Of a DNA stretch of 64,000 nt, positions 1-64,000 are shown piece by piece (position 1 is the stretch's first letter; each line of letters begins with the position of its first letter). The translations under genes and the position numbers were made by a program. The stretch is taken from NCBI RefSeq assembly GCF_900403705.1, contig NZ_OUNR01000001.1, positions 124,001-188,000 on the forward strand, read 5' to 3'. This stretch comes from Nitrospira lenta. Lineage in GTDB: Bacteria; Nitrospirota; Nitrospiria; Nitrospirales; Nitrospiraceae. Below the pieces are notes generated by a model. The model searched no databases. It was not told the DNA's origin and saw nothing but the letters and a program-made list of their open reading frames with translations.

Positions 1-406
1 AATCCAGCACGTTCGCGCCGAAATAAACGACCGACGCCCCCACCACTTCCGCATGGGCCGCAGCCAACGATAGGAAGATCAGGTTTCTGGCAGGAACATA
101 GGTGATCGGAATGCCCTGCGTCCGCTCCTGCTCCTTGCGATCCTTGGGAACCGCCAGATTTCCGGTCAGAGCCGATCCCCCCAACGCACGAAGATCGACC
201 TCTACGACCTGATGGTGTTGGACGCCGAACGAAGCAGCCACCTGCTTGGCTTGCTCAATCTCAATAGCATGTCGCTGCCGATAGGCAATGGTCAGCAAAA
301 AGAGGTCGCACCCCTCCTGCTTCGCCACAGCGGCCGTAACCGTAGAATCCAGTCCTCCGCTCAGGAGAATAACGGCACGCCGCTGGGGTACTGCATCAAG
401 AGGCAT
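1..406 (-). CDS. queC: 7-cyano-7-deazaguanine synthase QueC (partial, C-terminus off window)
   Basis: Reverse-strand reading starts MPLDAVPQRRAVILLSGGLDS and stays open to the window edge, giving the first ~135 residues. The PP-loop motif SGGLDSTV (about residues 16-23) binds ATP, and the later YVPARN block with the following helix is typical of QueC. QueC converts 7-carboxy-7-deazaguanine plus ammonia to preQ0 in queuosine synthesis, in the cytoplasm. A full protein is about 220-230 residues, so roughly 40 percent is missing off the left edge. The ATG at 404-406 is the first start that keeps the PP-loop near the N-terminus. The 110 bp before the next gene hold nothing I recognise. Confidence 0.93.
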   Translation of the reverse strand, partial: MPLDAVPQRRAVILLSGGLDSTVTAAVAKQEGCDLFLLTIAYRQRHAIEIEQAKQVAASFGVQHHQVVEVDLRALGGSALTGNLAVPKDRKEQERTQGIPITYVPARNLIFLSLAAAHAEVVGASVVYFGANVLD

Positions 407-516
407 GGATGGAGGGGAAGTCAGAAATTTTCCCCCTGACAGGGGATTTTACGCGATGCCGAACCGAAAGAGGCACACAGCTCCACGCATGATGGGGCGC
501 GGGAAGAAGAGCGCGA

Positions 517-1077
517 TCAATCGCGATCTTCTTCCTTTTCAATTTTTTCCAGCAGCTCGGCTTTGGATTGACACTCGACGCAGAGCTTGGCAAACGGCAC
601 GGCTTGAAGCCGCTTCTCGCTGATCTCAATACCACACTCGGCACACATACCATAGGTACCGTCACGCAAGCGATTGAGCGACTCATCGATGGCCTGCCGA
701 CGGCGATTGCGCATCTCCATGAGCGAGATGCCGAGTTCGCGATCAAGATCCATCAACGCCTGGTCACCGACATCACGGGCAGACTCCAGCCGGCGTTGCT
801 GATCCTCCGTCAACGACTGACCCAGATTGCCTTCGATTTCACGAATGATCTCTTGGCGTTTGCCCATCAACATCTGGTGCAATGTCTCTTGGCGGCGTTC
901 ACGGGCATCCCGGTCTTTCGCCGATTCCTTGGGACGTAGCGCCTCGATAATAATCTGCGCAGGAGCCGCCTTTGCCGTTACAACGACTGCGGGGGCCGCC
1001 TTCTTGGACTCAACGACAGAGGCTGGTTTTGTCTTTTTCACTTCTGCTTTCTTTTTTGCAGGCACTTTGGTTGCCAT
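517..1077 (-). CDS. DksA/TraR-family C4 zinc-finger protein with Lys/Ala-rich N-terminal extension
   Basis: The 186-residue protein has a central coiled-coil-like region and a C-terminal C4 finger (CAEC then CVEC about 20 residues later), followed by an acidic tail. The layout matches DksA/TraR proteins, which enter the secondary channel of RNA polymerase and modulate ppGpp-responsive promoters. The first ~60 residues are unusually rich in Lys, Ala and Val, longer than in classical DksA (about 150 residues), and could be a nucleic-acid-binding tail. I chose the ATG at 1077 because AAGGAG lies about 10 nt upstream. A longer frame to 1125 exists but lacks such a site. Whether it is the functional DksA or a paralogue cannot be decided here. 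Confidence 0.88.
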   Translation of the reverse strand: MATKVPAKKKAEVKKTKPASVVESKKAAPAVVVTAKAAPAQIIIEALRPKESAKDRDARERRQETLHQMLMGKRQEIIREIEGNLGQSLTEDQQRRLESARDVGDQALMDLDRELGISLMEMRNRRRQAIDESLNRLRDGTYGMCAECGIEISEKRLQAVPFAKLCVECQSKAELLEKIEKEEDRD

Positions 1078-1181
1078 AGAATAATGCTCCTTGGGTAGAG
1101 AATCCCCCCAAAAAAAGTCCGGCATCTATATCACGGCATGTAGGCTTTGACAAGGGCTAGCGGTCGCTACCTAGGAGAACC

Positions 1182-1670
1182 CTAGGAATAGAGAATCGTC
1201 GAATGCACGGGATAGCCAGCGAGCTTTTCTCTTCCTTTGAGCCCTTTTAGCTCAACGAGAAAATCGAGGCCCACGACGTCCCCTCCGAGTTGGCGGACTA
1301 GGCTGATGGTCGCCTCAGCCGTCCCTCCCGTGGCCAGGAGATCGTCTACGATCAGGACTCGCTCACCCGATCCGATGGCATCCCGATGAATGGCCAAGGT
1401 GTTCGATCCATACTCAAGGCTGTACTTCACCTCGAAGCAATCAGCCGGCAATTTCCCCGGTTTACGGACCGGCACAAACCCGGCCCCCAGCCGACCGGCC
1501 AACACGCCTCCAAAGATAAATCCTCGCGACTCGATGCCGACGACTTTATCGATCCGTGCATCTTGGTATCGCGCCGTGAGGTCGTCGGTCAGCGCGCGAA
1601 AGGCCGCAGCATCCTTCAGCAATGTTGTAATGTCGTAAAAGAGGATACCGGGCTTGGGAAAATCCGGCAC
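1182..1670 (-). CDS. apt: Adenine phosphoribosyltransferase
   Basis: Apt joins adenine and PRPP to make AMP (purine salvage, cytoplasm). Motifs are clear: FPKPGI near the start, [17 protein letters not shown], and the PRPP loop [13 protein letters not shown]. The first canonical start is the GTG at 1668-1670, which leaves the protein about 9-10 residues short at the N-terminus. The frame continues upstream as [11 protein letters not shown], which resembles the usual Apt leader helix, to an ATC codon at 1695-1697. A GGGGA sits 5 nt before that ATC. No ATG, GTG or TTG lies between it and the stop of the sigma gene 15 nt further upstream. Translation may therefore start at the rare ATC; the coordinates given are the conservative choice. 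Confidence 0.92.
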
Positions 1671-1711
1671 TTCGCGGATGAGGGCTTGATAGTTGATGGC
1701 GGTCCCCGGAA

Positions 1712-2665
1712 TTAGAGCAGGTCGGCCTGCGTCATGGTCTTTCGCTCGATGGTGCCTCGAAGCCGGACTAAGGCCGTTGTTTCGATTTGGCGGACCCGCT
1801 CACGGGTTAACCCCATCACCCGGCCTATCTCTTCCAGCGTCTTGGACTCATCACCGTCGAGCCCGAACCGCGACACAATAACAGTTTGCTCTTTTTCAGG
1901 CAACTCCTTGACCCAACTCATCAGTTCTGTCCGGCGCCTGATTCCATCCGCCGTGTCATCGGGAGACATACACATGGGATCTTCGATGACATCTCGCAGG
2001 AACGTATCGGTGCGATCATTGATGGGACTATCCAGCGAGCAGGTCGTCCTGGCCAACTGCTTCAGATCGAGGATCTCCTCCTCATTGGTCTTCATCTTCT
2101 TGGCCACTTCGTGCGCCAGAGGTTCCCGGCCAAGCTCCTGGACCAACTGCTCAACCTTCCCCATATACCGGTTCAGCCGCTCGACCACATGGACGGGTAA
2201 CCGCACAAGCTTGCCCTGATTGATGATGGCCCGTTCAATATATTGACGAATCCACCAGGAGGCGTAGGTACTGAAACGAAACCCGCGCTTGTAGTTGAAC
2301 TTCTCGACCGCTTTGATCAATCCAAGATTGCCTTCTTCGACGATATCCGAAAAAGGAAAGCCTCGATTGATGTAGCGTTTGCCGATACTGATCACCAGGC
2401 GAAGATTGGACTCAATCATGATCTGCCGCGCCTGCTCATCGCCGGCCTGCACCCGCTTCCCCAGCTCCTGTTCCTGTTTGAAATTGAGCAGCGTCGAACG
2501 ACGCACTTCGCGCAGATAACTCTTGAGCGTATCCAGTCCTTCCGACCGATTCGAGGATTTCTCCTCGCGGTCAGGCGAACCGTCCACTTCAATCTCCTCG
2601 ATCTCGTCGGCCGACTGTCGTCGGGCTTCACTCATGTCCTGAAGCTCCTCGTCCTGTCGACTCAT
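1712..2665 (-). CDS. rpoS: RNA polymerase sigma factor, RpoS/RpoD-like sigma-70
   Basis: A 317-residue sigma-70 with a short acidic N-terminus, region 1.2 (LKSYLREV), region 2 ([35 protein letters not shown]), region 3, and region 4 ([28 protein letters not shown]). It lacks the large region 1.1 and the nonconserved insert of a housekeeping RpoD, so the length and layout fit a stationary-phase/general-stress RpoS. The stop lies directly before apt, suggesting cotranscription. Neighbours (DksA-type protein, many Usp genes in the window) fit a stress regulon, though that is context only. RpoS versus another group-2 sigma cannot be settled from sequence alone. Confidence 0.85.
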
Positions 2666-2693
2666 ATCCGTCGGTGTCCTTTAACTCGGTTCG

Positions 2694-2975
2694 CTAGTAC
2701 CATATATGGAAATCGGTAAATCGTTCGGTCCCCGGGTTCCATTCCACCGTCACCGCCGTCACCCGTGCTGCCGGAGGGCCAAGGCCGAGTTCAGTGAGCA
2801 GCGCTTCGATCGTCTCGCGCGGCCCTTCGACATCCAACTCGACTCGCCCATCGTCGAGGTTGCGCACCCCGCCGACTAACTTGCGCTGCGTCGCGACACG
2901 AGCCGCAAAGGCCCGGTACCCGACGCCCTGCACACGACCATTCACTACAATATGAGCGCGCACCTGAGATGTCAT
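2694..2975 (-). CDS. acyP: Acylphosphatase
   Basis: A 93-residue protein with both catalytic signatures: GRVQGVGYR (Arg about residue 21 binds the phosphate) and GGVRNLDDGRVE (Asn about residue 39 orients the water). It hydrolyses acyl phosphates such as carbamoyl- or 1,3-bisphosphoglycerate in the cytoplasm. Length matches the family (90-98). The start at 2975 gives the standard N-terminus, with AAGG about 12 nt upstream. A longer frame begins at GTG 3032 directly behind a GAGGAGGT, but that site is only 1 nt from the GTG and the extra 19 residues have no family match. It sits upstream of, and is probably cotranscribed with, the sigma gene. Confidence 0.9.
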   Translation of the reverse strand: MTSQVRAHIVVNGRVQGVGYRAFAARVATQRKLVGGVRNLDDGRVELDVEGPRETIEALLTELGLGPPAARVTAVTVEWNPGTERFTDFHIWY

Positions 2976-3326
2976 CCTCGAGTCAGCCTTACGAACTACA
3001 ACAGATTGCGCAACACGGTGGAATACTCTCACACCTCCTCAGACCCGTCACGCGTTTTGCAAATCTACGCGCGCGTACAAACGCACAACCAGAACCGGCC
3101 GTCATCGATTCAGCCGCGCGCACGAGAGCGTTGCGTCCGTAACTTCCGTGCACCGCATCAATGAGAAGAAGATTTTGGAGTTGTGTGTTCGACACATCAC
3201 GGTGATGCGCCGACTCAGAAGGCCTGGCTCACACGACAGGATGGATTGAATTGAAAAGAAAGCTTGAGCATCCCGCCCGTTGCCTCGATGAACGAAGAGG
3301 CTCCGGGCCGAGAGAGAGTGAGGTGG
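2976..3326. other. Intergenic region, no gene seen
   Basis: About 350 bp between the acylphosphatase start and the tRNA. It holds the GAGGAGGT near 3033-3040 (minus strand) but no reading frame with protein-like character. It probably carries the promoter for the minus-strand acylphosphatase-sigma-apt group. Confidence 0.5.
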
Positions 3327-3400
3327 TCGGGGCGAAAGGATTTGAACCTTCGACCCCTGCGTCCCGAACGCAGTGCGCTACCGGGCTGCGCTACGCCCCG
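3327..3400 (-). tRNA. tRNA-Pro (anticodon CGG)
   Basis: On the minus strand the 5' end is CGGGGCG, pairing with CGCCCCG at the 3' end to form a 7-bp acceptor stem, with discriminator A. The anticodon arm CTGCG-TTCGGGA-CGCAG has anticodon CGG (plus-strand 3364-3366). The T-arm holds GGTTCAAATCC. The D-arm carries GCGCAGCCCGGTAGCGC. The encoded gene is followed by CC and no complete CCA, so the CCA end is at least partly added after transcription. Confidence 0.96.
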
Positions 3401-3434
3401 ACAAGGCAACTCAAAAAACGGGAACCGGATTGTC

Positions 3435-4538
3435 TTACAAGATGGGGGTAAAAGGCAAGCCATGCGCGTCAGCAACTTCAGCGCAAGTAATTTGCCCATT
3501 TTTTAGGTTGACACCCTTCGCAAATCCTGGATCGGATTGAATGGCCCGATCAACTCCTTCTGAGGCGAGGCGAAGCAGATACGGGAAGGTGGCATTCGTG
3601 AGCGCGAACGTCGACGTCCGCGGGACGATGCCCGGCATGTTGGCCACACCATAGTGCAGCACGCCATCGACGAGATAGACGGGATCGGAATGTGTTGTGG
3701 CCTTGGTCGTCTCGAAACAGCCGCCCTGATCGACCGAGACATCCACCACGACAGCCCCCGGTTTCATGCGCGCGACCATGGCCCGCGACACCAGCCTGGG
3801 CGCCTTGGCCCCCGGAATGAGGACCGCGCCGATTACCAGGTCGGCTGCGCATACCGCCTGTTCCACCGCGGCCTCACTCACCGCGCGCGTGACAATACGC
3901 CCTTGATATAGATCATCCAGATAGCGCAGCCGGTCTACATCTAAATTGATCACGGTCACCTGCGCGCCCAACCCGACGGCGATCCGAGTGGCTGAGGCCC
4001 CAACCACGCCGGCTCCAAGTATCACGACGTTCCCCGGCTCGACCCCGGGCACACCAGCCAACAACACCCCGCGTCCGCCCTGAAGCTTTTCCAAATAGTG
4101 GGCGCCCACCTGAACCGACATACGCCCGGCGATTTCGCTCATTGGCCTCAGCATCGGAAGGCTGCCATCGCGGGCCACAGTTGTTTCATAGGCAATCGCC
4201 GTGATCTTCGTATCTAAGAGGGTCTTCGTAAGTTCGGGAAGAGAGGCGAGATGCAGGTAGGTAAACAACACCTGACCCGGACGAAACAACGAACACTCAG
4301 ACAGCAACGGCTCTTTGACCTTGACGATCAACCCCGCCCTCTCAAACACTTCCGCTTTGGATGACGCGATCGTCGCACCAGCCTGTCGATACTCGTCGTC
4401 GGTGAATCCGCTGCCTGCTCCGGCCGACGGCTCCACCCAGATCGTGTGTCCGGCCTTGTGCAAAGCCGACGCCCCATCCGGGGTCAGGCTGACGCGATAT
4501 TCGTGGTCTTTGATTTCTTTGGGAACGCCGATAACCAT
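3435..4538 (-). CDS. ald: Alanine dehydrogenase
   Basis: This 367-residue enzyme interconverts L-alanine and pyruvate plus ammonia with NAD(H). The N-terminus [19 protein letters not shown] is the family signature. Catalytic Lys75 (VKVKEP) and His96 (TYLHLA) fall at the standard numbering, and the NAD-binding motif GAGVVG is at about 175-180. The C-terminal [14 protein letters not shown] block is also conserved. The length equals the usual 360-375. The gene reads toward the tRNA-Pro. Physiologically it could assimilate ammonia or redox-balance pyruvate. Confidence 0.97.
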
Positions 4539-4583
4539 GCGCAGTCCTAATTGGCAGGTCTCAGAGGGCGGCCTGTCATAATC

Positions 4584-4781
4584 TCATACGCCTCCGCCAA
4601 GGTCCCAACCTTCGTCACTTTGCGTCACTTTTATAGATCGTGCCATTCCTTTATCGGTAATAGCAAATGTGTTCTGCCCGGATGGGAACACCATCTCATG
4701 CATATTCCGCATCATGTGATAGCCCTCGATTTTATGCTCCAACCCACCAACCGGCCCCACCACGAGATTGGTGTCGGTCAT
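4584..4781 (-). CDS. Small conserved-looking protein, C-terminus altered by a 10-bp tandem duplication
   Basis: A 65-residue frame beginning MTDTNLVVGPVGGLEHKIEG, with GGAGGAGGT about 12 nt upstream of the ATG; I do not recognise a family. Near its 3' end two 10-bp near-identical units (CGTCACTTTG, CGTCACTTTT at 4613-4632) stand in tandem. Removing one unit switches the frame so the protein would continue KVTKVGTLAEAYEIMTGRP and stop at a TAG just before the ald start. That reads more like a genuine C-terminus than the present ending DLGGGV. The gene may therefore be a recent frameshift derivative. Function unknown. Confidence 0.55.
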   Translation of the reverse strand: MTDTNLVVGPVGGLEHKIEGYHMMRNMHEMVFPSGQNTFAITDKGMARSIKVTQSDEGWDLGGGV

Positions 4782-4920
4782 GCCTGAAATGCCTACCTCC
4801 TCCGCGTTCCTTAAGGAACTATAGCAGAGCCTCTTGCGCGGCTAGACAGCCTAAAAACCCCTGGTGTAAGATGCGCCCACCATTGAAAATTTCCCGCTCA
4901 TCTTATCGAGGAGGCACCCA

Positions 4921-5304
4921 ATGGACCTGTCGACCGGATCGTGTCATGCCTGTCAGGCTTCTTCCGGCCCGGTGATCAAGTATTCACTGGGAAAAGATTT
5001 TTTTGGCCGCCCCTACGATCGGCTGTCACCCTCTTCCGACCACAGCCCACGGTGGTATTGTGAGTCTTGTTCCATGCATAAGACGTTGCAACGAGACTTC
5101 CGCGATATTCGAACCGAATACGACAAGCTCTCCGCCGCGCACTCGTCTGAACTGGCCAAAGGCGAAGAATTTCGACGCGCATTTTTGCGCCTGCGCGAAA
5201 TCCGCACGATCCTGGACGCCCAACCTGGCCAGTCTCCGTTTCTCAATGTCGCAGAAGTCCAGTTGCAGATGGAACGACTGAACACTGCCACCATGCCCGT
5301 ATAG
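4921..5304 (+). CDS. Small zinc-ribbon-like protein of unknown function
   Basis: A 127-residue protein with two CxxC pairs (CHAC at about 8-11 and CESC at about 47-50) that could bind one zinc. A charged, probably helical or coiled-coil region follows (about 60-115). GAGGAGG lies 8 nt before the ATG. It is the first of four closely spaced genes running to 6389, whose products include two iron-sulfur proteins, so a role with redox or metal-cluster partners is possible but unproven. No signal peptide is seen. Confidence 0.75.
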   Translation: MDLSTGSCHACQASSGPVIKYSLGKDFFGRPYDRLSPSSDHSPRWYCESCSMHKTLQRDFRDIRTEYDKLSAAHSSELAKGEEFRRAFLRLREIRTILDAQPGQSPFLNVAEVQLQMERLNTATMPV

Positions 5305-5314
5305 GACACTACCG

Positions 5315-5665
5315 ATGCCTGGATTCAAGCGTCATATTTTCGTCTGCACCAACCAGCGGTCGCCCGATGATCCCCGCGGCAGTTGTTCGAAGCTCGGCTC
5401 GCAAGCCTTGCACGACGTCTTCAAGCAGGAAACGAAACGGTTGGATTTGAAAAACACCGTCCGCGCGAACAAGGCCGGCTGCTTGGACCGCTGCGCCGAG
5501 GGACCGAGCGTCGTGATCTACCCCGAAGGGGTGTGGTACACCGTCAAGTCGGAAACCGATGTGAAAGAAATCATGGAACGCCATGTGATGAAGGGCGAGA
5601 TCGTGGACCGGCTACTCATGCCCGATCACCCTGCACCGGCGAAACTCCCACCGCTGTCCCAATAA
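5315..5665 (+). CDS. Thioredoxin-like [2Fe-2S] ferredoxin (Shethna type)
   Basis: A 116-residue protein starting with the IFVCTN block. Cysteines 11, 24, 56 and 60 (CTN..., GSC, GCLDRC) have the spacing of thioredoxin-fold [2Fe-2S] ferredoxins, also seen in NuoE-type domains. It should carry one [2Fe-2S] cluster and shuttle electrons in the cytoplasm. The sequence GPSVVIYPEGVWY after the last Cys is a typical family block. It begins 10 nt after the zinc-ribbon gene and ends 17 nt before the next gene, so the set is an operon. Its electron partner is unknown; the 4Fe-4S protein two genes on is a candidate. Confidence 0.9.
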   Translation: MPGFKRHIFVCTNQRSPDDPRGSCSKLGSQALHDVFKQETKRLDLKNTVRANKAGCLDRCAEGPSVVIYPEGVWYTVKSETDVKEIMERHVMKGEIVDRLLMPDHPAPAKLPPLSQ

Positions 5666-5682
5666 GACGAGACACGGACGCT

Positions 5683-6096
5683 ATGGCTGTCGAAGAAAAG
5701 TGGAAAGCCAACCAGGAAAAGGTGGCCTTCGCCAAGGAGTTTCCCGGGCTGACGCTGGACTGGAAGACGTGCGAAGGCAAAACCGTCCATGCCGTGCTTC
5801 CCTTAACGGGCAAACAGGGCGCGGCTGTGATTGTCTATACCGACGGCGCGTTTACCATCGTGCCCCCGTTGGCGCCGGAAGCCTGGGAGTTCGGCCAGGC
5901 CCTGATTGACGCCCGCGCGCAACTTGAGCCGAAGCACCCGGCCGCCTATGTGGCGTATGATCGGCTGGCCAAGAAAGACAAGGATGCGCTCAAGTCGGCC
6001 AGAGCGGACAAGATCATCGGCGCGATCGAGAATAACCTCGAACAGATTCCCGAACTCAAAGACCGGCTGAAAGCCCTCGTGAAGGAGTGGAAGTGA
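5683..6096 (+). CDS. Conserved-looking protein of unknown function
   Basis: A 137-residue soluble protein (MAVEEKWKANQEKV...). It has a mixed beta-rich middle (HAVLPLTGKQGAAVIVYTDGAF) and a Lys-rich C-terminal helix region. I do not recognise a domain. The start at 5683 is preferred because it follows the ferredoxin stop closely; a longer overlapping frame from 5383 would run through the ferredoxin gene. Its stop overlaps the GTG start of the next gene, arguing for translational coupling within the iron-sulfur operon. Confidence 0.78.
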   Translation: MAVEEKWKANQEKVAFAKEFPGLTLDWKTCEGKTVHAVLPLTGKQGAAVIVYTDGAFTIVPPLAPEAWEFGQALIDARAQLEPKHPAAYVAYDRLAKKDKDALKSARADKIIGAIENNLEQIPELKDRLKALVKEWK

Positions 6097-6389
6097 GCAG
6101 TCTGCCCGACAAAAACATGTTTGAGATCTTTTCCCAAGGTCTCTTTGAAGGAGTGAAGCCTATGATGGTCATTCGCGATCACCTGGTCCGGCACCCGGAT
6201 CGCTGCCTGCACAACGGCATCTGCATTCCGATTTGCCCGACCAGCGCCTGGCTCTCCACGCCGCCGTATAAGTTCGATCCCTCCCGCTGCCTGGAAAGCT
6301 GCCGTCTCTGCCTGGACGCCTGTCCGTCACAAGCAATCTTCGCGGTGTTCAAAAAGGGCGAGAAGATCCTGGCGCCGCAGAAGAAGTAG
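6093..6389 (+). CDS. 4Fe-4S ferredoxin-type protein with two cluster motifs
   Basis: A 98-residue protein with two cysteine groups: C-x5-C-x3-CP (CLHNGICIPICP) and C-x3-C-x2-C-x3-CP (CLESCRLCLDACP). The second resembles a standard 4Fe-4S site; the first is irregular. The start is a GTG at 6093 overlapping the previous stop, with GGAG 5 nt upstream. It closes the operon begun at 4921. The presence of a [2Fe-2S] protein and a [4Fe-4S] protein in one operon suggests an electron-transfer module, but no catalytic subunit is encoded next to it. Confidence 0.85.
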   Translation: MSSLPDKNMFEIFSQGLFEGVKPMMVIRDHLVRHPDRCLHNGICIPICPTSAWLSTPPYKFDPSRCLESCRLCLDACPSQAIFAVFKKGEKILAPQKK

Positions 6390-6396
6390 CACCCGC

Positions 6397-7386
6397 TTAG
6401 GCGATCTGCTTCCTCAACCTGCCCCAATAGGCCGTTCCGATGGAGCCACAGGCGCCGGTAAAGGTGGTCAGCGCCAGGATTTTGTAGACCTTACTGCGGG
6501 GGATTTTGACTTTTACGGCAGGGTTCAGCAAATCCGGCGAATGCAGCACCATCTTGAGCGATTCGCCGGCTGAGAGAATCGGCCACATGCAGGAAAGCCT
6601 CAACCGCATCTCGTGGCGCGGAATCGACATGGTGTACATCCAGCCCTGATCAAGATGCTCAGCAGCTATTCGAACTAACTGGCTCAAGACCGGCCGAAAG
6701 CGCGGAAGAGTGGCCTCGCTCAACAGATCACGCGGCGTAAGCCCTACCTCGTCCAGCAGGGTCTCTGGAATGTAGCAGCGCCCCTTCTGCAGATCGTGCG
6801 CGACATCTTTTACAATATTCGTGAGCTGCAATCCTTTCCCGAAGCGGATCCCTACGTCAGACATGTGCTTCACATTCCACGAAGCCAGCGCTTTCCGATG
6901 GGCACACATAAGATCGGTCCAAAACTCACCGACGCAACCGGCCACGTAATAGGTGTACCGATCCAGATCGTCGAGCGTCTTCAACGCCGTCAGCTCGTCG
7001 ACCGACTGCCCTGGGAAACGGAGGAGATCCATTTCCATGCCCTGCGTCAACGTCGTCATGAGCCGTTGCACGCGCCGCCGATCTTCAGGAGAGCATTCCT
7101 GGAAGAGTCTAAAAATGTCTTCCAATCGTTCAAGAAGCACGCGCTCCGATGAATCCTGCTGGACCAGCCCCATGGCCTGCTGGATCTCACGGACCTGCGA
7201 CCAGGAAATCTGGTCACCCACAAACTGCGCTTTCAGCTGACTCAAATATTCAAGCCGCTGTGCACGCGCAATCAGATCCGTATCGGCAATCGTGTCGGCG
7301 GCACGGGCGAATAAATAGCCCAGGCCAATCTGATCCCGTACATCCGCCGGAACGACGGCCAGCGTCGTATAGAACAGACGGGACAC
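6397..7386 (-). CDS. Squalene/phytoene synthase family protein
   Basis: A head-to-head prenyl-diphosphate condensing enzyme (isoprenoid, hopanoid or carotenoid synthesis). Two Asp-rich Mg-diphosphate motifs are visible: DTIAD near residue 31-36 and DVAHD near 192 in NIVKDVAHDLQKGRCYIP. A hydrophobic C-terminal stretch may contact the membrane. The only canonical start is GTG 7386, but the frame extends upstream about 20 residues (SALLHDLLKQ) to a TAA without ATG, GTG or TTG, so the N-terminus is uncertain. It is convergent with the iron-sulfur operon. Product specificity (squalene versus presqualene or phytoene) cannot be read from sequence. Confidence 0.9.
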   Translation of the reverse strand: MSRLFYTTLAVVPADVRDQIGLGYLFARAADTIADTDLIARAQRLEYLSQLKAQFVGDQISWSQVREIQQAMGLVQQDSSERVLLERLEDIFRLFQECSPEDRRRVQRLMTTLTQGMEMDLLRFPGQSVDELTALKTLDDLDRYTYYVAGCVGEFWTDLMCAHRKALASWNVKHMSDVGIRFGKGLQLTNIVKDVAHDLQKGRCYIPETLLDEVGLTPRDLLSEATLPRFRPVLSQLVRIAAEHLDQGWMYTMSIPRHEMRLRLSCMWPILSAGESLKMVLHSPDLLNPAVKVKIPRSKVYKILALTTFTGACGSIGTAYWGRLRKQIA

Positions 7387-7447
7387 TTGCTTGAGCAGGT
7401 CGTGAAGCAGCGCGGACTTGGAAGGATTCGTACTCGTGGAACACCCT

Positions 7448-7867
7448 CTACTTTACTTCGAGCGTGCCTTCCATCCCCTTGTCGCGATGGCTCGGCAGAG
7501 GCCAGAGACGCTTATCACAATAAATAGGAAACAGGCCGGGCTGCGTCGGCGTGAACGTGACGACGATGGTTTTTCCGGCCGACACATCCTGCTCAACGGA
7601 GAGCTCCTTGACGATAAAGTTATGCGGCGTAATGGTCGTCACGCTCGTCAAGGTCAACTCTACAGGTTTCCCGGCTTCAACGATCAGATGCTTCGGCGTA
7701 TAGGAGTAACTATCGAGCGTGATCGTGGCGCGCTGAACTCCGTCAACCGCCAGCGGAATCACAACAGGTGGAACCGGCGGAGCACCATCCGCAGCCTCGG
7801 CCACTGCAATCTGCTGAGCGATCAACCATCCAACAAAACCGATCAGCGCCACCCCTCGCATACGCAC
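7448..7867 (-). CDS. Exported cupredoxin (type-1 copper protein)
   Basis: A 139-residue protein with an N-terminal signal peptide (about 1-25) and a single cupredoxin domain. Type-1 copper ligands are visible: His82 (TPHNF), Cys117 (YCDKR), His127 (SHRDKG) and Met132. The insertion between Cys and the second His (about 9 residues) is longer than in plastocyanin. It likely carries electrons or binds copper in the periplasm. It lies upstream of, and in the same direction as, the squalene synthase gene (about 60 nt gap). A second cupredoxin of different layout occurs at 21190. Confidence 0.85.
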   Translation of the reverse strand: MRMRGVALIGFVGWLIAQQIAVAEAADGAPPVPPVVIPLAVDGVQRATITLDSYSYTPKHLIVEAGKPVELTLTSVTTITPHNFIVKELSVEQDVSAGKTIVVTFTPTQPGLFPIYCDKRLWPLPSHRDKGMEGTLEVK

Positions 7868-7946
7868 CTCTTTTAATGAGACTCTTCTAACAGGATCGCG
7901 CCGAAGCGGTCAATATTCCCTCAGCGTTTCAGACGCTTCTGAAGCC

Positions 7947-7974
7947 TTGACCTTTGCCGATCAAGTCTTATATT
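7947..7974 (+). promoter_or_regulatory. Candidate sigma-70-type promoter upstream of htpX
   Basis: TTGACC (7947-7952), 16-nt spacer, TATATT (7969-7974). Transcription would start near 7981, leaving a leader of about 110 nt before the htpX ATG. The leader contains a 6-bp hairpin (ACTCGC 8049-8054 with GCGAGT 8066-8071) 19 nt before the ribosome site. Confidence 0.5.
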
Positions 7975-8094
7975 GCATCGGGACGACGCGATACACCGTC
8001 CTCTGCATTTCACACGAAGGGTTTGTGTATAATCGGGACAACATCATTACTCGCTCCCTGCGGTGGCGAGTTTCTGTCTGTAAGGAGGCTATCG

Positions 8095-9015
8095 ATGAAG
8101 TGGCTTAAGGGCATTGGGCTCTTCTTAATTGCAAACTTCTTAATCTATCTCACGCTCTCGTTCACAGCCAATCTGCTGATCAATAGCGTACTCCCGGCGT
8201 TTGGCATCGACGTGCGAGGGGTGTTCAACCAGCAACTGCTCGTTTGGTCGCTCGTGATCGGATTCGGCGGCGCGTTCATCAGTTTGGCCTTCTCGAAGCA
8301 GATGGCCCGTGCGATGCTCGACTGCGAACAGATCACCCAGCCCCGATCGCAGGCAGAGCATGTGATCTATGGATCGGTCCAGGAGATTGCTCAACGGCTA
8401 GGGATCACGATGCCCGAGGTCTGGGTCTATAACTCACCAGATCCCAACGCCTTTGCCACCGGTCCCAGCAAGAACAACTCCATGGTCGCCGTCTCCACCG
8501 GCCTGCTGCAGAATTTGAATGAGAACGAAGTCAAAGCCGTGCTCGCCCATGAGATGGGACACGTCTACAACGGCGATATGTTCACCACTACGGTACTCGC
8601 CGGGCTGATGAACACATTCGTGTTCTACATCAGCAACTTCCTCTCCAGCATGGTGGGGCAATCTTCGGGGCAAGACCGGGAAGAAGGCAGCTCTGCCGGC
8701 AATCCGATTCTGGCCTTCGTGGTCTACATCGTCTTGCAGGTCGTGCTCTCGTTTCTCGCCATGATCGTCGTGAGCTGGCATTCACGCCGCCGAGAATTTG
8801 CCGCCGATGCCTTCTCCGCCAAGGTGTACGGAAAAGAATCGATGATCGGGGCATTACGCGGCATCGATCGATGGGTCAGCCGCACTCAGTTTCAACCCAG
8901 CAATCAGGATGCCTTGGCCACGATGAAGATTTCAGGAAGCACCTCAGGATTCATGCATCTCCTCGCCACGCACCCGCCGATCGAAGAGCGAGTCGCGGCA
9001 CTGGAACAGCTCTAA
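8095..9015 (+). CDS. htpX: Membrane zinc metalloprotease HtpX
   Basis: A 306-residue M48 peptidase that degrades misfolded inner-membrane proteins. Two N-terminal membrane segments (about 5-30 and 47-66) precede the catalytic HEMGH (His152, Glu153, His156). Two further hydrophobic stretches follow, then the third zinc ligand region SRRREFAADAFSAK. The N-terminus MKWLKGIGLFLIAN is typical. The start at 8095 has TAAGGAGG 7 nt upstream. The gene is followed 16 nt later by a glutathione peroxidase, making a small stress operon. The leader hairpin could contribute to heat control, but I have no direct support. Confidence 0.96.
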   Translation: MKWLKGIGLFLIANFLIYLTLSFTANLLINSVLPAFGIDVRGVFNQQLLVWSLVIGFGGAFISLAFSKQMARAMLDCEQITQPRSQAEHVIYGSVQEIAQRLGITMPEVWVYNSPDPNAFATGPSKNNSMVAVSTGLLQNLNENEVKAVLAHEMGHVYNGDMFTTTVLAGLMNTFVFYISNFLSSMVGQSSGQDREEGSSAGNPILAFVVYIVLQVVLSFLAMIVVSWHSRRREFAADAFSAKVYGKESMIGALRGIDRWVSRTQFQPSNQDALATMKISGSTSGFMHLLATHPPIEERVAALEQL

Positions 9016-9031
9016 GGAAAAGGAGCCCGTT

Positions 9032-9625
9032 ATGAAAGCCTTCATCACCGCCGCATCGTTGATGACACTCATGAGCGGGCTCCTGCTAGCGGCACCGGAC
9101 GTACGGGCCGAACAGGAAGGACTACTAATGGCCGCGAAAACAACCAGCCTCTATGATTTCACGATGAATGATATCGACGGAAAGCCCGTGAACCTCGGCC
9201 AATACAAGGGCAAGGCCCTTCTGCTCGTCAACACGGCCAGTTTCTGCGGCAATACTCCGCAATACACGGAGCTTGAGGCCATCTACGAGCAGTATCATGC
9301 CAAGGGGTTTGAGGTGCTGGCATTTCCCGCCAACAACTTCGGCCAGCAAGAGCCCGGTACCAATGCGGAGATCAAGGGATTCTGCCTGACGAAATACAGC
9401 GTCAGCTTCCCCCTCTTCAGCAAAATCAGCGTCAAGGGATCAGACAAGCACCCGCTCTATCAATACCTGACTGAAAACAGTCCGTTCCCCGGTGAAGTAG
9501 AGTGGAACTTTCAAAAATACCTGGTCGATCGGAACGGCAATATCGTGGCGCGTTTCCCGCACCGCATGAAACCGTCGTCGCCGGAAATCGTCCAGGAAGT
9601 AGAGCGGGTGTTAGCCGCAAAGTAG
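9032..9625 (+). CDS. Exported glutathione peroxidase family protein
   Basis: A 197-residue thiol peroxidase with an N-terminal signal sequence (about 1-26) and the family blocks NTASFCG (peroxidatic Cys72), FPANNFGQQEPG, and WNFQKYLV (catalytic Trp and Asn). A second Cys in KGFCLTKY may act as resolving Cys, as in thioredoxin-dependent GPx proteins. It reduces hydroperoxides, here probably in the periplasm, which is unusual for a family usually cytoplasmic. AAGGAG lies upstream of the ATG, 16 nt after htpX. Confidence 0.93.
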   Translation: MKAFITAASLMTLMSGLLLAAPDVRAEQEGLLMAAKTTSLYDFTMNDIDGKPVNLGQYKGKALLLVNTASFCGNTPQYTELEAIYEQYHAKGFEVLAFPANNFGQQEPGTNAEIKGFCLTKYSVSFPLFSKISVKGSDKHPLYQYLTENSPFPGEVEWNFQKYLVDRNGNIVARFPHRMKPSSPEIVQEVERVLAAK

Positions 9626-9630
9626 CGGCG

Positions 9631-9918
9631 TCACGCACGACGGTAAAAGGTGATGTGCGGCCGATACTCCTGGATCGCGGCTTCCAACGAAGCCTTGCCC
9701 AGAGGAATATTCGCCTCCAGCGTGTCCTCGATGGCAACGTCATCGATCTCGACGTCATAACGATCCTGGATATTGGTCCGCACTGGTCCTCCTAGCGTGA
9801 TATCCCGCGGCATGAAGATCTCTTTCCAGACTTCTTTTTCGACCAAACAAACATCCCGAAACCGCTCATAGAGCAAGGTCAGCTTCTCTACATCGGTCAC
9901 CTTCACACGTTCTCCCAT
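9631..9918 (-). CDS. Small protein of unknown function
   Basis: A 95-residue acidic, probably soluble protein (MGERVKVTDVEKLTLLYERF...). It has no signal peptide or recognisable motif. It is convergent with the peroxidase gene, ending 6 nt from it, and follows the gene at 9975 on the same strand. The regular mix of charged and hydrophobic residues suggests real coding sequence. Confidence 0.65.
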   Translation of the reverse strand: MGERVKVTDVEKLTLLYERFRDVCLVEKEVWKEIFMPRDITLGGPVRTNIQDRYDVEIDDVAIEDTLEANIPLGKASLEAAIQEYRPHITFYRRA

Positions 9919-9974
9919 CGTGGCATGTACTCCTTCGCGATCTCGTCATGAACTCATGTGTGGATTGGCAGAGA

Positions 9975-10634
9975 TTAGCGCACCGGCGGAGAGGGAGGAA
10001 GCTCCTTGTCGGTAATCGTAAAGCGGAGCGTCCCCACCTGATTGACCGCATGAAATGACTGCTGTCCATGCGGAGCAATGTAGAGCTTGACCACATACGC
10101 TCCCACCGGCCAACGCTCGCCTGGTCGCTTTAACTCAAGAAACCCATAGCGTTCGTACCCGGGCAACTCCAGCACATCCTGCCCGAACGGCTTGGACGGC
10201 AATGCACCATCGTCCCCTTCCAGAAACCACTGCGCGCTGAACTGAGTCGGATCTTCCAGAGGCGCCGATTCGAACACGATGTAGACCACCGCAGCATCTG
10301 GCGTGAACACCGAGGCGGGATCCACCGGTTTCAATCGAGGATCCTGCGTGTACCAGCCCTTTCGACCGAAGGTATCCCACTCGACTTCATACCCCCTAGC
10401 CATCTTGATCCAGGTAAACAGTGACTGAGGAGTTCCGGCTTTCTGGTCGTCGAACGAGGGACTGCTCGTCGATCCCACCTCAGTCGTTTCCTGCTCCTTC
10501 TGAGGCATCAAGTCTTTGCCGTGTGCCGGAAGAAGCCAGAGGCCCACTACCAGGAGGCAGCACCCCGCAGAGGATAGCGTCACGAGAAGAGTACGCCATC
10601 GATTTGTGCAGCCTCTGAGCCAGAGACGTCTCAT
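9975..10634 (-). CDS. Membrane-anchored or exported protein of unknown function
   Basis: The protein is about 219 residues from the ATG at 10634 (AGGA just upstream); longer starts to 10673 exist without a better ribosome site. One hydrophobic segment (about 17-37, VTLSSAGCCLLVVGLWLLPA) looks like a signal peptide or anchor. It is followed by a Ser/Thr/Glu-rich linker and a beta-rich domain with many aromatic residues (VVYIVFESAPLED, WPVGAYVVKLYI), which suggests an extracytoplasmic beta-sandwich. I do not recognise a family. It is divergent from the MFS gene, sharing the dyad-rich region at 10718-10755. Confidence 0.72.
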   Translation of the reverse strand: MRRLWLRGCTNRWRTLLVTLSSAGCCLLVVGLWLLPAHGKDLMPQKEQETTEVGSTSSPSFDDQKAGTPQSLFTWIKMARGYEVEWDTFGRKGWYTQDPRLKPVDPASVFTPDAAVVYIVFESAPLEDPTQFSAQWFLEGDDGALPSKPFGQDVLELPGYERYGFLELKRPGERWPVGAYVVKLYIAPHGQQSFHAVNQVGTLRFTITDKELPPSPPVR

Positions 10635-10717
10635 GGTCCTCACCCTCATACTCATGGTATCGGGAGTCAGCAACAGGGGTCAACCATACACTAGCCTCGA
10701 CCGATAAAGAGATGAGT

Positions 10718-10755
10718 CGTCACGGCCTGTGATAAAATACCGTGACGGTCACAGG
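10718..10755. promoter_or_regulatory. Interleaved inverted repeats in the divergent intergenic region (possible operator)
   Basis: Four short arms lie in the order A-B-A'-B'. CGTCACGG (10718-10725) pairs with CCGTGACG (10740-10747), and CCTGTGA (10726-10732) pairs with TCACAGG (10749-10755). The 11-mer GTGACGGTCAC (10742-10752) is itself a perfect dyad around one base. A TAAAAT hexamer (10733-10738), a possible -10 box for the MFS gene, lies between the arms. The layout fits a repressor site overlapping a promoter. Confidence 0.45.
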
Positions 10756-10774
10756 TCCCTGCGAACATACACAC

Positions 10775-12169
10775 ATGAATTCAGCCATCCCCGCCGCCGC
10801 GACTCAGCCATCCGCCGAAACAGTCGCCGCCCATGAATCAGGACGACGGTTTGGTCTGCGCGACGGCATCTTTCAGGCCACGACACAGGGAGCCGGTGAG
10901 CAGTATCTTTCGGCCTTTGCCCTGATGCTGCACACCACTCCGTTTCAGCTAAGCCTGCTCTCTGCGCTTCCTCAACTGCTCGGCACCTGGGCTCAATTTA
11001 TATCCGTGAAGGTGTCCCATTGGTTTCCCCATCGCAAAGCCCACGTGCGCTGCGGCATTATCGGCCAGTCTCTCGCCTGGCTGCCGATTCTGGTGCTCCC
11101 CCTTCTCTTCCCTCAGTGGGGACCGTGGCTGATCGTTGCTGGCGCCGCCCTCTACTTCGGTTCGACCCATTTTACCTCTCCTGCCTGGGCCAGCCTGATC
11201 ACCGATCTGCTCAGCGCCAACGAACGCGGCGCTTATTTTGCGAGACGGTCGCAACTCATGGCCATCACAAGTTTTGCCGCGCTGTGCCTGGGCGGTGCAC
11301 TCCTCAGTCTCTTCGAGCACTATAACCGCCTCTGGATCGGGTTCGCCGTACTCTTTGTGATAGCTGGCGTATGTCGAAGCTTCTCCGCCATCTCGCTGAC
11401 CGGTGTGACCGATATCCCGATCCACCACGAGGAACCGGCAAGCCATGGCTTTCTTGCGTTTCTCCGCACCGGCACGACGAAAGACTTCCGCCGCTTCCTG
11501 CTCTTTTCAGGCCTGATGCATCTCGCCGTGTTGATCTCTGGCCCATTCTTTGTGATCTATATGCTGCAGGACTTGCATCTCTCGTACTGGGCCTACGGCA
11601 CTTGGGCGGCTGCCGCCATTGTCGGCCAGTTCGTGACGCTCCCAGGCTGGGGCGAATTCGGGGATCGGTTTGGGAACAAGGCGCTGCTCACCTGTACAGG
11701 ACTGCTGGTGGCGTTTCTCCCTATGCTGTATCTGATCAGCACGACCTGGCTGTTCCTGGTACTGGTAAATTTTTTTGGAGGCGTCCTTTGGGCGGGACTG
11801 TCGCTCGGACTGAGCAACTACGTCTTCGACGCCGTGCGTCCGGCGGATCGGGCGAAAGCGGTCGCCGTCTCAAGCACGGTGAATGCGATCGGATGGGCCA
11901 TGGGCACGCTTACCGGCAGTTGGCTCATCGGCGCCGTGCCGGGCAACCTCCAATTCGGATCGTTGCACATTGATCCGGTATCGAATCTCCCGTTTATTTT
12001 CTTCATCTCAGGAAGCCTGCGACTCGTCATCTCCCTGGCGTTGCTCAGAACGTTCCACGAACCACGACGGGTCGAACAGCGAACCCCGGCGCGACTATTT
12101 CTGGAACTTCCCCTGATCAAACCTTTGGGCGCGCGACTCCTTCGACTGCGGGAGCACCCCTCGCTCTAG
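10775..12169 (+). CDS. MFS transporter
   Basis: A 464-residue major facilitator with about 12 hydrophobic segments. The cytoplasmic N-terminus is about 45 residues, rich in Ala and Pro. The basic loop around NERGAYFARRSQ and the GDRFGNK block between TM segments match MFS loop motifs. The substrate is unknown. The start at 10775 (MNSAIPAAATQ) is preferred over 10742, which would lie inside the dyad region; neither has a strong ribosome site. It ends overlapping the stop of a convergent lipoprotein gene. Confidence 0.88.
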   Translation: MNSAIPAAATQPSAETVAAHESGRRFGLRDGIFQATTQGAGEQYLSAFALMLHTTPFQLSLLSALPQLLGTWAQFISVKVSHWFPHRKAHVRCGIIGQSLAWLPILVLPLLFPQWGPWLIVAGAALYFGSTHFTSPAWASLITDLLSANERGAYFARRSQLMAITSFAALCLGGALLSLFEHYNRLWIGFAVLFVIAGVCRSFSAISLTGVTDIPIHHEEPASHGFLAFLRTGTTKDFRRFLLFSGLMHLAVLISGPFFVIYMLQDLHLSYWAYGTWAAAAIVGQFVTLPGWGEFGDRFGNKALLTCTGLLVAFLPMLYLISTTWLFLVLVNFFGGVLWAGLSLGLSNYVFDAVRPADRAKAVAVSSTVNAIGWAMGTLTGSWLIGAVPGNLQFGSLHIDPVSNLPFIFFISGSLRLVISLALLRTFHEPRRVEQRTPARLFLELPLIKPLGARLLRLREHPSL

Positions 12170-12366
12170 CGTGGCATCGCGGGATCGGACGAGCGGCCCT
12201 GCTCTTCTACCTTCAGTCGCTCAAAGGCCTTGTCGGCATGGCCGCGCGCCTGCTCCGGCGTCATCGTAGAGGTCGACTTCGGGGCCTCGCTCGCACAGCC
12301 GCCGCAACCGAGAAGCATACCCGCCACAACCACCCCGGCGCCCATCACTCGAACTCGATTCCTCAT
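12166..12366 (-). CDS. Small lipoprotein of unknown function
   Basis: A 66-residue protein with a short basic N-terminus, a hydrophobic core and lipobox MLLGC at about 18-22. A mature Ser/Thr/Glu-rich peptide of about 45 residues follows. GGGGAGGG lies just before the ATG at 12366, favouring this start over the upstream ATGs. The last bases overlap the convergent MFS stop. No family recognised. Confidence 0.68.
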   Translation of the reverse strand: MRNRVRVMGAGVVVAGMLLGCGGCASEAPKSTSTMTPEQARGHADKAFERLKVEEQGRSSDPAMPR

Positions 12367-12550
12367 ACCCTCCCCTTTCATCCAGTCGATTGACCATCTC
12401 AACACAACCGCAGCCCGCTGGTACCCATCATACTACGCGTTCACATCATCCAACACCATGACATCCCTCTTCGTTGACTCGCTCAAGAGGCCAGAGTATT
12501 CTGATTCACGACGATTGATTCCGATAAACAGATGAATGATTGAGGTGAGC

Positions 12551-12997
12551 ATGTCGTTACGAGACCGCCTAACAGAAGACTTGAAACTGGCGATGAAATC
12601 GAGAGATCAGCTTCGGATGGATGTCATTCGCATGGTCAAGGCCGCAATCATGAACAAGGAGATGGAGATCAGAAAGGACTTGGACGACGCGGAAATGAGC
12701 AAGATCATGACGACCTTGATCAAGCAGCGCCGCGACTCCGTCGAGCAATACGAAAAGGCCCAGCGCCCTGAGCTGGCGGCAAAAGAGCGTCAAGAAATCA
12801 CCATTATTGAAGGCTATCTCCCTCAAGCCCTCTCCCCGCAGCAGCTCGCGGACCTTGTCGAAAGCGTGATCGCCGAGTCCGGCGCGAGTTCACTGAAAGA
12901 CATGGGCGCGATTATGAAAGCCGTGATGGTTCGCCTAGCCGGGCAACCGGTCGACGGGAAAGTCATCAGCGACCTCGTCAAATCGAAACTCCAATAG
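12551..12997 (+). CDS. GatB/YqeY domain protein
   Basis: A 148-residue protein of the YqeY family: N-terminal helices (LRDRLTEDLKLAMKSRD, LRMDVIRMVKAAI), EYLPQ-like block (IEGYLPQALSP), and the C-terminal DMGAIMKAVM...GQPVDGKVISDLVK typical of the tRNA-interacting tail domain of GatB. The exact role is unknown; it is often found near translation or replication genes. Start at 12551 with GAGGTGAGC just upstream. Confidence 0.93.
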   Translation: MSLRDRLTEDLKLAMKSRDQLRMDVIRMVKAAIMNKEMEIRKDLDDAEMSKIMTTLIKQRRDSVEQYEKAQRPELAAKERQEITIIEGYLPQALSPQQLADLVESVIAESGASSLKDMGAIMKAVMVRLAGQPVDGKVISDLVKSKLQ

Positions 12998-13124
12998 CCT
13001 ATTTTTCAGCCCCGCGCGGACGTCTCACTCGCATTTGCTATACTTAGGAAATACTTCGTGGAGAGGATAGACCATCCGTGCCCTCTCCAGTTTTCCCTAC
13101 AATCGTCCGTTAAGAGAAAGTACC

Positions 13125-13763
13125 ATGGCCATTCTTATTGTCGATGACTCCCCTGACCAGCACCTGCTCCTTCGCTCACTCCTGACCAAGGCGGGCCATG
13201 GAGATATCCTGACGGCGGAATCCGCCAAAGCCGCGTTTGCCACCCTGAACCTGGAGGGAACCGCGCTGTCCGCTCCGGTCGATCTCATCCTCATGGATGT
13301 GCTGATGCCAGAGCTTGACGGCGTCTCTGCCTGCCGACAGGTAAAAAGCGCCAGCCACCTTCGCGACATCCCGATCATCATGGTCACCGCTAAGAACGAC
13401 CTCAGTAATCTGAAAGAGGCCTTTGCCGCTGGGGCCACGGACTACATCAATAAGCCCGTGAACAGCGTGGAACTCCTTGCCCGCGTCTCGTCCGCCCTGG
13501 CACTTAAACATGAGATGGATTGCCGGAAAGAGCGAGAAATCGAGTTGCAACGGAGCAACGAGGAGTTGCAGCGCGCACTCAAAGAAGTGAAAGTCCTTCG
13601 CGGCCTGATTCCCATTTGTGCCTCCTGCAAGAAAATCCGCAATGACGGAGGCTTCTGGCAGCAGCTGGAAGAATACCTCTGCGATCACTCCGAAGCCGAA
13701 TTCAGCCATGGTCTCTGCCAGCCCTGTGTCAAAAAGCTTTATCCTGGTGTTTACCCAGACTAG
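13125..13763 (+). CDS. Response regulator with C-terminal cysteine-rich domain
   Basis: A 212-residue protein. The REC domain (1-120) has the acidic pocket at 7-8, phospho-acceptor Asp58 (LILMDVLMP) and conserved Lys110. A coiled coil spans about 132-158. The C-terminal zinc-binding-like module has ICASCKKIR (Cys165, Cys168), His195 and CQPC (Cys198, Cys201). This Cys module is common behind REC domains in sensory proteins and may bind zinc or haem. Its REC is clearly paralogous to that of the next gene (both start [11 protein letters not shown]), suggesting a local duplication. Confidence 0.9.
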
Positions 13764-13807
13764 CTGCTACCGTTCCTTCAGCACTTTACAACGAGTACAT
13801 TACACAC

Positions 13808-14812
13808 ATGGCTATTCTGATCGTCGACGATTCCCCCGATGATCGCTTGCTGTTGCAATCGATCCTCTCCGCCGCCGGATACGAGCAAATCCTCGTAGCC
13901 GAATCGGCCAATCATGCCTTCAAACTCATCGGACTGGACAACGGGAAACAAGCGACCGCCAGAGTCGACTTGATTCTCATGGATATTCTCATGCCGGCCA
14001 TGAGCGGGATCGAAGCCTGTCGCCAGATTAAAGCGAACGACCGATTCCGGGATACGCCCATCATCATGGTGACCGTCAAGACAGACCCGGTGGAACTGCA
14101 GCTCGCGTTTGCCGCCGGCGCCATGGACTACGTCGCCAAGCCCGTCAATAAGATCGAACTGCTGACCCGTGTGCGGTCAGTGCTCCGGCTCGTCCATGAA
14201 ATCGACCGGCGGCGGGCACGGGAACAGGAACTTCTTGAAGTCATGCGGCAGTTGCAGGAAGCCAACCAAATGCTGCTCCGCCTCTCCTGCCTGGACGGCC
14301 TCACCGGCATTACCAATCGGCGGCAGTTTGATGATTTTCTCGACCAGGAATGGCGCCGCGCCGTCCGCGAATCGACTCCCGTCTCGCTCATCATGTTCGA
14401 TATCGATCGATTCAAAACGTATAACGACAGCAAAGGGCATACGGCTGGAGATGAGTGTCTCAAGCAAGTGGCCACGGCCGTCACGGGAGCCGTCAACCGG
14501 CCGGGAGACTTGGTGGCCCGCTACGGCGGGGATGAATTCGTCATCGTCCTTCCCGGTACCGGCATCGACGGCGCGGCGCAAGTCGCCGAAGGTCTCCGCC
14601 GGCGAGTCGAGGAGTTGCGAATTTCTCATACGGACGACGTACTGGTGACCGTGAGCGTCGGCTATGCCAGCATGGTTCCCACTCGTCAGACCTCGCCGAC
14701 CGACTTGATCAAGGCCGCCGACCAGGCGCTCTACCTGGCCAAACAGGAAGGCCGGAATCGTGTCAAACCCGCTGGACTCCTCTCCTTAGTACAAGACACC
14801 CGCGACAGCTAA
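13808..14812 (+). CDS. REC-GGDEF diguanylate cyclase
   Basis: A 334-residue protein. The REC domain (about 1-125) has phospho-acceptor Asp59. A helical linker follows, then a GGDEF domain (about 160-325) with active-site GGDEF at 240-244. The upstream RPGD (231-234) is an intact inhibitory I-site, so feedback control by c-di-GMP is expected. The enzyme makes c-di-GMP from two GTP when phosphorylated. It lies between the REC-Cys protein and the hybrid kinase with short gaps. The ribosome site before the ATG is weak. Confidence 0.95.
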
Positions 14813-14856
14813 GCTCGATCGAGAAGATCACCCGAACTGATCTAGAAGAGAGCGGC

Positions 14857-17115
14857 ATGCCACGTCACCCAGATCTTCCTCGACGAAAATCGACCAGCCC
14901 ATCGGCCGCCGCTCCCCGCCGGCAAGCTCGCCTTACCCCATTGACTCCACGCAGTACCACGCCGAAACGTCCTCGCACCACCCCGGCCGCACTCTTGGAG
15001 CAATACCAAGATGCGTTACGGGCCCTGGCGCAGAATGACGCCCTCACCGGCGGAGATCTGCCCGCCGCCTTTCAGGCCATTACCACCGAGTGCGGAAATC
15101 TGTTGCACGTGGACCGCGCCAGCATTTGGCTCTTCGACAAAAACCGGCTGGCCATCTCTCAGATCGATCTGTATACACGCGGCCATCATAGCCGTCTGGC
15201 CAATGCCACACTCAAAGTCGCGGACTATCCCGCATACTTTCACGCAATAGCCAGCGAAGAACATGCCATCGCCGCTCACGATGCCTTCTCCGACCCGCGC
15301 ACCAAAGATTTCGCGGATACCTACCTCCGGCCGGAACACATCGGGGCCATGCTCGATGCTCCGATCCGACAAAAAGGCCAGGTGGTCGGAATTCTCTGCG
15401 CAGAACATGCAGGCGAAGGCCGGCAATGGACACCCTATGAGATCCATCTCGCCAGCTCCCTCGCCACCATGGCCACGCTAGCGCTGGAAGCCGCCGAGCG
15501 CCGGGAGGTCGAACAGGCTCTCCGCGTCGCAAAAGAAGCGGCTGAAGTGGCGAGTCAGGCAAAGAGCGAGTTTCTCGCCAGCATGAGCCATGAAATTCGT
15601 ACGCCCATGAATGCCATCATCGGCATGGCGGATCTGCTCTGGGAAACCCAGATGACTCCTGAGCAACGGAAGTATCTGCGCATCTTTCGACGGGCCGGCA
15701 GCAACCTCCTGAACCTCATCAACGATATTCTAGATTTATCGAAAGTCGAATCAGGGCACTTGGAGCTGGAATCCATCGACTTCGATCTCAACGAAGTTCT
15801 CGACAAAGCCGTCGAGATCCTGGCGATGCGCGCAAATGAAAAGGGATTGGAGCTCGCCTGCCACATGGCGCCGGAGGTGCCCTCGTCCCTGACCGGCGAT
15901 CCCCATCGTCTCAACCAAATTTTGATCAATTTGATCGGCAATGCCTTGAAGTTTACCGACAAGGGCTCCGTGATCGTCCGCATTACCAATGAGCCGGATG
16001 CCGCCATGCCTGGCGTCATCCGCTTTTCCGTTACGGACACAGGAATCGGAGTTCCTCCGGAGCAACTGGCAAAGATCTTCGACAGCTTCACCCAAGCCCA
16101 TAGTTCGACCGCCCGACATTACGGAGGGACCGGATTGGGCCTGACCATTTCCAAACACTTAGCAGAACGGATGAACGGACACATCTGGGCTGAAAGTACG
16201 GTGGGACAGGGAAGCACGTTTCATTGCACCCTCGCCTTTGACGTCACGTCCCACCTGCCGGCCAACCGAGCCGTCCCGCAGATCAACTTGTCAGGCGTGC
16301 ACACCTTAGTGGTGGATGATTGTCCTACCAATCGTCTGATTCTGAGAGAGACTTTGACTGCCTGGGGAGCGACCGTCACCGAAGCTGAAAACGGTCCCGC
16401 GGCCCTGGCTGAACTCCGGCGGGCAGCCGAAGCCGCTATGCCGTACGAACTACTCTTGCTGGATTGCCGTATGCCCGGCATGGACGGATTCGCCGTGGCC
16501 GAAGCGTTGAACGCCTCGCCTATTCGAACAGGCCTGACAGTCATCATGCTCACGTCGAACCACTGGGCCGACGATATCGCCCGCACCTATGACCTTGGGT
16601 TGGGCGGCTATCTCGTCAAGCCGATCCGACGGTCCGATTTATACCAAACGATCGGCATCGCCTTGGGACGTACCAAAGGTATCCCGATACCGGTGGCCGA
16701 CGCCGCCATCCCGGAACACACCACTCCGGCACCATCCCTGCGAGTGCTGCTGGTCGAAGATTCCGCAGACAATCAACTGCTGATCCGCTCCTATCTCAAG
16801 AGCACCACTCACCGCCTGGAAATCGCCGACAACGGCGCCATTGCCGTCGAAAAATTCAAGAACGGGCACTACGACCTTATTCTCATGGATATGCAAATGC
16901 CTGTGATGGACGGTCTGACCGCCACAAAAACTATTCGCCGGTGGGAACGCGATCACGACCTGCCAGCCACACACATCATTGCCCTCACCGCCCTGGCGCT
17001 GAAGGAAGAAGCGGTGAAGATCTTTGAGGCCGGGTGCAATACGCACATGACCAAACCCGTAAAAAAGACGACCCTGATCGAACTCTTACAAGCCTGTAAA
17101 GGACACTGCCCATGA
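14857..17115 (+). CDS. Hybrid sensor histidine kinase (GAF-HisKA-HATPase-REC-REC)
   Basis: A 752-residue soluble kinase. It has a basic, Pro/Thr-rich N-terminus (1-45), a GAF domain (about 65-212), a short coiled coil, HisKA with His245 ([14 protein letters not shown]), and HATPase_c (about 350-470; [22 protein letters not shown]). REC1 (about 485-605) has Asp in [16 protein letters not shown]2 (about 628-748) has Asp in [13 protein letters not shown]. With no membrane segment it senses a cytoplasmic cue via GAF. The stop overlaps the start of an HPt gene, so the relay His-Asp-His-Asp can end at the two upstream response regulators. Confidence 0.96.
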
Positions 17116-17438
17116 CCACCCCCAAGCTCGCCTCGCCCGAACGCATCACCGTCTATATCGATCCAGATCTGGAGGACATCATCCCGACCTTCTTGGCCAA
17201 CCGCCAGAAAGACCTCCAGACGCTACGAACCGCCATCGCGGCAAAGGATTTCGAGACGATAGGCATTCTCGGTCATCGCATGCGAGGCGACGGAGGTGGG
17301 TACGGATTCAATGCCATTAGCGACATCGGCGGCATAATGGAACTCGCGGCCGGCCGGCGCGACGAGCCTGCGATCCGACGCCAGACCACAGCGCTCGAAG
17401 ACTTTCTCGCCCGCGTCCACATCATCTACCGCGCATAG
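17112..17438 (+). CDS. HPt-domain phosphotransfer protein
   Basis: A 108-residue four-helix HPt protein with phospho-His at about residue 55 in [14 protein letters not shown], a common variant of the HxxKGxxxxxG motif. The ATG overlaps the kinase stop (ATGA), implying coupled translation. It should carry phosphate between the hybrid kinase REC domains and the response regulators at 13125 and 13808. Notably Lys of the usual HxxKG is Arg here. Confidence 0.92.
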
Positions 17439-17465
17439 TCGAGTTTGGCGGTCGGCTTCCCGCGT

Positions 17466-18323
17466 TCAGCGGACAACCAAGACCGAACAGGAACTGTGCT
17501 GCACCACGCGCGTGGATACGCTTCCCAACAAGACCCGCCCAATGGCGCCGAGGCCCTTAGCCCCAGTGACGATCAGATCTGCCTTATGGGCTTTGGCGAC
17601 TTTGAGAATCTCCTCGGCCGGCTTGCCCAGCTTAGGAGCCTCGTATACTTGAAACCCGGCCTTCGCCAGCTTGTCGGCATACCGCTGCACAACCGCCTTG
17701 CCCGCCTCCCGCACCTCTGGAAATTTGAGGAACGGCATGGCGTGCACGACGGTGACATTCACCGGTTGTTCTTCCGGCCCGTTCGGCTGCGGATTGATAT
17801 TCTTGAGGAGAAACCGAACCGCCTTGTCCGATGCCGCCGATCCATCGATCGCCAGCACAATCTGCTTGAGCGGACGAGCCGCCTCTTTCACAACAAGCAC
17901 CGAACAGGCCGCATGATGAATCGCATGAGTCGAGATGCTCCCCAGCATAAAACGGTCCAACGCGTCCAGACCTCGTGATCCGATCACCAATAACCCGACC
18001 CCTCGTGAGACATGCTTTGTGATCGTCGAGGCCACCGCGCCACGCTCCAGAGTGACCGTGCCACTGATGCCCAACGAAGAAAGGACGCTCTTCGACTCCG
18101 TCTTCGCAGCCTTCGCCGCCGCTTCCATGCGTTTCACTTCCTGCTGAATGTATCGCTCGGTTCCCACCAGTACCGGCTGAATCATGAACGGCGCCCGGAG
18201 GCTGGCCACATCCACCACATGCAAGACACGCAATACGGGCTTAGCCATCAGTGGAAGTTTCGCCGCCCATTCAATAGCCCATCGGCCGTACTTCGATCCA
18301 TCAGTCGCCACAAGCGCTTTCAT
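17466..18323 (-). CDS. Tandem universal stress protein (two UspA domains)
   Basis: A 285-residue protein with two Usp domains (about 1-145 and 150-285), each with the ATP-binding loop G-x2-G-x9-G-S (GSRGLDALDRFMLGS and GAKGLGAIGRVLLGS). Start at 18323 with GGAGG five bases upstream. Double Usp proteins bind ATP and take part in stress survival. It is the first of several Usp genes in 17-23 kb and at 57.4 kb. It is convergent with the phosphorelay operon. Confidence 0.92.
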   Translation of the reverse strand: MKALVATDGSKYGRWAIEWAAKLPLMAKPVLRVLHVVDVASLRAPFMIQPVLVGTERYIQQEVKRMEAAAKAAKTESKSVLSSLGISGTVTLERGAVASTITKHVSRGVGLLVIGSRGLDALDRFMLGSISTHAIHHAACSVLVVKEAARPLKQIVLAIDGSAASDKAVRFLLKNINPQPNGPEEQPVNVTVVHAMPFLKFPEVREAGKAVVQRYADKLAKAGFQVYEAPKLGKPAEEILKVAKAHKADLIVTGAKGLGAIGRVLLGSVSTRVVQHSSCSVLVVR

Positions 18324-18597
18324 AGGTCCTCCATCAGCCACACAATTAGACCGCCACTACCATTACGTTGAGAGCCCATCACCGCACATCATGTTCTGCG
18401 CGAATTCTCGCCGTGGAGCAAATGATCCAGCGCCGGATTGAGCGCCATCATGTAGACTCTCTGAATCGTCTAGCCCTACGACACGCCTCTCAGTTCAGCA
18501 AGCAGGCTCCGCGTGCTCTGTGCTATGCAGAAGATACACGAACCAAGAAGTCAAGGCGACGGGTGCGGCCTGCGCGAGACGCGCATGCGTCAGGAGA

Positions 18598-20004
18598 TCA
18601 CCGAGATCGCTCTGTGGAAGCGTCCTCACGACATACCTCATCAAGCCCAACATGCCCACGCAACACGTTATAGTCAAATGCCGACCGACCGATACGAGAC
18701 CAGCCCGGATCATTGCGTTCCATGTCATTCAACAGCCGGCCGACCTGTTCACGGCCTGCCACCGTCGTGGCGGCATGACGCGGCGTTGTGCCGGCCAGCG
18801 CCGGAGCCTCCTGATCGGTCCAATCCAGATAGACGCGTTCCAGAAATGCCTGCAACAACGTCGCATCTTGTTCTGGAGTCACAACGGCTCGCACCGGCTG
18901 CTCAGCATCAAGCTCTTCCTCACTCAGCGGGTGTGGCGGAGGAACGGTCGTTTCCCCCCTGAAATGAAGCGAAAACCCCAATGCAGACGCCAATTCGTGT
19001 TTCAGAGTATCCAGCCGTTCAGGCGAGTCCGTTTCCACCCACAGTTGGGTAGGCGTCAGGGTGAGACGACTGACGATACTCGTGTTGTCTGTCTCAGCCG
19101 AGCTTCGCTGAAACCACTGCATGCGCGCGCGCGATCCATCGACTGCGTCACTCGTTGCCGGATCAGCCTCCAGACCATTCATCCCGGCCAAGATCTCACG
19201 AAGAAACTTGAACTCCCGATGTTCGTAGAGCGCAAACGAGTACAAATACGGTTGCCCATCGGAATTGCAGTATTGGATTCCAGCTACGACCTTGAACAGC
19301 GCTCTCAGGCGCATCTGGGAATAGACCCAGAGCAACTCATGTCCGAATCGCTTGGCAAACTCATGCCAGTCCCCGAGCTCGAACGACCCAGCATTGATTT
19401 CCCGTCGGCGACGCAATGCGCAGACGGCATCGTACAAGGTCCGGCCTTCCTCAGGAGAGAGCAGCAATGCGCTCCCGCCGAGTACGACCTCGTTCGTTTG
19501 AGGATCACCGGGCTGTTGCACGAACCGGGTCAACAACACCTGACCGGTTTTGAATCCACGGCTGGAGTCACCACCTTGAACCTGATAGAGACGTCCGTTT
19601 CCTAAAGACCGACAAGTCCACTTCTCCGTGGCTTCGCTGTCTGGCAGGATTTCGACCAGATCCATATAGGAGTGTTTGAGCGGGTCCATCCAAGCCCGCT
19701 CTTCCTCAGGGATATGCTCGGTCACCACATCGCGCAACTGTTCGATCAGGGTGAGCTGACCGCCCTGGGGATAGTAGTCTGCATAGATCGTGAGTGTCGC
19801 GAGGTCGGCTTCCTGAGCAAACGGCGGCAGCGGCGCATTCCCGGCAAACTCAAAGTACGGGCGCAGCGCCTGGCGCAAGGCACGATCTCGTTCTGCCGCA
19901 AACATCGGTCCGAGGGACAGCGCCTCTAACCGAGCCATCAGGCCATCCAGCCCCGGCGGCAACGGCGCCCATACACCGGCTGTTGATTCATTCGCGAGCT
20001 TCAT
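18598..20004 (-). CDS. Large protein of unknown function with MbcA/ParS-like C-terminal segment
   Basis: A 468-residue soluble protein. The N-terminal half is Pro/Leu-rich and mixed. The C-terminal ~80 residues contain YLDWTDQEAPALAGTTPRHA then AGREQVGRLL, resembling the motif at the end of MbcA/ParS/Xre-type antitoxins and of some SEC-C proteins. I cannot name the whole protein. Its start overlaps the stop of the DUF2934 gene by 17 nt, and that gene follows a Usp gene, so it belongs to the stress operon that starts at 21618. A role in stress physiology is an inference from context. Confidence 0.72.
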   Translation of the reverse strand: MKLANESTAGVWAPLPPGLDGLMARLEALSLGPMFAAERDRALRQALRPYFEFAGNAPLPPFAQEADLATLTIYADYYPQGGQLTLIEQLRDVVTEHIPEEERAWMDPLKHSYMDLVEILPDSEATEKWTCRSLGNGRLYQVQGGDSSRGFKTGQVLLTRFVQQPGDPQTNEVVLGGSALLLSPEEGRTLYDAVCALRRRREINAGSFELGDWHEFAKRFGHELLWVYSQMRLRALFKVVAGIQYCNSDGQPYLYSFALYEHREFKFLREILAGMNGLEADPATSDAVDGSRARMQWFQRSSAETDNTSIVSRLTLTPTQLWVETDSPERLDTLKHELASALGFSLHFRGETTVPPPHPLSEEELDAEQPVRAVVTPEQDATLLQAFLERVYLDWTDQEAPALAGTTPRHAATTVAGREQVGRLLNDMERNDPGWSRIGRSAFDYNVLRGHVGLDEVCREDASTERSR

Positions 20005-20203
20005 GAATCTCTTCCGTCACAATCGTTTCCGCATCAAGCCAGTCTTCGAGGTCTCGCCCATCTCGGCAACCACGCTCATGCCACAATTCATAGGCCTTCA
20101 CGGCGATACGATCCCTCATGCCATCGGGCAATTCGATCGGATTGTCCGCGCGAGACAGTCGGCTGGTCGGTGGAGTCTTTCGCGTGCGGATCACGGTCGC
20201 CAT
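19988..20203 (-). CDS. DUF2934 domain protein
   Basis: A 71-residue protein whose C-terminal half, RDRIAVKAYELWHERG followed by GRDLEDWLDAE, is the DUF2934 signature. These small proteins are common in bacteria with many stress genes; no biochemical role is known to me. The ATG at 20203 has GGGAG about 10 nt upstream. It lies 30 nt after a tandem Usp gene and overlaps the next gene. Confidence 0.85.
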   Translation of the reverse strand: MATVIRTRKTPPTSRLSRADNPIELPDGMRDRIAVKAYELWHERGCRDGRDLEDWLDAETIVTEEIHEARE

Positions 20204-20233
20204 AGTCGTTCTCCCTGGTGAAAGACTGGACAC

Positions 20234-21193
20234 TTACATGGACATGTCGGGCAATACCCGGCGGTGCCCCGACCCAAACTTCGGGCTGCGTACCGTGAGC
20301 ACGGGACAACGAGACTGACGCAGCACCGCCTCCGCCACACTCCCGCTCAACGCATGGGACAGCCCTCGGCGCCCATGCGTTCCCATCACGATCAGATCGG
20401 CCTGAATCGTTCTCGCACTATCGAGGATCGACTCAAACGGAGTCCCTCCGCGCACCTGCGATACGGCTTGAATCTTAGCCTCAACCAGTGCCCGCGTCAT
20501 ATCATCTAAGCGGGCCGTCAACCGTTCCCGCATCTCCTCCCGCTTCGCGCTATGCAAAAGCGTGAAGTCCAACCCATAGGAGACAGGCTCCAGTACGTGC
20601 AGGAGTGTCACGGATGCGCGATGGCGCTGAGCCATAAGTGCGGCATACTCCACGGCGTCGAGGGAGCAATCTGAGAAATCGACCGGGACCAGAATTCGAT
20701 TGAGGCTAATTCCCCCACACGACCCCGCCTCCGCTGAATACACCTCATCAGGATCCATACGCACGGTGAGCACCGGACAGGACGCCGTGCGAATGACTCG
20801 CTCTGCGGTGCTTCCAAGTAGCACATGCGCCAGCCCGGACTTGCCTTTCGTCCCGACAACCACGAGATCTGAATCCTCGGCTTTCACAGCCGCCAAGACC
20901 TCCTCACAAGGGATCCCCGTGGCAATGCGGGTATGCAACGCAATCCCGCGAGATGATGCCCGCGCCTTCAGCTCCACCAACTGTTTCGCCCCAGCCTTCA
21001 TGAGCTCGCTGAGATAGACCTGATTGACGGGATACTCCGGATTAATGCCGGGGGGGAACTCCAGCACCGTAAGCACAGTCAGCGTGGCCCGCCATGTGGC
21101 AGCCAGACAACAGGCGTACTCCTCGGCCCGCAGCGCCCACTTGGAAAAATCGGTCGCCAGGAAGACGCGTGGGCTGTCAGTCTCTCCGCTCAC
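20234..21193 (-). CDS. Tandem universal stress protein
   Basis: A 319-residue double Usp. Domain 1 (about 8-155) has VVGTKGKSGLAHVLLGSTAE and domain 2 (about 165-310) has VMGTHGRRGLSHALSGSVAE, both intact ATP loops. The GTG start at 21193 overlaps the TGA of the cupredoxin gene, with GGAGG just upstream; the longer frame to 21289 would lie inside that gene. It is in an operon with the cupredoxin, DUF2934 and the 468-residue protein. Confidence 0.9.
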   Translation of the reverse strand: MSGETDSPRVFLATDFSKWALRAEEYACCLAATWRATLTVLTVLEFPPGINPEYPVNQVYLSELMKAGAKQLVELKARASSRGIALHTRIATGIPCEEVLAAVKAEDSDLVVVGTKGKSGLAHVLLGSTAERVIRTASCPVLTVRMDPDEVYSAEAGSCGGISLNRILVPVDFSDCSLDAVEYAALMAQRHRASVTLLHVLEPVSYGLDFTLLHSAKREEMRERLTARLDDMTRALVEAKIQAVSQVRGGTPFESILDSARTIQADLIVMGTHGRRGLSHALSGSVAEAVLRQSRCPVLTVRSPKFGSGHRRVLPDMSM

Positions 21194-21618
21194 ACCGCCT
21201 CCACATTCAAGAGAAGAAGTTCCCCGTTCATGTTCGGATGGATCGAGCACCGGAATTCGTGACGGCCTGGGCGGGACATATTGAACCACACCCCCGCATC
21301 CCGCTTGGCATCAAGGATGATCCCCCCGACCCCGCGCCCATAGACAATCACACCGTCTTTCTCCACCTGCGTCGGAATCCCTTCAAACATGGTTGAACTG
21401 AAATCGTGGCGCTCCGCATCCTCATTCGTAATCCTGATCACGGTTGCCACACCAAGCCGGAGCGTACTTTGCTTTGTCACAAACTTGAAATCCTTGATGG
21501 TGACGTCCACGACCTGTTCAGATTGCGACCAGAGCGGAAAATCTGCTCCACTCCACAAACCCCACGTTACCCCCAACACGGTCGCCCATCCCCACATCCG
21601 CCCTCTCTGCGTTCTCAT
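21190..21618 (-). CDS. Exported cupredoxin-like protein
   Basis: A 142-residue protein with an N-terminal signal sequence (about 1-30) and a cupredoxin fold. Candidate type-1 copper ligands are His71 (ERHDF), Cys124, His127 and Met130 in FRCSIHPNMNGE. Unlike the protein at 7448 the C-x2-H-x2-M spacing is the compact plastocyanin/amicyanin-like form. GGAGG lies upstream of its ATG. It heads the stress operon running to 18598 and is likely periplasmic. Confidence 0.85.
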   Translation of the reverse strand: MRTQRGRMWGWATVLGVTWGLWSGADFPLWSQSEQVVDVTIKDFKFVTKQSTLRLGVATVIRITNEDAERHDFSSTMFEGIPTQVEKDGVIVYGRGVGGIILDAKRDAGVWFNMSRPGRHEFRCSIHPNMNGELLLLNVEAV

Positions 21619-21652
21619 CGTGACACACCTCCTTGGTTGCAGATTGTTGTGA

Positions 21653-21877
21653 TCATCGAGCCTTCACTGACAAAGGCACCGTCAGCACCGGACAACCCGC
21701 CGTCCGCACGACCTTTTCCGCCGTGCTGCCAAAGAATATCTTATCAACGCTTCCCGACCGTCCTCCGTAACTACCCATGACGACGAGATCGACCTTTTCG
21801 CCCCGGGCGATCTTTGCAATCTCCACAAGCGGCGCGCCCTCTAATACCATTCGTTTCACCGCAATCCCGATCGCCAC
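21653..21877 (-). pseudogene. Truncated universal stress protein (C-terminal half only)
   Basis: The frame encodes only the second half of a Usp domain: EIAKIARGEKVDLVVMG, ATP loop GSYGGRSGSVDKIFFGSTAE and the ending CPVLTVPL. An in-frame TAG stands directly before the GTG at 21877. The region upstream shows no Usp N-terminus in any frame I could follow. It is therefore likely a decayed copy among the neighbouring intact Usp genes. Confidence 0.75.
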
Positions 21878-22352
21878 CTATCGGCTCGATAGACTTCTCT
21901 TGATCTATCAGCAAGGCCAATGCCACTGGATCGAGAAAGACATGCCGCGGTTGACCCGCATAGAAACAACAGCTTGCTCACCTCTAGCCATTACGCGGCT
22001 GCCGCCCCTTCACAACTCCCTCGCACGTGGGGGAGGCCTGCTACAGTGCCGCAGCCCTTCTTGGGGCAGAAGGCAACAGCTGCTGTTCCCGGTAAAGAGT
22101 GATGGCCGGAGACCGAAGAGTTCACTCGGAGCAAAACCCTTTTGCCCCTTGTGCTTTCACCTCACTTTTCTCTTTCGCAATCTGAAATACCGAAACGGCA
22201 TTGGACTTGCTGCCCCTCTCAAGTAAGAGGACGCAACGATGACACACACGTACTGAATTCTCGCGGGAGCAATGGTGCCGGATGCGGAGGTCGGCGTGTA
22301 TCGCCGCTTCTTCTGTTCAACAGATCGTCACTGAGCAACAGAAAGGTCACCG
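21878..22352. other. Intergenic region, no intact gene
   Basis: 475 bp between the broken Usp and the next Usp gene. Short frames exist but none looks like protein. Probably the eroded N-terminal part and old promoter of the Usp remnant plus the leader of the gene at 22353, whose AAAGGT ribosome site lies at the right end. Confidence 0.5.
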
Positions 22353-23216
22353 ATGAAACTGCTGTTGGCCATTGATGGATCGGACCAATCGTATGAAGCG
22401 GTCCGTGCACTGAAGTGCCTGTCTCGCGCTAAAGAATTGCATATCCTGCACGTTCTGGATGTCCCGTCACCGACCTACCCGATGATGGTGCCGGAAGTAG
22501 CACTTGAGCTATCCACGACTATTGAACGTACAATGCATGAAGATGGCGCACGATTGCTGGATCGGATTGTGTCGCTCCTGCCGATGGATTCTGGTCCTGT
22601 AACCAAACACTTGGAAGTCGGCTCACCGACCGATCGGATCGTGGAGTATGCGAAGCAGCATCAGATCGACCTCATTCTTGTCGGAGCGCGCGGGCTTGGG
22701 CCGATCAAGGAACGAGTGATCGGCAGTGTCTCCCATCGGGTGCTCACCTTTTCCCAAAACGCCGTCCTGATCCTGCCGAACTTTGTGAAGTCTCTAAAGC
22801 AGGTGCTGCTGCCGCTGCAGGGATCTCAAGACGCCGAGCGAGCGCTCTTGTTTCTGCGACAGCATCCATTCCGGGAAGCGGTCACGATCACTGTACTCAC
22901 AGTACTCCCGCCGACCAGGCCGCCCTGGCCGGTCGACGCTGTGGCAGAAAGGGAAATGGAAGGTCAGGCGCTCCGGAGCGTCGAGACTTTCATTAACTCT
23001 GTGGCGGAGGATCTGAGTCGCATGGGCTATAGCTCTCAGGCGAAATCAACCGTGGGTATTCCGGTCGAAGCGATTCTCCAAGAGGCCGAGGCCATCAGTG
23101 CGGATCTTCTGGTAATGGGATCTCGCGGCCGACACGGGCTGAGCCGGATGGTGCTCGGCAGCGTCGCGCACGCCATCCTTCATCATGCGCAATATCCACT
23201 GCTGGTCTTTCACTAA
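22353..23216 (+). CDS. Tandem universal stress protein
   Basis: A 287-residue double Usp starting MKLLLAIDGSDQS. The ATP loop in the first domain is degenerate (GARGLGPIKERVIGSVSH) and in the second is intact (GSRGRHGLSRMVLGSVAH). The gene opens a plus-strand pair with the cytochrome at 23386. Together with 17466, 20234 and the fragment at 21653 it shows repeated local expansion of the Usp family. Confidence 0.92.
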   Translation: MKLLLAIDGSDQSYEAVRALKCLSRAKELHILHVLDVPSPTYPMMVPEVALELSTTIERTMHEDGARLLDRIVSLLPMDSGPVTKHLEVGSPTDRIVEYAKQHQIDLILVGARGLGPIKERVIGSVSHRVLTFSQNAVLILPNFVKSLKQVLLPLQGSQDAERALLFLRQHPFREAVTITVLTVLPPTRPPWPVDAVAEREMEGQALRSVETFINSVAEDLSRMGYSSQAKSTVGIPVEAILQEAEAISADLLVMGSRGRHGLSRMVLGSVAHAILHHAQYPLLVFH

Positions 23217-23385
23217 CGGAGCCAGTGCTGGTATGCGATTGCACCTATCTTGATTGCGGCAAGGATTTACTGATCATGACGCCCCTGAAAGAGCACCCAC
23301 GCGGTGAATTGCACGGTCCGTCCTATGGCAGTACGAAGCTACAACTACTCACCTCACTCATTGCCACCACCACGAAGAGTTGTTG

Positions 23386-23751
23386 ATGCACAAGACTTCT
23401 CGAACGCTCGCATTCACAGCCGCGGCCATCCTCCTCATTCGGACGCTGGCGGTTGCCGACCAGGATGTTCCCGCCGACCTGCCCAGCGGCAAGGCGCTGT
23501 ATCAGCATCACTGCGCAACCTGCCACGGCCAGACTGGCTGGGGAGATGGTCCTAACGCGACCTTGCTCAGGGTCGCGCCAGCCAACTTTCATCAATTTCG
23601 ATCGTTTCTGAAATCCGATGAAGAGCTGCTGCGTATGATCGAACACGGAATCGTCTTCAGTCCCATGCATGCCTGGACCGGCAACTTGACCGAGAGACAA
23701 ATGATCGATGTATTGGCCTATCTTCGGCTACTCTCTCAGCAAGAGCAGTGA
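23386..23751 (+). CDS. Exported mono-haem cytochrome c
   Basis: A 121-residue protein with a signal peptide (about 1-24) and one CxxCH haem site (CATCH, Cys43-His47). Met in SPMHAWTG is the likely sixth ligand. The layout is a class-I cytochrome of the small electron-carrier type (cytochrome_CBB3 family). The ATG at 23386 follows a weak ribosome site; a TTG two codons earlier is possible. It lies 170 nt after the Usp gene. Confidence 0.9.
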   Translation: MHKTSRTLAFTAAAILLIRTLAVADQDVPADLPSGKALYQHHCATCHGQTGWGDGPNATLLRVAPANFHQFRSFLKSDEELLRMIEHGIVFSPMHAWTGNLTERQMIDVLAYLRLLSQQEQ

Positions 23752-23974
23752 CAAAGAATGCGGAACCTAAGAAATAGCGCGATGACCCTGGAGTAAGAAA
23801 ATACCGCTGGCGGAGGAAGGAGTCGAGGCATCGTCCGGCGTAATGAAATCAGGCCTGAGCCTGAGATAGTTATAGATTGAAAATGCCACCTAAGAACTCC
23901 AGCCGACACCGCCCTACAATTCTCGCGATGCCGAACGTGCCGCGCCGGAGCTCCAATGCCTAACAAATACCCGA

Positions 23975-24154
23975 TTAGGCAGCGGCGGTTTCAACTTCTT
24001 TCGCAGCTTTGGCAGCCAAACTACTTTTACGATTGTTGGAGATCGTCCGATCAATGATTGCTCCACAATTGACACACTTCCAAGCATAGAACACCAGAAA
24101 GAAATCCGAGAAACGTTCCAACATCATCAAGCCTTTGCATTTCGGACAACCCAT
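23975..24154 (-). CDS. Small zinc-ribbon protein
   Basis: A 59-residue protein with CPKC (about 3-6) and CVNC (about 27-30), a clear four-cysteine zinc ribbon, separated by an aromatic-rich strand region, then a Lys/Ala-rich tail. GGGGAGGAAATAATC precedes the ATG at 24154, so the longer frame to 24220 is rejected. The gene is lower in GC than its neighbours. Function unknown; similar small ribbons may regulate transcription or translation. Confidence 0.78.
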   Translation of the reverse strand: MGCPKCKGLMMLERFSDFFLVFYAWKCVNCGAIIDRTISNNRKSSLAAKAAKEVETAAA

Positions 24155-25209
24155 GATTATTTCCTCCCCAGGTGAAAGTTGATGTATGCCAAAGGGGATG
24201 AGCAAGTTATGATCCAGCACTACATATTTATATTTATCAATAGCTTATAAAATTAAATGCATAAAATTGTCTCTGTGGAGACTACTTACATGCACATTAT
24301 TGTACAAATTGTCGCATTTATACGATGTGCGTAGCTCACGACATCATTTCCTGATGAATCTTTGTCAAAATCATCTTCCTCCAAGGAACCTTCTAAGAGA
24401 AATACTCACGTTGGTCATTCATGACATTCAATATATTTCAATCACTTATTACTCATATTCAAATAGAACAAAAATGAACGGGCGCGGGATATCGGATGGG
24501 TAGACAATCCTTACGAAGAACCGCATTAAACAGATTCGACAGCAATTTCTGGATATGAATCGGCAAGGCCTCCGAACGCACAGCCTGGCAGTTCATGATT
24601 GCAGCGAGACCATCAGGATCGGCATGGGACAGAGCGCAGAAATGACGTCCTTTGGCATGTTGGACTTCACCGATCCTGCGAAGCCCAACACGCCTTAAAC
24701 CATCCCATTCTTACAGAAACTGGGCGAGTTGCTCAAAATCATCACAGACAATCATCTCCTAACCACCCACGCCAACTAATCGGGTTAGACCACCAACGGC
24801 TCTTGACCGGGAAGATCTTCGCCGCAGGCCCGACGAAGCCCAACGCAAGCGCGCAAATACCATCAATCTGATTCCAGATGATGGCCGTTTTCACCGACAC
24901 ATCAGGAACGCCACAGCACTTGCCACTGTCGCCGTGGTGTCAATCCCGCTATAACTTCTGATACTCCTCACTGCCAACTTCGCCGGGTACACTCTCACCG
25001 CCGAGCAGGTCAGGGAATACGTCTACAGACCGACCCCAATCTCATGAACTCACGAACCAGCCCAGGCTCCGCACGTCACGAATCCAACCAAGCTTACTGC
25101 TCCAATCACACCCGCTGCGGTCTATCGTGTCCGGTTTGCACTCATATATATCGAATAGTATATTGCTCGACCATTGCCTTTTTCTCCTACGGGCCGGAGG
25201 TGCGTCTTC
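24155..25209. other. AT-richer decayed region without intact genes
   Basis: About 1 kb with a marked drop in GC from 24200 to 24480. The middle contains the broken reading frame listed separately (24504-24779). Further scraps of protein-like sequence follow (for example FAGYTLTAEQVREYVY near 24985-25035) but no open frame. I see no transposase, terminal repeats or tRNA. It looks like eroded foreign or duplicated DNA. Confidence 0.55.
24504..24779 (+). pseudogene. Remnant reading frame interrupted by an in-frame stop
   Basis: One frame reads as plausible protein for about 91 codons: RIKQIRQQFLDMNRQ, ETIRIGMGQSAEMTSFGMLD, then TAA at 24696-24698, then TIPFLQKLGELLKIITDN and a TAA at 24777. An in-frame TAG lies directly upstream at 24501. 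The continuity across the internal stop suggests a nonsense mutation in a former gene. I do not recognise the family. Confidence 0.45.
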
Positions 25210-26895
25210 ATGAGACACTCAGTTCACTCCTATATCCTGAGCATATTTCTGCTGTCCTTCCTGCTACAACCGGGATATGCGGCCACACCGACCATTCTTT
25301 CCTCACCCCTACCCGCGCAGTCAGCGGGCGCACCGGTTACATTCGAAGAAACAGCTCTCTTTGAACTCTACGACCACATGGGTCCGTTCACGCCTCAGGA
25401 TCGAGCCCACGCCGTATCCAAACGCCTAACCCAACTGGCGAAAGACTCCCTTACTCCTATCTACCCCGTTACAGCAGTGGATCGGGGAACCACCAGCGAA
25501 CTCGTCCATGGCGACATGGTGGTCATGACCGTGACCGATCTCGACGCACAGCCAACGGCAAAAAAACGGCAAGACCTGGCCAATGAGTATGCCCACATAG
25601 TTCAAGAAGCCTTGACGCGTTCCCGAGACCAGGTGACCGAACGCGCGTTTATCGTGAATGTTGCCTGGGCCGCCGCTGACACGATCGTCATGCTGCTCCT
25701 CCTCGTGCTCTTCCACAAAACTTTCCCGACGGTGTACGCAAAAATCGAGAGCTGGAAGGGCACCCTCATCCAATCGATTAAGGTCCAACATGTCGAGTTG
25801 CTGTCCGCCGGTCAAATAACCGCGGGTCTCACCGCCGTAATTCGAGCAATTCGCGTCGCTGCCGTGCTGGTCCTGCTGTACATCTATCTGACCACCGTGC
25901 TCGGCATTTTCCCCTGGACCCGCGGTATCTCAGCCGTCCTGTTCGGGGCCGTACTCAAGACGTTCAGCACCATCGGGGACGCGTTTGCCACGTACATCCC
26001 GAACATCGTCTCCATCATTATTATTGCCATCGTCACCCGCTACATCATTAAGCTGATCCGCCTTCTCTTTACGGGAATTGAGCGGGGCGCCATCACGCTG
26101 ACAGAATTCAATCGGGAGTGGGCACAACCGACCTACAAGATCGTCCGGTTTCTCGTCATCGTGTTCGCTGCCATCGCCATCTTCCCCTATATCCCCGGTT
26201 CCCAGTCGGAAGGGTTTCGAGGCATCTCAGTGTTCTTGGGACTCCTGCTCTCGCTAGGCTCCGCCGTCTCAATCAGCAATGTCATTGCGGGCGTGGTGCT
26301 GACCTACATGCATCCGTTTCGCCTCGGCGACCGGGTCAAAGTAGCCGACACAATCGGCGACGTGATTGAAACCGGGTTACTCGTGACGCGCATCCGAACC
26401 ATCAAGAACGTGGATATCACCATCCCAAACTCGTTGGTCCTCGGCAATCACCTGATCAACTTCAGCTCGTCGGCAAAGGAACTCGGCCTGATTCTGCACA
26501 CAACCATTTCAATCGGCTACGACGTGCCATGGAAAAAGATCCATGAGCTCTTAATCGAAGCCGCGCGGGCAACGACCCATATTCTTCCTGAACCCTCGCC
26601 GTTTGTCTTCCAAACCAGCCTCGACGACTTCTATGTGACCTATGAAATCAACGCCCACACCACCCAACCAAATCTGATGGCCTCCATCTATGCAGAATTG
26701 CACCAGCACATCCAAGACCGGTTCAACGAAGCCGGCATCGAGATTATGTCACCGCATTTCACCCAGGTTCGCGACGGAAATAAATCGACGATTCCTGACG
26801 CATACCTTCCCTCGGACTATCACGTGCCGGGACTCAGAATTTGGCCTATTTCCACAAACGAGCCCACTACGGGGAACAGCGGCAGCAAGCCGTGA
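25210..26895 (+). CDS. Large MscS-family mechanosensitive ion channel
   Basis: A 561-residue protein. It has a signal peptide (about 1-25), a periplasmic region (about 25-150), several membrane segments (about 150-390), and the MscS pore and beta domain (VSISNVIAGVVLTYMHPFRLGDRVKVAD; IPNSLVLGNHLINFS). A C-terminal alpha/beta domain completes it. It opens under membrane tension to release solutes. The ATG at 25210 has GGAGGTGCGTC upstream and gives a clean signal peptide. Its TGA overlaps the GTG of the porin gene, so the two are coupled. A second, cNMP-binding MscS lies at 49475. Confidence 0.93.
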   Translation: MRHSVHSYILSIFLLSFLLQPGYAATPTILSSPLPAQSAGAPVTFEETALFELYDHMGPFTPQDRAHAVSKRLTQLAKDSLTPIYPVTAVDRGTTSELVHGDMVVMTVTDLDAQPTAKKRQDLANEYAHIVQEALTRSRDQVTERAFIVNVAWAAADTIVMLLLLVLFHKTFPTVYAKIESWKGTLIQSIKVQHVELLSAGQITAGLTAVIRAIRVAAVLVLLYIYLTTVLGIFPWTRGISAVLFGAVLKTFSTIGDAFATYIPNIVSIIIIAIVTRYIIKLIRLLFTGIERGAITLTEFNREWAQPTYKIVRFLVIVFAAIAIFPYIPGSQSEGFRGISVFLGLLLSLGSAVSISNVIAGVVLTYMHPFRLGDRVKVADTIGDVIETGLLVTRIRTIKNVDITIPNSLVLGNHLINFSSSAKELGLILHTTISIGYDVPWKKIHELLIEAARATTHILPEPSPFVFQTSLDDFYVTYEINAHTTQPNLMASIYAELHQHIQDRFNEAGIEIMSPHFTQVRDGNKSTIPDAYLPSDYHVPGLRIWPISTNEPTTGNSGSKP

Positions 26896-28034
26896 TTCGC
26901 CTCCTGGGACTGCTGATGGTGGCTTTGGCCCTCCTCGTCGAACCCGCGGCTGGTGAAGACCCGCTTTCCTCCGAGTGGCATTACGGCGCGACCGTGGATC
27001 TCAGTTACGCTCTCGACTCTAATTTTCCCGACAATCATCTTTGGAGAAGTAAAGCCACCTCCCGCCGCGTGAATGAACTGGCGCCCAACGTCGCCTCGGC
27101 CTATGTGCGTAAAGAGATCTCTCCTGCCTCTCGGTGGGGCATGGAACTCGGGGTACAGGGAGGATACGATACGCAGACGCTGGTTCCTGCCGCTGTGGCC
27201 GGCGGAGACCGCCCGGTCGGCGCTGCCGATACGCTCCGCCACTTTTCCCATGCGAATGTGTCGTACCTGGCTCCCGCCGGCAACGGCCTCACGCTCACGG
27301 CCGGCCTCTTCAACAGCTATATCGGCTATCAATCGTTTTATGCCAAAAACAACCTCAACTACACCCGCTCCTATATGGCCGATAACGCGCCGTACTTCAT
27401 GTTCGGCGTGGGTGCGATCTATCCCTTCCACGATTCCTTGCAGATCGGCCTCTACGTCCTCAATGGCTACAACTATTTATCCCGCGCGAACGACCAGCCC
27501 AGTTACGGCACCCAAATCCAATGGCGGCCGACCGCTCGTCTCACCGTGACGGAAAACGTCTATTACGGCCCCGATCAATCCAATACCGCCATCGAGTTTT
27601 GGAGATTTTTCAGCGACAGTATCGTTGAATGGAAAGACGGCCCACTGACGCTGGCTGCGGCCTACGACATTGGAACCGAGAACGCTGCCGAGCACCCTGC
27701 CCACTCGCGTACATTCTGGACAGGAGGAGCCCTCTACGCCCACTGGAATGTGACGGGCCCCTGGAGCCTTGCATTGCGTCCGGAATTCTATTGGGATCGT
27801 ACCGGAAGGATTTCAGGGTCCGAACAGCTGTTGAAAGCCCTCACCGCAACTCTGGCGTATAAGTGGACCCACGCTTGGCACACTGCACTACTGCGATTCG
27901 AATACCGATATGACGAATCAACTGGGCAAAACGGTGGCTTCTTCACACAAGGAGAACGGGCGCCCGGCCTGCCAGCCCTCACTCGTGAACAACACCTCTT
28001 GCTGTGTTCCGTCGTATGGTGGTTTGACCGATAA
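26892..28034 (+). CDS. Outer-membrane beta-barrel porin (BBP2/OmpL-like)
   Basis: A 380-residue protein with a signal peptide (about 1-22) and alternating aromatic/hydrophobic strands ending in WWFDR. The block NSYIGYQSFYAKNNLNYTRS with NAPYFMFGVGA is characteristic of putative beta-barrel porin-2. It should form a passive channel in the outer membrane. The GTG at 26892 overlaps the MscS stop; the longer frame from 26841 lies inside the MscS gene and lacks a signal peptide at its start. Coupling with a mechanosensitive channel suggests a joint role in osmotic shock. Confidence 0.85.
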   Translation: MIRLLGLLMVALALLVEPAAGEDPLSSEWHYGATVDLSYALDSNFPDNHLWRSKATSRRVNELAPNVASAYVRKEISPASRWGMELGVQGGYDTQTLVPAAVAGGDRPVGAADTLRHFSHANVSYLAPAGNGLTLTAGLFNSYIGYQSFYAKNNLNYTRSYMADNAPYFMFGVGAIYPFHDSLQIGLYVLNGYNYLSRANDQPSYGTQIQWRPTARLTVTENVYYGPDQSNTAIEFWRFFSDSIVEWKDGPLTLAAAYDIGTENAAEHPAHSRTFWTGGALYAHWNVTGPWSLALRPEFYWDRTGRISGSEQLLKALTATLAYKWTHAWHTALLRFEYRYDESTGQNGGFFTQGERAPGLPALTREQHLLLCSVVWWFDR

Positions 28035-28074
28035 TCGAGGCGCTCCCCGCGCCTGTCTCCTTCGGTACCTGTGG

Positions 28075-29328
28075 TCACTCTTGTGCGAGCCGAGCAGGAG
28101 GAATTCCGCTGCACGCCACAACCCGACCAATGGTCAATCCCTGCACCAAGATTGAAAATACGACGACCACATACGTAATCGTGACCACCGCATCCCGCGC
28201 CGCTCCCGGCGGCAGTGATAGCGCCAGCGCCACGGATATCCCGCCGCGCAAACCGCCCCACGTCAAAATCGTGATCGTGTGAGCACTGAAATCCTGAACG
28301 AACCTGAACACTTTCACCTGCACCACCACGCTGAGCCAGCGCGCGGCCAATACCAGCGGGATCGCGACTAGTCCGGCCACTAGGTACGACCGCTGAAAGC
28401 TCAGCATTAGCACCTCCAACCCGATCAAAACGAAGAGCACGGCATTCAACAATTCATCCAGCAATTCCCAAAAATTGTCGAGGTGCTCGCGCGTCTTCTC
28501 GGACATGGCCCATTGCCGTCCTTGGTTTCCGATAAGCAATCCCGCCACAACGACCGCGATCGGCCCGGACGTATGCAGCAGATCTGCCAGAGCGAAACTT
28601 CCCATGACGAGCGCGAGCGTGATCAGAATCTCAACCTGATAGTTGTCCACCGACCGAAGCATGCGATAGGCAATATAGCCCAGCGCCAGCCCGAGGACTG
28701 CGCCGCCGATGGCTTCTTCGGCGAACAATACCAGCACATCCGTAACGGTGAACGAATCTTTCGGCACAAGATTCAAGATCACCAGAAAAATCACGACGCC
28801 GACGCCATCGTTGAAGAGCGACTCCCCCACAATCTTCATTTCAAGGGCCTTGGGAAGCCGCGCCTGCCGCAACGCCCCCATGACCGCAATCGGATCAGTC
28901 GGTGAAATCAACGCACCGAACAGAAGACAGTACAGCAGCGGCAGCGGAAGGCCGACGAGATCGAAGAGCCAATATCCCACCAGGCCGGTGATCAAACTGG
29001 ACAAAATCGTGCCGACCACCGCCATGGAACCGACCACCCACTTGAGATTCCACAACTCATCGAGCTTGACGTGCAGCGCCCCGGCAAAGAGCAGAAACCC
29101 CAGCATGCCGTGCATGAGCGCCACGTTGAAATCAATGGCGCCGATGAACCGTTTCGCCTCCGCTTCAATTCCGAATCCCAGCTTCCCCAGCACGAGCAAC
29201 GCAAGCGAAAAAACTAGCGCCACCGCCATCAGTCCGATCGTGATCGGAAGCTTCAGCAGCCGGTGGTTCACGTAACTGAACAGCGCAGCCAAACAAATCA
29301 AAATCGTGAGCGTATGAATCAGCGACAC
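28075..29328 (-). CDS. Na+/H+ antiporter, CPA1 (NhaP-like)
   Basis: A 417-residue membrane protein with about 12 hydrophobic segments. The CPA1 signature FGALISPTDPIAVMGALR then GESLFNDGVGVVIF contains the ion-binding Asp and Asn-Asp residues. It exchanges Na+ or K+ for protons across the inner membrane. The GTG at 29328 has AGGGAGG seven bases upstream. It is convergent with the porin gene and, with MscS and the ArsB/NhaD permease, forms part of an osmotic/ion-homeostasis region. Confidence 0.93.
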   Translation of the reverse strand: MSLIHTLTILICLAALFSYVNHRLLKLPITIGLMAVALVFSLALLVLGKLGFGIEAEAKRFIGAIDFNVALMHGMLGFLLFAGALHVKLDELWNLKWVVGSMAVVGTILSSLITGLVGYWLFDLVGLPLPLLYCLLFGALISPTDPIAVMGALRQARLPKALEMKIVGESLFNDGVGVVIFLVILNLVPKDSFTVTDVLVLFAEEAIGGAVLGLALGYIAYRMLRSVDNYQVEILITLALVMGSFALADLLHTSGPIAVVVAGLLIGNQGRQWAMSEKTREHLDNFWELLDELLNAVLFVLIGLEVLMLSFQRSYLVAGLVAIPLVLAARWLSVVVQVKVFRFVQDFSAHTITILTWGGLRGGISVALALSLPPGAARDAVVTITYVVVVFSILVQGLTIGRVVACSGIPPARLAQE

Positions 29329-29655
29329 AGTGCCTCCCTTCCATATTCAATCAAGAATGACCGGCACCACAGCACTGGATCAGACACCGGCAATGCCGCA
29401 GCGATTGTATAGAAACCGTGCAGAAACAGCGAGCGAACGCCGCTCCATCGATCACTCGGCCCTCGTTGAGTCCCTAGCAATCGCACCGCGTGAAGATTGG
29501 ATTCGCGCACCGCGCGCAGACCGTCCGGCAGGGCATCCGCAGGCACGCGCCCGGGGGAAGGAGATCAGAATTTGAGCTGATCGTACAGAAGACGCTCAAC
29601 AGCCATGATCGAATCGATCTCGACCGGCAGCGCCACACAGTCAAAAGGAGCGGCC
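29329..29655. other. Intergenic region, no gene supported
   Basis: 327 bp upstream of the antiporter gene. A 75-codon minus-strand frame (29319-29546) exists but has no ribosome site or motif. Probably holds the antiporter promoter. Confidence 0.4.
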
Positions 29656-30918
29656 TTACCGGCTGATTCGCACGGCCTTCACGATCTGCGTTTGCTTCAG
29701 ACGATCCAGAAACCGCTCCACCGGTTCGGCCGGAGGAACAATCTCAACAGCCTGCCAGCCCTCGCTCACAGCGCCTTTGCGTCCGTGCATATCACGCACC
29801 CATTGATCAATACTGTCCTGGGTGACGCCCTCACTAAACGTCACCCAGAATAAGAACGGGGGGTACGGCGGAACGGCCTTCGCATCCGCCACCTGCGGCG
29901 GGTGAGATGGCGCGCTCTGTAGCGCCGTCATCGGTTTCTCGCGATCCGGGGCCACCGCCTTCGAAACGTCCGTGCCGCCGGTCTTTAGACGCCGGTTCAA
30001 TTCCTGATTGTGCTGCTCCAGCTGTGCCCGCTCACGCACAAGCCGCTCGTTTGCGATCACGAGACTGTGCAACTCGGCCTCCAACTGTTCCTGCTCGCTG
30101 AGGGCTTTGCTCATCAATACGCGCGTCAGGCGATCCGCATCGCGCCCGGTGCCGTTCTTCCGTTGCTCCATCTCCTGCTTCACGGTCAAGACACTGGACG
30201 CAACCGTTTCCTGCGTTGAGGATACTTTCGCCACCGTCCGCTGGATCTGAGCCATCCCCTGTTGCTGTGCCAAAATGGCCTCCATCGCTTTCGCCTGCAT
30301 CCGCGAAAGCTCAACAAGCTGCTGCTCAAGCTTCGCCACATCGGCAAGCGGCGCCGCCCAAGGAGCTTCGACCTGCGTGACGGACAACGGCATGCGGACA
30401 GGCGACAGCCAGCCGGTGAAACGGTCGGCAACAAGCCCGAACAATCCGACGGCTAACACAACCTGAGCCACGATGAGAGACCGCATCCAAGGCCCCGCGC
30501 CAGCAACGACCGGATGCGGCGCGGCATGATTGAACATGCCATCCCATGCGCGGCGCCACAAGCCCGGAGCGGGAAGAAACACCGCGCTGACAGATCCGCC
30601 CTCCGTCGTGTTGTGCACGCACAGCTCCACGACATCGCCGGTCAGGTCAATGCGGCGGCGGATATATCCGTACTCCGGAGCGGACAGCCCTCCGAGCAGC
30701 ACGCCGTCCTCCGACCGCAGATGCACGCTTTCGATACACGTCTGGCTCTGAATCTGTACGGTCGCTTTTGCCCCGGCCCCATCCAGCACCCCGGCTCGCC
30801 GTTGGTTTACAAAAACGTGGATGGGATCCGACACCCCGCGGACAGAACGACCTGAGCCCGCTTTCACGCGGCTCAATAGATGCTCGCGATACTCAGCACA
30901 TTCCCGTTCAAATTCCAT
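29656..30918 (-). CDS. Membrane protein with large coiled coil, unknown function
   Basis: A 420-residue protein. The N-terminal domain (1-140) is soluble and beta-rich; one membrane helix follows (about 146-165). A long coiled coil rich in Gln and Glu (about 190-325; KLEQQLVELSRMQAKAM, MEQRKNGTGRDADRLTRVLM) leads to a C-terminal globular domain (about 355-420, PFLFWVTFSEGVTQDSIDQW). GGGAGGGT precedes the ATG at 30918. It lies 22 nt after the sigma-like gene at 30941, so the two form an operon. The layout (cytosolic head, single span, distal coiled coil) resembles transmembrane anti-sigma proteins only in outline. Confidence 0.72.
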   Translation of the reverse strand: MEFERECAEYREHLLSRVKAGSGRSVRGVSDPIHVFVNQRRAGVLDGAGAKATVQIQSQTCIESVHLRSEDGVLLGGLSAPEYGYIRRRIDLTGDVVELCVHNTTEGGSVSAVFLPAPGLWRRAWDGMFNHAAPHPVVAGAGPWMRSLIVAQVVLAVGLFGLVADRFTGWLSPVRMPLSVTQVEAPWAAPLADVAKLEQQLVELSRMQAKAMEAILAQQQGMAQIQRTVAKVSSTQETVASSVLTVKQEMEQRKNGTGRDADRLTRVLMSKALSEQEQLEAELHSLVIANERLVRERAQLEQHNQELNRRLKTGGTDVSKAVAPDREKPMTALQSAPSHPPQVADAKAVPPYPPFLFWVTFSEGVTQDSIDQWVRDMHGRKGAVSEGWQAVEIVPPAEPVERFLDRLKQTQIVKAVRISR

Positions 30919-30940
30919 ATACCCTCCCGGTCGTTTCGTC

Positions 30941-31819
30941 CTATGGCTCGAGTTGCAGCACCAGTCGCGGCTTTCCCACGATCGCGGCGCCGTCAAGCCC
31001 CAAACCCCAAGCCGTCCGCAAACATTCAAGGCATAAGGCTAGATGCCAGATTCGGTAATCAGTCCCATATCCCTGCAGGAACATGTCTTCCCACTGAAGG
31101 CGGGAGAGACAGGGATAGTGGTCCGGTTCGCTCTTACGATAATGCGCCTGGACAAACCCGAGCAGACGCTCGGCGTCGCTGTTGAACCGGTGTTGTTGGC
31201 GCTGTTGTTCATTGAGCCCCTTCAACTCGGCGTCGGTCATGCCCATATCGCCGATGGCCCGTTTCCAGCCGGAGTCCCGCCAGCGCTGAAAATTCTTATA
31301 GATGCGCGGGCTCTCCGAGCCGTTCAAGCGAAGCGCGCTGATGACCTGGCCGGGCCCTAAGCCATAGCAATGATGATAGAGGGCGATTAAGGCGTCGCGG
31401 CTGACGGCCGCGCGCCCGACCAGCCCGTCGAGAAAGCGGCCCAGCGGCGTGAGCAGATCCGGATGATAACAGAACGGTTCCGGCCTGCTGTGCTGCCGGG
31501 CCACCAGTGAGTCCAGCAGAAAGAGCGGCCGGCAGGGCACTTCGCTCCGTCCGGTAACGAGAAATTGCTCCAGGTATTCCGCGCCCCAGCGCAGCACGAA
31601 TTTCTCATGCGCGACATCGTCGCTCCACTGCCCGGTTTCACGCAGAAACCGCTTGGTATAACCGGCGGCCCGATCAAGTAACAGCGGCAGCGCTTGCGAG
31701 ACGACCCGGTCGAACTCGTCGGCGGTTGACACGACTTCTTCAAGACGGCCCAGTGTTGTCATGCGATTGGCCATAGTGCGATTTCTATTCAAGAGAGAAT
31801 GCGCTTCGATGCCGTGCAT
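30941..31819 (-). CDS. Protein of unknown function with a sigma-region-4-like segment
   Basis: A 292-residue soluble protein. GGAGGAGACACA precedes the ATG at 31819, deciding the start. The middle segment (about 150-185: LIALYHHCYGLGPGQVISALRLN, then SPRIYKNFQRWRDSGW) has the spacing of a helix-turn-helix like sigma-70 region 4, and the N-terminal ~120 residues are helical. It could be a divergent sigma or DNA-binding protein paired with the membrane protein downstream. This is a pattern-level resemblance only. Confidence 0.7.
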   Translation of the reverse strand: MHGIEAHSLLNRNRTMANRMTTLGRLEEVVSTADEFDRVVSQALPLLLDRAAGYTKRFLRETGQWSDDVAHEKFVLRWGAEYLEQFLVTGRSEVPCRPLFLLDSLVARQHSRPEPFCYHPDLLTPLGRFLDGLVGRAAVSRDALIALYHHCYGLGPGQVISALRLNGSESPRIYKNFQRWRDSGWKRAIGDMGMTDAELKGLNEQQRQQHRFNSDAERLLGFVQAHYRKSEPDHYPCLSRLQWEDMFLQGYGTDYRIWHLALCLECLRTAWGLGLDGAAIVGKPRLVLQLEP

Positions 31820-31981
31820 TGTGTCTCCTCCACAATCTGTGCGCATTGGACAAATACGGTTACCGCCCGGGCGATTTTGTCCGTTGTCTCGAATGCCGTA
31901 CGCTTGGTAGATCCTACATACCGGTCATACGCGAGGTCTGGCCGGACAATCACACTCTTATTCACATTCATGGAGGTTCTT

Positions 31982-32203
31982 ATGAAACGCTTCAACGGAT
32001 TGATGGCTCTGGTGGCCTTCCTCAGCTTCAGCACGATGGCGACTCTTTCCTTCGCGAACGAAGAGAAGAAGGAAGAAAAGAAGGGCGGCCACGTGGTCGT
32101 GTTCAACGACGATAAGAAAGAGGAGAAAAAAGACAAGGGCGGCCACGTCGTGGTCTTCAGCGACGACAAAAAAGAAGGAACGAAGGACCAGGGCGGCAAA
32201 TAG
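31982..32203 (+). CDS. Small exported repeat peptide (two GGHVVVF-DDKKE units)
   Basis: A 73-residue protein. It has a signal peptide (about 1-25, ending SFANEE) and a mature part of two near-identical 18-20-residue units, each GGHVVVFxDDKKE with Lys/Glu-rich linkers. ATGGAGG lies 5 nt before the ATG at 31982. Each unit could be a short beta strand flanked by charged stretches with one His, which suggests a metal-binding or surface peptide, but I know no family. It is divergent from the sigma-like gene. Confidence 0.75.
   Translation: MKRFNGLMALVAFLSFSTMATLSFANEEKKEEKKGGHVVVFNDDKKEEKKDKGGHVVVFSDDKKEGTKDQGGK
32067..32190 (+). repeat. Two tandem copies encoding the GGHVVVF unit
   Basis: The DNA copies (GGGCGGCCACGT near 32082 and 32138) differ mostly at third codon positions, so the protein unit is kept while DNA drifts. 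Confidence 0.6.
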
Positions 32204-32957
32204 ACCGGTCCAACGGGGCACGGCGATCTGCCGCGCCCCACACCTTCGTTCCATACCGCCGAGTCTTTTCTAAACCGCGCGCCGATCATCGGGTTATCAG
32301 CGGATACGCCCCACATCGTCATCTCTTTCCCCAGACCCCGGCACCGGATGCGACAAAGACAGCCGACGCCAGCGGCAGCTCCTTCATATCGTTGCGCGAG
32401 AACCGTCTCGCGAACCGCAGCATGACCGGCCTGCAATCGGCACAGCCTGACGCGCGAAGCTTCTGATGTGACCGCGAGACTAGCTCAGGGGAGGATGAAA
32501 CACGGTGGAAAGAATTACCGACGCATGCACAGTGGATAATCGGTCTGGAGCGGCGAAAGAGGTGCAAGGGAGGAGAAGTTTCGGAACCGGAGGAAGAACG
32601 GACAGTCCTTCCAACACAGATGACTCCAGCAGATCTGCCGATTCAGCCGGGCTCAGCAATGTCGCAGGGACGCCGAGCATCTGGGCCAGAACACAGAGAC
32701 ACAAACAGCAGATGATCAGCAGCCAGCCCCGTGAACGGCTTGAATACAATGTCGTCATCATCACGCACGATCATACCCACTTCCGGTCCGACAGGACAAG
32801 CCTCCGTTCAGGCCGACCGAAGCTCGTCACTCAGTAGAGCGCGCATGAGGAGAGGCCGGAATAGAAGAGCCCTACTTCATCATAACAATTGTCAGCCGAT
32901 CGCAAGACCATCTCCGGTGAGAGGGCTGTCTTCTGCACAACCCTCTCACCGATCCGC
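32204..32957. other. Intergenic region with one doubtful small ORF
   Basis: About 750 bp. A minus-strand frame 32480-32764 (94 codons) begins with a hydrophobic, signal-like stretch (GWLLIICCLCLCVLAQML) followed by a Ser/Leu/Pro-rich peptide. No ribosome site or family supports it, so I do not call it a gene. The rest shows nothing. Confidence 0.4.
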
Positions 32958-33380
32958 TTACGGCTTGTTTCCGATTCGGATCACTCCAGGAATGATCACC
33001 TTTCCACCGGGAAGCGCCGAATCCATTCGGAGATTGTAGTTGACGACCCCCGCCTGAGTGAAACAGACACTGGCCGTTTCATTCGGGTCGACCGTAGCCG
33101 CCTCCCGGGTAACCCCGAAGATGTTGGAGAATTGTCGCTCACAAGAGAGCTCACTCAATTTGACGTTCACGAGTTCGACCCGGAGCGGTAACGTTCGCGT
33201 GTTCACCCATCGCACCTCGTCGCCAGGGTTCACAATCAGATCCGCAGGATCCGGCCCTTCGGCGATTCTGATATCATGCACGGCACCGGTCCTCGTGGTG
33301 GTAGGCCCAACACAGGCGGAGAGGAGCACCAGTGCGGCCATCGCCGCCAGCGAGCCCGTGGACATGAGAGTCTTACGCAT
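32958..33380 (-). CDS. Lipoprotein with cupredoxin-like beta domain
   Basis: A 140-residue protein with lipobox LLSAC (Cys23) and a beta-rich mature domain: VHDIRIAEGPDPADLIVNPGDEVRWVN, then a C-terminal VVNYNLRMDSALPGGKVIIPGVI. The NPGDEVRWVN phrase is typical of cupredoxins, but the usual His and Met ligands are missing. It is probably a metal-free or altered cupredoxin anchored in a membrane. TAAGGAGG precedes the ATG at 33380 by 7 nt. Confidence 0.8.
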   Translation of the reverse strand: MRKTLMSTGSLAAMAALVLLSACVGPTTTRTGAVHDIRIAEGPDPADLIVNPGDEVRWVNTRTLPLRVELVNVKLSELSCERQFSNIFGVTREAATVDPNETASVCFTQAGVVNYNLRMDSALPGGKVIIPGVIRIGNKP

Positions 33381-33759
33381 GTAATACCTCCTTAGATAAT
33401 GGAATGAGTGCATAGACGTATTCGATCTACGTCGTAGGGGTTCTCTTCTACACATTTTAACTAGCAACTGTTGGACCAATACGATCACGATGGTTTCGAC
33501 CGATATGGTTCCCGATCATTGGGAGTGAGAAATTCGCGTGACCGGCTCGCGCTTACCGACAACCACGCTCATGAAGACATCTCTATTCTGTGATGTTTTA
33601 TCTCCAAACATTTCTCGCACAAGGCACAATTGTGGCATGGAGAACACATTGCCCCGCGAACCTCGAACGGATCATCGCTCATAAATTCTTAAACACCAGC
33701 AACAGGGAACGACATAAGGACACGTTCGGTCTATCGCGCGTTCGATCCCGGCGAGGCCG

Positions 33760-34063
33760 CTACGTGTATCTGCGCCGCCAAACTTTGACGCCCTCCATAA
33801 GCGCGAATGGCAAGACACCCGCCGCGGCGATCAACGCCCAATCTTCGATCGGCAATGACGCCGTCTTGAACAGGGCGGAGATCATCAGAACAGTGAGCAA
33901 CGCAATCTGTCCCGCGAGCAAATCACGCTGCTTCCGGAAGTTTGTTGAACCCGTAGTCAGCGTGTCGGCGGCTCACCTCTTCGACGGAAAGCCAGACTTG
34001 CTGATCCACATGCAATTCCGCCGCTACCGCCGGTCCTGCCAATGTATGCCAGTAACGTGTCAC
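33760..34063 (-). pseudogene. Remnant of a cation P-type ATPase: N-terminal and C-terminal tips joined
   Basis: The minus strand first encodes a P-type ATPase N-terminus from GTG 34063: RYWHTLAGPAVAAEL, then LSVEEVSRRHADYGFNKLPE. It runs to a TGA at 33923. In an overlapping frame, from about 33936 to TAG 33760, it continues RKQRDLLAGQIALLTVLMIS and PIEDWALIAAAGVLPFALME. The latter is the end of a cation-ATPase C-terminal domain. About 800 residues with all catalytic motifs are absent. This is a large internal deletion that left the two ends fused out of frame. Confidence 0.8.
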
Positions 34064-34234
34064 TCGCGATTCACTCCCATTCAACCTACCAGTATTCCGG
34101 TTACATTCTCGCACGCCCTATTGAGATCCTCTCCCTATTGCCAGAGTCACTGTGACACCGCCTTAACCACCGGCGCAGTCCACACAATCCTCGGTAAATA
34201 TGGGATACTACTCCCATCAAGGAGCGGCGCCCGC

Positions 34235-35179
34235 ATGACCGTCTATCCACAGTTTCCCGACGAGCAATCCGGCGAAGGCGAGTTTACACGTCAGGCGGAT
34301 GCCTTTCGCGACTACGTGACCTCCACCGGGAGCTCGGGATATCCAGCCGCTGCCGGCCGCTACCATCTCTATGTATCCTGGGCCTGTCCCTGGGCGCACC
34401 GCACGATCATCGTACGGAAGCTCAAGCGGCTGGAGGGCATTATCGGGCTAACCTCCGTCGACCCGATTCGCGACGAGAGGGGCTGGGCCTTTCGCGAAGG
34501 CCCGGGGCACTCGCTCGACCCCGTCAATGGATTCCACTTTCTAAGTGAGGCCTATAAGGCCACCGATCCGCACTACGTCGGACGCATTACCGTGCCAGCC
34601 TTGTGGGATCGGGTGACGAAACGCATCGTCACCAACTCCGACGACGATCTCATGCGCATCTTCAATAGCGAATTCAATCGCTTCACCGAGAGCTCGATCG
34701 ATCTCTATCCGGAGGGCCTTCGCAAAGAGATCGATGAACTCAACACCTTCCTCTATGAAAACGTGAACGATGGGGTCTATCGCGCGGGATTCGCCACGTC
34801 ACAACCGGCCTACGAACGAGCCGTCCGGCGGCTCTTCGACGCGCTGGATATCCTCGATGCACGGCTGGCGCATCAGCGTTATCTCTTCGGCTCGGAATTC
34901 GTCGAATCTGACTGGCGGCTGTTCGTCACCCTGGTCCGATTCGATGCGGTCTATCACGGCCACTTCAAATGCAACCTCCGTCGCATCATCGATTACCCAA
35001 GCCTGTTCGGTTATCTCAAAGATCTCTACCAAACCGACGGCATCGCCGAGACCGTCAATTTCGATCACATCAAGCGCCACTATTATGTGACGCATGATGA
35101 CATCAACCCTACCCGCATCGTCCCACTGGGTCCCGATCAGGATCTGAGCACGCCGCATGGCCGGGCTCGGCTCGGCTAA
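34235..35179 (+). CDS. Glutathionyl-hydroquinone reductase (YqjG/ECM4-type GST)
   Basis: A 314-residue xi-class glutathione transferase. The catalytic CPWAHRT lies in the block LYVSWACPWAHRT, followed by GPGHSLDPVNGFHFLSE and the C-terminal helical domain (GSEFVESDWRLFVTLVRFDAVY). It reduces S-glutathionyl-hydroquinones. The ATG at 34235 has AAGGAG about 10 nt upstream. The same frame is open back to 33590, but that stretch is not protein-like and includes the antisense of the ATPase remnant, so it is excluded. Confidence 0.95.
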   Translation: MTVYPQFPDEQSGEGEFTRQADAFRDYVTSTGSSGYPAAAGRYHLYVSWACPWAHRTIIVRKLKRLEGIIGLTSVDPIRDERGWAFREGPGHSLDPVNGFHFLSEAYKATDPHYVGRITVPALWDRVTKRIVTNSDDDLMRIFNSEFNRFTESSIDLYPEGLRKEIDELNTFLYENVNDGVYRAGFATSQPAYERAVRRLFDALDILDARLAHQRYLFGSEFVESDWRLFVTLVRFDAVYHGHFKCNLRRIIDYPSLFGYLKDLYQTDGIAETVNFDHIKRHYYVTHDDINPTRIVPLGPDQDLSTPHGRARLG

Positions 35180-35408
35180 GCAGCGCGATGGAATCTCCAT
35201 CACCGGGAGATTGACTCTTCTACGCAGCACCCACCACAACAGCGGCAATCACACACTGAAGATCCGTACTCAGCCCAGTGGACGCTTCCACTCTCGCATA
35301 AGAAAAGGCCGCGCAACGCGAACAGGTACGGCCCCCCTGCATCGATCGAGAGTGAACAGCTGGTGAATGTCCCGGAGAGGAGTATACTGAGGAGAAGCGA
35401 GGCACATT

Positions 35409-36497
35409 ATGTATCGAGTACTGGTCCTCGGTGCAGGAAAGATCGGCTCGCTCGTTGCGAGCCTGATCTCTCAGCACGGCCGTTACGAAGTGCACCTAGG
35501 CGATGTGAATCTGGACGGAGCGAACCGCCTCATCGCGGACCTCAAACTCGAACGAGTGACTCCCTGCCTCCTCGACGTCCGCAATCCGGACATGGTCAGC
35601 ACCTATCTATCGGCGCATCCCGTCGATGCGATCGTCTCCAGTCTCCCCTATTTCTGTAACCCCACCGTGGCGCGGCTGGCTCTGACTCACGGCCTCCATT
35701 ACTTCGATCTGACCGAAGACATCGAAGTGACCAGCCAAATTCGCGTATTGAGCGCCGGCGCCGCCCAAGCCTTCATGCCCCAGTGCGGCCTGGCGCCTGG
35801 CTTTATCAGCATTGTGGCGCACGACCTCATGACACATTTCCAGAAGCTGGATACCGTGAAGATGCGCGTCGGCGCGCTGCCGGTCCATCCCAGCAATGCG
35901 CTGAAGTACTCCCTAACCTGGTCGACCGATGGCCTGATCAATGAATACGGCAACCTGTGCTACGGCATCGAAGCGGGCGAGAAAGTCCCGCTCCAGCCGT
36001 TGGAGGGTTACGAGACCATTGAGCTGGATGGCCTGCTCTACGAGGCCTTCAATACATCCGGCGGATTGGGCACGCTGGCAGATACCTATGCCGGGCAGGT
36101 ACAGACCATGAATTACAAGACGCTCCGCTATCCGGGTCATTGCGAAAAAGTTCATCTCCTGATGAAGGATCTGAAACTGAACGAAGACCGAGACACGCTC
36201 AAGCGAATACTGGAACACGCCGTTCCGCAAACCCACCAGGATGTCGTCCTGATCTACGCCTCGGTCACCGGGATCAAAGAGGGGGGATTCTTTGAAGAGA
36301 ACTACGTCAAGAAGGTCTACCCTCAATGCATCAAGGGTAGGCTCTGGTCGGCTATTCAAGTGACCACCGCTTCCAGTCTCTGCACGGTGCTGGATCTCGT
36401 CTTACACGACCCCTCCCACTATCATGGTTTCGTCACACAGGAATCTATCTCGCTGAAGGACTTCCTGGCCAACGACTTTGGAGCATGCTTCCGATGA
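35409..36497 (+). CDS. Saccharopine dehydrogenase family protein (probable lysine-epsilon-dehydrogenase type)
   Basis: A 362-residue NAD(P)-dependent enzyme. The Rossmann motif VLGAGKIG is at 7-14, and the family blocks [24 protein letters not shown] and CGLAPGF follow. The C-terminal domain has the lysine-dehydrogenase-like layout. Such enzymes oxidise the epsilon-amino group of lysine or cleave saccharopine, giving alpha-aminoadipic semialdehyde. The stop overlaps the start of an ALDH7-type semialdehyde dehydrogenase, strongly linking the two steps. Whether the substrate is lysine or saccharopine cannot be told from sequence. Confidence 0.85.
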
Positions 36498-38020
36498 GCA
36501 CAATCCAAGCAGCCCTCAAGGAGCTGGGTATTCAAACGGTTAACCCAGGCGGAAGCACCGGTTCAGAGTGGTGGTCCGACCAATCCAACAGACCTGTCTT
36601 GCCATCCATCAACCCGGCAACAGAAGAAACAATTTCAGATATAATTCCTTGCTTATCAGATGATTATATCCGCATAGCAAATGTATCGGTTGATTCATTT
36701 AATACCTGGAGAATGGTTCCGGCACCGAAGCGCGGAGAACTTGTGCGGCTCATCGGCCAGGCACTACGGGAAAAGAAGGATGAGCTAGGAACCTTAGTCT
36801 CCATGGAAGTCGGCAAGATCAAAGCTGAAGGAGACGGCGAAGTTCAGGAAATGATCGACATGGCCGACTTTGCAGTCGGACAATCGCGAATGCTCTACGG
36901 AGCGACGATGCAGTCCGAACGGCCGGCGCATCGCATGTCAGAACAGTGGCATCCTCTCGGCCCCGTTGGAGTGATTACGGCCTTTAATTTCCCCGTAGCC
37001 GTCTGGGCATGGAACGCCTTCCTCGCCGCGATTGCCGGAGACACCGTCATCTGGAAGCCGTCTCCGAAGGCTCCGCTTTGCGCGATCGCCGTTCAACAGA
37101 TCTGCAATCGTGTGATGCACCAGCAGGGCTATCACGGCATTTTCTCGCTCCTCATCACGGATCAATCCAGCCTGGCCGAGACCATGGTCCAGGATCCGCG
37201 CCTGCCCCTCATCTCATTCACAGGATCGGTGGCAGTCGGGCGCCGGATCGCGTCAACCGTCGGCAGCCGCTTGGGACGGGCACTGCTCGAACTCAGCGGC
37301 AATAACGCCGTCATCATCGATGAGACCGCAGATCTCGATCTGGCTGTGCGCGCCATTCTCTTCGGAGCCGTTGGCACCGCCGGTCAGCGCTGCACCACGA
37401 CCAGACGCCTGATCGTTCACGAGTCGCGCTATGAGGAGGTAACCGCCAAGCTCGTGAAAGCCTACGCGCACATCCATATCGGGAACCCACTGGATCCAGG
37501 CGTCCTGATGGGGCCGCTGATCGATCACGCCGCCGTCGAAACGTACCGAGCCGCCATCGACGACATCAAAAATGAAGGCGGTTCGATTCTCTGCGGCGGC
37601 CATGTCCTGCATCGGCCGGGTCACTTCGTTGAACCCACCATCGCACGCGCAGAAAATCATTGGCCCGTAGTCCAGCGCGAAACCTTCGCCCCGATCCTCT
37701 ATGTCATGACGTTCCGTACGATCGACGAAGCCATCCGCCTCCAGAACGAGGTGCCGCAGGGACTCTCGTCGGCTCTGTTCACGACGAGAGTGCACCATAG
37801 CGAGCAGTTCATCTCTGCCGTAGGAAGTGATTGCGGGATCGCCAACATCAACATCGGCACATCCGGCGCGGAAATCGGCGGAGCCTTCGGCGGCGAGAAG
37901 GAAACAGGAGGCGGCCGGGAGGCTGGCTCAGACGCGTGGAAAGCCTACATGCGCCGTCAGACCAACACCGTGAATTGGGGCACGGATCTGCCGCTCGCCC
38001 AGGGCATCACGTTCGGCTGA
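36494..38020 (+). CDS. ALDH7-type aldehyde dehydrogenase (probable alpha-aminoadipic semialdehyde dehydrogenase)
   Basis: A 508-residue aldehyde dehydrogenase that resembles antiquitin/ALDH7A1: [19 protein letters not shown], general base Glu in LELSGNN, catalytic Cys in [12 protein letters not shown], and the ending [19 protein letters not shown]. It would oxidise aminoadipic semialdehyde to aminoadipate. ATG 36494 overlaps the previous stop (ATGA) with GGAG upstream; ATG 36485 is too close to that site. Codons for about residues 35-75 (36600-36720) are AT-rich, unlike the rest of the gene, hinting at a recombined patch. Confidence 0.93.
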
Positions 38021-38058
38021 ATACCTGACGACTACAATCAGTGAGAAGGGAGGCCATC

Positions 38059-38670
38059 ATGGATCAAAATCTGGAACTCGATGGACTCATGGCGCGCATG
38101 GTGGAGGAATTCATTCTGCGCAATCGAGCCGGAAAAACACTGCAAACCATGCTGAACGAAGCGGGAGTCGGACTCACTCCCGTGATCGATCACGTAACCT
38201 TGCGGACGCTCGATATCGATCGCCGAGCCGAATCCTTCATTGCCCTCGGATATACCTATGACGAAACGCTCGAATACGAGGACTGGTACGCCAAAGTCTT
38301 TCGGAAACCCGGTTATCCCGCGCTCTTTGTGGATCAAGCCTATGCGGGCGACCGCGGACGAACCAGCATTATTCCCGGATGGGTTAAGAACTTCGGCGAC
38401 CAGGTCTTTCACCATATCGCGGTCCGCGTGGAGGATATCGAAAACGCCGTCCAGCAACTCAAGAAGAAAGGTATCGTATTTGCCGGGACTATTGTCGGGG
38501 CACAAGGCGGTTCACTCAGGCAGATTTTCTCCTCACCGGAAATGGTCGATGGACATCCTTTCTCGGTGCTGGAACTGGCCGAACGACACCGGGGATACCA
38601 AGGCTTTCTGCCGCCGCAAGCCGACAGCCTCATGAGATCGACTGCGCCGCGTGAGACGTCGCGAAGATAG
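38059..38670 (+). CDS. VOC-superfamily metalloprotein
   Basis: A 203-residue glyoxalase/dioxygenase-fold protein. Candidate metal ligands are His45 (VIDHVTL), His118/119 (FHHIAVRVED) and Glu172 (VLELAERH), the usual His-His-Glu set. The ending ELAERHRGYQGFLPP is distinctive. GGGAGG precedes the ATG at 38059. Following lysine-catabolic enzymes, it may act further down the pathway; 2-oxoadipate conversion by the HglS/DUF1338 type also uses a VOC fold, but this protein is less than half that length, so the link is tentative. Confidence 0.82.
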   Translation: MDQNLELDGLMARMVEEFILRNRAGKTLQTMLNEAGVGLTPVIDHVTLRTLDIDRRAESFIALGYTYDETLEYEDWYAKVFRKPGYPALFVDQAYAGDRGRTSIIPGWVKNFGDQVFHHIAVRVEDIENAVQQLKKKGIVFAGTIVGAQGGSLRQIFSSPEMVDGHPFSVLELAERHRGYQGFLPPQADSLMRSTAPRETSRR

Positions 38671-39017
38671 CAGCCCTGTCTTCCGGCAACGCCCATAGAG
38701 ACTGATCAGCACTCACTCGACGCAGACCAAACACTACATCGCCCTCTCTATTCATCTCGCGAGAGCTTTATCAACATCACGATACACCTTGCGTAAGCCC
38801 AGGCATCCTGTTAAGTTGACACTTGATCGCGTAAGACCTCACGAGTTTAGGGGCCGCAGTATCCCCTGAAGTAACGGAGTCTGACGCGATTTTTGTTTGT
38901 CCGCACGAGACCGTCCTGCATCTGCTGAGCACTCCCCGTTGGCCTTATCATCCATCGCTCGCAAGACCAGCCCGACACAATCGCGTGGTTTGTTGTCACA
39001 TTTTCAAGAGGTGCATT
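38671..39017. other. Intergenic region, no gene seen
   Basis: About 350 bp. A TTGACA at 38816 has no convincing -10 partner. Nothing else recognised. Confidence 0.4.
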
Positions 39018-40022
39018 TTGTTTCATGAATTCTCGTCAACGTGTCGAGCCCTCCTCCGCAATGCCGCGGGGAGCGCTTACCACATCACCATCGTCGCCCT
39101 GAGCGGAGGCATTGCCCTCCTGCTCCCGGCGGGAGCCAAGCAGTTTCTCTCCTTCTGGTCTCAGATCGAGCACAACAAGCTCTCGCTGATTGCCGTAGAA
39201 ATGACGGTCGCCGTGCTCCTGATCGCAGGGATGAACTTTCTCCATCGCAGCCTTCGCGACCGAGCCCTGGCGGCCTACGCGACCGGAGCCGGACTCGTCT
39301 CCTTCTTCCCCCGGCGCGCCCGAGGGGCGGAACGACGGATCAGACAACTCAAAGAAGACCAGGGAACGGGCCGCACCATCAAGGTGATCGGGTCAAGCGG
39401 ATACAGCACCCTGGTCGACCACGTGGGTGACCTCTCCTCGGTGCTCGACAAGTGCCTGGGCGCACAAATCCTCTTGGTCAATCCATACAGCCAGGAAACC
39501 AGCTCCCGCATCCAGGCTATCGGCCATCCTGAAATCACACTGGACGGATTCCGCGATGAAGTCCGGCAAAGCATCGCGCTGCTCAAGCGTCTCAAGGCCA
39601 TGGGCAAAGCCGTGAAGCTCAAACTGTACGCCGACCCACCCCTCGTCAAAATGGTGGTGTTGGGCGACTATTTATGGCTGCAGCACTACTGCACCGATCT
39701 GGATATCGGTACCATGCCGGAATATGTATTGCAGCACAATCAAAAGACCCACGGGCTCTATACGCTTTACACGCATTACTTTGAGCAGCGATGGGACAAC
39801 CAGGAGATCCCTGAATACGATCTAGAAACCGATGAACTCGTGTATCGAAACAGAACTGGAAGCGAACTGCGGCGTGAACAATTCGAAGTCACCACGCTCC
39901 CCTGCTTGGAAACACCCCTCACTCAAACACGCACCGTATCGACTGACACCGTTCAGCGAGAATTGCGCATACCCGCTATTCCAGAACCGACGTATGGGCG
40001 AATGAAGACCTGTTCGGAATAG
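39018..40022 (+). CDS. Membrane protein with cytoplasmic PLD-like domain, unknown function
   Basis: A 334-residue protein. Two hydrophobic segments (about 19-38 and 50-70) are followed by a soluble domain (about 105-260). The blocks IKVIGSSGYSTLVDHV, GAQILLVNPYSQE and THYFEQRWDN resemble a phospholipase-D-like fold seen in putative signalling or defence proteins. A TTG at 39018 behind AAGAGGTGCAT is the best start; GTG 38985 is an alternative. It lies alone, convergent with the ArsB/NhaD permease across a strong hairpin. Catalytic HKD motifs are not evident. Confidence 0.68.
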   Translation: MFHEFSSTCRALLRNAAGSAYHITIVALSGGIALLLPAGAKQFLSFWSQIEHNKLSLIAVEMTVAVLLIAGMNFLHRSLRDRALAAYATGAGLVSFFPRRARGAERRIRQLKEDQGTGRTIKVIGSSGYSTLVDHVGDLSSVLDKCLGAQILLVNPYSQETSSRIQAIGHPEITLDGFRDEVRQSIALLKRLKAMGKAVKLKLYADPPLVKMVVLGDYLWLQHYCTDLDIGTMPEYVLQHNQKTHGLYTLYTHYFEQRWDNQEIPEYDLETDELVYRNRTGSELRREQFEVTTLPCLETPLTQTRTVSTDTVQRELRIPAIPEPTYGRMKTCSE

Positions 40023-40168
40023 CTGGGCGCAGGAGTCGCCGCGACTCAATCCGGTGAGACTTCCGTGCCGGAAGACCCGTCTGAATAGAGCGCGCCTGAT
40101 AAGACATTCCAGTAGCACCCTCTCACCGCTTCGATCAAAGCCTTGCAACGCCTTGCCGGACAAGCGCT

Positions 40169-40195
40169 GGGGAGCGAATTATGAATTCGCTCCCC
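40169..40195. terminator. Perfect 12-bp hairpin between convergent genes
   Basis: GGGGAGCGAATT (40169-40180), 3-nt loop, and its exact complement AATTCGCTCCCC (40184-40195). No U-tract follows on either strand. It is likely a bidirectional terminator or mRNA 3'-end stabiliser for the genes ending at 40022 and 40279. Confidence 0.6.
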
Positions 40196-40278
40196 AATAT
40201 CCACGCCTCAATATGAGTCGGCCACAGATCCGTTCAAGCGAATCTCCGGCAACAATAGACGCAGGCAATCCGCGCGAC

Positions 40279-41619
40279 TCACCGGAGAAAGAGGAACCAA
40301 AGATAGAGGGAACTGATGAGGGTCGATCCGATCATCACGGGAAATCCGAACTTGAAAAATTGCCAAAACGAGATGCGATACCCCGCTTTGCGGGCAATAT
40401 CCACCATCACCACATTGGCGCTCGCGCCGATAAGCGTGCCGTTCCCTCCCAAACAGGCGCCGAGTGCCAGTGCCCACCAGAGCGGAAGAATGTCCGGCTG
40501 ATGCACCAGCTCGGCATAGTCGGAAATCTCCGGATGCAGCGACCGAGCGAGATCCACAATGAGCGGATTCATCGCCGCGACGTAGGGAATGTTATCCACG
40601 GCCGCCGACAGCAAGGCTGAGCCCCACAGCACCGCCATGGTGGCCCCTCCAAGATTCCCCTGAGTCGCCACCACCAACTGATCGGCCAAGTACCGAATCA
40701 CGCCAACCTTGACGAGTCCGCCGACGAGAATAAATAAACCGATAAAAAAGAAGATGGTTTTCCATTCCACATCCGTGAGGTACGACAACTCCTCGCCATC
40801 CTCCGGCTTCCGCCTGGCGTGCCCAAGCAGCATGAACGCGCTCGCGCCTAAGAGCGCGATCGTGGCTGGCTCAAGGTGAATAAGCGAATGCAGGCAAAAC
40901 CCCACGTTAATGATCCCGAGCAACCAGAGACAGCGGTGCAAAAACGGGCGATCCGGCACGGCGTCTCGCGAACTCAGGGCCAGCACCGCGGAGCGGAGAT
41001 GCGGCGCGACCGTCATATTGCGCCCGAAGAGCCCCCAAATCGAAACGATGAACACGGCCATGATGATCATGACCACCGGCGCCAAGACCTCCAAGAAATC
41101 GAGATAGCCCAGCTCAGCTTTGCTGGCAATCATGATATTCGGCGGATCGCCGACAAGCGTCGCGGTGCCGCCGATGTTGGACGCCAGCACCTCCGTCACC
41201 AAAAAGGCAATGGGATTGAGCTCCAAGCGCTTGGTAATCGACAGCGTCACTGGCGCCATGAGCAATATGGTCGTCACGTTGTCGAGCATCGCCGATAGCC
41301 CTGCCGTCAAGAGGGACAACAACACTAGCAGCCGAAACGGCTTGGCATCGGCCCGTTGCGCGGCCCAAATCGCCAAGACCTCAAAGAGTCCCGTTTCACG
41401 GACGATATTGACGATGACCATCATCCCGATCAGCAGAAACACGACATTGTAATCGACGCCAAACTCATGGGAGTAGAACGCCTCATCCTGCGACAGCACG
41501 CCCAATCCGATCATCACCGCTGCCCCGAACAGAGCCACAATCGTCTTGTGAATCCGCTCCGTGATAATGACGAGATAGCACACGCCGAAAATGAACAGAG
41601 CCAGAGAGACTGAAGACAT
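40279..41619 (-). CDS. ArsB/NhaD-family ion permease
   Basis: A 446-residue membrane protein of the ion-transporter superfamily with about 11 helices. Diagnostic blocks are SAMLDNVTTILLMAPVT with SNIGGTATLVGDPPNIM in the first half, and SAAVDNIPYVAAMNPLI with LGGNGTLIGASANVV in the second, the two re-entrant repeats. It could move Na+/H+ or arsenite. GAGAGGT precedes the ATG at 41619; the longer frame to 41862 is not membrane-like. No arsR or arsC neighbours, so an Na+/H+ role is favoured. Confidence 0.9.
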   Translation of the reverse strand: MSSVSLALFIFGVCYLVIITERIHKTIVALFGAAVMIGLGVLSQDEAFYSHEFGVDYNVVFLLIGMMVIVNIVRETGLFEVLAIWAAQRADAKPFRLLVLLSLLTAGLSAMLDNVTTILLMAPVTLSITKRLELNPIAFLVTEVLASNIGGTATLVGDPPNIMIASKAELGYLDFLEVLAPVVMIIMAVFIVSIWGLFGRNMTVAPHLRSAVLALSSRDAVPDRPFLHRCLWLLGIINVGFCLHSLIHLEPATIALLGASAFMLLGHARRKPEDGEELSYLTDVEWKTIFFFIGLFILVGGLVKVGVIRYLADQLVVATQGNLGGATMAVLWGSALLSAAVDNIPYVAAMNPLIVDLARSLHPEISDYAELVHQPDILPLWWALALGACLGGNGTLIGASANVVMVDIARKAGYRISFWQFFKFGFPVMIGSTLISSLYLWFLFLR

Positions 41620-42065
41620 TCGATACCTCTCGTTCGCTAGGGGAAGACCGTGAATCGACGACTGCCCCTCATTATCAAGAGGCCGCCGCCGCAATGCAAC
41701 GAAAGCCGCTTCGGGGAGACAGCAACTGCCTTGGCACATGCAACGGCCCAACCTTGATGCCAGGAAGGAGTCGGCTCCTTCTCTCCGCACGCCCCGAACG
41801 GAGCTGATCGAACAGAGCAGTGCATCCGAGTCTGCGCAAAAACAATCCGCCCACAATTGCACGAAGCGACCAGGTTTTGTCAGTCTGCGTGGAGATACCT
41901 AGCCGACTGCCAACCAGGCTGACCTACAATCCCTTCCAATTCATCTGAAACCTCAGGCGCTACCTCTCGGCATAATGCTTGCTGAAACTCCTCGCAGGCC
42001 GTGGGCGACCGAGGAACAGAGGGGTTTCTCACATGCGCCCGGCCGACACCTAAGGAGGCAATCAG
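41620..42065. other. Intergenic region, no gene seen
   Basis: About 450 bp between divergent genes, presumably with both promoters. No recognisable element. Confidence 0.4.
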
Positions 42066-42431
42066 ATGAAGATACTGAACAGGCACTCTACAATGGCCGT
42101 GGCATTGACCGTAGGAATCGTCGGGGCCTTGAGCGCCGGCTTGGCATGGGCGGAAGCCGAGTACGTTCCCTCATCCAACCCGAGGGCTCAGGAATTGGAT
42201 ACGAAACCCGGTCCGGCTTTTACGATGATCGATGGGAAGGTCAGTAAAATTGACGGCAACGTCTACGTCGTCGAAGGTCCGGCCTACAATGCAACCGGAG
42301 GAGGAACCAACTCCAACGAAATCCGCGTCTTTGTCGGCAAAGACACCAAAAAAATCAGCGGAGAAAAGCGAGTGGGCGATAAGATTCGCGCAGAGCTGAC
42401 ACAGGGCGGCTTCGCCAATTCCATTCAGTAG
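42066..42431 (+). CDS. Exported protein of unknown function
   Basis: A 121-residue protein with a signal peptide (about 1-31, ending LAWAEAEY) and a mature domain with GKVSKIDGNVYVVEG and VGDKIRAEL, consistent with a small beta-barrel or OB-like fold. The pattern recalls periplasmic proteins that bind small ligands; a related pattern (VVTPATKIDG, LKTGDKILA) occurs at 54966. TAAGGAGG precedes the ATG, and a strong terminator follows. Confidence 0.75.
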   Translation: MKILNRHSTMAVALTVGIVGALSAGLAWAEAEYVPSSNPRAQELDTKPGPAFTMIDGKVSKIDGNVYVVEGPAYNATGGGTNSNEIRVFVGKDTKKISGEKRVGDKIRAELTQGGFANSIQ

Positions 42432-42469
42432 CCTTCCGCTGCGGTCTCATTGAGGGGCGCTCTCCCACC

Positions 42470-42503
42470 GGGCTGATCCGAAAGGATCAGCCCGTTTCTA
42501 TTT
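42470..42503 (+). terminator. Rho-independent terminator
   Basis: GGGCTGATCC (42470-42479), GAAA tetraloop, GGATCAGCCC (42484-42493), then GTTTCTATTT. A perfect 10-bp stem with T-rich tail directly after the exported-protein gene. Confidence 0.9.
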
Positions 42504-42582
42504 CACTTCACCCTGTCCTCGCCATCTTCACCGCCTGGTACGACCTGCAAACCCGATCGTCGTTTTCAGTTATAGTACGAGC

Positions 42583-43485
42583 ATGCCTCCCCGATCTCAT
42601 CGCCGCAATGCCCATTCGCCTCGCCGCAGAACGGGACGATCACGCCGGCGCTCCCGATTGGCCGCGCCGCGCCGCTTCGTGCAGTCGCGCTGGCACGAAT
42701 GTCGAACGTTCTTACGGGCCTTGAGAAAAACAACACCGGCCGTGCGCATCGTAGTCAGCGCCGCGCTGCTCCTGCTGCTCTGGCTCGCCGTGAATTGGAC
42801 CTACCACGCGTTTAACAAACCGACAGAAGTCCTGTTTCCCCTGGACAACGCGCTCGACAAAAGTCCGGCGAAAACCTGGCAAGAATACGGCACGCTCTTC
42901 CGGGAGCATTCGACGGCGGTGATCACGCCGGAACTGCTGGCCGCGCTGGCTCAGAGCGAAGGCGCGGGCAACCCCGTGGCGCGAACCTACTGGCGGTGGC
43001 GGACGTCCTGGAATCCCCTGGAGTGGTATCAACCGGCATCAAGCGCCGTGGGCATGTACCAGCTCACCGACGGAACGTTTCAATTGGCGAAGCGCTATTG
43101 CATTCACGATCACGAAGTGGTCGAAGACGGTCCCTGGAATAATTTCCAATCCTGCTGGTTCAACCGCCTCTATTCGCGTGTCATGCCGAGTCATGCGATC
43201 GAGATGACCGCCGCACTGCTCGACCGCAACGTTGCCGACGCGATAGGCCGCAGGCAGACGCCCGCGACGACACTCCAGAAGAAACAGGATCTCGCGGCCA
43301 TCATTCATCTCTGTGGAGCGGGAGCGGGCCACAGTTATGCCAGGAGAGGGTTTCGCCTCCTCCCCCACCAGCGCTGCGGCGACCACGACGTGACCGCCTA
43401 CCTGACACGTATCAATGGATTGAAGCAGCAGTTCGCGCACCTCTCATCCGGCGGCACAGCATTGCGCGCAGCCAAACCGCACTGA
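42583..43485 (+). CDS. Membrane-anchored lytic transglycosylase-like (SLT) protein
   Basis: A 300-residue protein. The very basic cytoplasmic tail (about 1-50, rich in Arg) is followed by one membrane helix (about 54-72) and then an SLT-fold domain with catalytic Glu126 in LAQSEGAGNP and SSAVGMYQLTDGTFQLA. It should cleave peptidoglycan in the periplasm. The Arg-rich head is unusual and might bind nucleic acid or anionic lipids. Six cysteines in the domain could form disulfides. Confidence 0.82.
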   Translation: MPPRSHRRNAHSPRRRTGRSRRRSRLAAPRRFVQSRWHECRTFLRALRKTTPAVRIVVSAALLLLLWLAVNWTYHAFNKPTEVLFPLDNALDKSPAKTWQEYGTLFREHSTAVITPELLAALAQSEGAGNPVARTYWRWRTSWNPLEWYQPASSAVGMYQLTDGTFQLAKRYCIHDHEVVEDGPWNNFQSCWFNRLYSRVMPSHAIEMTAALLDRNVADAIGRRQTPATTLQKKQDLAAIIHLCGAGAGHSYARRGFRLLPHQRCGDHDVTAYLTRINGLKQQFAHLSSGGTALRAAKPH

Positions 43486-43526
43486 CCGTGAGGCAGGTGC
43501 GAACGTGACGCACGCCCATTCATGCC

Positions 43527-44249
43527 CTACCAATCCGCGCCGAGACGGTCGATCACGATCTGGTGTACGACGGTGTGCTTGCCCAAGGTCGCTAGATACA
43601 CCGCCGCTTCGGCGATGTCGAACGGATCGATCTTTTCGCTGCGCAGAATCTCTTCCGGCGCGGCATCCACGAGTTCATCGGCCACGCCGCCCGGACAGAT
43701 GGCGGTCACCTTGATGTTGTGCGCGCGGCCTTCATCGGCCAGCGCCTTGGTCAAGGCCATGACGCCGTGCTTCGACGCGCTGTAGGGTCCGGTGCCCGCC
43801 CAGGCCTGCACGCCCGCGACGCTCGACACATTGATGATCGTGCCGCCCCCCTGCTGCCTCATCTGTGTGAACCCCGCCCGGCAGCAAAAGAACGTCCCGC
43901 GCAAATTCACATTCATGACCGCATCGAAATCTTGCGTACTCGTCTCAGCCAGCCGCCGGCCACCAGCGATGAGGCCGGCGTTATTCACCAGCACATCCAG
44001 CCTCCCGTAACGCGCCACGGTCTCCGCAATCAGCCGCTCAACCTGTTGTTCATCCGCCACATCGGTCTGAATCGCCCACGCCTCGCCACCGGCGGCGCTG
44101 ATCTGTTTCACCACCTGTTCGCAGAGACCGAGCCGTCGCGCGGCCACCACGACCCGCGCGCCCTCCGCACCGTAACGGAGGGCAACGGCCTTACCGATGC
44201 CACTGCTGCTGCCTGTGACCACCGCCACTTTTCCGGTTAATCGTCCCAT
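43527..44249 (-). CDS. Short-chain dehydrogenase/reductase
   Basis: A 240-residue classical SDR: GSSSGIG nucleotide motif (about 13-19), NNAG at about 90, catalytic Ser-Tyr-Lys with YSASKHG at about 156. It oxidises or reduces an alcohol/ketone with NAD(P). The ATG follows GGAGGTAAG, which overlaps the stop of the upstream MFS gene (4-nt gap), so the two are cotranscribed. Substrate unknown. Confidence 0.95.
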   Translation of the reverse strand: MGRLTGKVAVVTGSSSGIGKAVALRYGAEGARVVVAARRLGLCEQVVKQISAAGGEAWAIQTDVADEQQVERLIAETVARYGRLDVLVNNAGLIAGGRRLAETSTQDFDAVMNVNLRGTFFCCRAGFTQMRQQGGGTIINVSSVAGVQAWAGTGPYSASKHGVMALTKALADEGRAHNIKVTAICPGGVADELVDAAPEEILRSEKIDPFDIAEAAVYLATLGKHTVVHQIVIDRLGADW

Positions 44250-44253
44250 ATGC

Positions 44254-45498
44254 TTACCTCCGGTTTCCTGCTCGATGCATCCTGGTCGTGTGCCACGAGA
44301 TTGTGGCCGCCAAGAGCAACACCGTCGATGCGAGGAGAAACGGCGCGCCCGGCACCTGCCACCCGGCCGGGGCGCCGATAAAGTGAGAAAAGATCTGCGT
44401 GAAGAGCGTCGGTCCGATCAGCCCGGTCACTCCGTTGATGCTTGCCGTCGCCCCCTGTAACTGTCCCTGCTCCGATCCGCTGACGCGGCGCGACATCAAC
44501 GCCTGAGTCGCCGGGCCGGCCAGTCCCCAGAAGGCCATGATTGGAATGCCCAGGCAAAAGATCCAGCCCTGCGGCGCAACTCCATAGATAGCAAAGCCGG
44601 CCGCGCCGCAGAGCAATCCCGCGAGCAACGTTGTGCGTTCACCAAACCGCGCCGTGAGCGGCCGGATCAGCACTCCTTGCACGATCATCGCCGCCACTCC
44701 AACCCCAGCAAGCATGAACCCGACGCTCGCCGTATCCCAACCATATCGATAACTCATGTACAGCACCGCGGTGCTCGGCAAAACCGCGTGGGCGAGGTAA
44801 CCGAGGAACGCCACCGTGGCAAGCCCGAACAATTCATGATGCGATCGCAGCAACGCCAGCGAGCCGACCGGGTTCGCCCGTTTCCAGGCAAAGGCCGACC
44901 GCTTTTCACGTGGCAACGACTCCGGCAGTACAAAATATCCATAGCAGGCATTCAAGAGACTGAGGCCGGCAGCGCCCCAGAACGGCAATCGCGGATCGAT
45001 CGCCCCGAGCCATCCTCCCAGCGCCGGACCGAGGATAAATCCGAGACCGAAGACCATCCCGATCTTGCCGAACGCCGCCGCTCGCTGCTCCGGCGGCGTC
45101 ACATCTGCAATATAGGCCCCGGCAGTGCTGAAGCTCGACGAGGCAATCCCGGCAATCACTCGCCCTGCAAATAACCAAGTCAGATTCGGCGCCAGCGCCA
45201 TGAGGATGTAGTCGAGTCCCAATCCGATATTCGACAACAACACGACCGGCCGCCGGCCGAACCGGTCGGACAACGCGCCTTGAATAGGCGAGCAGATAAA
45301 CTGCATCAGCGCCCACGCCGTCCCCATGTACCCAAAGATTTCCGCCGCGCGGGCCGTGTCGCCAGACAGAAAGTCTTCGACGAGTTTCGGCAACACGGGA
45401 ATCACGATGCCGAAGGACAGCATGTCCAGGAGCACGGTGAAGAGAATGAAGAGGGCCGCGGCGGAGCGCGGCTGGGTCGTTGTCGTTGCGTCGTTCAT
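44254..45498 (-). CDS. MFS drug-resistance-type transporter (TetA-like)
   Basis: A 414-residue 12-TM transporter. GALSDRFGRRPVVLLS is the motif A loop, and the region DMLSFGIVIPVLPKLV is typical of Tet(A)-like drug:H+ antiporters. SQEQGQLQG-like block (SGSEQGQLQGATASINGV) is also characteristic. Native substrate unknown. It shares an operon with the SDR, so export of a modified metabolite is possible. Confidence 0.92.
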   Translation of the reverse strand: MNDATTTTQPRSAAALFILFTVLLDMLSFGIVIPVLPKLVEDFLSGDTARAAEIFGYMGTAWALMQFICSPIQGALSDRFGRRPVVLLSNIGLGLDYILMALAPNLTWLFAGRVIAGIASSSFSTAGAYIADVTPPEQRAAAFGKIGMVFGLGFILGPALGGWLGAIDPRLPFWGAAGLSLLNACYGYFVLPESLPREKRSAFAWKRANPVGSLALLRSHHELFGLATVAFLGYLAHAVLPSTAVLYMSYRYGWDTASVGFMLAGVGVAAMIVQGVLIRPLTARFGERTTLLAGLLCGAAGFAIYGVAPQGWIFCLGIPIMAFWGLAGPATQALMSRRVSGSEQGQLQGATASINGVTGLIGPTLFTQIFSHFIGAPAGWQVPGAPFLLASTVLLLAATISWHTTRMHRAGNRR

Positions 45499-45641
45499 GG
45501 CGAGGCATTCTAGCAGGCCGTTGCGCGAGGAGACACTGTCCCTAGCGGAACATCGCCCCTCTTGCGTCCGAACTACGCCGACGCTAACCTTGCACGACTC
45601 ATCGGAAAGCGTGCGTACTCGGCTTTTATCCAGGAGGGAAT

Positions 45642-46262
45642 ATGCGAGTCATCGTCATCGGCGCCACGGGAACCATCGGGTCTGCCGTCGTCGCAGCACT
45701 GTCCGCACACCATGACGTCGTGGCCGTGGGGCATCAGCAGGGTCCACATCGGGTGGACCTCACAGCAACGGAATCCATCACTCAATTGTTTCACACGGTG
45801 GGGCGGTTCGATGCCCTCGTGTGCGCCGCGGGCCGGGCTGCGTTCGGAACCTTGGACGATCTGACGGATGCGGATTTTCAGCTCGGGCTATCCAACAAAC
45901 TGATGGGGCAAGTTAACCTGGTACGCATCGGCCGGCCATTCGCGAACGACCGCGCCTCGTTCACCCTCACCAGCGGCGTGTTGAGCAGAGAACCCATGAA
46001 GGGAAGCGCGTCGATCAGCATGGTCAACGCAGGACTCGAAGGCTTTGCGCGCGCCGCCGCGCTGGAGCTTCCCCGCGGGATGCGCATCAACATCGTCAGC
46101 CCGCCCTGGGTGGCCGAGACCTTGATCGCGAGAAAAATGGATCCGTCCATCGGCCTACCCGCCGCCACCGTCGCCAAGGCCTATCTCGCCGGCGTCGAAG
46201 GCACCATGACAGGACTCACGATCGATCCGCGCAATCATGCGGGGAACACGGGAGGAACATAG
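45642..46262 (+). CDS. Short-chain dehydrogenase family protein
   Basis: A 206-residue compact SDR with GATGTIG (about 7-13) and VCAAG, but the active-site Tyr is replaced: SMVNAGLEGFARAAALELPRG shows the Ser-x-x-Asn pattern instead of YxxxK. It may be an atypical reductase or NAD(P)-binding protein. CAGGAGGG precedes the ATG. Divergent from the Tet-like gene. Close relatives are often annotated as short-chain dehydrogenases of unknown substrate. Confidence 0.88.
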   Translation: MRVIVIGATGTIGSAVVAALSAHHDVVAVGHQQGPHRVDLTATESITQLFHTVGRFDALVCAAGRAAFGTLDDLTDADFQLGLSNKLMGQVNLVRIGRPFANDRASFTLTSGVLSREPMKGSASISMVNAGLEGFARAAALELPRGMRINIVSPPWVAETLIARKMDPSIGLPAATVAKAYLAGVEGTMTGLTIDPRNHAGNTGGT

Positions 46263-46301
46263 GGAGCCCTGAACGAACACGCACCGGCTACCGGCTGCTT
46301 C

Positions 46302-46862
46302 TCAATGGCTCGTATCGGATCCGATATCGATCTCAACCCCGATCGATTCGGGGACGATGAAATCGTAATTCGGATCGAAGTCTCTGGAGGACTCCCTATC
46401 GATCGAGTCTATTCCCCAATGCCTGGCATAGAGTAATCGAAGCACCGGCTCGTGCCCCAGCTTGACCTTGCCGGTCACACGCCCGGCCAGGCTCATTCTG
46501 GCCCAGTCGCGATAACCCGCAGGAAGTTGCGCCTTCGTAATTTGCACCCAAAAATGACCGGCTTCGGGCCCATCGGGATCGATCGGCCGACGAGGAACAT
46601 CGTCTTCGTCCAGTGGACGGTTTTTCATTCTCAACCACACATATCGCTCACCCGACTCTTCCTCTACAGGAGTCCCTCCCATCAACACGACCTTCCCGAG
46701 ATAGGCCTCAGGGTGAGCCGTCAGCGCCGTCAGGGTGACGTCAGGCTCAGCCATACGTACGTATTCGCGAGGCATATTCCCACAGCCTGCGAGCAAGACG
46801 ATCAGGCCGATCGCACATCCGACCGGTCTGACCCTTTGAAAAAAACGAGCAGATACAATCAT
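46302..46862 (-). CDS. Slp-family outer-membrane lipoprotein
   Basis: A 186-residue protein with lipobox LLAGC (Cys27) and the Slp-like pattern LGKVVLMGGTPVEEESGERYVWL and LAGRVTG. Slp lipoproteins are induced by carbon starvation or acid. ATG 46862 lies 8 nt after AAGGA; the ATG three codons earlier is not better placed. Convergent with the SDR gene. Confidence 0.88.
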   Translation of the reverse strand: MIVSARFFQRVRPVGCAIGLIVLLAGCGNMPREYVRMAEPDVTLTALTAHPEAYLGKVVLMGGTPVEEESGERYVWLRMKNRPLDEDDVPRRPIDPDGPEAGHFWVQITKAQLPAGYRDWARMSLAGRVTGKVKLGHEPVLRLLYARHWGIDSIDRESSRDFDPNYDFIVPESIGVEIDIGSDTSH

Positions 46863-47123
46863 CGGAAGCATCCTTGGTTATCGATGGACCAGGCGGCCCT
46901 TAATCGCATCCGCGCGGTCGACCATCGGAAATACGACCGGCCCTCAGGCCACATTGAACGGCACCGTGCCGGAAAGGACAGTCCCATATTCATGAACCGG
47001 AATCAAGCTGCCGCACCTGCCGCTCATACTCGACCGACTGCGCGCGGATCCTGAGTTGTCACCATATGCCCCACACCTATGTTATTCTGTGCACCATCTG
47101 CCTTATCCAGGAGGGACACCACG

Positions 47124-48200
47124 ATGCAGACCAAACTGACGTCAGCAGGACTTATCGGAATACTCGGGTTGATCAGTGCCACGGCGCTCTCGTCGTTTGT
47201 CCAATCGAGTCAGGCCTCACCGTCCGGCCATGCCCCGCACGGAATCGTCACCATCGACGGCGTGACCGTACCGGATATCGGACCGCTGCCGACCGCAACC
47301 CCAACCCCGTCTACAAATTTAAATTACGCGGCCAAAATCGAGTTAGGGAAGCAACTCTACTTCGACGGCCGCCTGTCGAAAAACAACGCGATCTCCTGCG
47401 CCTTTTGCCACAATCCAGGAACCGGATTCGCCGACCCGCGACAGACCTCCATCGGGATCGACGGCGGCGTGGGCGGGCGCCAGTCACCGACGGTCTACAA
47501 CACCGCCTTCAACCACCTTCAGTTCTGGGATGGCCGAGCCCGCTCGCTGGAAGAACAGGCGATCGGTCCGATCCACAATCCAATCGAGATGGGCGAGACC
47601 CATGAGAACGTGGTCCGCAAGCTCGGCAAGATCAAAGGCTATCAGCAACAGTTCCGGGCTGTTTTTGGAACAGATGTGAATCTCCAGGATCTGGCCAACG
47701 CGATCGCCGCCTATGAGCGGACCATCATCTCAACGAATTCAGCGTTCGACAAATATGCGCTGGGCGACCCAAAAGCTATGGATGAGTCGGCGGTACGAGG
47801 CCTGACCCTCTTCAAAGGAAAAGCGCGCTGCATCCTCTGCCATAGCGGTTCGAACTTTACGGACAACCAGTTCCACAATCTGGGCGTGCCGCAAGTCGGT
47901 CCGGCCAAAGAAGACCTGGGACGGCACGACGTGACACGGGCGGAGAGGGACAAAGGCGCCTTCAAGACCCCGACCTTGCGAAGTATCACGGAGACCGCGC
48001 CGTACATGCACGACGGCGCATTCAAGACGCTTGAAGAGGTTGTGGATTTTCTGAACGAGGGAGGCGGGGCTAACCAGAACCTGAGCGCCTTCGTGAAACC
48101 GCTCAATCTGACATCAGAAGAAAAGACCGACCTCGTGGCCTTCCTCAAAGCACTGACGGGAGAACCCGTTAAGTTCCAGATGCCCAAGCTGCCGAAGTAG
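47124..48200 (+). CDS. Exported di-haem cytochrome c peroxidase (CCP/MauG family)
   Basis: A 358-residue protein with a signal peptide (about 1-31) and two CxxCH sites (CAFCH, Cys92-His96; CILCH, Cys236-His240). Blocks RQSPTVYNTAFNHLQFWDGRA and FKTPTLRSITETAPYMHDG are typical. It reduces H2O2 in the periplasm using electrons from small cytochromes. CAGGAGGG precedes the ATG at 47124. The cytochrome c gene converging on it could be the donor. Confidence 0.95.
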   Translation: MQTKLTSAGLIGILGLISATALSSFVQSSQASPSGHAPHGIVTIDGVTVPDIGPLPTATPTPSTNLNYAAKIELGKQLYFDGRLSKNNAISCAFCHNPGTGFADPRQTSIGIDGGVGGRQSPTVYNTAFNHLQFWDGRARSLEEQAIGPIHNPIEMGETHENVVRKLGKIKGYQQQFRAVFGTDVNLQDLANAIAAYERTIISTNSAFDKYALGDPKAMDESAVRGLTLFKGKARCILCHSGSNFTDNQFHNLGVPQVGPAKEDLGRHDVTRAERDKGAFKTPTLRSITETAPYMHDGAFKTLEEVVDFLNEGGGANQNLSAFVKPLNLTSEEKTDLVAFLKALTGEPVKFQMPKLPK

Positions 48201-48223
48201 TGTGTCCCCTGGGCTACTCCGAC

Positions 48224-48252
48224 GTGACGCGAGGCCGAACGCCTCGCGTCAC
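48224..48252. terminator. Bidirectional 12-bp hairpin between peroxidase and cytochrome genes
   Basis: GTGACGCGAGGC (48224-48235), loop CGAAC, GCCTCGCGTCAC (48241-48252), fully paired. It overlaps the last codon and stop of the minus-strand cytochrome gene (stop at 48249-48251). No long U-tract. Confidence 0.7.
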
Positions 48253-48611
48253 TTCATGAGCGTGCGTATATACACCAGCACATCCCGGATCTGACTATCC
48301 GAAAGTTGGCCTTTCCACGCCGGCATGTTCGGCTTACCGTTGTGGATCGTCTTCAGCAGTTCGGCATCAGATTTCTTGCTGGTCGACAGCGACGTGAGAT
48401 TCGCCGGATCGGGCCCCAAGAGCCGATAGCCGTCTCCCCCGCCGGCAGCCCCGTGACAACCGGCGCATTTTCTGACAAACAGCGTCTTGCCGCGCACCGC
48501 ATCGCCGCGGGGAACCTCGGAAGCGGGTTGCCCCAGGACGATCCCGCCATAGAGAAGACCGCTCACGCAGGTTGCCAGCACGACCCCACCGCGCCATCTT
48601 GCTGTCATCAT
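48249..48611 (-). CDS. Exported mono-haem cytochrome c
   Basis: A 120-residue protein with a signal peptide (about 1-27), one CxxCH (CAGCH, Cys49-His53) and Met in PNMPAWKG as likely sixth ligand. Same general type as the cytochrome at 23386. GAGGAGG precedes ATG 48611. It converges on the di-haem peroxidase and may supply it with electrons. Confidence 0.92.
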   Translation of the reverse strand: MMTARWRGGVVLATCVSGLLYGGIVLGQPASEVPRGDAVRGKTLFVRKCAGCHGAAGGGDGYRLLGPDPANLTSLSTSKKSDAELLKTIHNGKPNMPAWKGQLSDSQIRDVLVYIRTLMK

Positions 48612-48705
48612 CGCACCTCCTCACGCCAGGTCCGCTTGATGGTCACACTTCAGAAGGGGGAAATAAAACTGACATGCCAATCCGTCACGGCCACGGATGA
48701 TTCTG

Positions 48706-49125
48706 TTAGAACGGAATGCGGAGGCCCAGCTGAAACTCATTCGGCGAGAGCCCTTGCCCGAACTGGCTACGCAACCCGACGTCAGATTGCACGGGAGGAG
48801 GACCGATCAATGACCGATTCAAATCCGATGTATACCCGCCGCCGAATCCCGCCCCGAGGTACGGCATGATCGTGCGTCCACCCACTGAATAGTGCCCGCT
48901 GATCGACGGAATATCTCGAAAGATCGACGAAGACGGAGAGTACTGCGACAACGAGGCCGGCGCATCGAACGGCCCTTCGGACCCCACGCCTCCCCGGGAA
49001 AACTGCTCGTTCAACGACTGCAACGCAGGTGAGTCGACTACGGGAAAATCCTCCGCTGCAGAGGCCCCGACAGAAACGGCCAGCAACGTGAAGACCACCA
49101 CTGCGATGCGGAGACGAAGATTCAT
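48706..49125 (-). CDS. Exported protein, unknown function
   Basis: A 139-residue protein with a signal peptide (about 1-23, ASAAED). The mature part is Ser/Gly/Pro-rich: the N-terminal half is low-complexity, and MPYLGAGFGGGYTSDLNRSL with FQLGLRIPF at the end looks like two to three outer-membrane beta-strands ending in an aromatic residue. It could be a short outer-membrane protein, but it is too small for a full barrel. Confidence 0.68.
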   Translation of the reverse strand: MNLRLRIAVVVFTLLAVSVGASAAEDFPVVDSPALQSLNEQFSRGGVGSEGPFDAPASLSQYSPSSSIFRDIPSISGHYSVGGRTIMPYLGAGFGGGYTSDLNRSLIGPPPVQSDVGLRSQFGQGLSPNEFQLGLRIPF

Positions 49126-49474
49126 AGAGAGATCATACAAACGAAATTGTCTTCACACAAGTCCGATCCGACATGGCATGCGGGCGCTTCCCGCTACGGC
49201 TCGGGAAGGTCCATGAGACGCGGCAACAACGGCACCTTCGAATCACCACGCGCGGAGCAGGCCTTCAGCCATTTCCCCGCGCACGTCCGCGCCTTCTCCT
49301 GATAGAGCGGCATCCCGCCGTCATGGCCTTCACGCGCGCACCCATCACCAGGATCCCGCCGTCTTGCATCCTAGGCTTATCCCAGTCTATCTTCTGCCTG
49401 GCGCGCCCATACCGGTCTCGGCGGCGCGGCCATAGCATCCGGCGATCACTTCCTATGGCAGCTGGCAAACGACT
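49126..49474. other. Intergenic region; a doubtful 39-codon minus-strand ORF
   Basis: About 350 bp between divergent genes. A minus-strand frame 49194-49313 reads MPLYQEKARTCAGKWLKACS and onward with Cys residues. It looks faintly protein-like and could be a small gene or a remnant. Support is too weak to call it. Confidence 0.4.
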
Positions 49475-50959
49475 ATGGGCGTAGCGTTGATTCTGAGCCT
49501 GATTACCGGCGGACTGCTTGTGTATCTCGGCACCGTCCGTAAAAAACCCGCCGGGCTGGGGTTCTATGTTGGTTGCCTCTCCACGATCGTACTCGTACTT
49601 CTGCTCGAGCTCATCACACAGGGATTGATCCCGCACATCCCGCATTGGATACGGCCATGGGCGGCATTCCTGGCCTATCTGGCGATGTCCTTCGTTCTCT
49701 TGAAAACCCTCGATCTCCTGTTCATCGAAGACTACCTCATCGAGAAGCGAGGGAAATATATCCCCCGAACCCTCCGCCTGATCTTCCTGCTCTTTGGAGT
49801 TACCCTGGCGGCCCTCATTCTGCTCCGGTCAGTTCTCGACGTGGATCCGCTCACATTGATCGCGCTCCCGACCATCGCCACAGCCGTGGTCGGGTTCGCG
49901 CTCAAAGACGTCATCGCGCGACTGGTCTCGGGCATCCAACTCGGCCGCATGATCCACGTCGGCGACTGGGTGACCTTGATGGACAAAGAGGGGATGGTCA
50001 CCGACATCGCTTTCGATTACATCACGATCCGAACCCGCGCCTATGACTACATTATGCTGCCCAACGATGCCGTCTCCCAAACCACCATCACCAACCATAG
50101 CCGGCCCGAAAGCCTGTGCGCCCGCGCCATCCACGTCGATGCGAACTATGGCCATCCCCCTATGCAGGTGAAAGACATCCTCGTGCAATCCGCATTAGCG
50201 GTTCCTGGCGTCGTGGCCTCCCCCGCGCCGATCTGCTTCGTCGAAGAACTGAAGGAATCGGGCATCGGCTACCAGCTCAAATTTTTCTTCCATGACTACG
50301 AACGCTGTGAACGCCTTGCGGGTGAAGTGATGGCCTATGTCTGGTATGCCTTCGAGCGGAATGATATCGATATTCCCTATCCCCAACGGGTCTTGCACAT
50401 GACCCAGCCCCCTGATCTGACCGCGCTGCGGGCCGCCGAACTGGCCGGCTTCGAGGAACAGTTCCGGGCCATCGATTTCTTAGCAATACTCGACGCAAAG
50501 GCCCTCCACTCGCTGGCGGAACAGGCGCACAAACGCGTCTACCTGCCCGGCGAACAAGTCGTGCGGGAAGGCGAATCGGGAGATGAATTCTTCGTGGTCG
50601 TGGAGGGCGAGGCTGACGTAGCGATCAAGACAGGTGATCACACGACGTCGGTTGCCGTGCTCAAGAAAGGGCAGTTCTTCGGCGAAATGTCCCTGCTCAC
50701 CGGAGCTCCGCGTTCCGCCACCGTCCAAGCGACATCTCAGCTGACCGTCACGGTCATCGGCCAGCAGGCCATGCGCCAGATCATCTCCGCGACCCCTGCC
50801 CTGGCAGAACAAATCGGCACAATCCTCACGGCACGGCAATCATCACTGACGGCCACGCGCGAAACCGCCGATCGTACCGTCACGCGGAGGTCCGCCACAG
50901 AGGAGGGACAGTCGCTCACCGTGAAGATCCTCCAATTCTTCCGCCGATCCGGGAACTGA
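49475..50959 (+). CDS. MscS-family channel with C-terminal cyclic-nucleotide-binding domain
   Basis: A 494-residue protein. It has four membrane segments (about 5-125), an MscS pore/beta domain (VVGFALKDVIARLVSGIQLGR, MLPNDAVSQTTITNHS), the MscS C-terminal domain, then a cNMP-binding domain (about 340-465) with the phosphate cassette FFGEMSLLTGAPRSATV. Such bCNG-type channels are gated by cAMP or cGMP more than by tension. The cassette Arg and Glu are intact. It stands directly upstream of a broken CHASE2 gene. Confidence 0.94.
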   Translation: MGVALILSLITGGLLVYLGTVRKKPAGLGFYVGCLSTIVLVLLLELITQGLIPHIPHWIRPWAAFLAYLAMSFVLLKTLDLLFIEDYLIEKRGKYIPRTLRLIFLLFGVTLAALILLRSVLDVDPLTLIALPTIATAVVGFALKDVIARLVSGIQLGRMIHVGDWVTLMDKEGMVTDIAFDYITIRTRAYDYIMLPNDAVSQTTITNHSRPESLCARAIHVDANYGHPPMQVKDILVQSALAVPGVVASPAPICFVEELKESGIGYQLKFFFHDYERCERLAGEVMAYVWYAFERNDIDIPYPQRVLHMTQPPDLTALRAAELAGFEEQFRAIDFLAILDAKALHSLAEQAHKRVYLPGEQVVREGESGDEFFVVVEGEADVAIKTGDHTTSVAVLKKGQFFGEMSLLTGAPRSATVQATSQLTVTVIGQQAMRQIISATPALAEQIGTILTARQSSLTATRETADRTVTRRSATEEGQSLTVKILQFFRRSGN

Positions 50960-50998
50960 TCCCCGACCGCCTCCTGTCATCGCCGGTGGAGCCGTACG

Positions 50999-51450
50999 AT
51001 GCAAGCCGCCACGCGATACCGCAAAATCATCTCTGTGACACTGGTAGGAGGAGCAGTATGGCTTCTCGCCGTGGCCCTACACTGGTCGGGCTGGCTCACC
51101 ATCACAGAACTCAAGACACTCGACCATCGGTTCCAGCGGTATGCAGATTCCACCAAAGCCGGAAACGACATCGTACTGGTTGCGGTGGATGAGGCCAGCC
51201 TGGAATCCTACGGCCAGTGAGTGGCCCTGGTCCCGTGAACGACACGGGTATGTCGTCCACTACTTAAAAGAACCCGGCGCCAAAGCCGTGGTCTTTGATC
51301 TCCTATTTCTCGAACCGGATCGGTTGGGGGAGGAGTTTGATGCGGTCGTCGCCGAAGAGATGCGAGCCGCTTGAAACGTCTATCTGCCCTTCCTGATGCA
51401 GAACGAGGAGGAGCCCTCCGGCGGCTCAACTGCTTCTCCTGGCGGTGCGC
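50999..51450 (+). pseudogene. Decayed CHASE2-domain sensor gene
   Basis: Frame 1 (50999-51220) encodes a membrane helix, then LKTLDHRFQRYADS, GNDIVLVAVDEASLESYG and stops. A frameshift leads to frame 2: WPWSRERHGYVVHYL, GAKAVVFDLLFLEPDR, DAVVAEEMRAA. A TGA at 51372-51374 then breaks NVYLPF, and similarity fades by about 51450. CHASE2 is an extracytoplasmic sensor domain usually fused to adenylate/guanylate cyclases, kinases or GGDEF domains. The catalytic part is gone. Confidence 0.8.
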
Positions 51451-51611
51451 ACGAGCATCCGGCGGACATCTTGAAAAATCCACGATCGCGCGCGACTCAC
51501 CATTCCGGCTACCTCACATTCGGCTGTCGCCGCCCCAGCCTGGCAGCCACTCCCCCGCATTGACCATCAGCCTGGCGCTTCCTATACTGCAAAAAGATTG
51601 GAGAGACGCTT

Positions 51612-54176
51612 GTGAAAATTATCGTCAGCCTGGCGGTCGGATTCGTGCTCCTCCTCGGCGTGATCCTCGCGCTGCCGTTTCTCATCGACCTGAACCAGTA
51701 TCAGGACCGGTACAAACCGCTGATCGAAGAGGCGCTGAATCGCAAGGTCCAGCTCCAAGACATCCGCCTGACGATCTGGCCCCGCCTCGGCGCCCGTATC
51801 AGCGGGGCAGTCATCCTTGACGATCCGGCCTTCAGTGCCGGGCCCTTTGTCTCGCTGACGTCGTTGGACGTTGGGGTGAAACTCCTGCCCCTCTTGAGTC
51901 AGCAGGTGGAAGTCGAGGAGATCTCTCTGCGTGATCCGGTCGTCACGGTCATCACCAACAAAGACGGCGTGATGAATGTCTCGACCATCGGGGCCAAGAC
52001 CTCGACCTCATCCCCAGCAGAGCCTGGCCAGGTTCCGGATTCCGGCGGAAATCCATTACAACTCTTGGCCGTATTCGCGGTTGATCGTGTGTCGATCGAA
52101 GGTGGACGGCTGACCTATCGCGATCTTTCGACGGCGCCGGTCACGGAATACCAGGCGCAGGACGTCGAACTCTTGCTGAAGTCCGTCCGTCTCGGACAAT
52201 CGCCTTCAATCCACCTCAAGACCACAGTCCTGCCCTACAATCTTCCCGTCACGCTGGACGGCGGGTTCGGCCCGCTGGTTGAAACACTCGAAGTGCAGCA
52301 GTACGATTTCGCGCTGGGATTCGGCAAGATCGCGCTCGCCGTGAAGGGAGCTCTCGCCGGAGGCAACTTGGATGCGACCCTGTCCGCGCCCGCCATCAAC
52401 ACGGCCGATCTCCCCATCACCCTGCCGCTGCAAAAGCCGGTACAGATCAAGGATCTGCTGGTGACCGCCAAAGCGCCGTACCCGCTTAAGCAGGGTGTGT
52501 CGCCGCTGGAGTTGGCGGACATCTCGAATCTGAGCCTGGCCCTCGTCATGGGCGATTCCTCTGTACAGGTCAAAGGGACCGTCCTCAACGGCCAGGCGAA
52601 TGTGACGCTCTCATCCCCTTCACTCAACACCGCTGATCTGCCGGTCGCCGTCCCGCTGACCAAACCGGTGGAACTCAAGGATTTGTCCGTCACGGCCAAG
52701 ACACGTGTGCCGTTCATACCGACGGCACCCCCATTGGAAATGGCCGATGTCTCCGACCTGCGTGTCGCCGTCGCGCTGGGCCAATCGCTGATCCATGTGA
52801 AAGGCACGGTCCTCAACGGCCAAGCCGCCCTGACCGTATCCTCGCCATCGGTAAATACCGCAGACCTGCCGATTGCTCTGCCGCTGACCAAGCCGATGGA
52901 GTTGAAGGATCTTACCGTCACCGCCAGCACACGCAAGCCCTTCAATCCCGCTGCGCCGCCCTTGGATATTGCCGATGTCTCCGACTTACGTGTCGCGGTC
53001 GCGCTGGGTCAGTCGCTCGTACACCTCAAAGGGACTGTCCTCAATGGTCAGGCCAATGTGACGCTCACGTCCCCGTCCATGAATACCGCCGACATGCCGG
53101 TCTCCATCCCGCTGACCAAGCCGGTGGAGTTGAAGGATCTCACCGTCATCGCCAAAACCCGCAAGCCCTTCAATCCCGCTGCGCCGCCCTTGGACATGGC
53201 CGATGTCTCCGACTTGCGCCTTGGTGTGATCCTGGGAAGATCTGTGCTGTCGGTCAAAGGCACCCTGCTGGCCGGCCAGGCGAATGTGACCCTCTCCTCG
53301 CCTTCGGTGCAGACCGGAGACCTGCCGGTCGAAACTGGACTCGCGAAATCCGTGGAACTCAGAAACCTGCTCGTGAATGCCAATCTCAAGGGGCCGAACG
53401 CGCGTCTCTCCAACGCGTCCTTTCAATTGTTCGACGGCCAGTTCAAAGCAGAGGGAGAGCTGTCGACAGGCTCACAGGCTCCGCCGTTTCGCGGCAAGAT
53501 CAAGATCGACGGCCTGCAACTCGGCCCCGCGCTGGCGGCCATTAGTCCGAACAGCACGGTCTCCATGAGCGGGACGGCGGCGATGGACCTGGCCGTGACG
53601 GGGCGCGGCTTCACCATGCCGGACCTGACCAAGTCCTTAGAAGGACCAGGACATCTGCGGATCAAGAACGGGAAGATCGAAGGGATCAACCTCATGGAGG
53701 AGGCCTCCGCACTCTTGAAGGTCGCCGGCCTCTCACCCGATCGCCTCAAAGCAACGGCCTTCTCGGCGATCGAAACCGATGTCATGATCAAGCAGGGACT
53801 CGTCACGGTGCAGAAACTGCTGATGGACAGCCACGATTTTCAAGCCACCGGCGCCGGCACTGTCGGATTCGACCAGACGCTCAACCTGGCCGTGAACCTG
53901 CATCTCACCCCCGCCCTCAGCCAGAAACTGGCGGCGTCCTCACCCATTGTCAGAATCGCGCTGAAGGACGGGCGGCTCAGGCTCCCCTTCCAAATCGCCG
54001 GCACCCTCCAGGCTCCCGCCTACGGGTTAGATACAAAAGAGCTGACGGGAAAAGTCCAAGAGCAGGTGAAAGAACAGTTGAACGAGGCGGTCAAAGGCCT
54101 CCTGGAAGACACGACGAATCCCAAAGACCTTCAACAACAAGGCAAAGACCTACTGAAGGGGCTGCTCGGCCGGTAA
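51612..54176 (+). CDS. AsmA-family protein with internal 76-residue repeats
   Basis: An 854-residue protein. The N-terminal helix (about 1-25) and DLNQYQDRYKPLIEEALNRKVQL with WPRLGARISGAVILDDPAFSAGPFVSL are the AsmA N-terminal signature. A beta-rich body follows, then the AsmA C-terminal domain (FDGQFKAEGELSTGS, about 700-790) with a final helical tail. AsmA/TamB-like proteins span the periplasm and move lipids. Four tandem repeats of about 76 residues (266-570) expand the beta body. The GTG at 51612 has GGAGAG upstream. It is the largest complete gene here. Confidence 0.9.
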   Translation: MKIIVSLAVGFVLLLGVILALPFLIDLNQYQDRYKPLIEEALNRKVQLQDIRLTIWPRLGARISGAVILDDPAFSAGPFVSLTSLDVGVKLLPLLSQQVEVEEISLRDPVVTVITNKDGVMNVSTIGAKTSTSSPAEPGQVPDSGGNPLQLLAVFAVDRVSIEGGRLTYRDLSTAPVTEYQAQDVELLLKSVRLGQSPSIHLKTTVLPYNLPVTLDGGFGPLVETLEVQQYDFALGFGKIALAVKGALAGGNLDATLSAPAINTADLPITLPLQKPVQIKDLLVTAKAPYPLKQGVSPLELADISNLSLALVMGDSSVQVKGTVLNGQANVTLSSPSLNTADLPVAVPLTKPVELKDLSVTAKTRVPFIPTAPPLEMADVSDLRVAVALGQSLIHVKGTVLNGQAALTVSSPSVNTADLPIALPLTKPMELKDLTVTASTRKPFNPAAPPLDIADVSDLRVAVALGQSLVHLKGTVLNGQANVTLTSPSMNTADMPVSIPLTKPVELKDLTVIAKTRKPFNPAAPPLDMADVSDLRLGVILGRSVLSVKGTLLAGQANVTLSSPSVQTGDLPVETGLAKSVELRNLLVNANLKGPNARLSNASFQLFDGQFKAEGELSTGSQAPPFRGKIKIDGLQLGPALAAISPNSTVSMSGTAAMDLAVTGRGFTMPDLTKSLEGPGHLRIKNGKIEGINLMEEASALLKVAGLSPDRLKATAFSAIETDVMIKQGLVTVQKLLMDSHDFQATGAGTVGFDQTLNLAVNLHLTPALSQKLAASSPIVRIALKDGRLRLPFQIAGTLQAPAYGLDTKELTGKVQEQVKEQLNEAVKGLLEDTTNPKDLQQQGKDLLKGLLGR
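52410..53321 (+). repeat. Four 228-bp in-frame repeats inside the AsmA gene
   Basis: Units at 52410-52637, 52638-52865, 52866-53093 and 53094-53321 each encode LPVAxPLTKPVELKDLxVTA, PPLxMADVSDLRVAVxLG and VKGTVLNGQANVTLSSPS. The middle units are closest to each other, suggesting recent expansion. Each unit would add a fixed number of strands to the periplasmic groove, so protein length could vary between strains. Confidence 0.9.
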
Positions 54177-54177
54177 G

Positions 54178-54912
54178 CTACGGCAGGATGATGGCGTGCT
54201 CGGCATATCCGATGGATTTGAGCGTCGCTTCGATTCCATCGACCATCGGCGGCGGGCCGCACAGAAAGATGACCGTCTCGGCGCCGGGCGGCGGGAGATG
54301 CCCGCGCAGCGCCGCCTCGTCGATACGGCCGACGCCTTGGGTCCAACCCGCGGGCGGATTGCTCAAGACATGATAGCAATGAAAGTTCGCATGGACGCGG
54401 ACCTGCGCATCCCATTCTTCGCGGAAGATAATGTCAGCCTCCGCCTTGTTCGCATACAGCAAGAACAATTCGACGTTCAGGTTCCTGGCAAGAATCCCCC
54501 GAATGATCGCAATCATCGGCGTGATGCCAGAGCCGCCGGCCACGAAACCGACTTGCGTCGCCATCCCGTCCACCCAATGGCCGCCTGTAACTGGCCCGCT
54601 CATTAGGACGGTTTCACCGATCTGCCGGTCATGGAGATAGCGTGACACCGTGCCAGTCTCATAGCGCTTGACCGTCAGGTCGAAGTGACCCGTGGCGCCG
54701 GGCAGCGACGACGGCGTGTAGGGCCGTTTCGCCGGCTTGCCGCCGAGCGTCGCGTGGACATAGAGATGATCGCCGGGCAACATGTCCAGCGTAGCGTGTT
54801 CTGGCAGAGCAAAACGAAACGTCTTGGTATCGTGGGTCTCGCGATGAATTGCCATGAGCTCATACGGCACCGGAGTCTTCGACTTGATGCGTGTCACTGA
54901 TGCCATATTCAT
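54178..54912 (-). CDS. FAD/NAD(P)-dependent ferredoxin/cytochrome-b5 reductase-type oxidoreductase
   Basis: A 244-residue flavoprotein reductase: FAD-binding RPYTPSS (about 65-71) and GTVSRYLHD, NAD(P)-binding GGSGITPMIAIIR and the terminal CGPPPMVDGI. It transfers electrons between NAD(P)H and a carrier via FAD. ATG 54912 has GGAAGGCG upstream. It lies 53 nt after a small exported protein on the same strand. Partner unknown; nearby cytochromes and iron-sulfur proteins are possible. Confidence 0.92.
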   Translation of the reverse strand: MNMASVTRIKSKTPVPYELMAIHRETHDTKTFRFALPEHATLDMLPGDHLYVHATLGGKPAKRPYTPSSLPGATGHFDLTVKRYETGTVSRYLHDRQIGETVLMSGPVTGGHWVDGMATQVGFVAGGSGITPMIAIIRGILARNLNVELFLLYANKAEADIIFREEWDAQVRVHANFHCYHVLSNPPAGWTQGVGRIDEAALRGHLPPPGAETVIFLCGPPPMVDGIEATLKSIGYAEHAIILP

Positions 54913-54965
54913 AACGTCGCCTTCCGAGTCTGAATGGATCCATCGAAATGAAACGCCAGGCAACC

Positions 54966-55268
54966 TCAGCGGCCGCCGGCATCGGGGACTTGTACGCTGA
55001 TTGAAATCGCGCGCCGATCCTCACCGACCTGCGCCAAGATCTTATCGCCGGTCTTCAGCCGGCCGGCTACCACACCGTCGATTTTGGTGGCCGGAGTCAC
55101 CACGAGGCGGATCTCGTGGCCGGAGATTTCCTTCACAATGAGTTCGTTCCCCTCCCAATACATTACATCCGCTTTGATGGCGGCGGGTGCGGTCGATGCG
55201 GCCCCCTCAAGAGCAAATGCGGGAACGACTGCAACGAAGACAAGATAGAGTGCGAGAAACAGTGCCAT
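54966..55268 (-). CDS. Small exported protein of unknown function
   Basis: A 100-residue protein with a signal peptide (about 1-22) and a small beta-rich mature domain with VKEISGHEIRLVVTPATKID and LKTGDKILAQV. This DGxV/TGDKI pattern resembles the protein at 42066, so both may be OB-like. GGGAGGTGTGGTG precedes the ATG at 55268. In operon with the reductase at 54178. Confidence 0.72.
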   Translation of the reverse strand: MALFLALYLVFVAVVPAFALEGAASTAPAAIKADVMYWEGNELIVKEISGHEIRLVVTPATKIDGVVAGRLKTGDKILAQVGEDRRAISISVQVPDAGGR

Positions 55269-55646
55269 CACCACACCTCCCTCTCAATAAATGTTGCGCG
55301 TACATCCCTATCATACGTTTCTGCAAATACACTCGCAACTGGAGCACCCGGCAGGATGGACGGAATGGCCGAGGCTTGAGCCTAAGGTGAATCAGGTATG
55401 CCTCCACCGCTCGTTGTCACGACATTCATGGGAACGTCGTCGAGACTATGTCGATTCTTGTCTTCCCGATCGCGTCGTCCAGAATCATCCCGCAGGATAA
55501 TCATCACAGTCCCCTACGACCGCTGGATGCACGGCAGCACTCGATTGCGAACAGGATTTCCCGGTGCCGTTTCCGAGGAGGAACGCCAACCAGCGCGACG
55601 GACGACCACTCCCTCCGGTGAGGCCTGGGTGGCAGAAACCCTGCCA
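55269..55646. other. Intergenic region, no gene seen
   Basis: About 380 bp between the exported-protein gene start and the MFS stop. Short frames only; nothing I recognise. Confidence 0.4.
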
Positions 55647-57095
55647 CTACCCTTCTGAGGTCTTCTGCGCAGAGAGAGGCGTGGCAATAGACTCGAGTGA
55701 CCGGCCCTCTGCCTTGATCCCCATAAACAGCTCGGCGAGGGCGCCGATCAGCATCAATCCGGCTCCGAATAAATAGCCGTAGAAGATACTCGTGGCGGAC
55801 GATTCGATCAGCTGGCCATACAGCCACGGAGCAACGATTCCCGCTCCCTGCGCGACGACGAAGAAACAGGCAATGGCCATTGCACGAATTTCCAGGGGAA
55901 AGATCTCGCTGACGGTCAGATAGGCCGCACTGGCTCCCGCCGACGCGAAGAAAAAGACGGCCGACCAGGCCAGTGTTTGGCTCACGGATGTGAACAGGCC
56001 CTGCCAGAACAAATACCCGGTTACCGCGAGCAGGCAACCGGCAGCGGCATAACAGCCGCTGATCATCGGCTTTCGGCCGACGGTATCGAAGAAGCGTCCG
56101 AGCACTAACGGGCCGAGGAAGTTGCCCAGCGCAAACGGCAGAATATAGAGACCGATGCTGCTGCTTGGGACGTCATAAAACTTCACGAGAACGAGCGGGT
56201 AGGTAAAGGAAATCGCATTGTACATGAATGACTGCGTCGTCATGAGCGCGATCCCCAACAGCGTCCTTCTCGGATAAATCTTGAGGAGCTGCCCGACGAC
56301 GGTGCCCAGAGTCGCATGCTGCCGGGTATGAATGGTCATCGAACCCTCGGGCGGCGGCAGCGCGGCCAATCTCGTATCGCGCGAGACCTGATCTTCGATC
56401 CCGGAGACGACCGCTTCTGCTTCCTCCATCCTCCCGTGGGTCATGAGCCAGCGTGGACTTTCCGGAAGGTGCCGCCGGAGGAACACAATACTCCCGCCCA
56501 GGACCGCGCCTAAACCGAAACACAGGCGCCATCCCAACTCTTCAGGGATGAACTGCGGGTTCAACAACACGATCGTGAGCAGCGCGCCGACTGCCGTCCC
56601 CAGCCACCAGGTGCCATTGATCGCCAGGTTGGCCTGCCCACGCCAACGGGCAGGGATGAGTTCATCGATGGCGGAATTGATGGCCGCGTACTCTCCACCG
56701 ATCCCAGCGCCGGTCAAGAAACGGAAGAACATGAAACTTTCCAAGTTCCAGGACAACGCCGTACAGACCGTAGCGCTCAGATAGAGCAGGAGCGTGAGCA
56801 TGAACCATTTCTTTCGCCCCTGCCGGTCCGTGAGATAGGAGAACACGACGGCCCCGAGCACAGAGCCGGCTAAGTAGGCCGACGCGGCCAGCCCGACTTC
56901 GGATTCCGTTAAGTGTAACGTGGTGCTATGAGTGAGGACGGGGCCGAGCGCGGCGACAATGGACACCTCAAACCCATCGAGCATCCACGTGACGCCGAGC
57001 GCCGTCACCACCAGCCAATGCCATCGCGACCAAGGCAGGCGGTCCATCCGCTGCGGGATATTTGTGCTGATCGACCCACTCGGTGCTGCGTGCAT
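55647..57095 (-). CDS. MFS transporter (sugar/aromatic-acid:H+ symporter type)
   Basis: A 482-residue 12-TM transporter. Its key blocks are WMLDGFEVSIVAALGPVL, YLTDRQGRKKWFMLTL (motif A), FRFLTGAGIGGEYAAINSAIDELIPARWRGQANLAING and the mid-loop LPESPRWL of the sugar-porter group. The FEVSIVA and GGEYAA phrases recall aromatic-acid and metabolite symporters. The ATG at 57095 has GAGGAGA 6 nt upstream. Substrate unknown. Confidence 0.9.
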   Translation of the reverse strand: MHAAPSGSISTNIPQRMDRLPWSRWHWLVVTALGVTWMLDGFEVSIVAALGPVLTHSTTLHLTESEVGLAASAYLAGSVLGAVVFSYLTDRQGRKKWFMLTLLLYLSATVCTALSWNLESFMFFRFLTGAGIGGEYAAINSAIDELIPARWRGQANLAINGTWWLGTAVGALLTIVLLNPQFIPEELGWRLCFGLGAVLGGSIVFLRRHLPESPRWLMTHGRMEEAEAVVSGIEDQVSRDTRLAALPPPEGSMTIHTRQHATLGTVVGQLLKIYPRRTLLGIALMTTQSFMYNAISFTYPLVLVKFYDVPSSSIGLYILPFALGNFLGPLVLGRFFDTVGRKPMISGCYAAAGCLLAVTGYLFWQGLFTSVSQTLAWSAVFFFASAGASAAYLTVSEIFPLEIRAMAIACFFVVAQGAGIVAPWLYGQLIESSATSIFYGYLFGAGLMLIGALAELFMGIKAEGRSLESIATPLSAQKTSEG

Positions 57096-57411
57096 GAATG
57101 ATCTCCTCACTCATCAATCTCTTGCTCTTGCAGAACAAGAACCCTGCCGATGCGCCTTGGGACGCCACAGAGCGAGTGATTGATGGAGTCGATGAAATCG
57201 TACAGCGGGCAACCACCGTACACAAGTTGTACATCGAAGCGCCGGGCAAGCACGGCGCAGACAGGAACGATGAGCACAGAACCGAAGAAGAAGCGAGGCA
57301 GGAAACAAGCTACCGCAAACGGATACACCTGTCGACGCAGAGGCAGCGCTCTAGCATACGCGAGGCTGCCTCTGCCGTTTCCCCTAATGACCGCACAGCG
57401 GGACCGTTACA
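57096..57411. other. Intergenic region with a doubtful plus-strand ORF
   Basis: About 315 bp. A plus frame 57098-57460 (120 codons) has a partly protein-like start (ERVIDGVDEIVQRATTVHKLYI) but no ribosome site and a low-complexity end that overlaps the Usp gene. It may be a remnant. Not called. Confidence 0.4.
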
Positions 57412-57897
57412 TCATTCCACCACCCAAATCGCAAAACCTTTGGCGTCGCGCAACAGTTGATCCGTCACGCCGCCGCCGAACAGACGTTTGGCCAAAGACG
57501 TGCCATACCGTCCGACCACGATCGTTTCGTACTGGCCGCTGTGAGCCTCTTCGAGAATATTTCTAGCGATATCGTCTTCATGGCCGAACTGCTTCGACAC
57601 CCGGCTCGTATCGAATCCGGATTGCCCCAGTGTTTCGCATACCCCCTTTAGGACCTGGCATTCGGATTCGCGCTCCTTCCGAATCCACGCCTGCTGTTCA
57701 TCGCGCAACCGCCCCCCCAATTGCGCCTCGGTGGCGGGATCTTCCGATCCGCCATGCTCGAGCAATCCCCGCGGCATGGGCTTGAGCACATGAAAGAGCG
57801 TCAGCGAAACATCGGGGGTTCGGCGCAGGAGAGAACCGACATACCGAGCCGCGCGATGGGAGTTTTCAGACTCGTCGACAGCCAACAAAATTCTCAT
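57412..57897 (-). CDS. Universal stress protein (single domain)
   Basis: A 161-residue single Usp (MRILLAVDESENSHRAARYV). The ATP loop is altered: GRYGTSLAKRLFGGGVTDQ lacks the usual GS/T, so it may not bind ATP in the standard way. AAGGAG precedes the ATG. Unlike the 17-23 kb copies it is not in a visible operon. Confidence 0.9.
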   Translation of the reverse strand: MRILLAVDESENSHRAARYVGSLLRRTPDVSLTLFHVLKPMPRGLLEHGGSEDPATEAQLGGRLRDEQQAWIRKERESECQVLKGVCETLGQSGFDTSRVSKQFGHEDDIARNILEEAHSGQYETIVVGRYGTSLAKRLFGGGVTDQLLRDAKGFAIWVVE

Positions 57898-58093
57898 ACC
57901 AGGCTCCTTGATAAGACAGAATAAACGGAAGTTCCCGACATATTAACTCCCGAGAATCAGCCGATTCCAGAGGGGCGTCACCGAGGCGCGCGCACGCACG
58001 CACGACGCCCGCCGGAAGTATTTGTACCATCCCGGCAAGAGGACTATGCTGAAACATAGGGTCGGTCCCCACTTTCATGAAGGAGGTCCCGCC

Positions 58094-58669
58094 ATGAGAG
58101 GTCTCACATCCCTCGCCCTCGTGATTCTGTCCCTGAACCTGCCGCTGCAGAACGCGGCGCTGGCTGGCGAACAAGCCGGCATCCCGCCGGAAACTGTCGC
58201 AAACTACCTCCATGCGGTGATCGAAGCGGATCGGACGTTCTATACCATCCACGTGGTCGAACGACTGCAGAACGGCGGCGGAGCGACGGCCGCCGAAAAC
58301 TGGCGGGCAAAGAAAGATACGCTCCCCCTGCCGGCCCAGTTCCTCATCGAATCCAGTGCACTCTCAGCCATGACCGGCACACCGGTCCGTTACCGGCTCA
58401 TCAGTCTCTGGCCGATCAACCCGCTCAATGCTCCGAGGAATACGACAGAGAAGGCCGGCCTGGAGTCGTTGCGCGCACACCCCGAACGAGTCGTGACCGG
58501 AACGGTCACGCAAGGGAGCGAGACCTACTTTCAAGCCATCTACGCCGACCGGGCCATCAGTCAGTCCTGCGTGGGGTGCCACAACACCCACCCCCAGAGC
58601 GCTAAGAAAGATTTTAAGTTGGATGAAGCCATCGGAGGCCTCGTGATCGAAATTCCGATGGGGCGATAG
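58094..58669 (+). CDS. DUF3365/Tll0287-like haem-binding sensor protein
   Basis: A 191-residue exported protein with a signal peptide (about 1-25) and the DUF3365 fold: VVERLQNG, PVRYRLISLWPINPLNAP, and one CxxCH site (CVGCH, Cys159-His163) with NTHPQS after it. Such domains bind a c-type haem and often act as redox sensors fused to kinases. Here it stands alone, so it may interact with another sensor. AAGGAGG precedes ATG 58094. Confidence 0.9.
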   Translation: MRGLTSLALVILSLNLPLQNAALAGEQAGIPPETVANYLHAVIEADRTFYTIHVVERLQNGGGATAAENWRAKKDTLPLPAQFLIESSALSAMTGTPVRYRLISLWPINPLNAPRNTTEKAGLESLRAHPERVVTGTVTQGSETYFQAIYADRAISQSCVGCHNTHPQSAKKDFKLDEAIGGLVIEIPMGR

Positions 58670-59170
58670 GGCACAAGCCCAGTCCATTGGCTCGCTCCTT
58701 GGCGCCTGCCCGTGTCATTGCGCACGCAGGGGCTACTGTTTGCCTTTCCGGAACTGAGGAGGAATGTCCTTTTGAATGAACGGAGTGGAAGATCGAGAGC
58801 CCCAGGTCGCCTCGCACCACTGTGGTGGAAGAAGCCACATGGTCACAACGCTGTGTCGCTTTTGTCAGACGATCATGCGCCAGAGACACAGACCTCTGTG
58901 ACGCATACAAGAGAGTCGCAACGGCTGCGGATGGGTCTGCGACCAGGGAAAGAATTCAACGCGCCCCGATCACATGCAAGCGCCAAGGGATTTACCTAGT
59001 GGCGGGCTGGATATTCGGCTGGTACACTACTAGTACGTAGTCATACAGAAGGGAGACATTGCCTCGCGCAAGAGCTGATACAGAAGCCCTGTGCCTGGCT
59101 ACGCACTTGGGTGTGCTGTTCGGCTCGTTGCTCGCCTAGACAATGCCGACCTCTCACAAGGAGGTGAGCT
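58670..59170. other. Intergenic region, no gene seen
   Basis: About 500 bp without a protein-like frame or repeat. The long leader before the RRM gene may contain regulatory RNA, but I see no clear structure. Confidence 0.4.
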
Positions 59171-59425
59171 ATGGCATCACAAATCTACATCAGTGGGTTC
59201 CCGCCCTCGTATACCCGAAGTCAGCTCCGCCAGATTTTCGTCCCGTTCGGAAAAGTGGAGTCGGTGCACGTTCTGCGGGATGCCCGAGGATTTTTCGTCG
59301 GGGTGGTGCAAATGTCTTCCCCCGATGAAGTGGAGCACATCTTCGGAGCGCAACAGGTCTTCCAAGTCGAAGGCAAGCATCTGGATATCTGGGAACCCCC
59401 GGAGACAGAGAGCGCGCAGCGCTGA
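59171..59425 (+). CDS. RRM-domain RNA-binding protein
   Basis: An 84-residue single RNA-recognition motif: RNP2 IYISGF at about 5-10 and RNP1-like GFFVGVVQM at about 40-48. Small bacterial RRM proteins bind RNA and are often cold- or stress-induced. AAGGAGGTGA precedes the ATG, a nearly perfect ribosome site predicting strong expression. The RNP1 aromatic positions are partly changed (FFVGVV), so RNA-binding should be tested. Confidence 0.9.
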   Translation: MASQIYISGFPPSYTRSQLRQIFVPFGKVESVHVLRDARGFFVGVVQMSSPDEVEHIFGAQQVFQVEGKHLDIWEPPETESAQR

Positions 59426-59626
59426 CCGAGTGTGACGCCCGTGGCGCGATGGTCGCGTTCTGCACGTACCACCTTCATCGCCCACTCACATCTCCCCGCT
59501 ACCGCCTCTCGATTGCCGCGCTGGAAAGAATGAGCGACGGAGCAGAGCTGTGCGTCATCAGGACGGACCTCCGCCTACGCAGGCCCTATGGCTTGCTATC
59601 CTCGTGGCGCGCCCGGCGCGACCGCA

Positions 59627-60052
59627 TTATCCTTCCAGCTTGGCCTGCATCGTAATCGTCGTGTTGAGCAGGCGCGAGATCGGACAGCCGGCTTTGGCGG
59701 CCTGCGTCGCCTTCTCCCACGCAGCCTGATCCGCCTTGGGCACCGTGCCGTTGACATCCAATAAGATACCCGTCACGGTCCATCCGGCTTCAAGCTTCTC
59801 GAACGTCACCGTGGCCGTCGTCTCCAGCTTCTCAGCGACCAGACCGGCCGCGCCCAATTGTCCGGACAGGGCCATCGTGAAGCAGCCCGCGTGCGCCGCG
59901 GCGATCAGCTCTTCCGGGTTGGTGCCCTTACCGCTTTCAAATCTTGTCGAAAAGGAATATTGCGTCTGCGACAACACTCCGCTGTCCGTCGATACCGTGC
60001 CTTTGCCGGACTTCAAATCGCCTTGCCAGATAGCCGAACCTTTGCGTTGCAT
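59627..60052 (-). CDS. OsmC/Ohr-family peroxidase
   Basis: A 141-residue OsmC protein: active Cys in HAGCFTMAL (about residue 56) and second Cys in AGCPISRLL near 125. OsmC/Ohr enzymes reduce organic hydroperoxides and protect during osmotic and oxidative stress. GGAGGTCTT precedes ATG 60052; the longer frame to 60175 lacks the family N-terminus. The next gene upstream on the same strand encodes a PNPOx-type protein. Confidence 0.93.
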   Translation of the reverse strand: MQRKGSAIWQGDLKSGKGTVSTDSGVLSQTQYSFSTRFESGKGTNPEELIAAAHAGCFTMALSGQLGAAGLVAEKLETTATVTFEKLEAGWTVTGILLDVNGTVPKADQAAWEKATQAAKAGCPISRLLNTTITMQAKLEG

Positions 60053-60187
60053 AAGACCTCCTGGAGTTACGGAATTACCGACCCGCTCGTGTCTATTCGT
60101 GTGTGGGGCGTTCACCCCCCTGTCCTCGCACCCGTACTTCACCCCTGAACTGCTATTGGAAGCCTGGCTTCCCACAAGTTATTTCAT

Positions 60188-60748
60188 TCACGAATTCTCC
60201 CCCTTGTGATCCAGGATATTCGTGGGAAGGCCGTCGAGGCTGAGTTGGTTCTTCTCCTTCCAATACTGCCGTATCCCCTCCTCGCCTTTCTTGCCGGCCC
60301 ATTCGTTCAGCAACTCGCGGTCGCCGGTATAGGAGAGATAAGGCACCGCCATCCCGCAGGAGGTTTGCACAAGATCGAGCGTCATATCGAAAATCTGCCG
60401 CGCGCCAGGCAGCGGAGGGAACAAAGAAGATAACTCGCTCCACTCCACGTCACCCTGGTGAATGACGGTCGCCGTTCCATAGAGTCGTAGAATCACCGGC
60501 GGCCCCTCAAAGGCGCAGAACATCAGCGTCATGCGCGGGTCATGCTGCACATGGGCCGACGTTTCATTCCCGCTCCCAGTGACATTGAGCCACACCACCC
60601 GCCGCGGGCTAAGCACGCGCAACGCATCCATCCCCTTGGGCGACACATTCACTCGGCTCTCCGCCGTGGCGGTGCTGACAAAGAAGATCTTCTGTTTGGC
60701 GATGAATTGGATGTGCGAATCAGAAAGTTCGGGATAGCGTTGCGCCAT
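60188..60748 (-). CDS. Pyridoxamine-5'-phosphate-oxidase-family flavin protein
   Basis: A 186-residue split-barrel protein with FFVSTATAESRVNVSPKG and VVWLNVTGSGNETSAHVQHDPRMTLMFCAFEG, the FMN-contact region of the PNPOx fold. True PNPOx activity is not implied; many members are FMN- or F420-type reductases. AAGGGGAATACG precedes ATG 60748. It is the last backbone-like gene before the composition change at about 60.9 kb. Confidence 0.9.
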   Translation of the reverse strand: MAQRYPELSDSHIQFIAKQKIFFVSTATAESRVNVSPKGMDALRVLSPRRVVWLNVTGSGNETSAHVQHDPRMTLMFCAFEGPPVILRLYGTATVIHQGDVEWSELSSLFPPLPGARQIFDMTLDLVQTSCGMAVPYLSYTGDRELLNEWAGKKGEEGIRQYWKEKNQLSLDGLPTNILDHKGENS

Positions 60749-61050
60749 CGTATTCCCCTTACCGTGGCCATGCTGAGCATAATCTAAACGAGGCAGGATT
60801 GTGACGAGCAGACAATGCGCTGTCAATCGGGAGCGAGAGGAGATGACACGGATCACGTTACACGCCGGAGAATTTCAATAGATGCGTTGGGAAGAGTGGA
60901 AACTGAGTCGGATTGGTGGTCGCTTATACCGCCTTGACTTTCTGTAATTTCAGCCCTCTGTGTGGTACCCTCGCAGCGTCAAAGCTCCTTTGTACATTCA
61001 AAGATTCGCCTTCAAAGATAAGACAGATACCACTTTCTGCCATAAACACT
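60749..61050. other. Intergenic boundary region
   Basis: About 300 bp between divergent genes where GC falls. A TTGACT lies near 60937 without a good -10. No tRNA, att repeat or transposase marks the boundary. Confidence 0.4.
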
Positions 61051-62175
61051 ATGCGGCCATTTCAGATGAACACCGACCTTTCGCTCTCTTGGGACCACTC
61101 TTCAACCGTTCACACTGATTGGACGCTACATCAGATTGCTCCATATATCGGTCGGATGAAAGCTGCAATGGCCCGCGCACTAATTGAGAAATTCACTCGA
61201 CCAGGCGACTTGGTTGTAGATCCTTTTTGCGGAAGTGGAGTGGTACCCCTTGAGGCTTCTGCAAGCAAACGTCGGGTTGCGGCTGGAGATTGGAGCCCTT
61301 ATGCCTACATCCTGACCAAGGCTAAGTTAATTCCTCCGCCCACACTAAATACTGCACTGACCAGGTTCGAAACTATATGGAAATCGTCTCGTCGGATTCT
61401 TGACAAACAAGACCTTCGAACAGTTCCCAAATGGGTTCGATCATTCTTCCATCCGGAGACGCTCCGAAGCACCCTCGCATTCCGGGACGCTTGCGTATAT
61501 CAACAAGAGCATTTCCTCCTGGCATGCTTATTAGGGATCTTGCACCATCAGCGCCCTGGCTTTCTTTCTTACCCCAGTAGTCACTTAGTACCTTATCTTC
61601 GCAACTTGAAATTCCCGCGAGCAGAATTTCCTGAACTATATATAGAACGTGATGTTAAATCCCGCATGCTTGCCAAAATCGTAAGGACGTACAAAAGATT
61701 CCCAATTCGAACTCTGGCAAAACCTAGAGTGTCTCTCGTGGACGCCAGGAGTTTCCCACGCATGCAGGGCATTCACGCAGTCATTACAAGTCCTCCCTAC
61801 ATGAATGAATTGGACTATGTGAGAGATAACAGACTGAGACTCTGGTTCATCGAGAGAAGTCTACCCGCAGGACTCGAATTGGGAACTCTAAACAAGAAGG
61901 CGGCCTTCACAGCGCTACTCTCTGGCGTTTGCAGTCGATTGGCTCCAATGATCCGATCAAAAGGTGTGTTCGCTCTTGTCCTAGGAGATGCTACACGCGG
62001 CGGACAATCAATAAATACGGCCACGATCGCCAAGCAAGTTTTCTCACTCAACGATGAACTTAATGGCTTCGAGCTGATAGCAGAATACCGAGACAAGATT
62101 CCTGACATACGAAGATCCCGAAGGGAATGCAAAGGAACAAAGGCTGAGACGATTCTTGTCTATCGAAACCAATGA
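61051..62175 (+). CDS. DNA methyltransferase (amino-MTase, TSPPY type)
   Basis: A 374-residue enzyme from ATG 61051 (ATG 61066 is also possible; neither has a clear ribosome site). Motif X/I region: HTDWTLHQIAPYIGRM, then DPFCGSGVVPLEAS (AdoMet site, 57-70). Catalytic motif IV ITSPPYMNELDY (Pro-Pro-Tyr at 248-250) comes about 185 residues later. That order (I, intervening region, IV) and TSPPY suggest an N4-cytosine or N6-adenine methylase of the alpha-like arrangement. Its stop is 12 nt before the kinase-ATPase gene. GC is lower than the backbone, a sign of transfer. No restriction nuclease is visible within the window. Confidence 0.9.
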   Translation: MRPFQMNTDLSLSWDHSSTVHTDWTLHQIAPYIGRMKAAMARALIEKFTRPGDLVVDPFCGSGVVPLEASASKRRVAAGDWSPYAYILTKAKLIPPPTLNTALTRFETIWKSSRRILDKQDLRTVPKWVRSFFHPETLRSTLAFRDACVYQQEHFLLACLLGILHHQRPGFLSYPSSHLVPYLRNLKFPRAEFPELYIERDVKSRMLAKIVRTYKRFPIRTLAKPRVSLVDARSFPRMQGIHAVITSPPYMNELDYVRDNRLRLWFIERSLPAGLELGTLNKKAAFTALLSGVCSRLAPMIRSKGVFALVLGDATRGGQSINTATIAKQVFSLNDELNGFELIAEYRDKIPDIRRSRRECKGTKAETILVYRNQ

Positions 62176-62187
62176 GCCTAATAAGCC

Positions 62188-64000
62188 ATGGCAAAGCGAT
62201 ACCAGACTAGGAAACCATCAAAGCAACCAGACCCTTGGTTCATGTCGCTCAAGGGTTGTGATGTCGGCGATTTCCGTCTCGATCACTACATCGGATGTGG
62301 ACAAATTGGTTATGTGTACAAAGCTATCCGAAAAGATTTGGAGTCGGAAGTTGCAGTAAAGCTGATTAAAGGAACACCCAAAGCAGGATGGCAAACGGAG
62401 CTGAAGAAGGTCTCCAAGCTTCATGCAATTCCAGGAGTGGTTCATTTTCATACCCTAGGGACACACCAGATTACTCACGAAAGGCGAACTGAAGTCTTCC
62501 AATATACAGTTTGGGACTATATACCCCCAGGCCGTAACTTAAAGACATATCTCCAGGAGATACAATCCTGTCCCGTAAGTTTCCTTCTGGCTGTAATTGA
62601 GCGCGTTCTTCACGTTCTCCATGCATGTCGAGCAAAAGGTGTACCTCGACATGGCGATCTTCACGCCGGGAATATTCTAATTGGCGAGCAAGACGACGCT
62701 GTACTCGACAACTCCCTTCAGGCAAGAGAGCCTATATATGTTTCTGATTTTGGTTACGGCACATCTGGCGGTGAAAAAAAGCCAAAAGATGACTATCGTG
62801 GATTAGCCGCGATTGCCGATGAGATTATTCAGAAAGTTGAGTGGGACGAGGGAAACTTTACGGATCGGCAGATGCTCTACGAAATTAGGACATTTGTCCG
62901 CAAACACCTTTATGAAACCTGCCTGAGCGAGCGACATCTTCCGAAAGACCTCCTACAAGTTCTCCGGGATTTCAGGAATCGGGCTCTTGCCCCATCTCCG
63001 TCTGATCATTTTGCTAAGGGAGAATCACCTCAACCCAAGTCGTCGCAACTTCCCCCTCCACCCATCATGAAGGTTGGGCAATTTCAAGTCAGTGAGATGC
63101 TTGGAGATGAGTGGCAACTGTGGAAACGTTTATTTGTACCTTCAGTACCGGCAAGATCACGAATATTGGAGCCTGACATCTCCACTGTGGTCACGGGGCC
63201 TCGTGGATGCGGGAAAACCATGCTATTTAGACGATTGAGCGAGCGCCTTTCTGTCGAATGTGGGCCGATTGATGATTTCCCAGATAGCTCCCTCTTCACA
63301 GGTTTATATGTTAACGCGAACGATATCGCCGATGCGTTCTCCAGCTTTCCGTCACTGCCATCGCAAGAGCAAGCTCGCCAGCTAATTTGTTATGCAAACT
63401 TGTGCGTTCTTTCAGACTTCCTAGCAATTCAATCGGCCCGTCGCGGACAATTTAATGAGGCAGTTCCAGAGCCTCTTATTTCAATAATGCGTATGTTACT
63501 TGCTGGGGACAGTGAGCCACAGCCTCTAGTGGTAGGAGAAGATCCTCTTGATCGATATCGCTCCCTTCTTGAGAGAATCAAATGGAGCTTTCTTAGAGGG
63601 GTAGAGCCGAACGTATTCCCAGGATTTGCCGACCTTTCACAACACTCATGGCTTCGCCAGTTCATCTCCTCCATGAGAGGCATTTGCCCATGGCTCGCAA
63701 AGAAGTCTGTCTTTCTTTTCATCGACGACTACACTACGCCTCGCGTCTCTATTTCAATGCAGAGAATATTAAACAGACTGCTCTTCCAGCGTAGCAGTGA
63801 GTTTGTTTCCAAGGTAGCGACAGAATCAGCAACTACGTTCCTTTCGGAAGATTCAAGTGGGAAGATTCTTCAAGATGGTGATGATTATCACCTCATCGAT
63901 ATGGGCGAGGAATCGCTCTTCATGAGCGAGATCGAACGTGCTCGATTTCTCAATGAAGTATTTGAACGACGTTTACAGTTAGACCATCGCATCCCCTTGG
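62188..64000 (+). CDS. Eukaryotic-like protein kinase fused to P-loop ATPase (partial, C-terminus off window)
   Basis: At least 604 residues, open to the window edge. Kinase domain (about 30-265): glycine loop IGCGQIGYVYKA, Lys58 in VAVK, catalytic HGDLHAGN (His155, Asp157, Asn162) and DFG (187-189), so all kinase residues are present. A Pro-rich linker spans about 270-293. The P-loop NTPase has Walker A GPRGCGKT (337-344), Walker B-like VFLFIDDY (508-515) and a distinctive block LNRLLFQRSSEFVSKVATES, which recalls ORC/CDC6- or STAND-like ATPases. It probably uses nucleotide binding to sense something and phosphorylation to respond. Operonic with the methyltransferase. Confidence 0.9.
   Translation, partial: MAKRYQTRKPSKQPDPWFMSLKGCDVGDFRLDHYIGCGQIGYVYKAIRKDLESEVAVKLIKGTPKAGWQTELKKVSKLHAIPGVVHFHTLGTHQITHERRTEVFQYTVWDYIPPGRNLKTYLQEIQSCPVSFLLAVIERVLHVLHACRAKGVPRHGDLHAGNILIGEQDDAVLDNSLQAREPIYVSDFGYGTSGGEKKPKDDYRGLAAIADEIIQKVEWDEGNFTDRQMLYEIRTFVRKHLYETCLSERHLPKDLLQVLRDFRNRALAPSPSDHFAKGESPQPKSSQLPPPPIMKVGQFQVSEMLGDEWQLWKRLFVPSVPARSRILEPDISTVVTGPRGCGKTMLFRRLSERLSVECGPIDDFPDSSLFTGLYVNANDIADAFSSFPSLPSQEQARQLICYANLCVLSDFLAIQSARRGQFNEAVPEPLISIMRMLLAGDSEPQPLVVGEDPLDRYRSLLERIKWSFLRGVEPNVFPGFADLSQHSWLRQFISSMRGICPWLAKKSVFLFIDDYTTPRVSISMQRILNRLLFQRSSEFVSKVATESATTFLSEDSSGKILQDGDDYHLIDMGEESLFMSEIERARFLNEVFERRLQLDHRIPL

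Follow-up and report, generated by a model that had tools for sequence, protein, structure and literature searches.

bCNG channels are MscS-type channels that carry a cyclic-nucleotide-binding domain (CNBD) at their C-terminal end. Mechanosensitive behaviour has been reported for these channels, and Ss-bCNGa gates on tension, as far as the titles of two studies cited in PMC4560390 convey (Caldwell 2010; Malcolm 2012). A second described arrangement is that of the Pycsar systems, for which the available portion of PMC11224242 describes how the nucleotide is chosen: residues Y50, D94 and R97 of BcPycC select UTP, an Asn of PycTIR occupies the uracil-selecting position, the substitution N143S renders PsPycTIR insensitive to cUMP, and the adenine-reading Ser128 of CRP is placed at that same Asn position. 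In the open-licence literature, as judged by titles and the first lines of abstracts, we found no study that describes a CHASE2 cyclase as the partner of an MscS-CNBD channel.

Nitrospira lenta is a nitrite oxidiser, and the locus described here lies in a stretch of 64,000 nucleotides of its genome, the whole of which stretch is hereafter called the window. Its relevant features are the following:

49475-50959, forward strand: predicted cyclic-nucleotide-gated MscS-type channel, an open frame of 494 aa (Pfam MS_channel_2nd, MS_channel_3rd and cNMP_binding; orthologues 73-84% identical; fold matches to MscS and CNB domains)
50999-51496, forward strand: pseudogene of a CHASE2-class III nucleotidyl cyclase, reduced to its N-terminal fifth with the CHASE2 part (residues 1-157 of the 723 of the G022 protein)
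51216-51223, forward strand: frame-shifting 4-base tandem repeat (first frame closed by the TGA at 51218-51220)
51372-51374, forward strand: nonsense codon TGA in the second CHASE2 frame (a substitution relative to G032)
51496-51497, no strand: deletion junction, at which about 3.1 kb present in G032 is missing (the rest of the cyclase, the SH3 gene and the M48 peptidase gene), placed by homology to G032
51612-54176, forward strand: AsmA-like gene, 854 aa, the first gene past the deletion (PF05170, E 3.5e-36)

The channel joins the beta and C-terminal domains of MscS (PF00924, E 1.8e-11; PF21082, E 4.9e-5) to a C-terminal CNBD at residues 354-438 (PF00027, E 1.6e-20), and its phosphate-binding cassette, FFGEMSLLTGAPRSATV, is identical in all nine aligned channels, that of N. 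lenta included. An earlier sequence-only reading of this DNA had taken the gene for an intact channel with a cNMP-binding domain, and the open frame of 494 aa with both kinds of domain bears this out. The AlphaFold2 model of the protein has a mean pLDDT of 73.5 and a pTM of 0.35, so that the arrangement of its parts is not trustworthy. In a fold search with this low-confidence model, MscS structures came first by E-value (1.5e-15), with a poor whole-chain superposition for the leading MscS chains (target-normalised TM of 0.43 at most, rmsd of about 18-19), and single CNB domains fitted well (5kjy, TM 0.82 and rmsd 2.1; 5l0n, TM 0.86 and rmsd 1.4; likewise target-normalised).

The remains of a CHASE2 gene start at 50999, 39 bp past the channel stop codon. 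Scored frame by frame, PF05226 gives 26.8 bits to 50999-51217 and 34.9 bits to 51141-51371 against a cut-off of 26.3; in a search of the whole genome the second piece alone stays above the cut-off (36.1 bits, with 25.2 for the first), and jointly the pieces are incomplete, since they cover profile positions 3-91 of 257. A tblastn search with the undamaged protein of G022 places residues 1-73 at 50999-51217 and residues 73-157 at 51219-51479, in two frames and with an E-value of 2.6e-67, which shows that the match is not a chance one. The frameshift formerly proposed near 51215 is explained by the 4-base repeat found there, and the TGA formerly noted at 51372 does close the second CHASE2 frame. 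Near 51474, inside an A run, there is a one-base difference that could be a sequencing error. Beyond about 51496, homology to the G032 locus skips about 3.1 kb and resumes just before the AsmA-like gene; the effector, previously described as gone, has thus been physically deleted, and the catalytic cyclase domain with it. Of the span 50999-51450 first given to this remnant, the start is right and the end falls about 46 bases short. Homologues of the SH3 and M48 genes found in relatives have no match within the window.

The channel was sought in 59 relatives, in 79 genomes of the genus (N. lenta included) and in GTDB contigs (the best 80 of 295 relatives). Nine distinct loci hold the pair (G022, G025, G029, G032, G065, G076, G093, L082 and L083); L080 and L081, whose DNA is common with G065 and G076, were not counted apart, and L084 was taken as G032. 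In all nine, an intact cyclase frame of 723-725 aa lies 39-40 bp past the channel, and the row of genes reads channel, cyclase, SH3 homologue and M48 peptidase homologue, which upholds the earlier proposal that the N. lenta channel has lost a dedicated cyclase. Four of the nine cyclases, together with one SH3 and one M48 protein, were scanned with Pfam; the four cyclase genes at the orthologous place all carry CHASE2 and Guanylate_cyc, with TPR_2 below the cut-off in three, whereas the window copy is a part corresponding to residues 1-157, without the catalytic domain. The SH3-domain and M48 peptidase homologues (10656-12147 of L036 and the equivalent places elsewhere) follow the cyclase in the nine relatives and were lost together with it in N. 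lenta. An AsmA-like gene comes downstream of the M48 gene in six of the nine (G022, G029, G032, G065, G076 and G093), and the DNA fetched for G025, L082 and L083 does not include one.

Within the genus, nine of the 79 genomes have the channel at an E-value of 1e-60 or better, namely N. lenta, seven with 77-84% identity, among which the G032 match is split in two, and G096 with a partial match of 36%. Channel orthologues of at least 77% identity are therefore present in eight genomes, and a cyclase orthologue of at least 86% occurs in exactly the seven besides N. lenta: with the G022 cyclase as query, orthologues of 86-100% appear in those seven channel genomes, together with a homologue of 33% identity in G095. 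Of those seven, five also have a second CHASE2-cyclase (a frame of 693 aa), for which G022, G076 and N. lenta have no match at 1e-60. In protein searches the G032 channel seems to have an internal deletion, but this was ruled out, as residues 142 and 328 flank a stretch of N that is a scaffold gap (L037, G032:C8). Farther away, channels of 41-45% identity from another family of the order (L038-L042, five loci) have no match to the CHASE2 cyclase in the 4.4-15.7 kb fetched around them, nor do channels of 31-37% identity (L085-L087) in their fetched flanks, so that, on sequence comparison, the channel-cyclase unit seems confined to one Nitrospira clade. At six loci that matched through the CNBD only (L089, L090, L098, L100, L109 and L129), cyclase homologues occur within the fetched stretch.

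The nine cyclases conserve D472, K512, D516, T586, N593 and R597 (G022 numbering), which we take to be the metal, substrate and transition-state residues of class III enzymes, K512 and T586 presumably being the pair of the adenylate type. From this K/T pair, the CHASE2 cyclase of the relatives is predicted to make cAMP, and probably does so. In G022, a genome in one contig, the operon cyclase is the sole PF00211 match.

The N. lenta assembly (3,756,190 bases in 22 contigs, rated 99.98% complete) was searched with class III, class I and CYTH cyclase models. The class III model PF00211 has no match at E 0.001 nor at E 10, the CYTH and class I models have none either, and the only cyclase found in the genome is the PycC of a Pycsar pair described below, which escapes PF00211, so that Pfam alone would report no nucleotidyl cyclase in this genome. 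There is a second CHASE2 gene in N. lenta (7647-10265 of L043, about 507.6-510.3 kb of G000:C1), fused to a sigma-54 activator and not to a cyclase; many genomes of the genus have CHASE2 matches with frames of about that length. N. lenta is not alone in lacking class III cyclases, since PF00211 is also absent from six of 34 other genomes of the same genus (G008, G009, G013, G014, G020 and G028), none of which has the channel at 1e-60. Among the eight channel-bearing genomes of the genus, N. lenta is the sole one without a PF00211 cyclase. The N. lenta case is unusual in that the receptor channel is kept in a genome with no detected class III cyclase, and in that the sole cyclase found there is a defence enzyme.

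We consider it highly likely that N. lenta holds a cAMP-gated MscS-type channel orphaned by the recent decay of its operon. In the relatives the unit is a tight row of four genes, presumably transcribed together, which encode a cNMP-gated MscS-type channel, a CHASE2 cyclase predicted to be an adenylate cyclase, a protein with an SH3 domain and an M48 peptidase. The CHASE2 domain would sense something outside the cytoplasm, the cyclase would then make cAMP at the membrane, and cAMP would bind the C-terminal domain of the channel and alter its gating; both the pairing with cAMP and the gating by it are predictions. In N. lenta the cyclase has been inactivated and a deletion has removed it along with the two genes behind it; the channel, which heads the row, has outlived this deletion with its open frame and its phosphate-binding cassette intact. 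Since the models for class III, class I and CYTH cyclases detect none in the genome, the channel appears to be an orphan, most likely tension-gated or silent, deprived of its cAMP input, perhaps already of its function, and heading for decay.

Substitution patterns were compared by three-taxon NG86 estimates of dN/dS, with bootstraps of 1000 replicates. For the channel, the N. lenta branch has values of 0.22-0.24 against 0.08-0.14 in the sister branches, and in two bootstraps it was not the higher one in 2.0% and 0.5% of replicates. The AsmA-like gene shows no clear difference (0.17-0.21 against 0.12-0.19; not higher in 45.6% and 23.5%). As for the other neighbours, the N. lenta branch is lower than its sisters in the MauG gene and the gene at 48706, lower or equal in the gene at 54178 and mixed in the gene at 45642. 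With no consistent rise in these four neighbouring genes, the rise in the channel, for which there are just two formal bootstraps, is not a general one. Counting replacements at sites that do not vary among the remaining eight gives 27 for the N. lenta channel and 0-19 for every other one; the N. lenta branch is a long one, however, 20 residues are absent from L083, and two of the aligned rows are near-identical. The raised dN/dS fits a simple loss of use equally well as reliance on another nucleotide source.

For the CHASE2 remnant, dN/dS is 0.14-0.24 against 0.07-0.35 in the sisters (139 codons, with wide intervals of 0.09-0.74 and 0.06-0.35 and uneven dS). Such little excess makes the loss of the cyclase look recent, and the open frame of the channel accordingly says little about its present use. 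Along positions 46000-55000 of the window, dS on the N. lenta branch is about 0.2 in the AsmA-like gene, 0.3 in the channel and 0.4 in the MauG gene, a spread of about twofold that suggests recombination at the locus and makes dating unsafe.

A different reading is that the channel never needed cAMP, being a tension-gated MscS-type channel with a CNBD that is structural or serves another ligand, and with the cyclase as a mere neighbour. The tension gating reported for bCNG channels would agree with it, as would the persistence of the CNBD in N. lenta after the loss of the cyclase and the more distant channels that have no such cyclase beside them. We regard it as unlikely, however, because the cassette is invariant in the nine aligned channels, channel and cyclase occur together in all seven other genomes, and the single lineage without the cyclase is the one in which the channel has a higher dN/dS.

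The channel could also still work on the product of another cyclase, the PycC of N. lenta (a uridylate cyclase of the Pycsar phage defence), in which case phage infection would open it too. This enzyme belongs to the following genes:

7964-9619 of L192 (G000:C18), reverse strand: Pycsar pair, PycC and PycTIR (PycC, PDLC00766, E 1.9e-96; PycTIR, PDLC02371, E 2.3e-93)
8681-9619 of L192, reverse strand: PycTIR (CNBD-TIR), with PycC as the next gene
7110-7841 of L192: AbiGi-like gene beside the Pycsar pair

PDLC00766 finds matches at E 0.001 or better in 58 of the 79 genus genomes, and N. lenta has the sole strong one (E 1.7e-95, the next being 4.4e-15); many of the weak matches are ordinary class III cyclases, among them the operon cyclase (E 1.3e-14 in G022 and G076). 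The same general homology is seen with other PADLOC models, PDLC00734 matching the CHASE2 cyclase of the relatives (E 2e-27) and PDLC00731 the channel CNBD (E 1.3e-13). Pycsar as such is not unique to N. lenta within the genus, as G010 (G010:C2, 1318-2613 of L202, reverse strand) encodes a PycC that belongs to a different clade (PDLC00763, E 7.7e-108; weak under PDLC00766, E 5.9e-14) beside a PycTM-type 2TM protein (PDLC02364, E 3.3e-21); one more frame lies at 567-1328 of L202.

In its favour, this second reading has the presence of PycC beside PycTIR in the same genome, the conservation in PycC of the three UTP-selecting residues named above for BcPycC, as judged by alignment, and a match of the channel CNBD to the PycTIR models (PDLC02371, E 5.3e-13). 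That match, however, is one of general CNBD homology, as the channel resembles ordinary cAMP and cGMP kinase domains more closely (E 1.1e-26). The contig that carries PycC, C18, is not that of the channel, and a single genome gives no statistics. At the uracil-selecting position, an Asn in PycTIR according to the available portion of PMC11224242, the channel, in a by-eye alignment, has Thr in N. lenta, while its relatives have Ala in seven of eight and Thr in one. Furthermore, the constraint on the channel is relaxed and not renewed, and the channel itself offers no pointer to the product of PycC, all of which makes this reading very unlikely.

That the breaks are assembly errors in a 454-sequenced draft of an organism with an intact cyclase is hardly credible: Roche GS FLX sequencing and a list of 0 pseudogenes (in the available part of PMC6251164) speak for it, as does the single-base difference near 51474, typical of 454 errors in an A run, but a frame shifted by a 4-base repeat, a stop codon due to substitution and the absence of about 3.1 kb, which takes in two more genes, between clean flanking homology are not typical assembly errors, and no PF00211 match turns up elsewhere in a genome of such completeness.

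N. lenta has six genes for cyclic-nucleotide-binding proteins, and the canonical G-E...R cassette, judged by eye, is kept solely by the channel and the CNBD-TIR protein. In the C-helix of its CNBD, the N. lenta PycTIR has Ser at the place of Asn143 in 8jsk, a PDB chain with numbering that agrees with PsPycTIR; all eight aligned plasmid PycTIRs (8 of 24 records found) have Asn there. By this alignment, the N. lenta protein may read another nucleotide or be impaired. N. lenta thus combines the sole strong PDLC00766 PycC of the 79 genomes, the absence of PF00211 and the Ser in PycTIR, and these facts bear on a possible link between the loss of the cAMP cyclase and the presence of Pycsar, to which we give barely any chance. 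If a suicide effector responded to cAMP, cAMP synthesis by the host would become dangerous and loss of the cyclase would be selected for, a step that we hold to be just as remote, and there is equally scant prospect that the channel was left orphaned, or captured as a second effector, in this way. Pycsar as such does not exclude PF00211 cyclases, since G010 has Pycsar with a PycTM effector and yet two such cyclases. If the link were true, it would mean that a host can be barred from using a second messenger by a defence system.

The clade provides a natural paired comparison, with the same channel beside a cyclase at nine loci and without one in a single species, which is reported as isolated in the available part of PMC6251164. 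With it one could examine whether a dedicated cyclase controls MscS-type channels that carry a CNBD, and the common order of channel, cyclase, SH3 and M48 genes hints at a role in the cell envelope.

Compared with bCNG channels, the N. lenta channel is alike in having an MscS core followed by a CNBD with the canonical phosphate-binding cassette, whereas this clade differs in the cyclase gene set 39-40 bp downstream of the channel and lost in N. lenta, and its gating by a nucleotide is a prediction. Pycsar resembles the pair of the relatives in that a cyclic mononucleotide made by a cyclase would be read by a CNBD effector, but no PycC lies beside the N. lenta channel, whose neighbour is the CHASE2 remnant, and this is not a Pycsar locus. 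We are dealing with ordinary gene decay by deletion inside a known kind of signalling pair, and the N. lenta locus, where nature has deleted one half of a small signalling unit, does not represent a system of a new kind.
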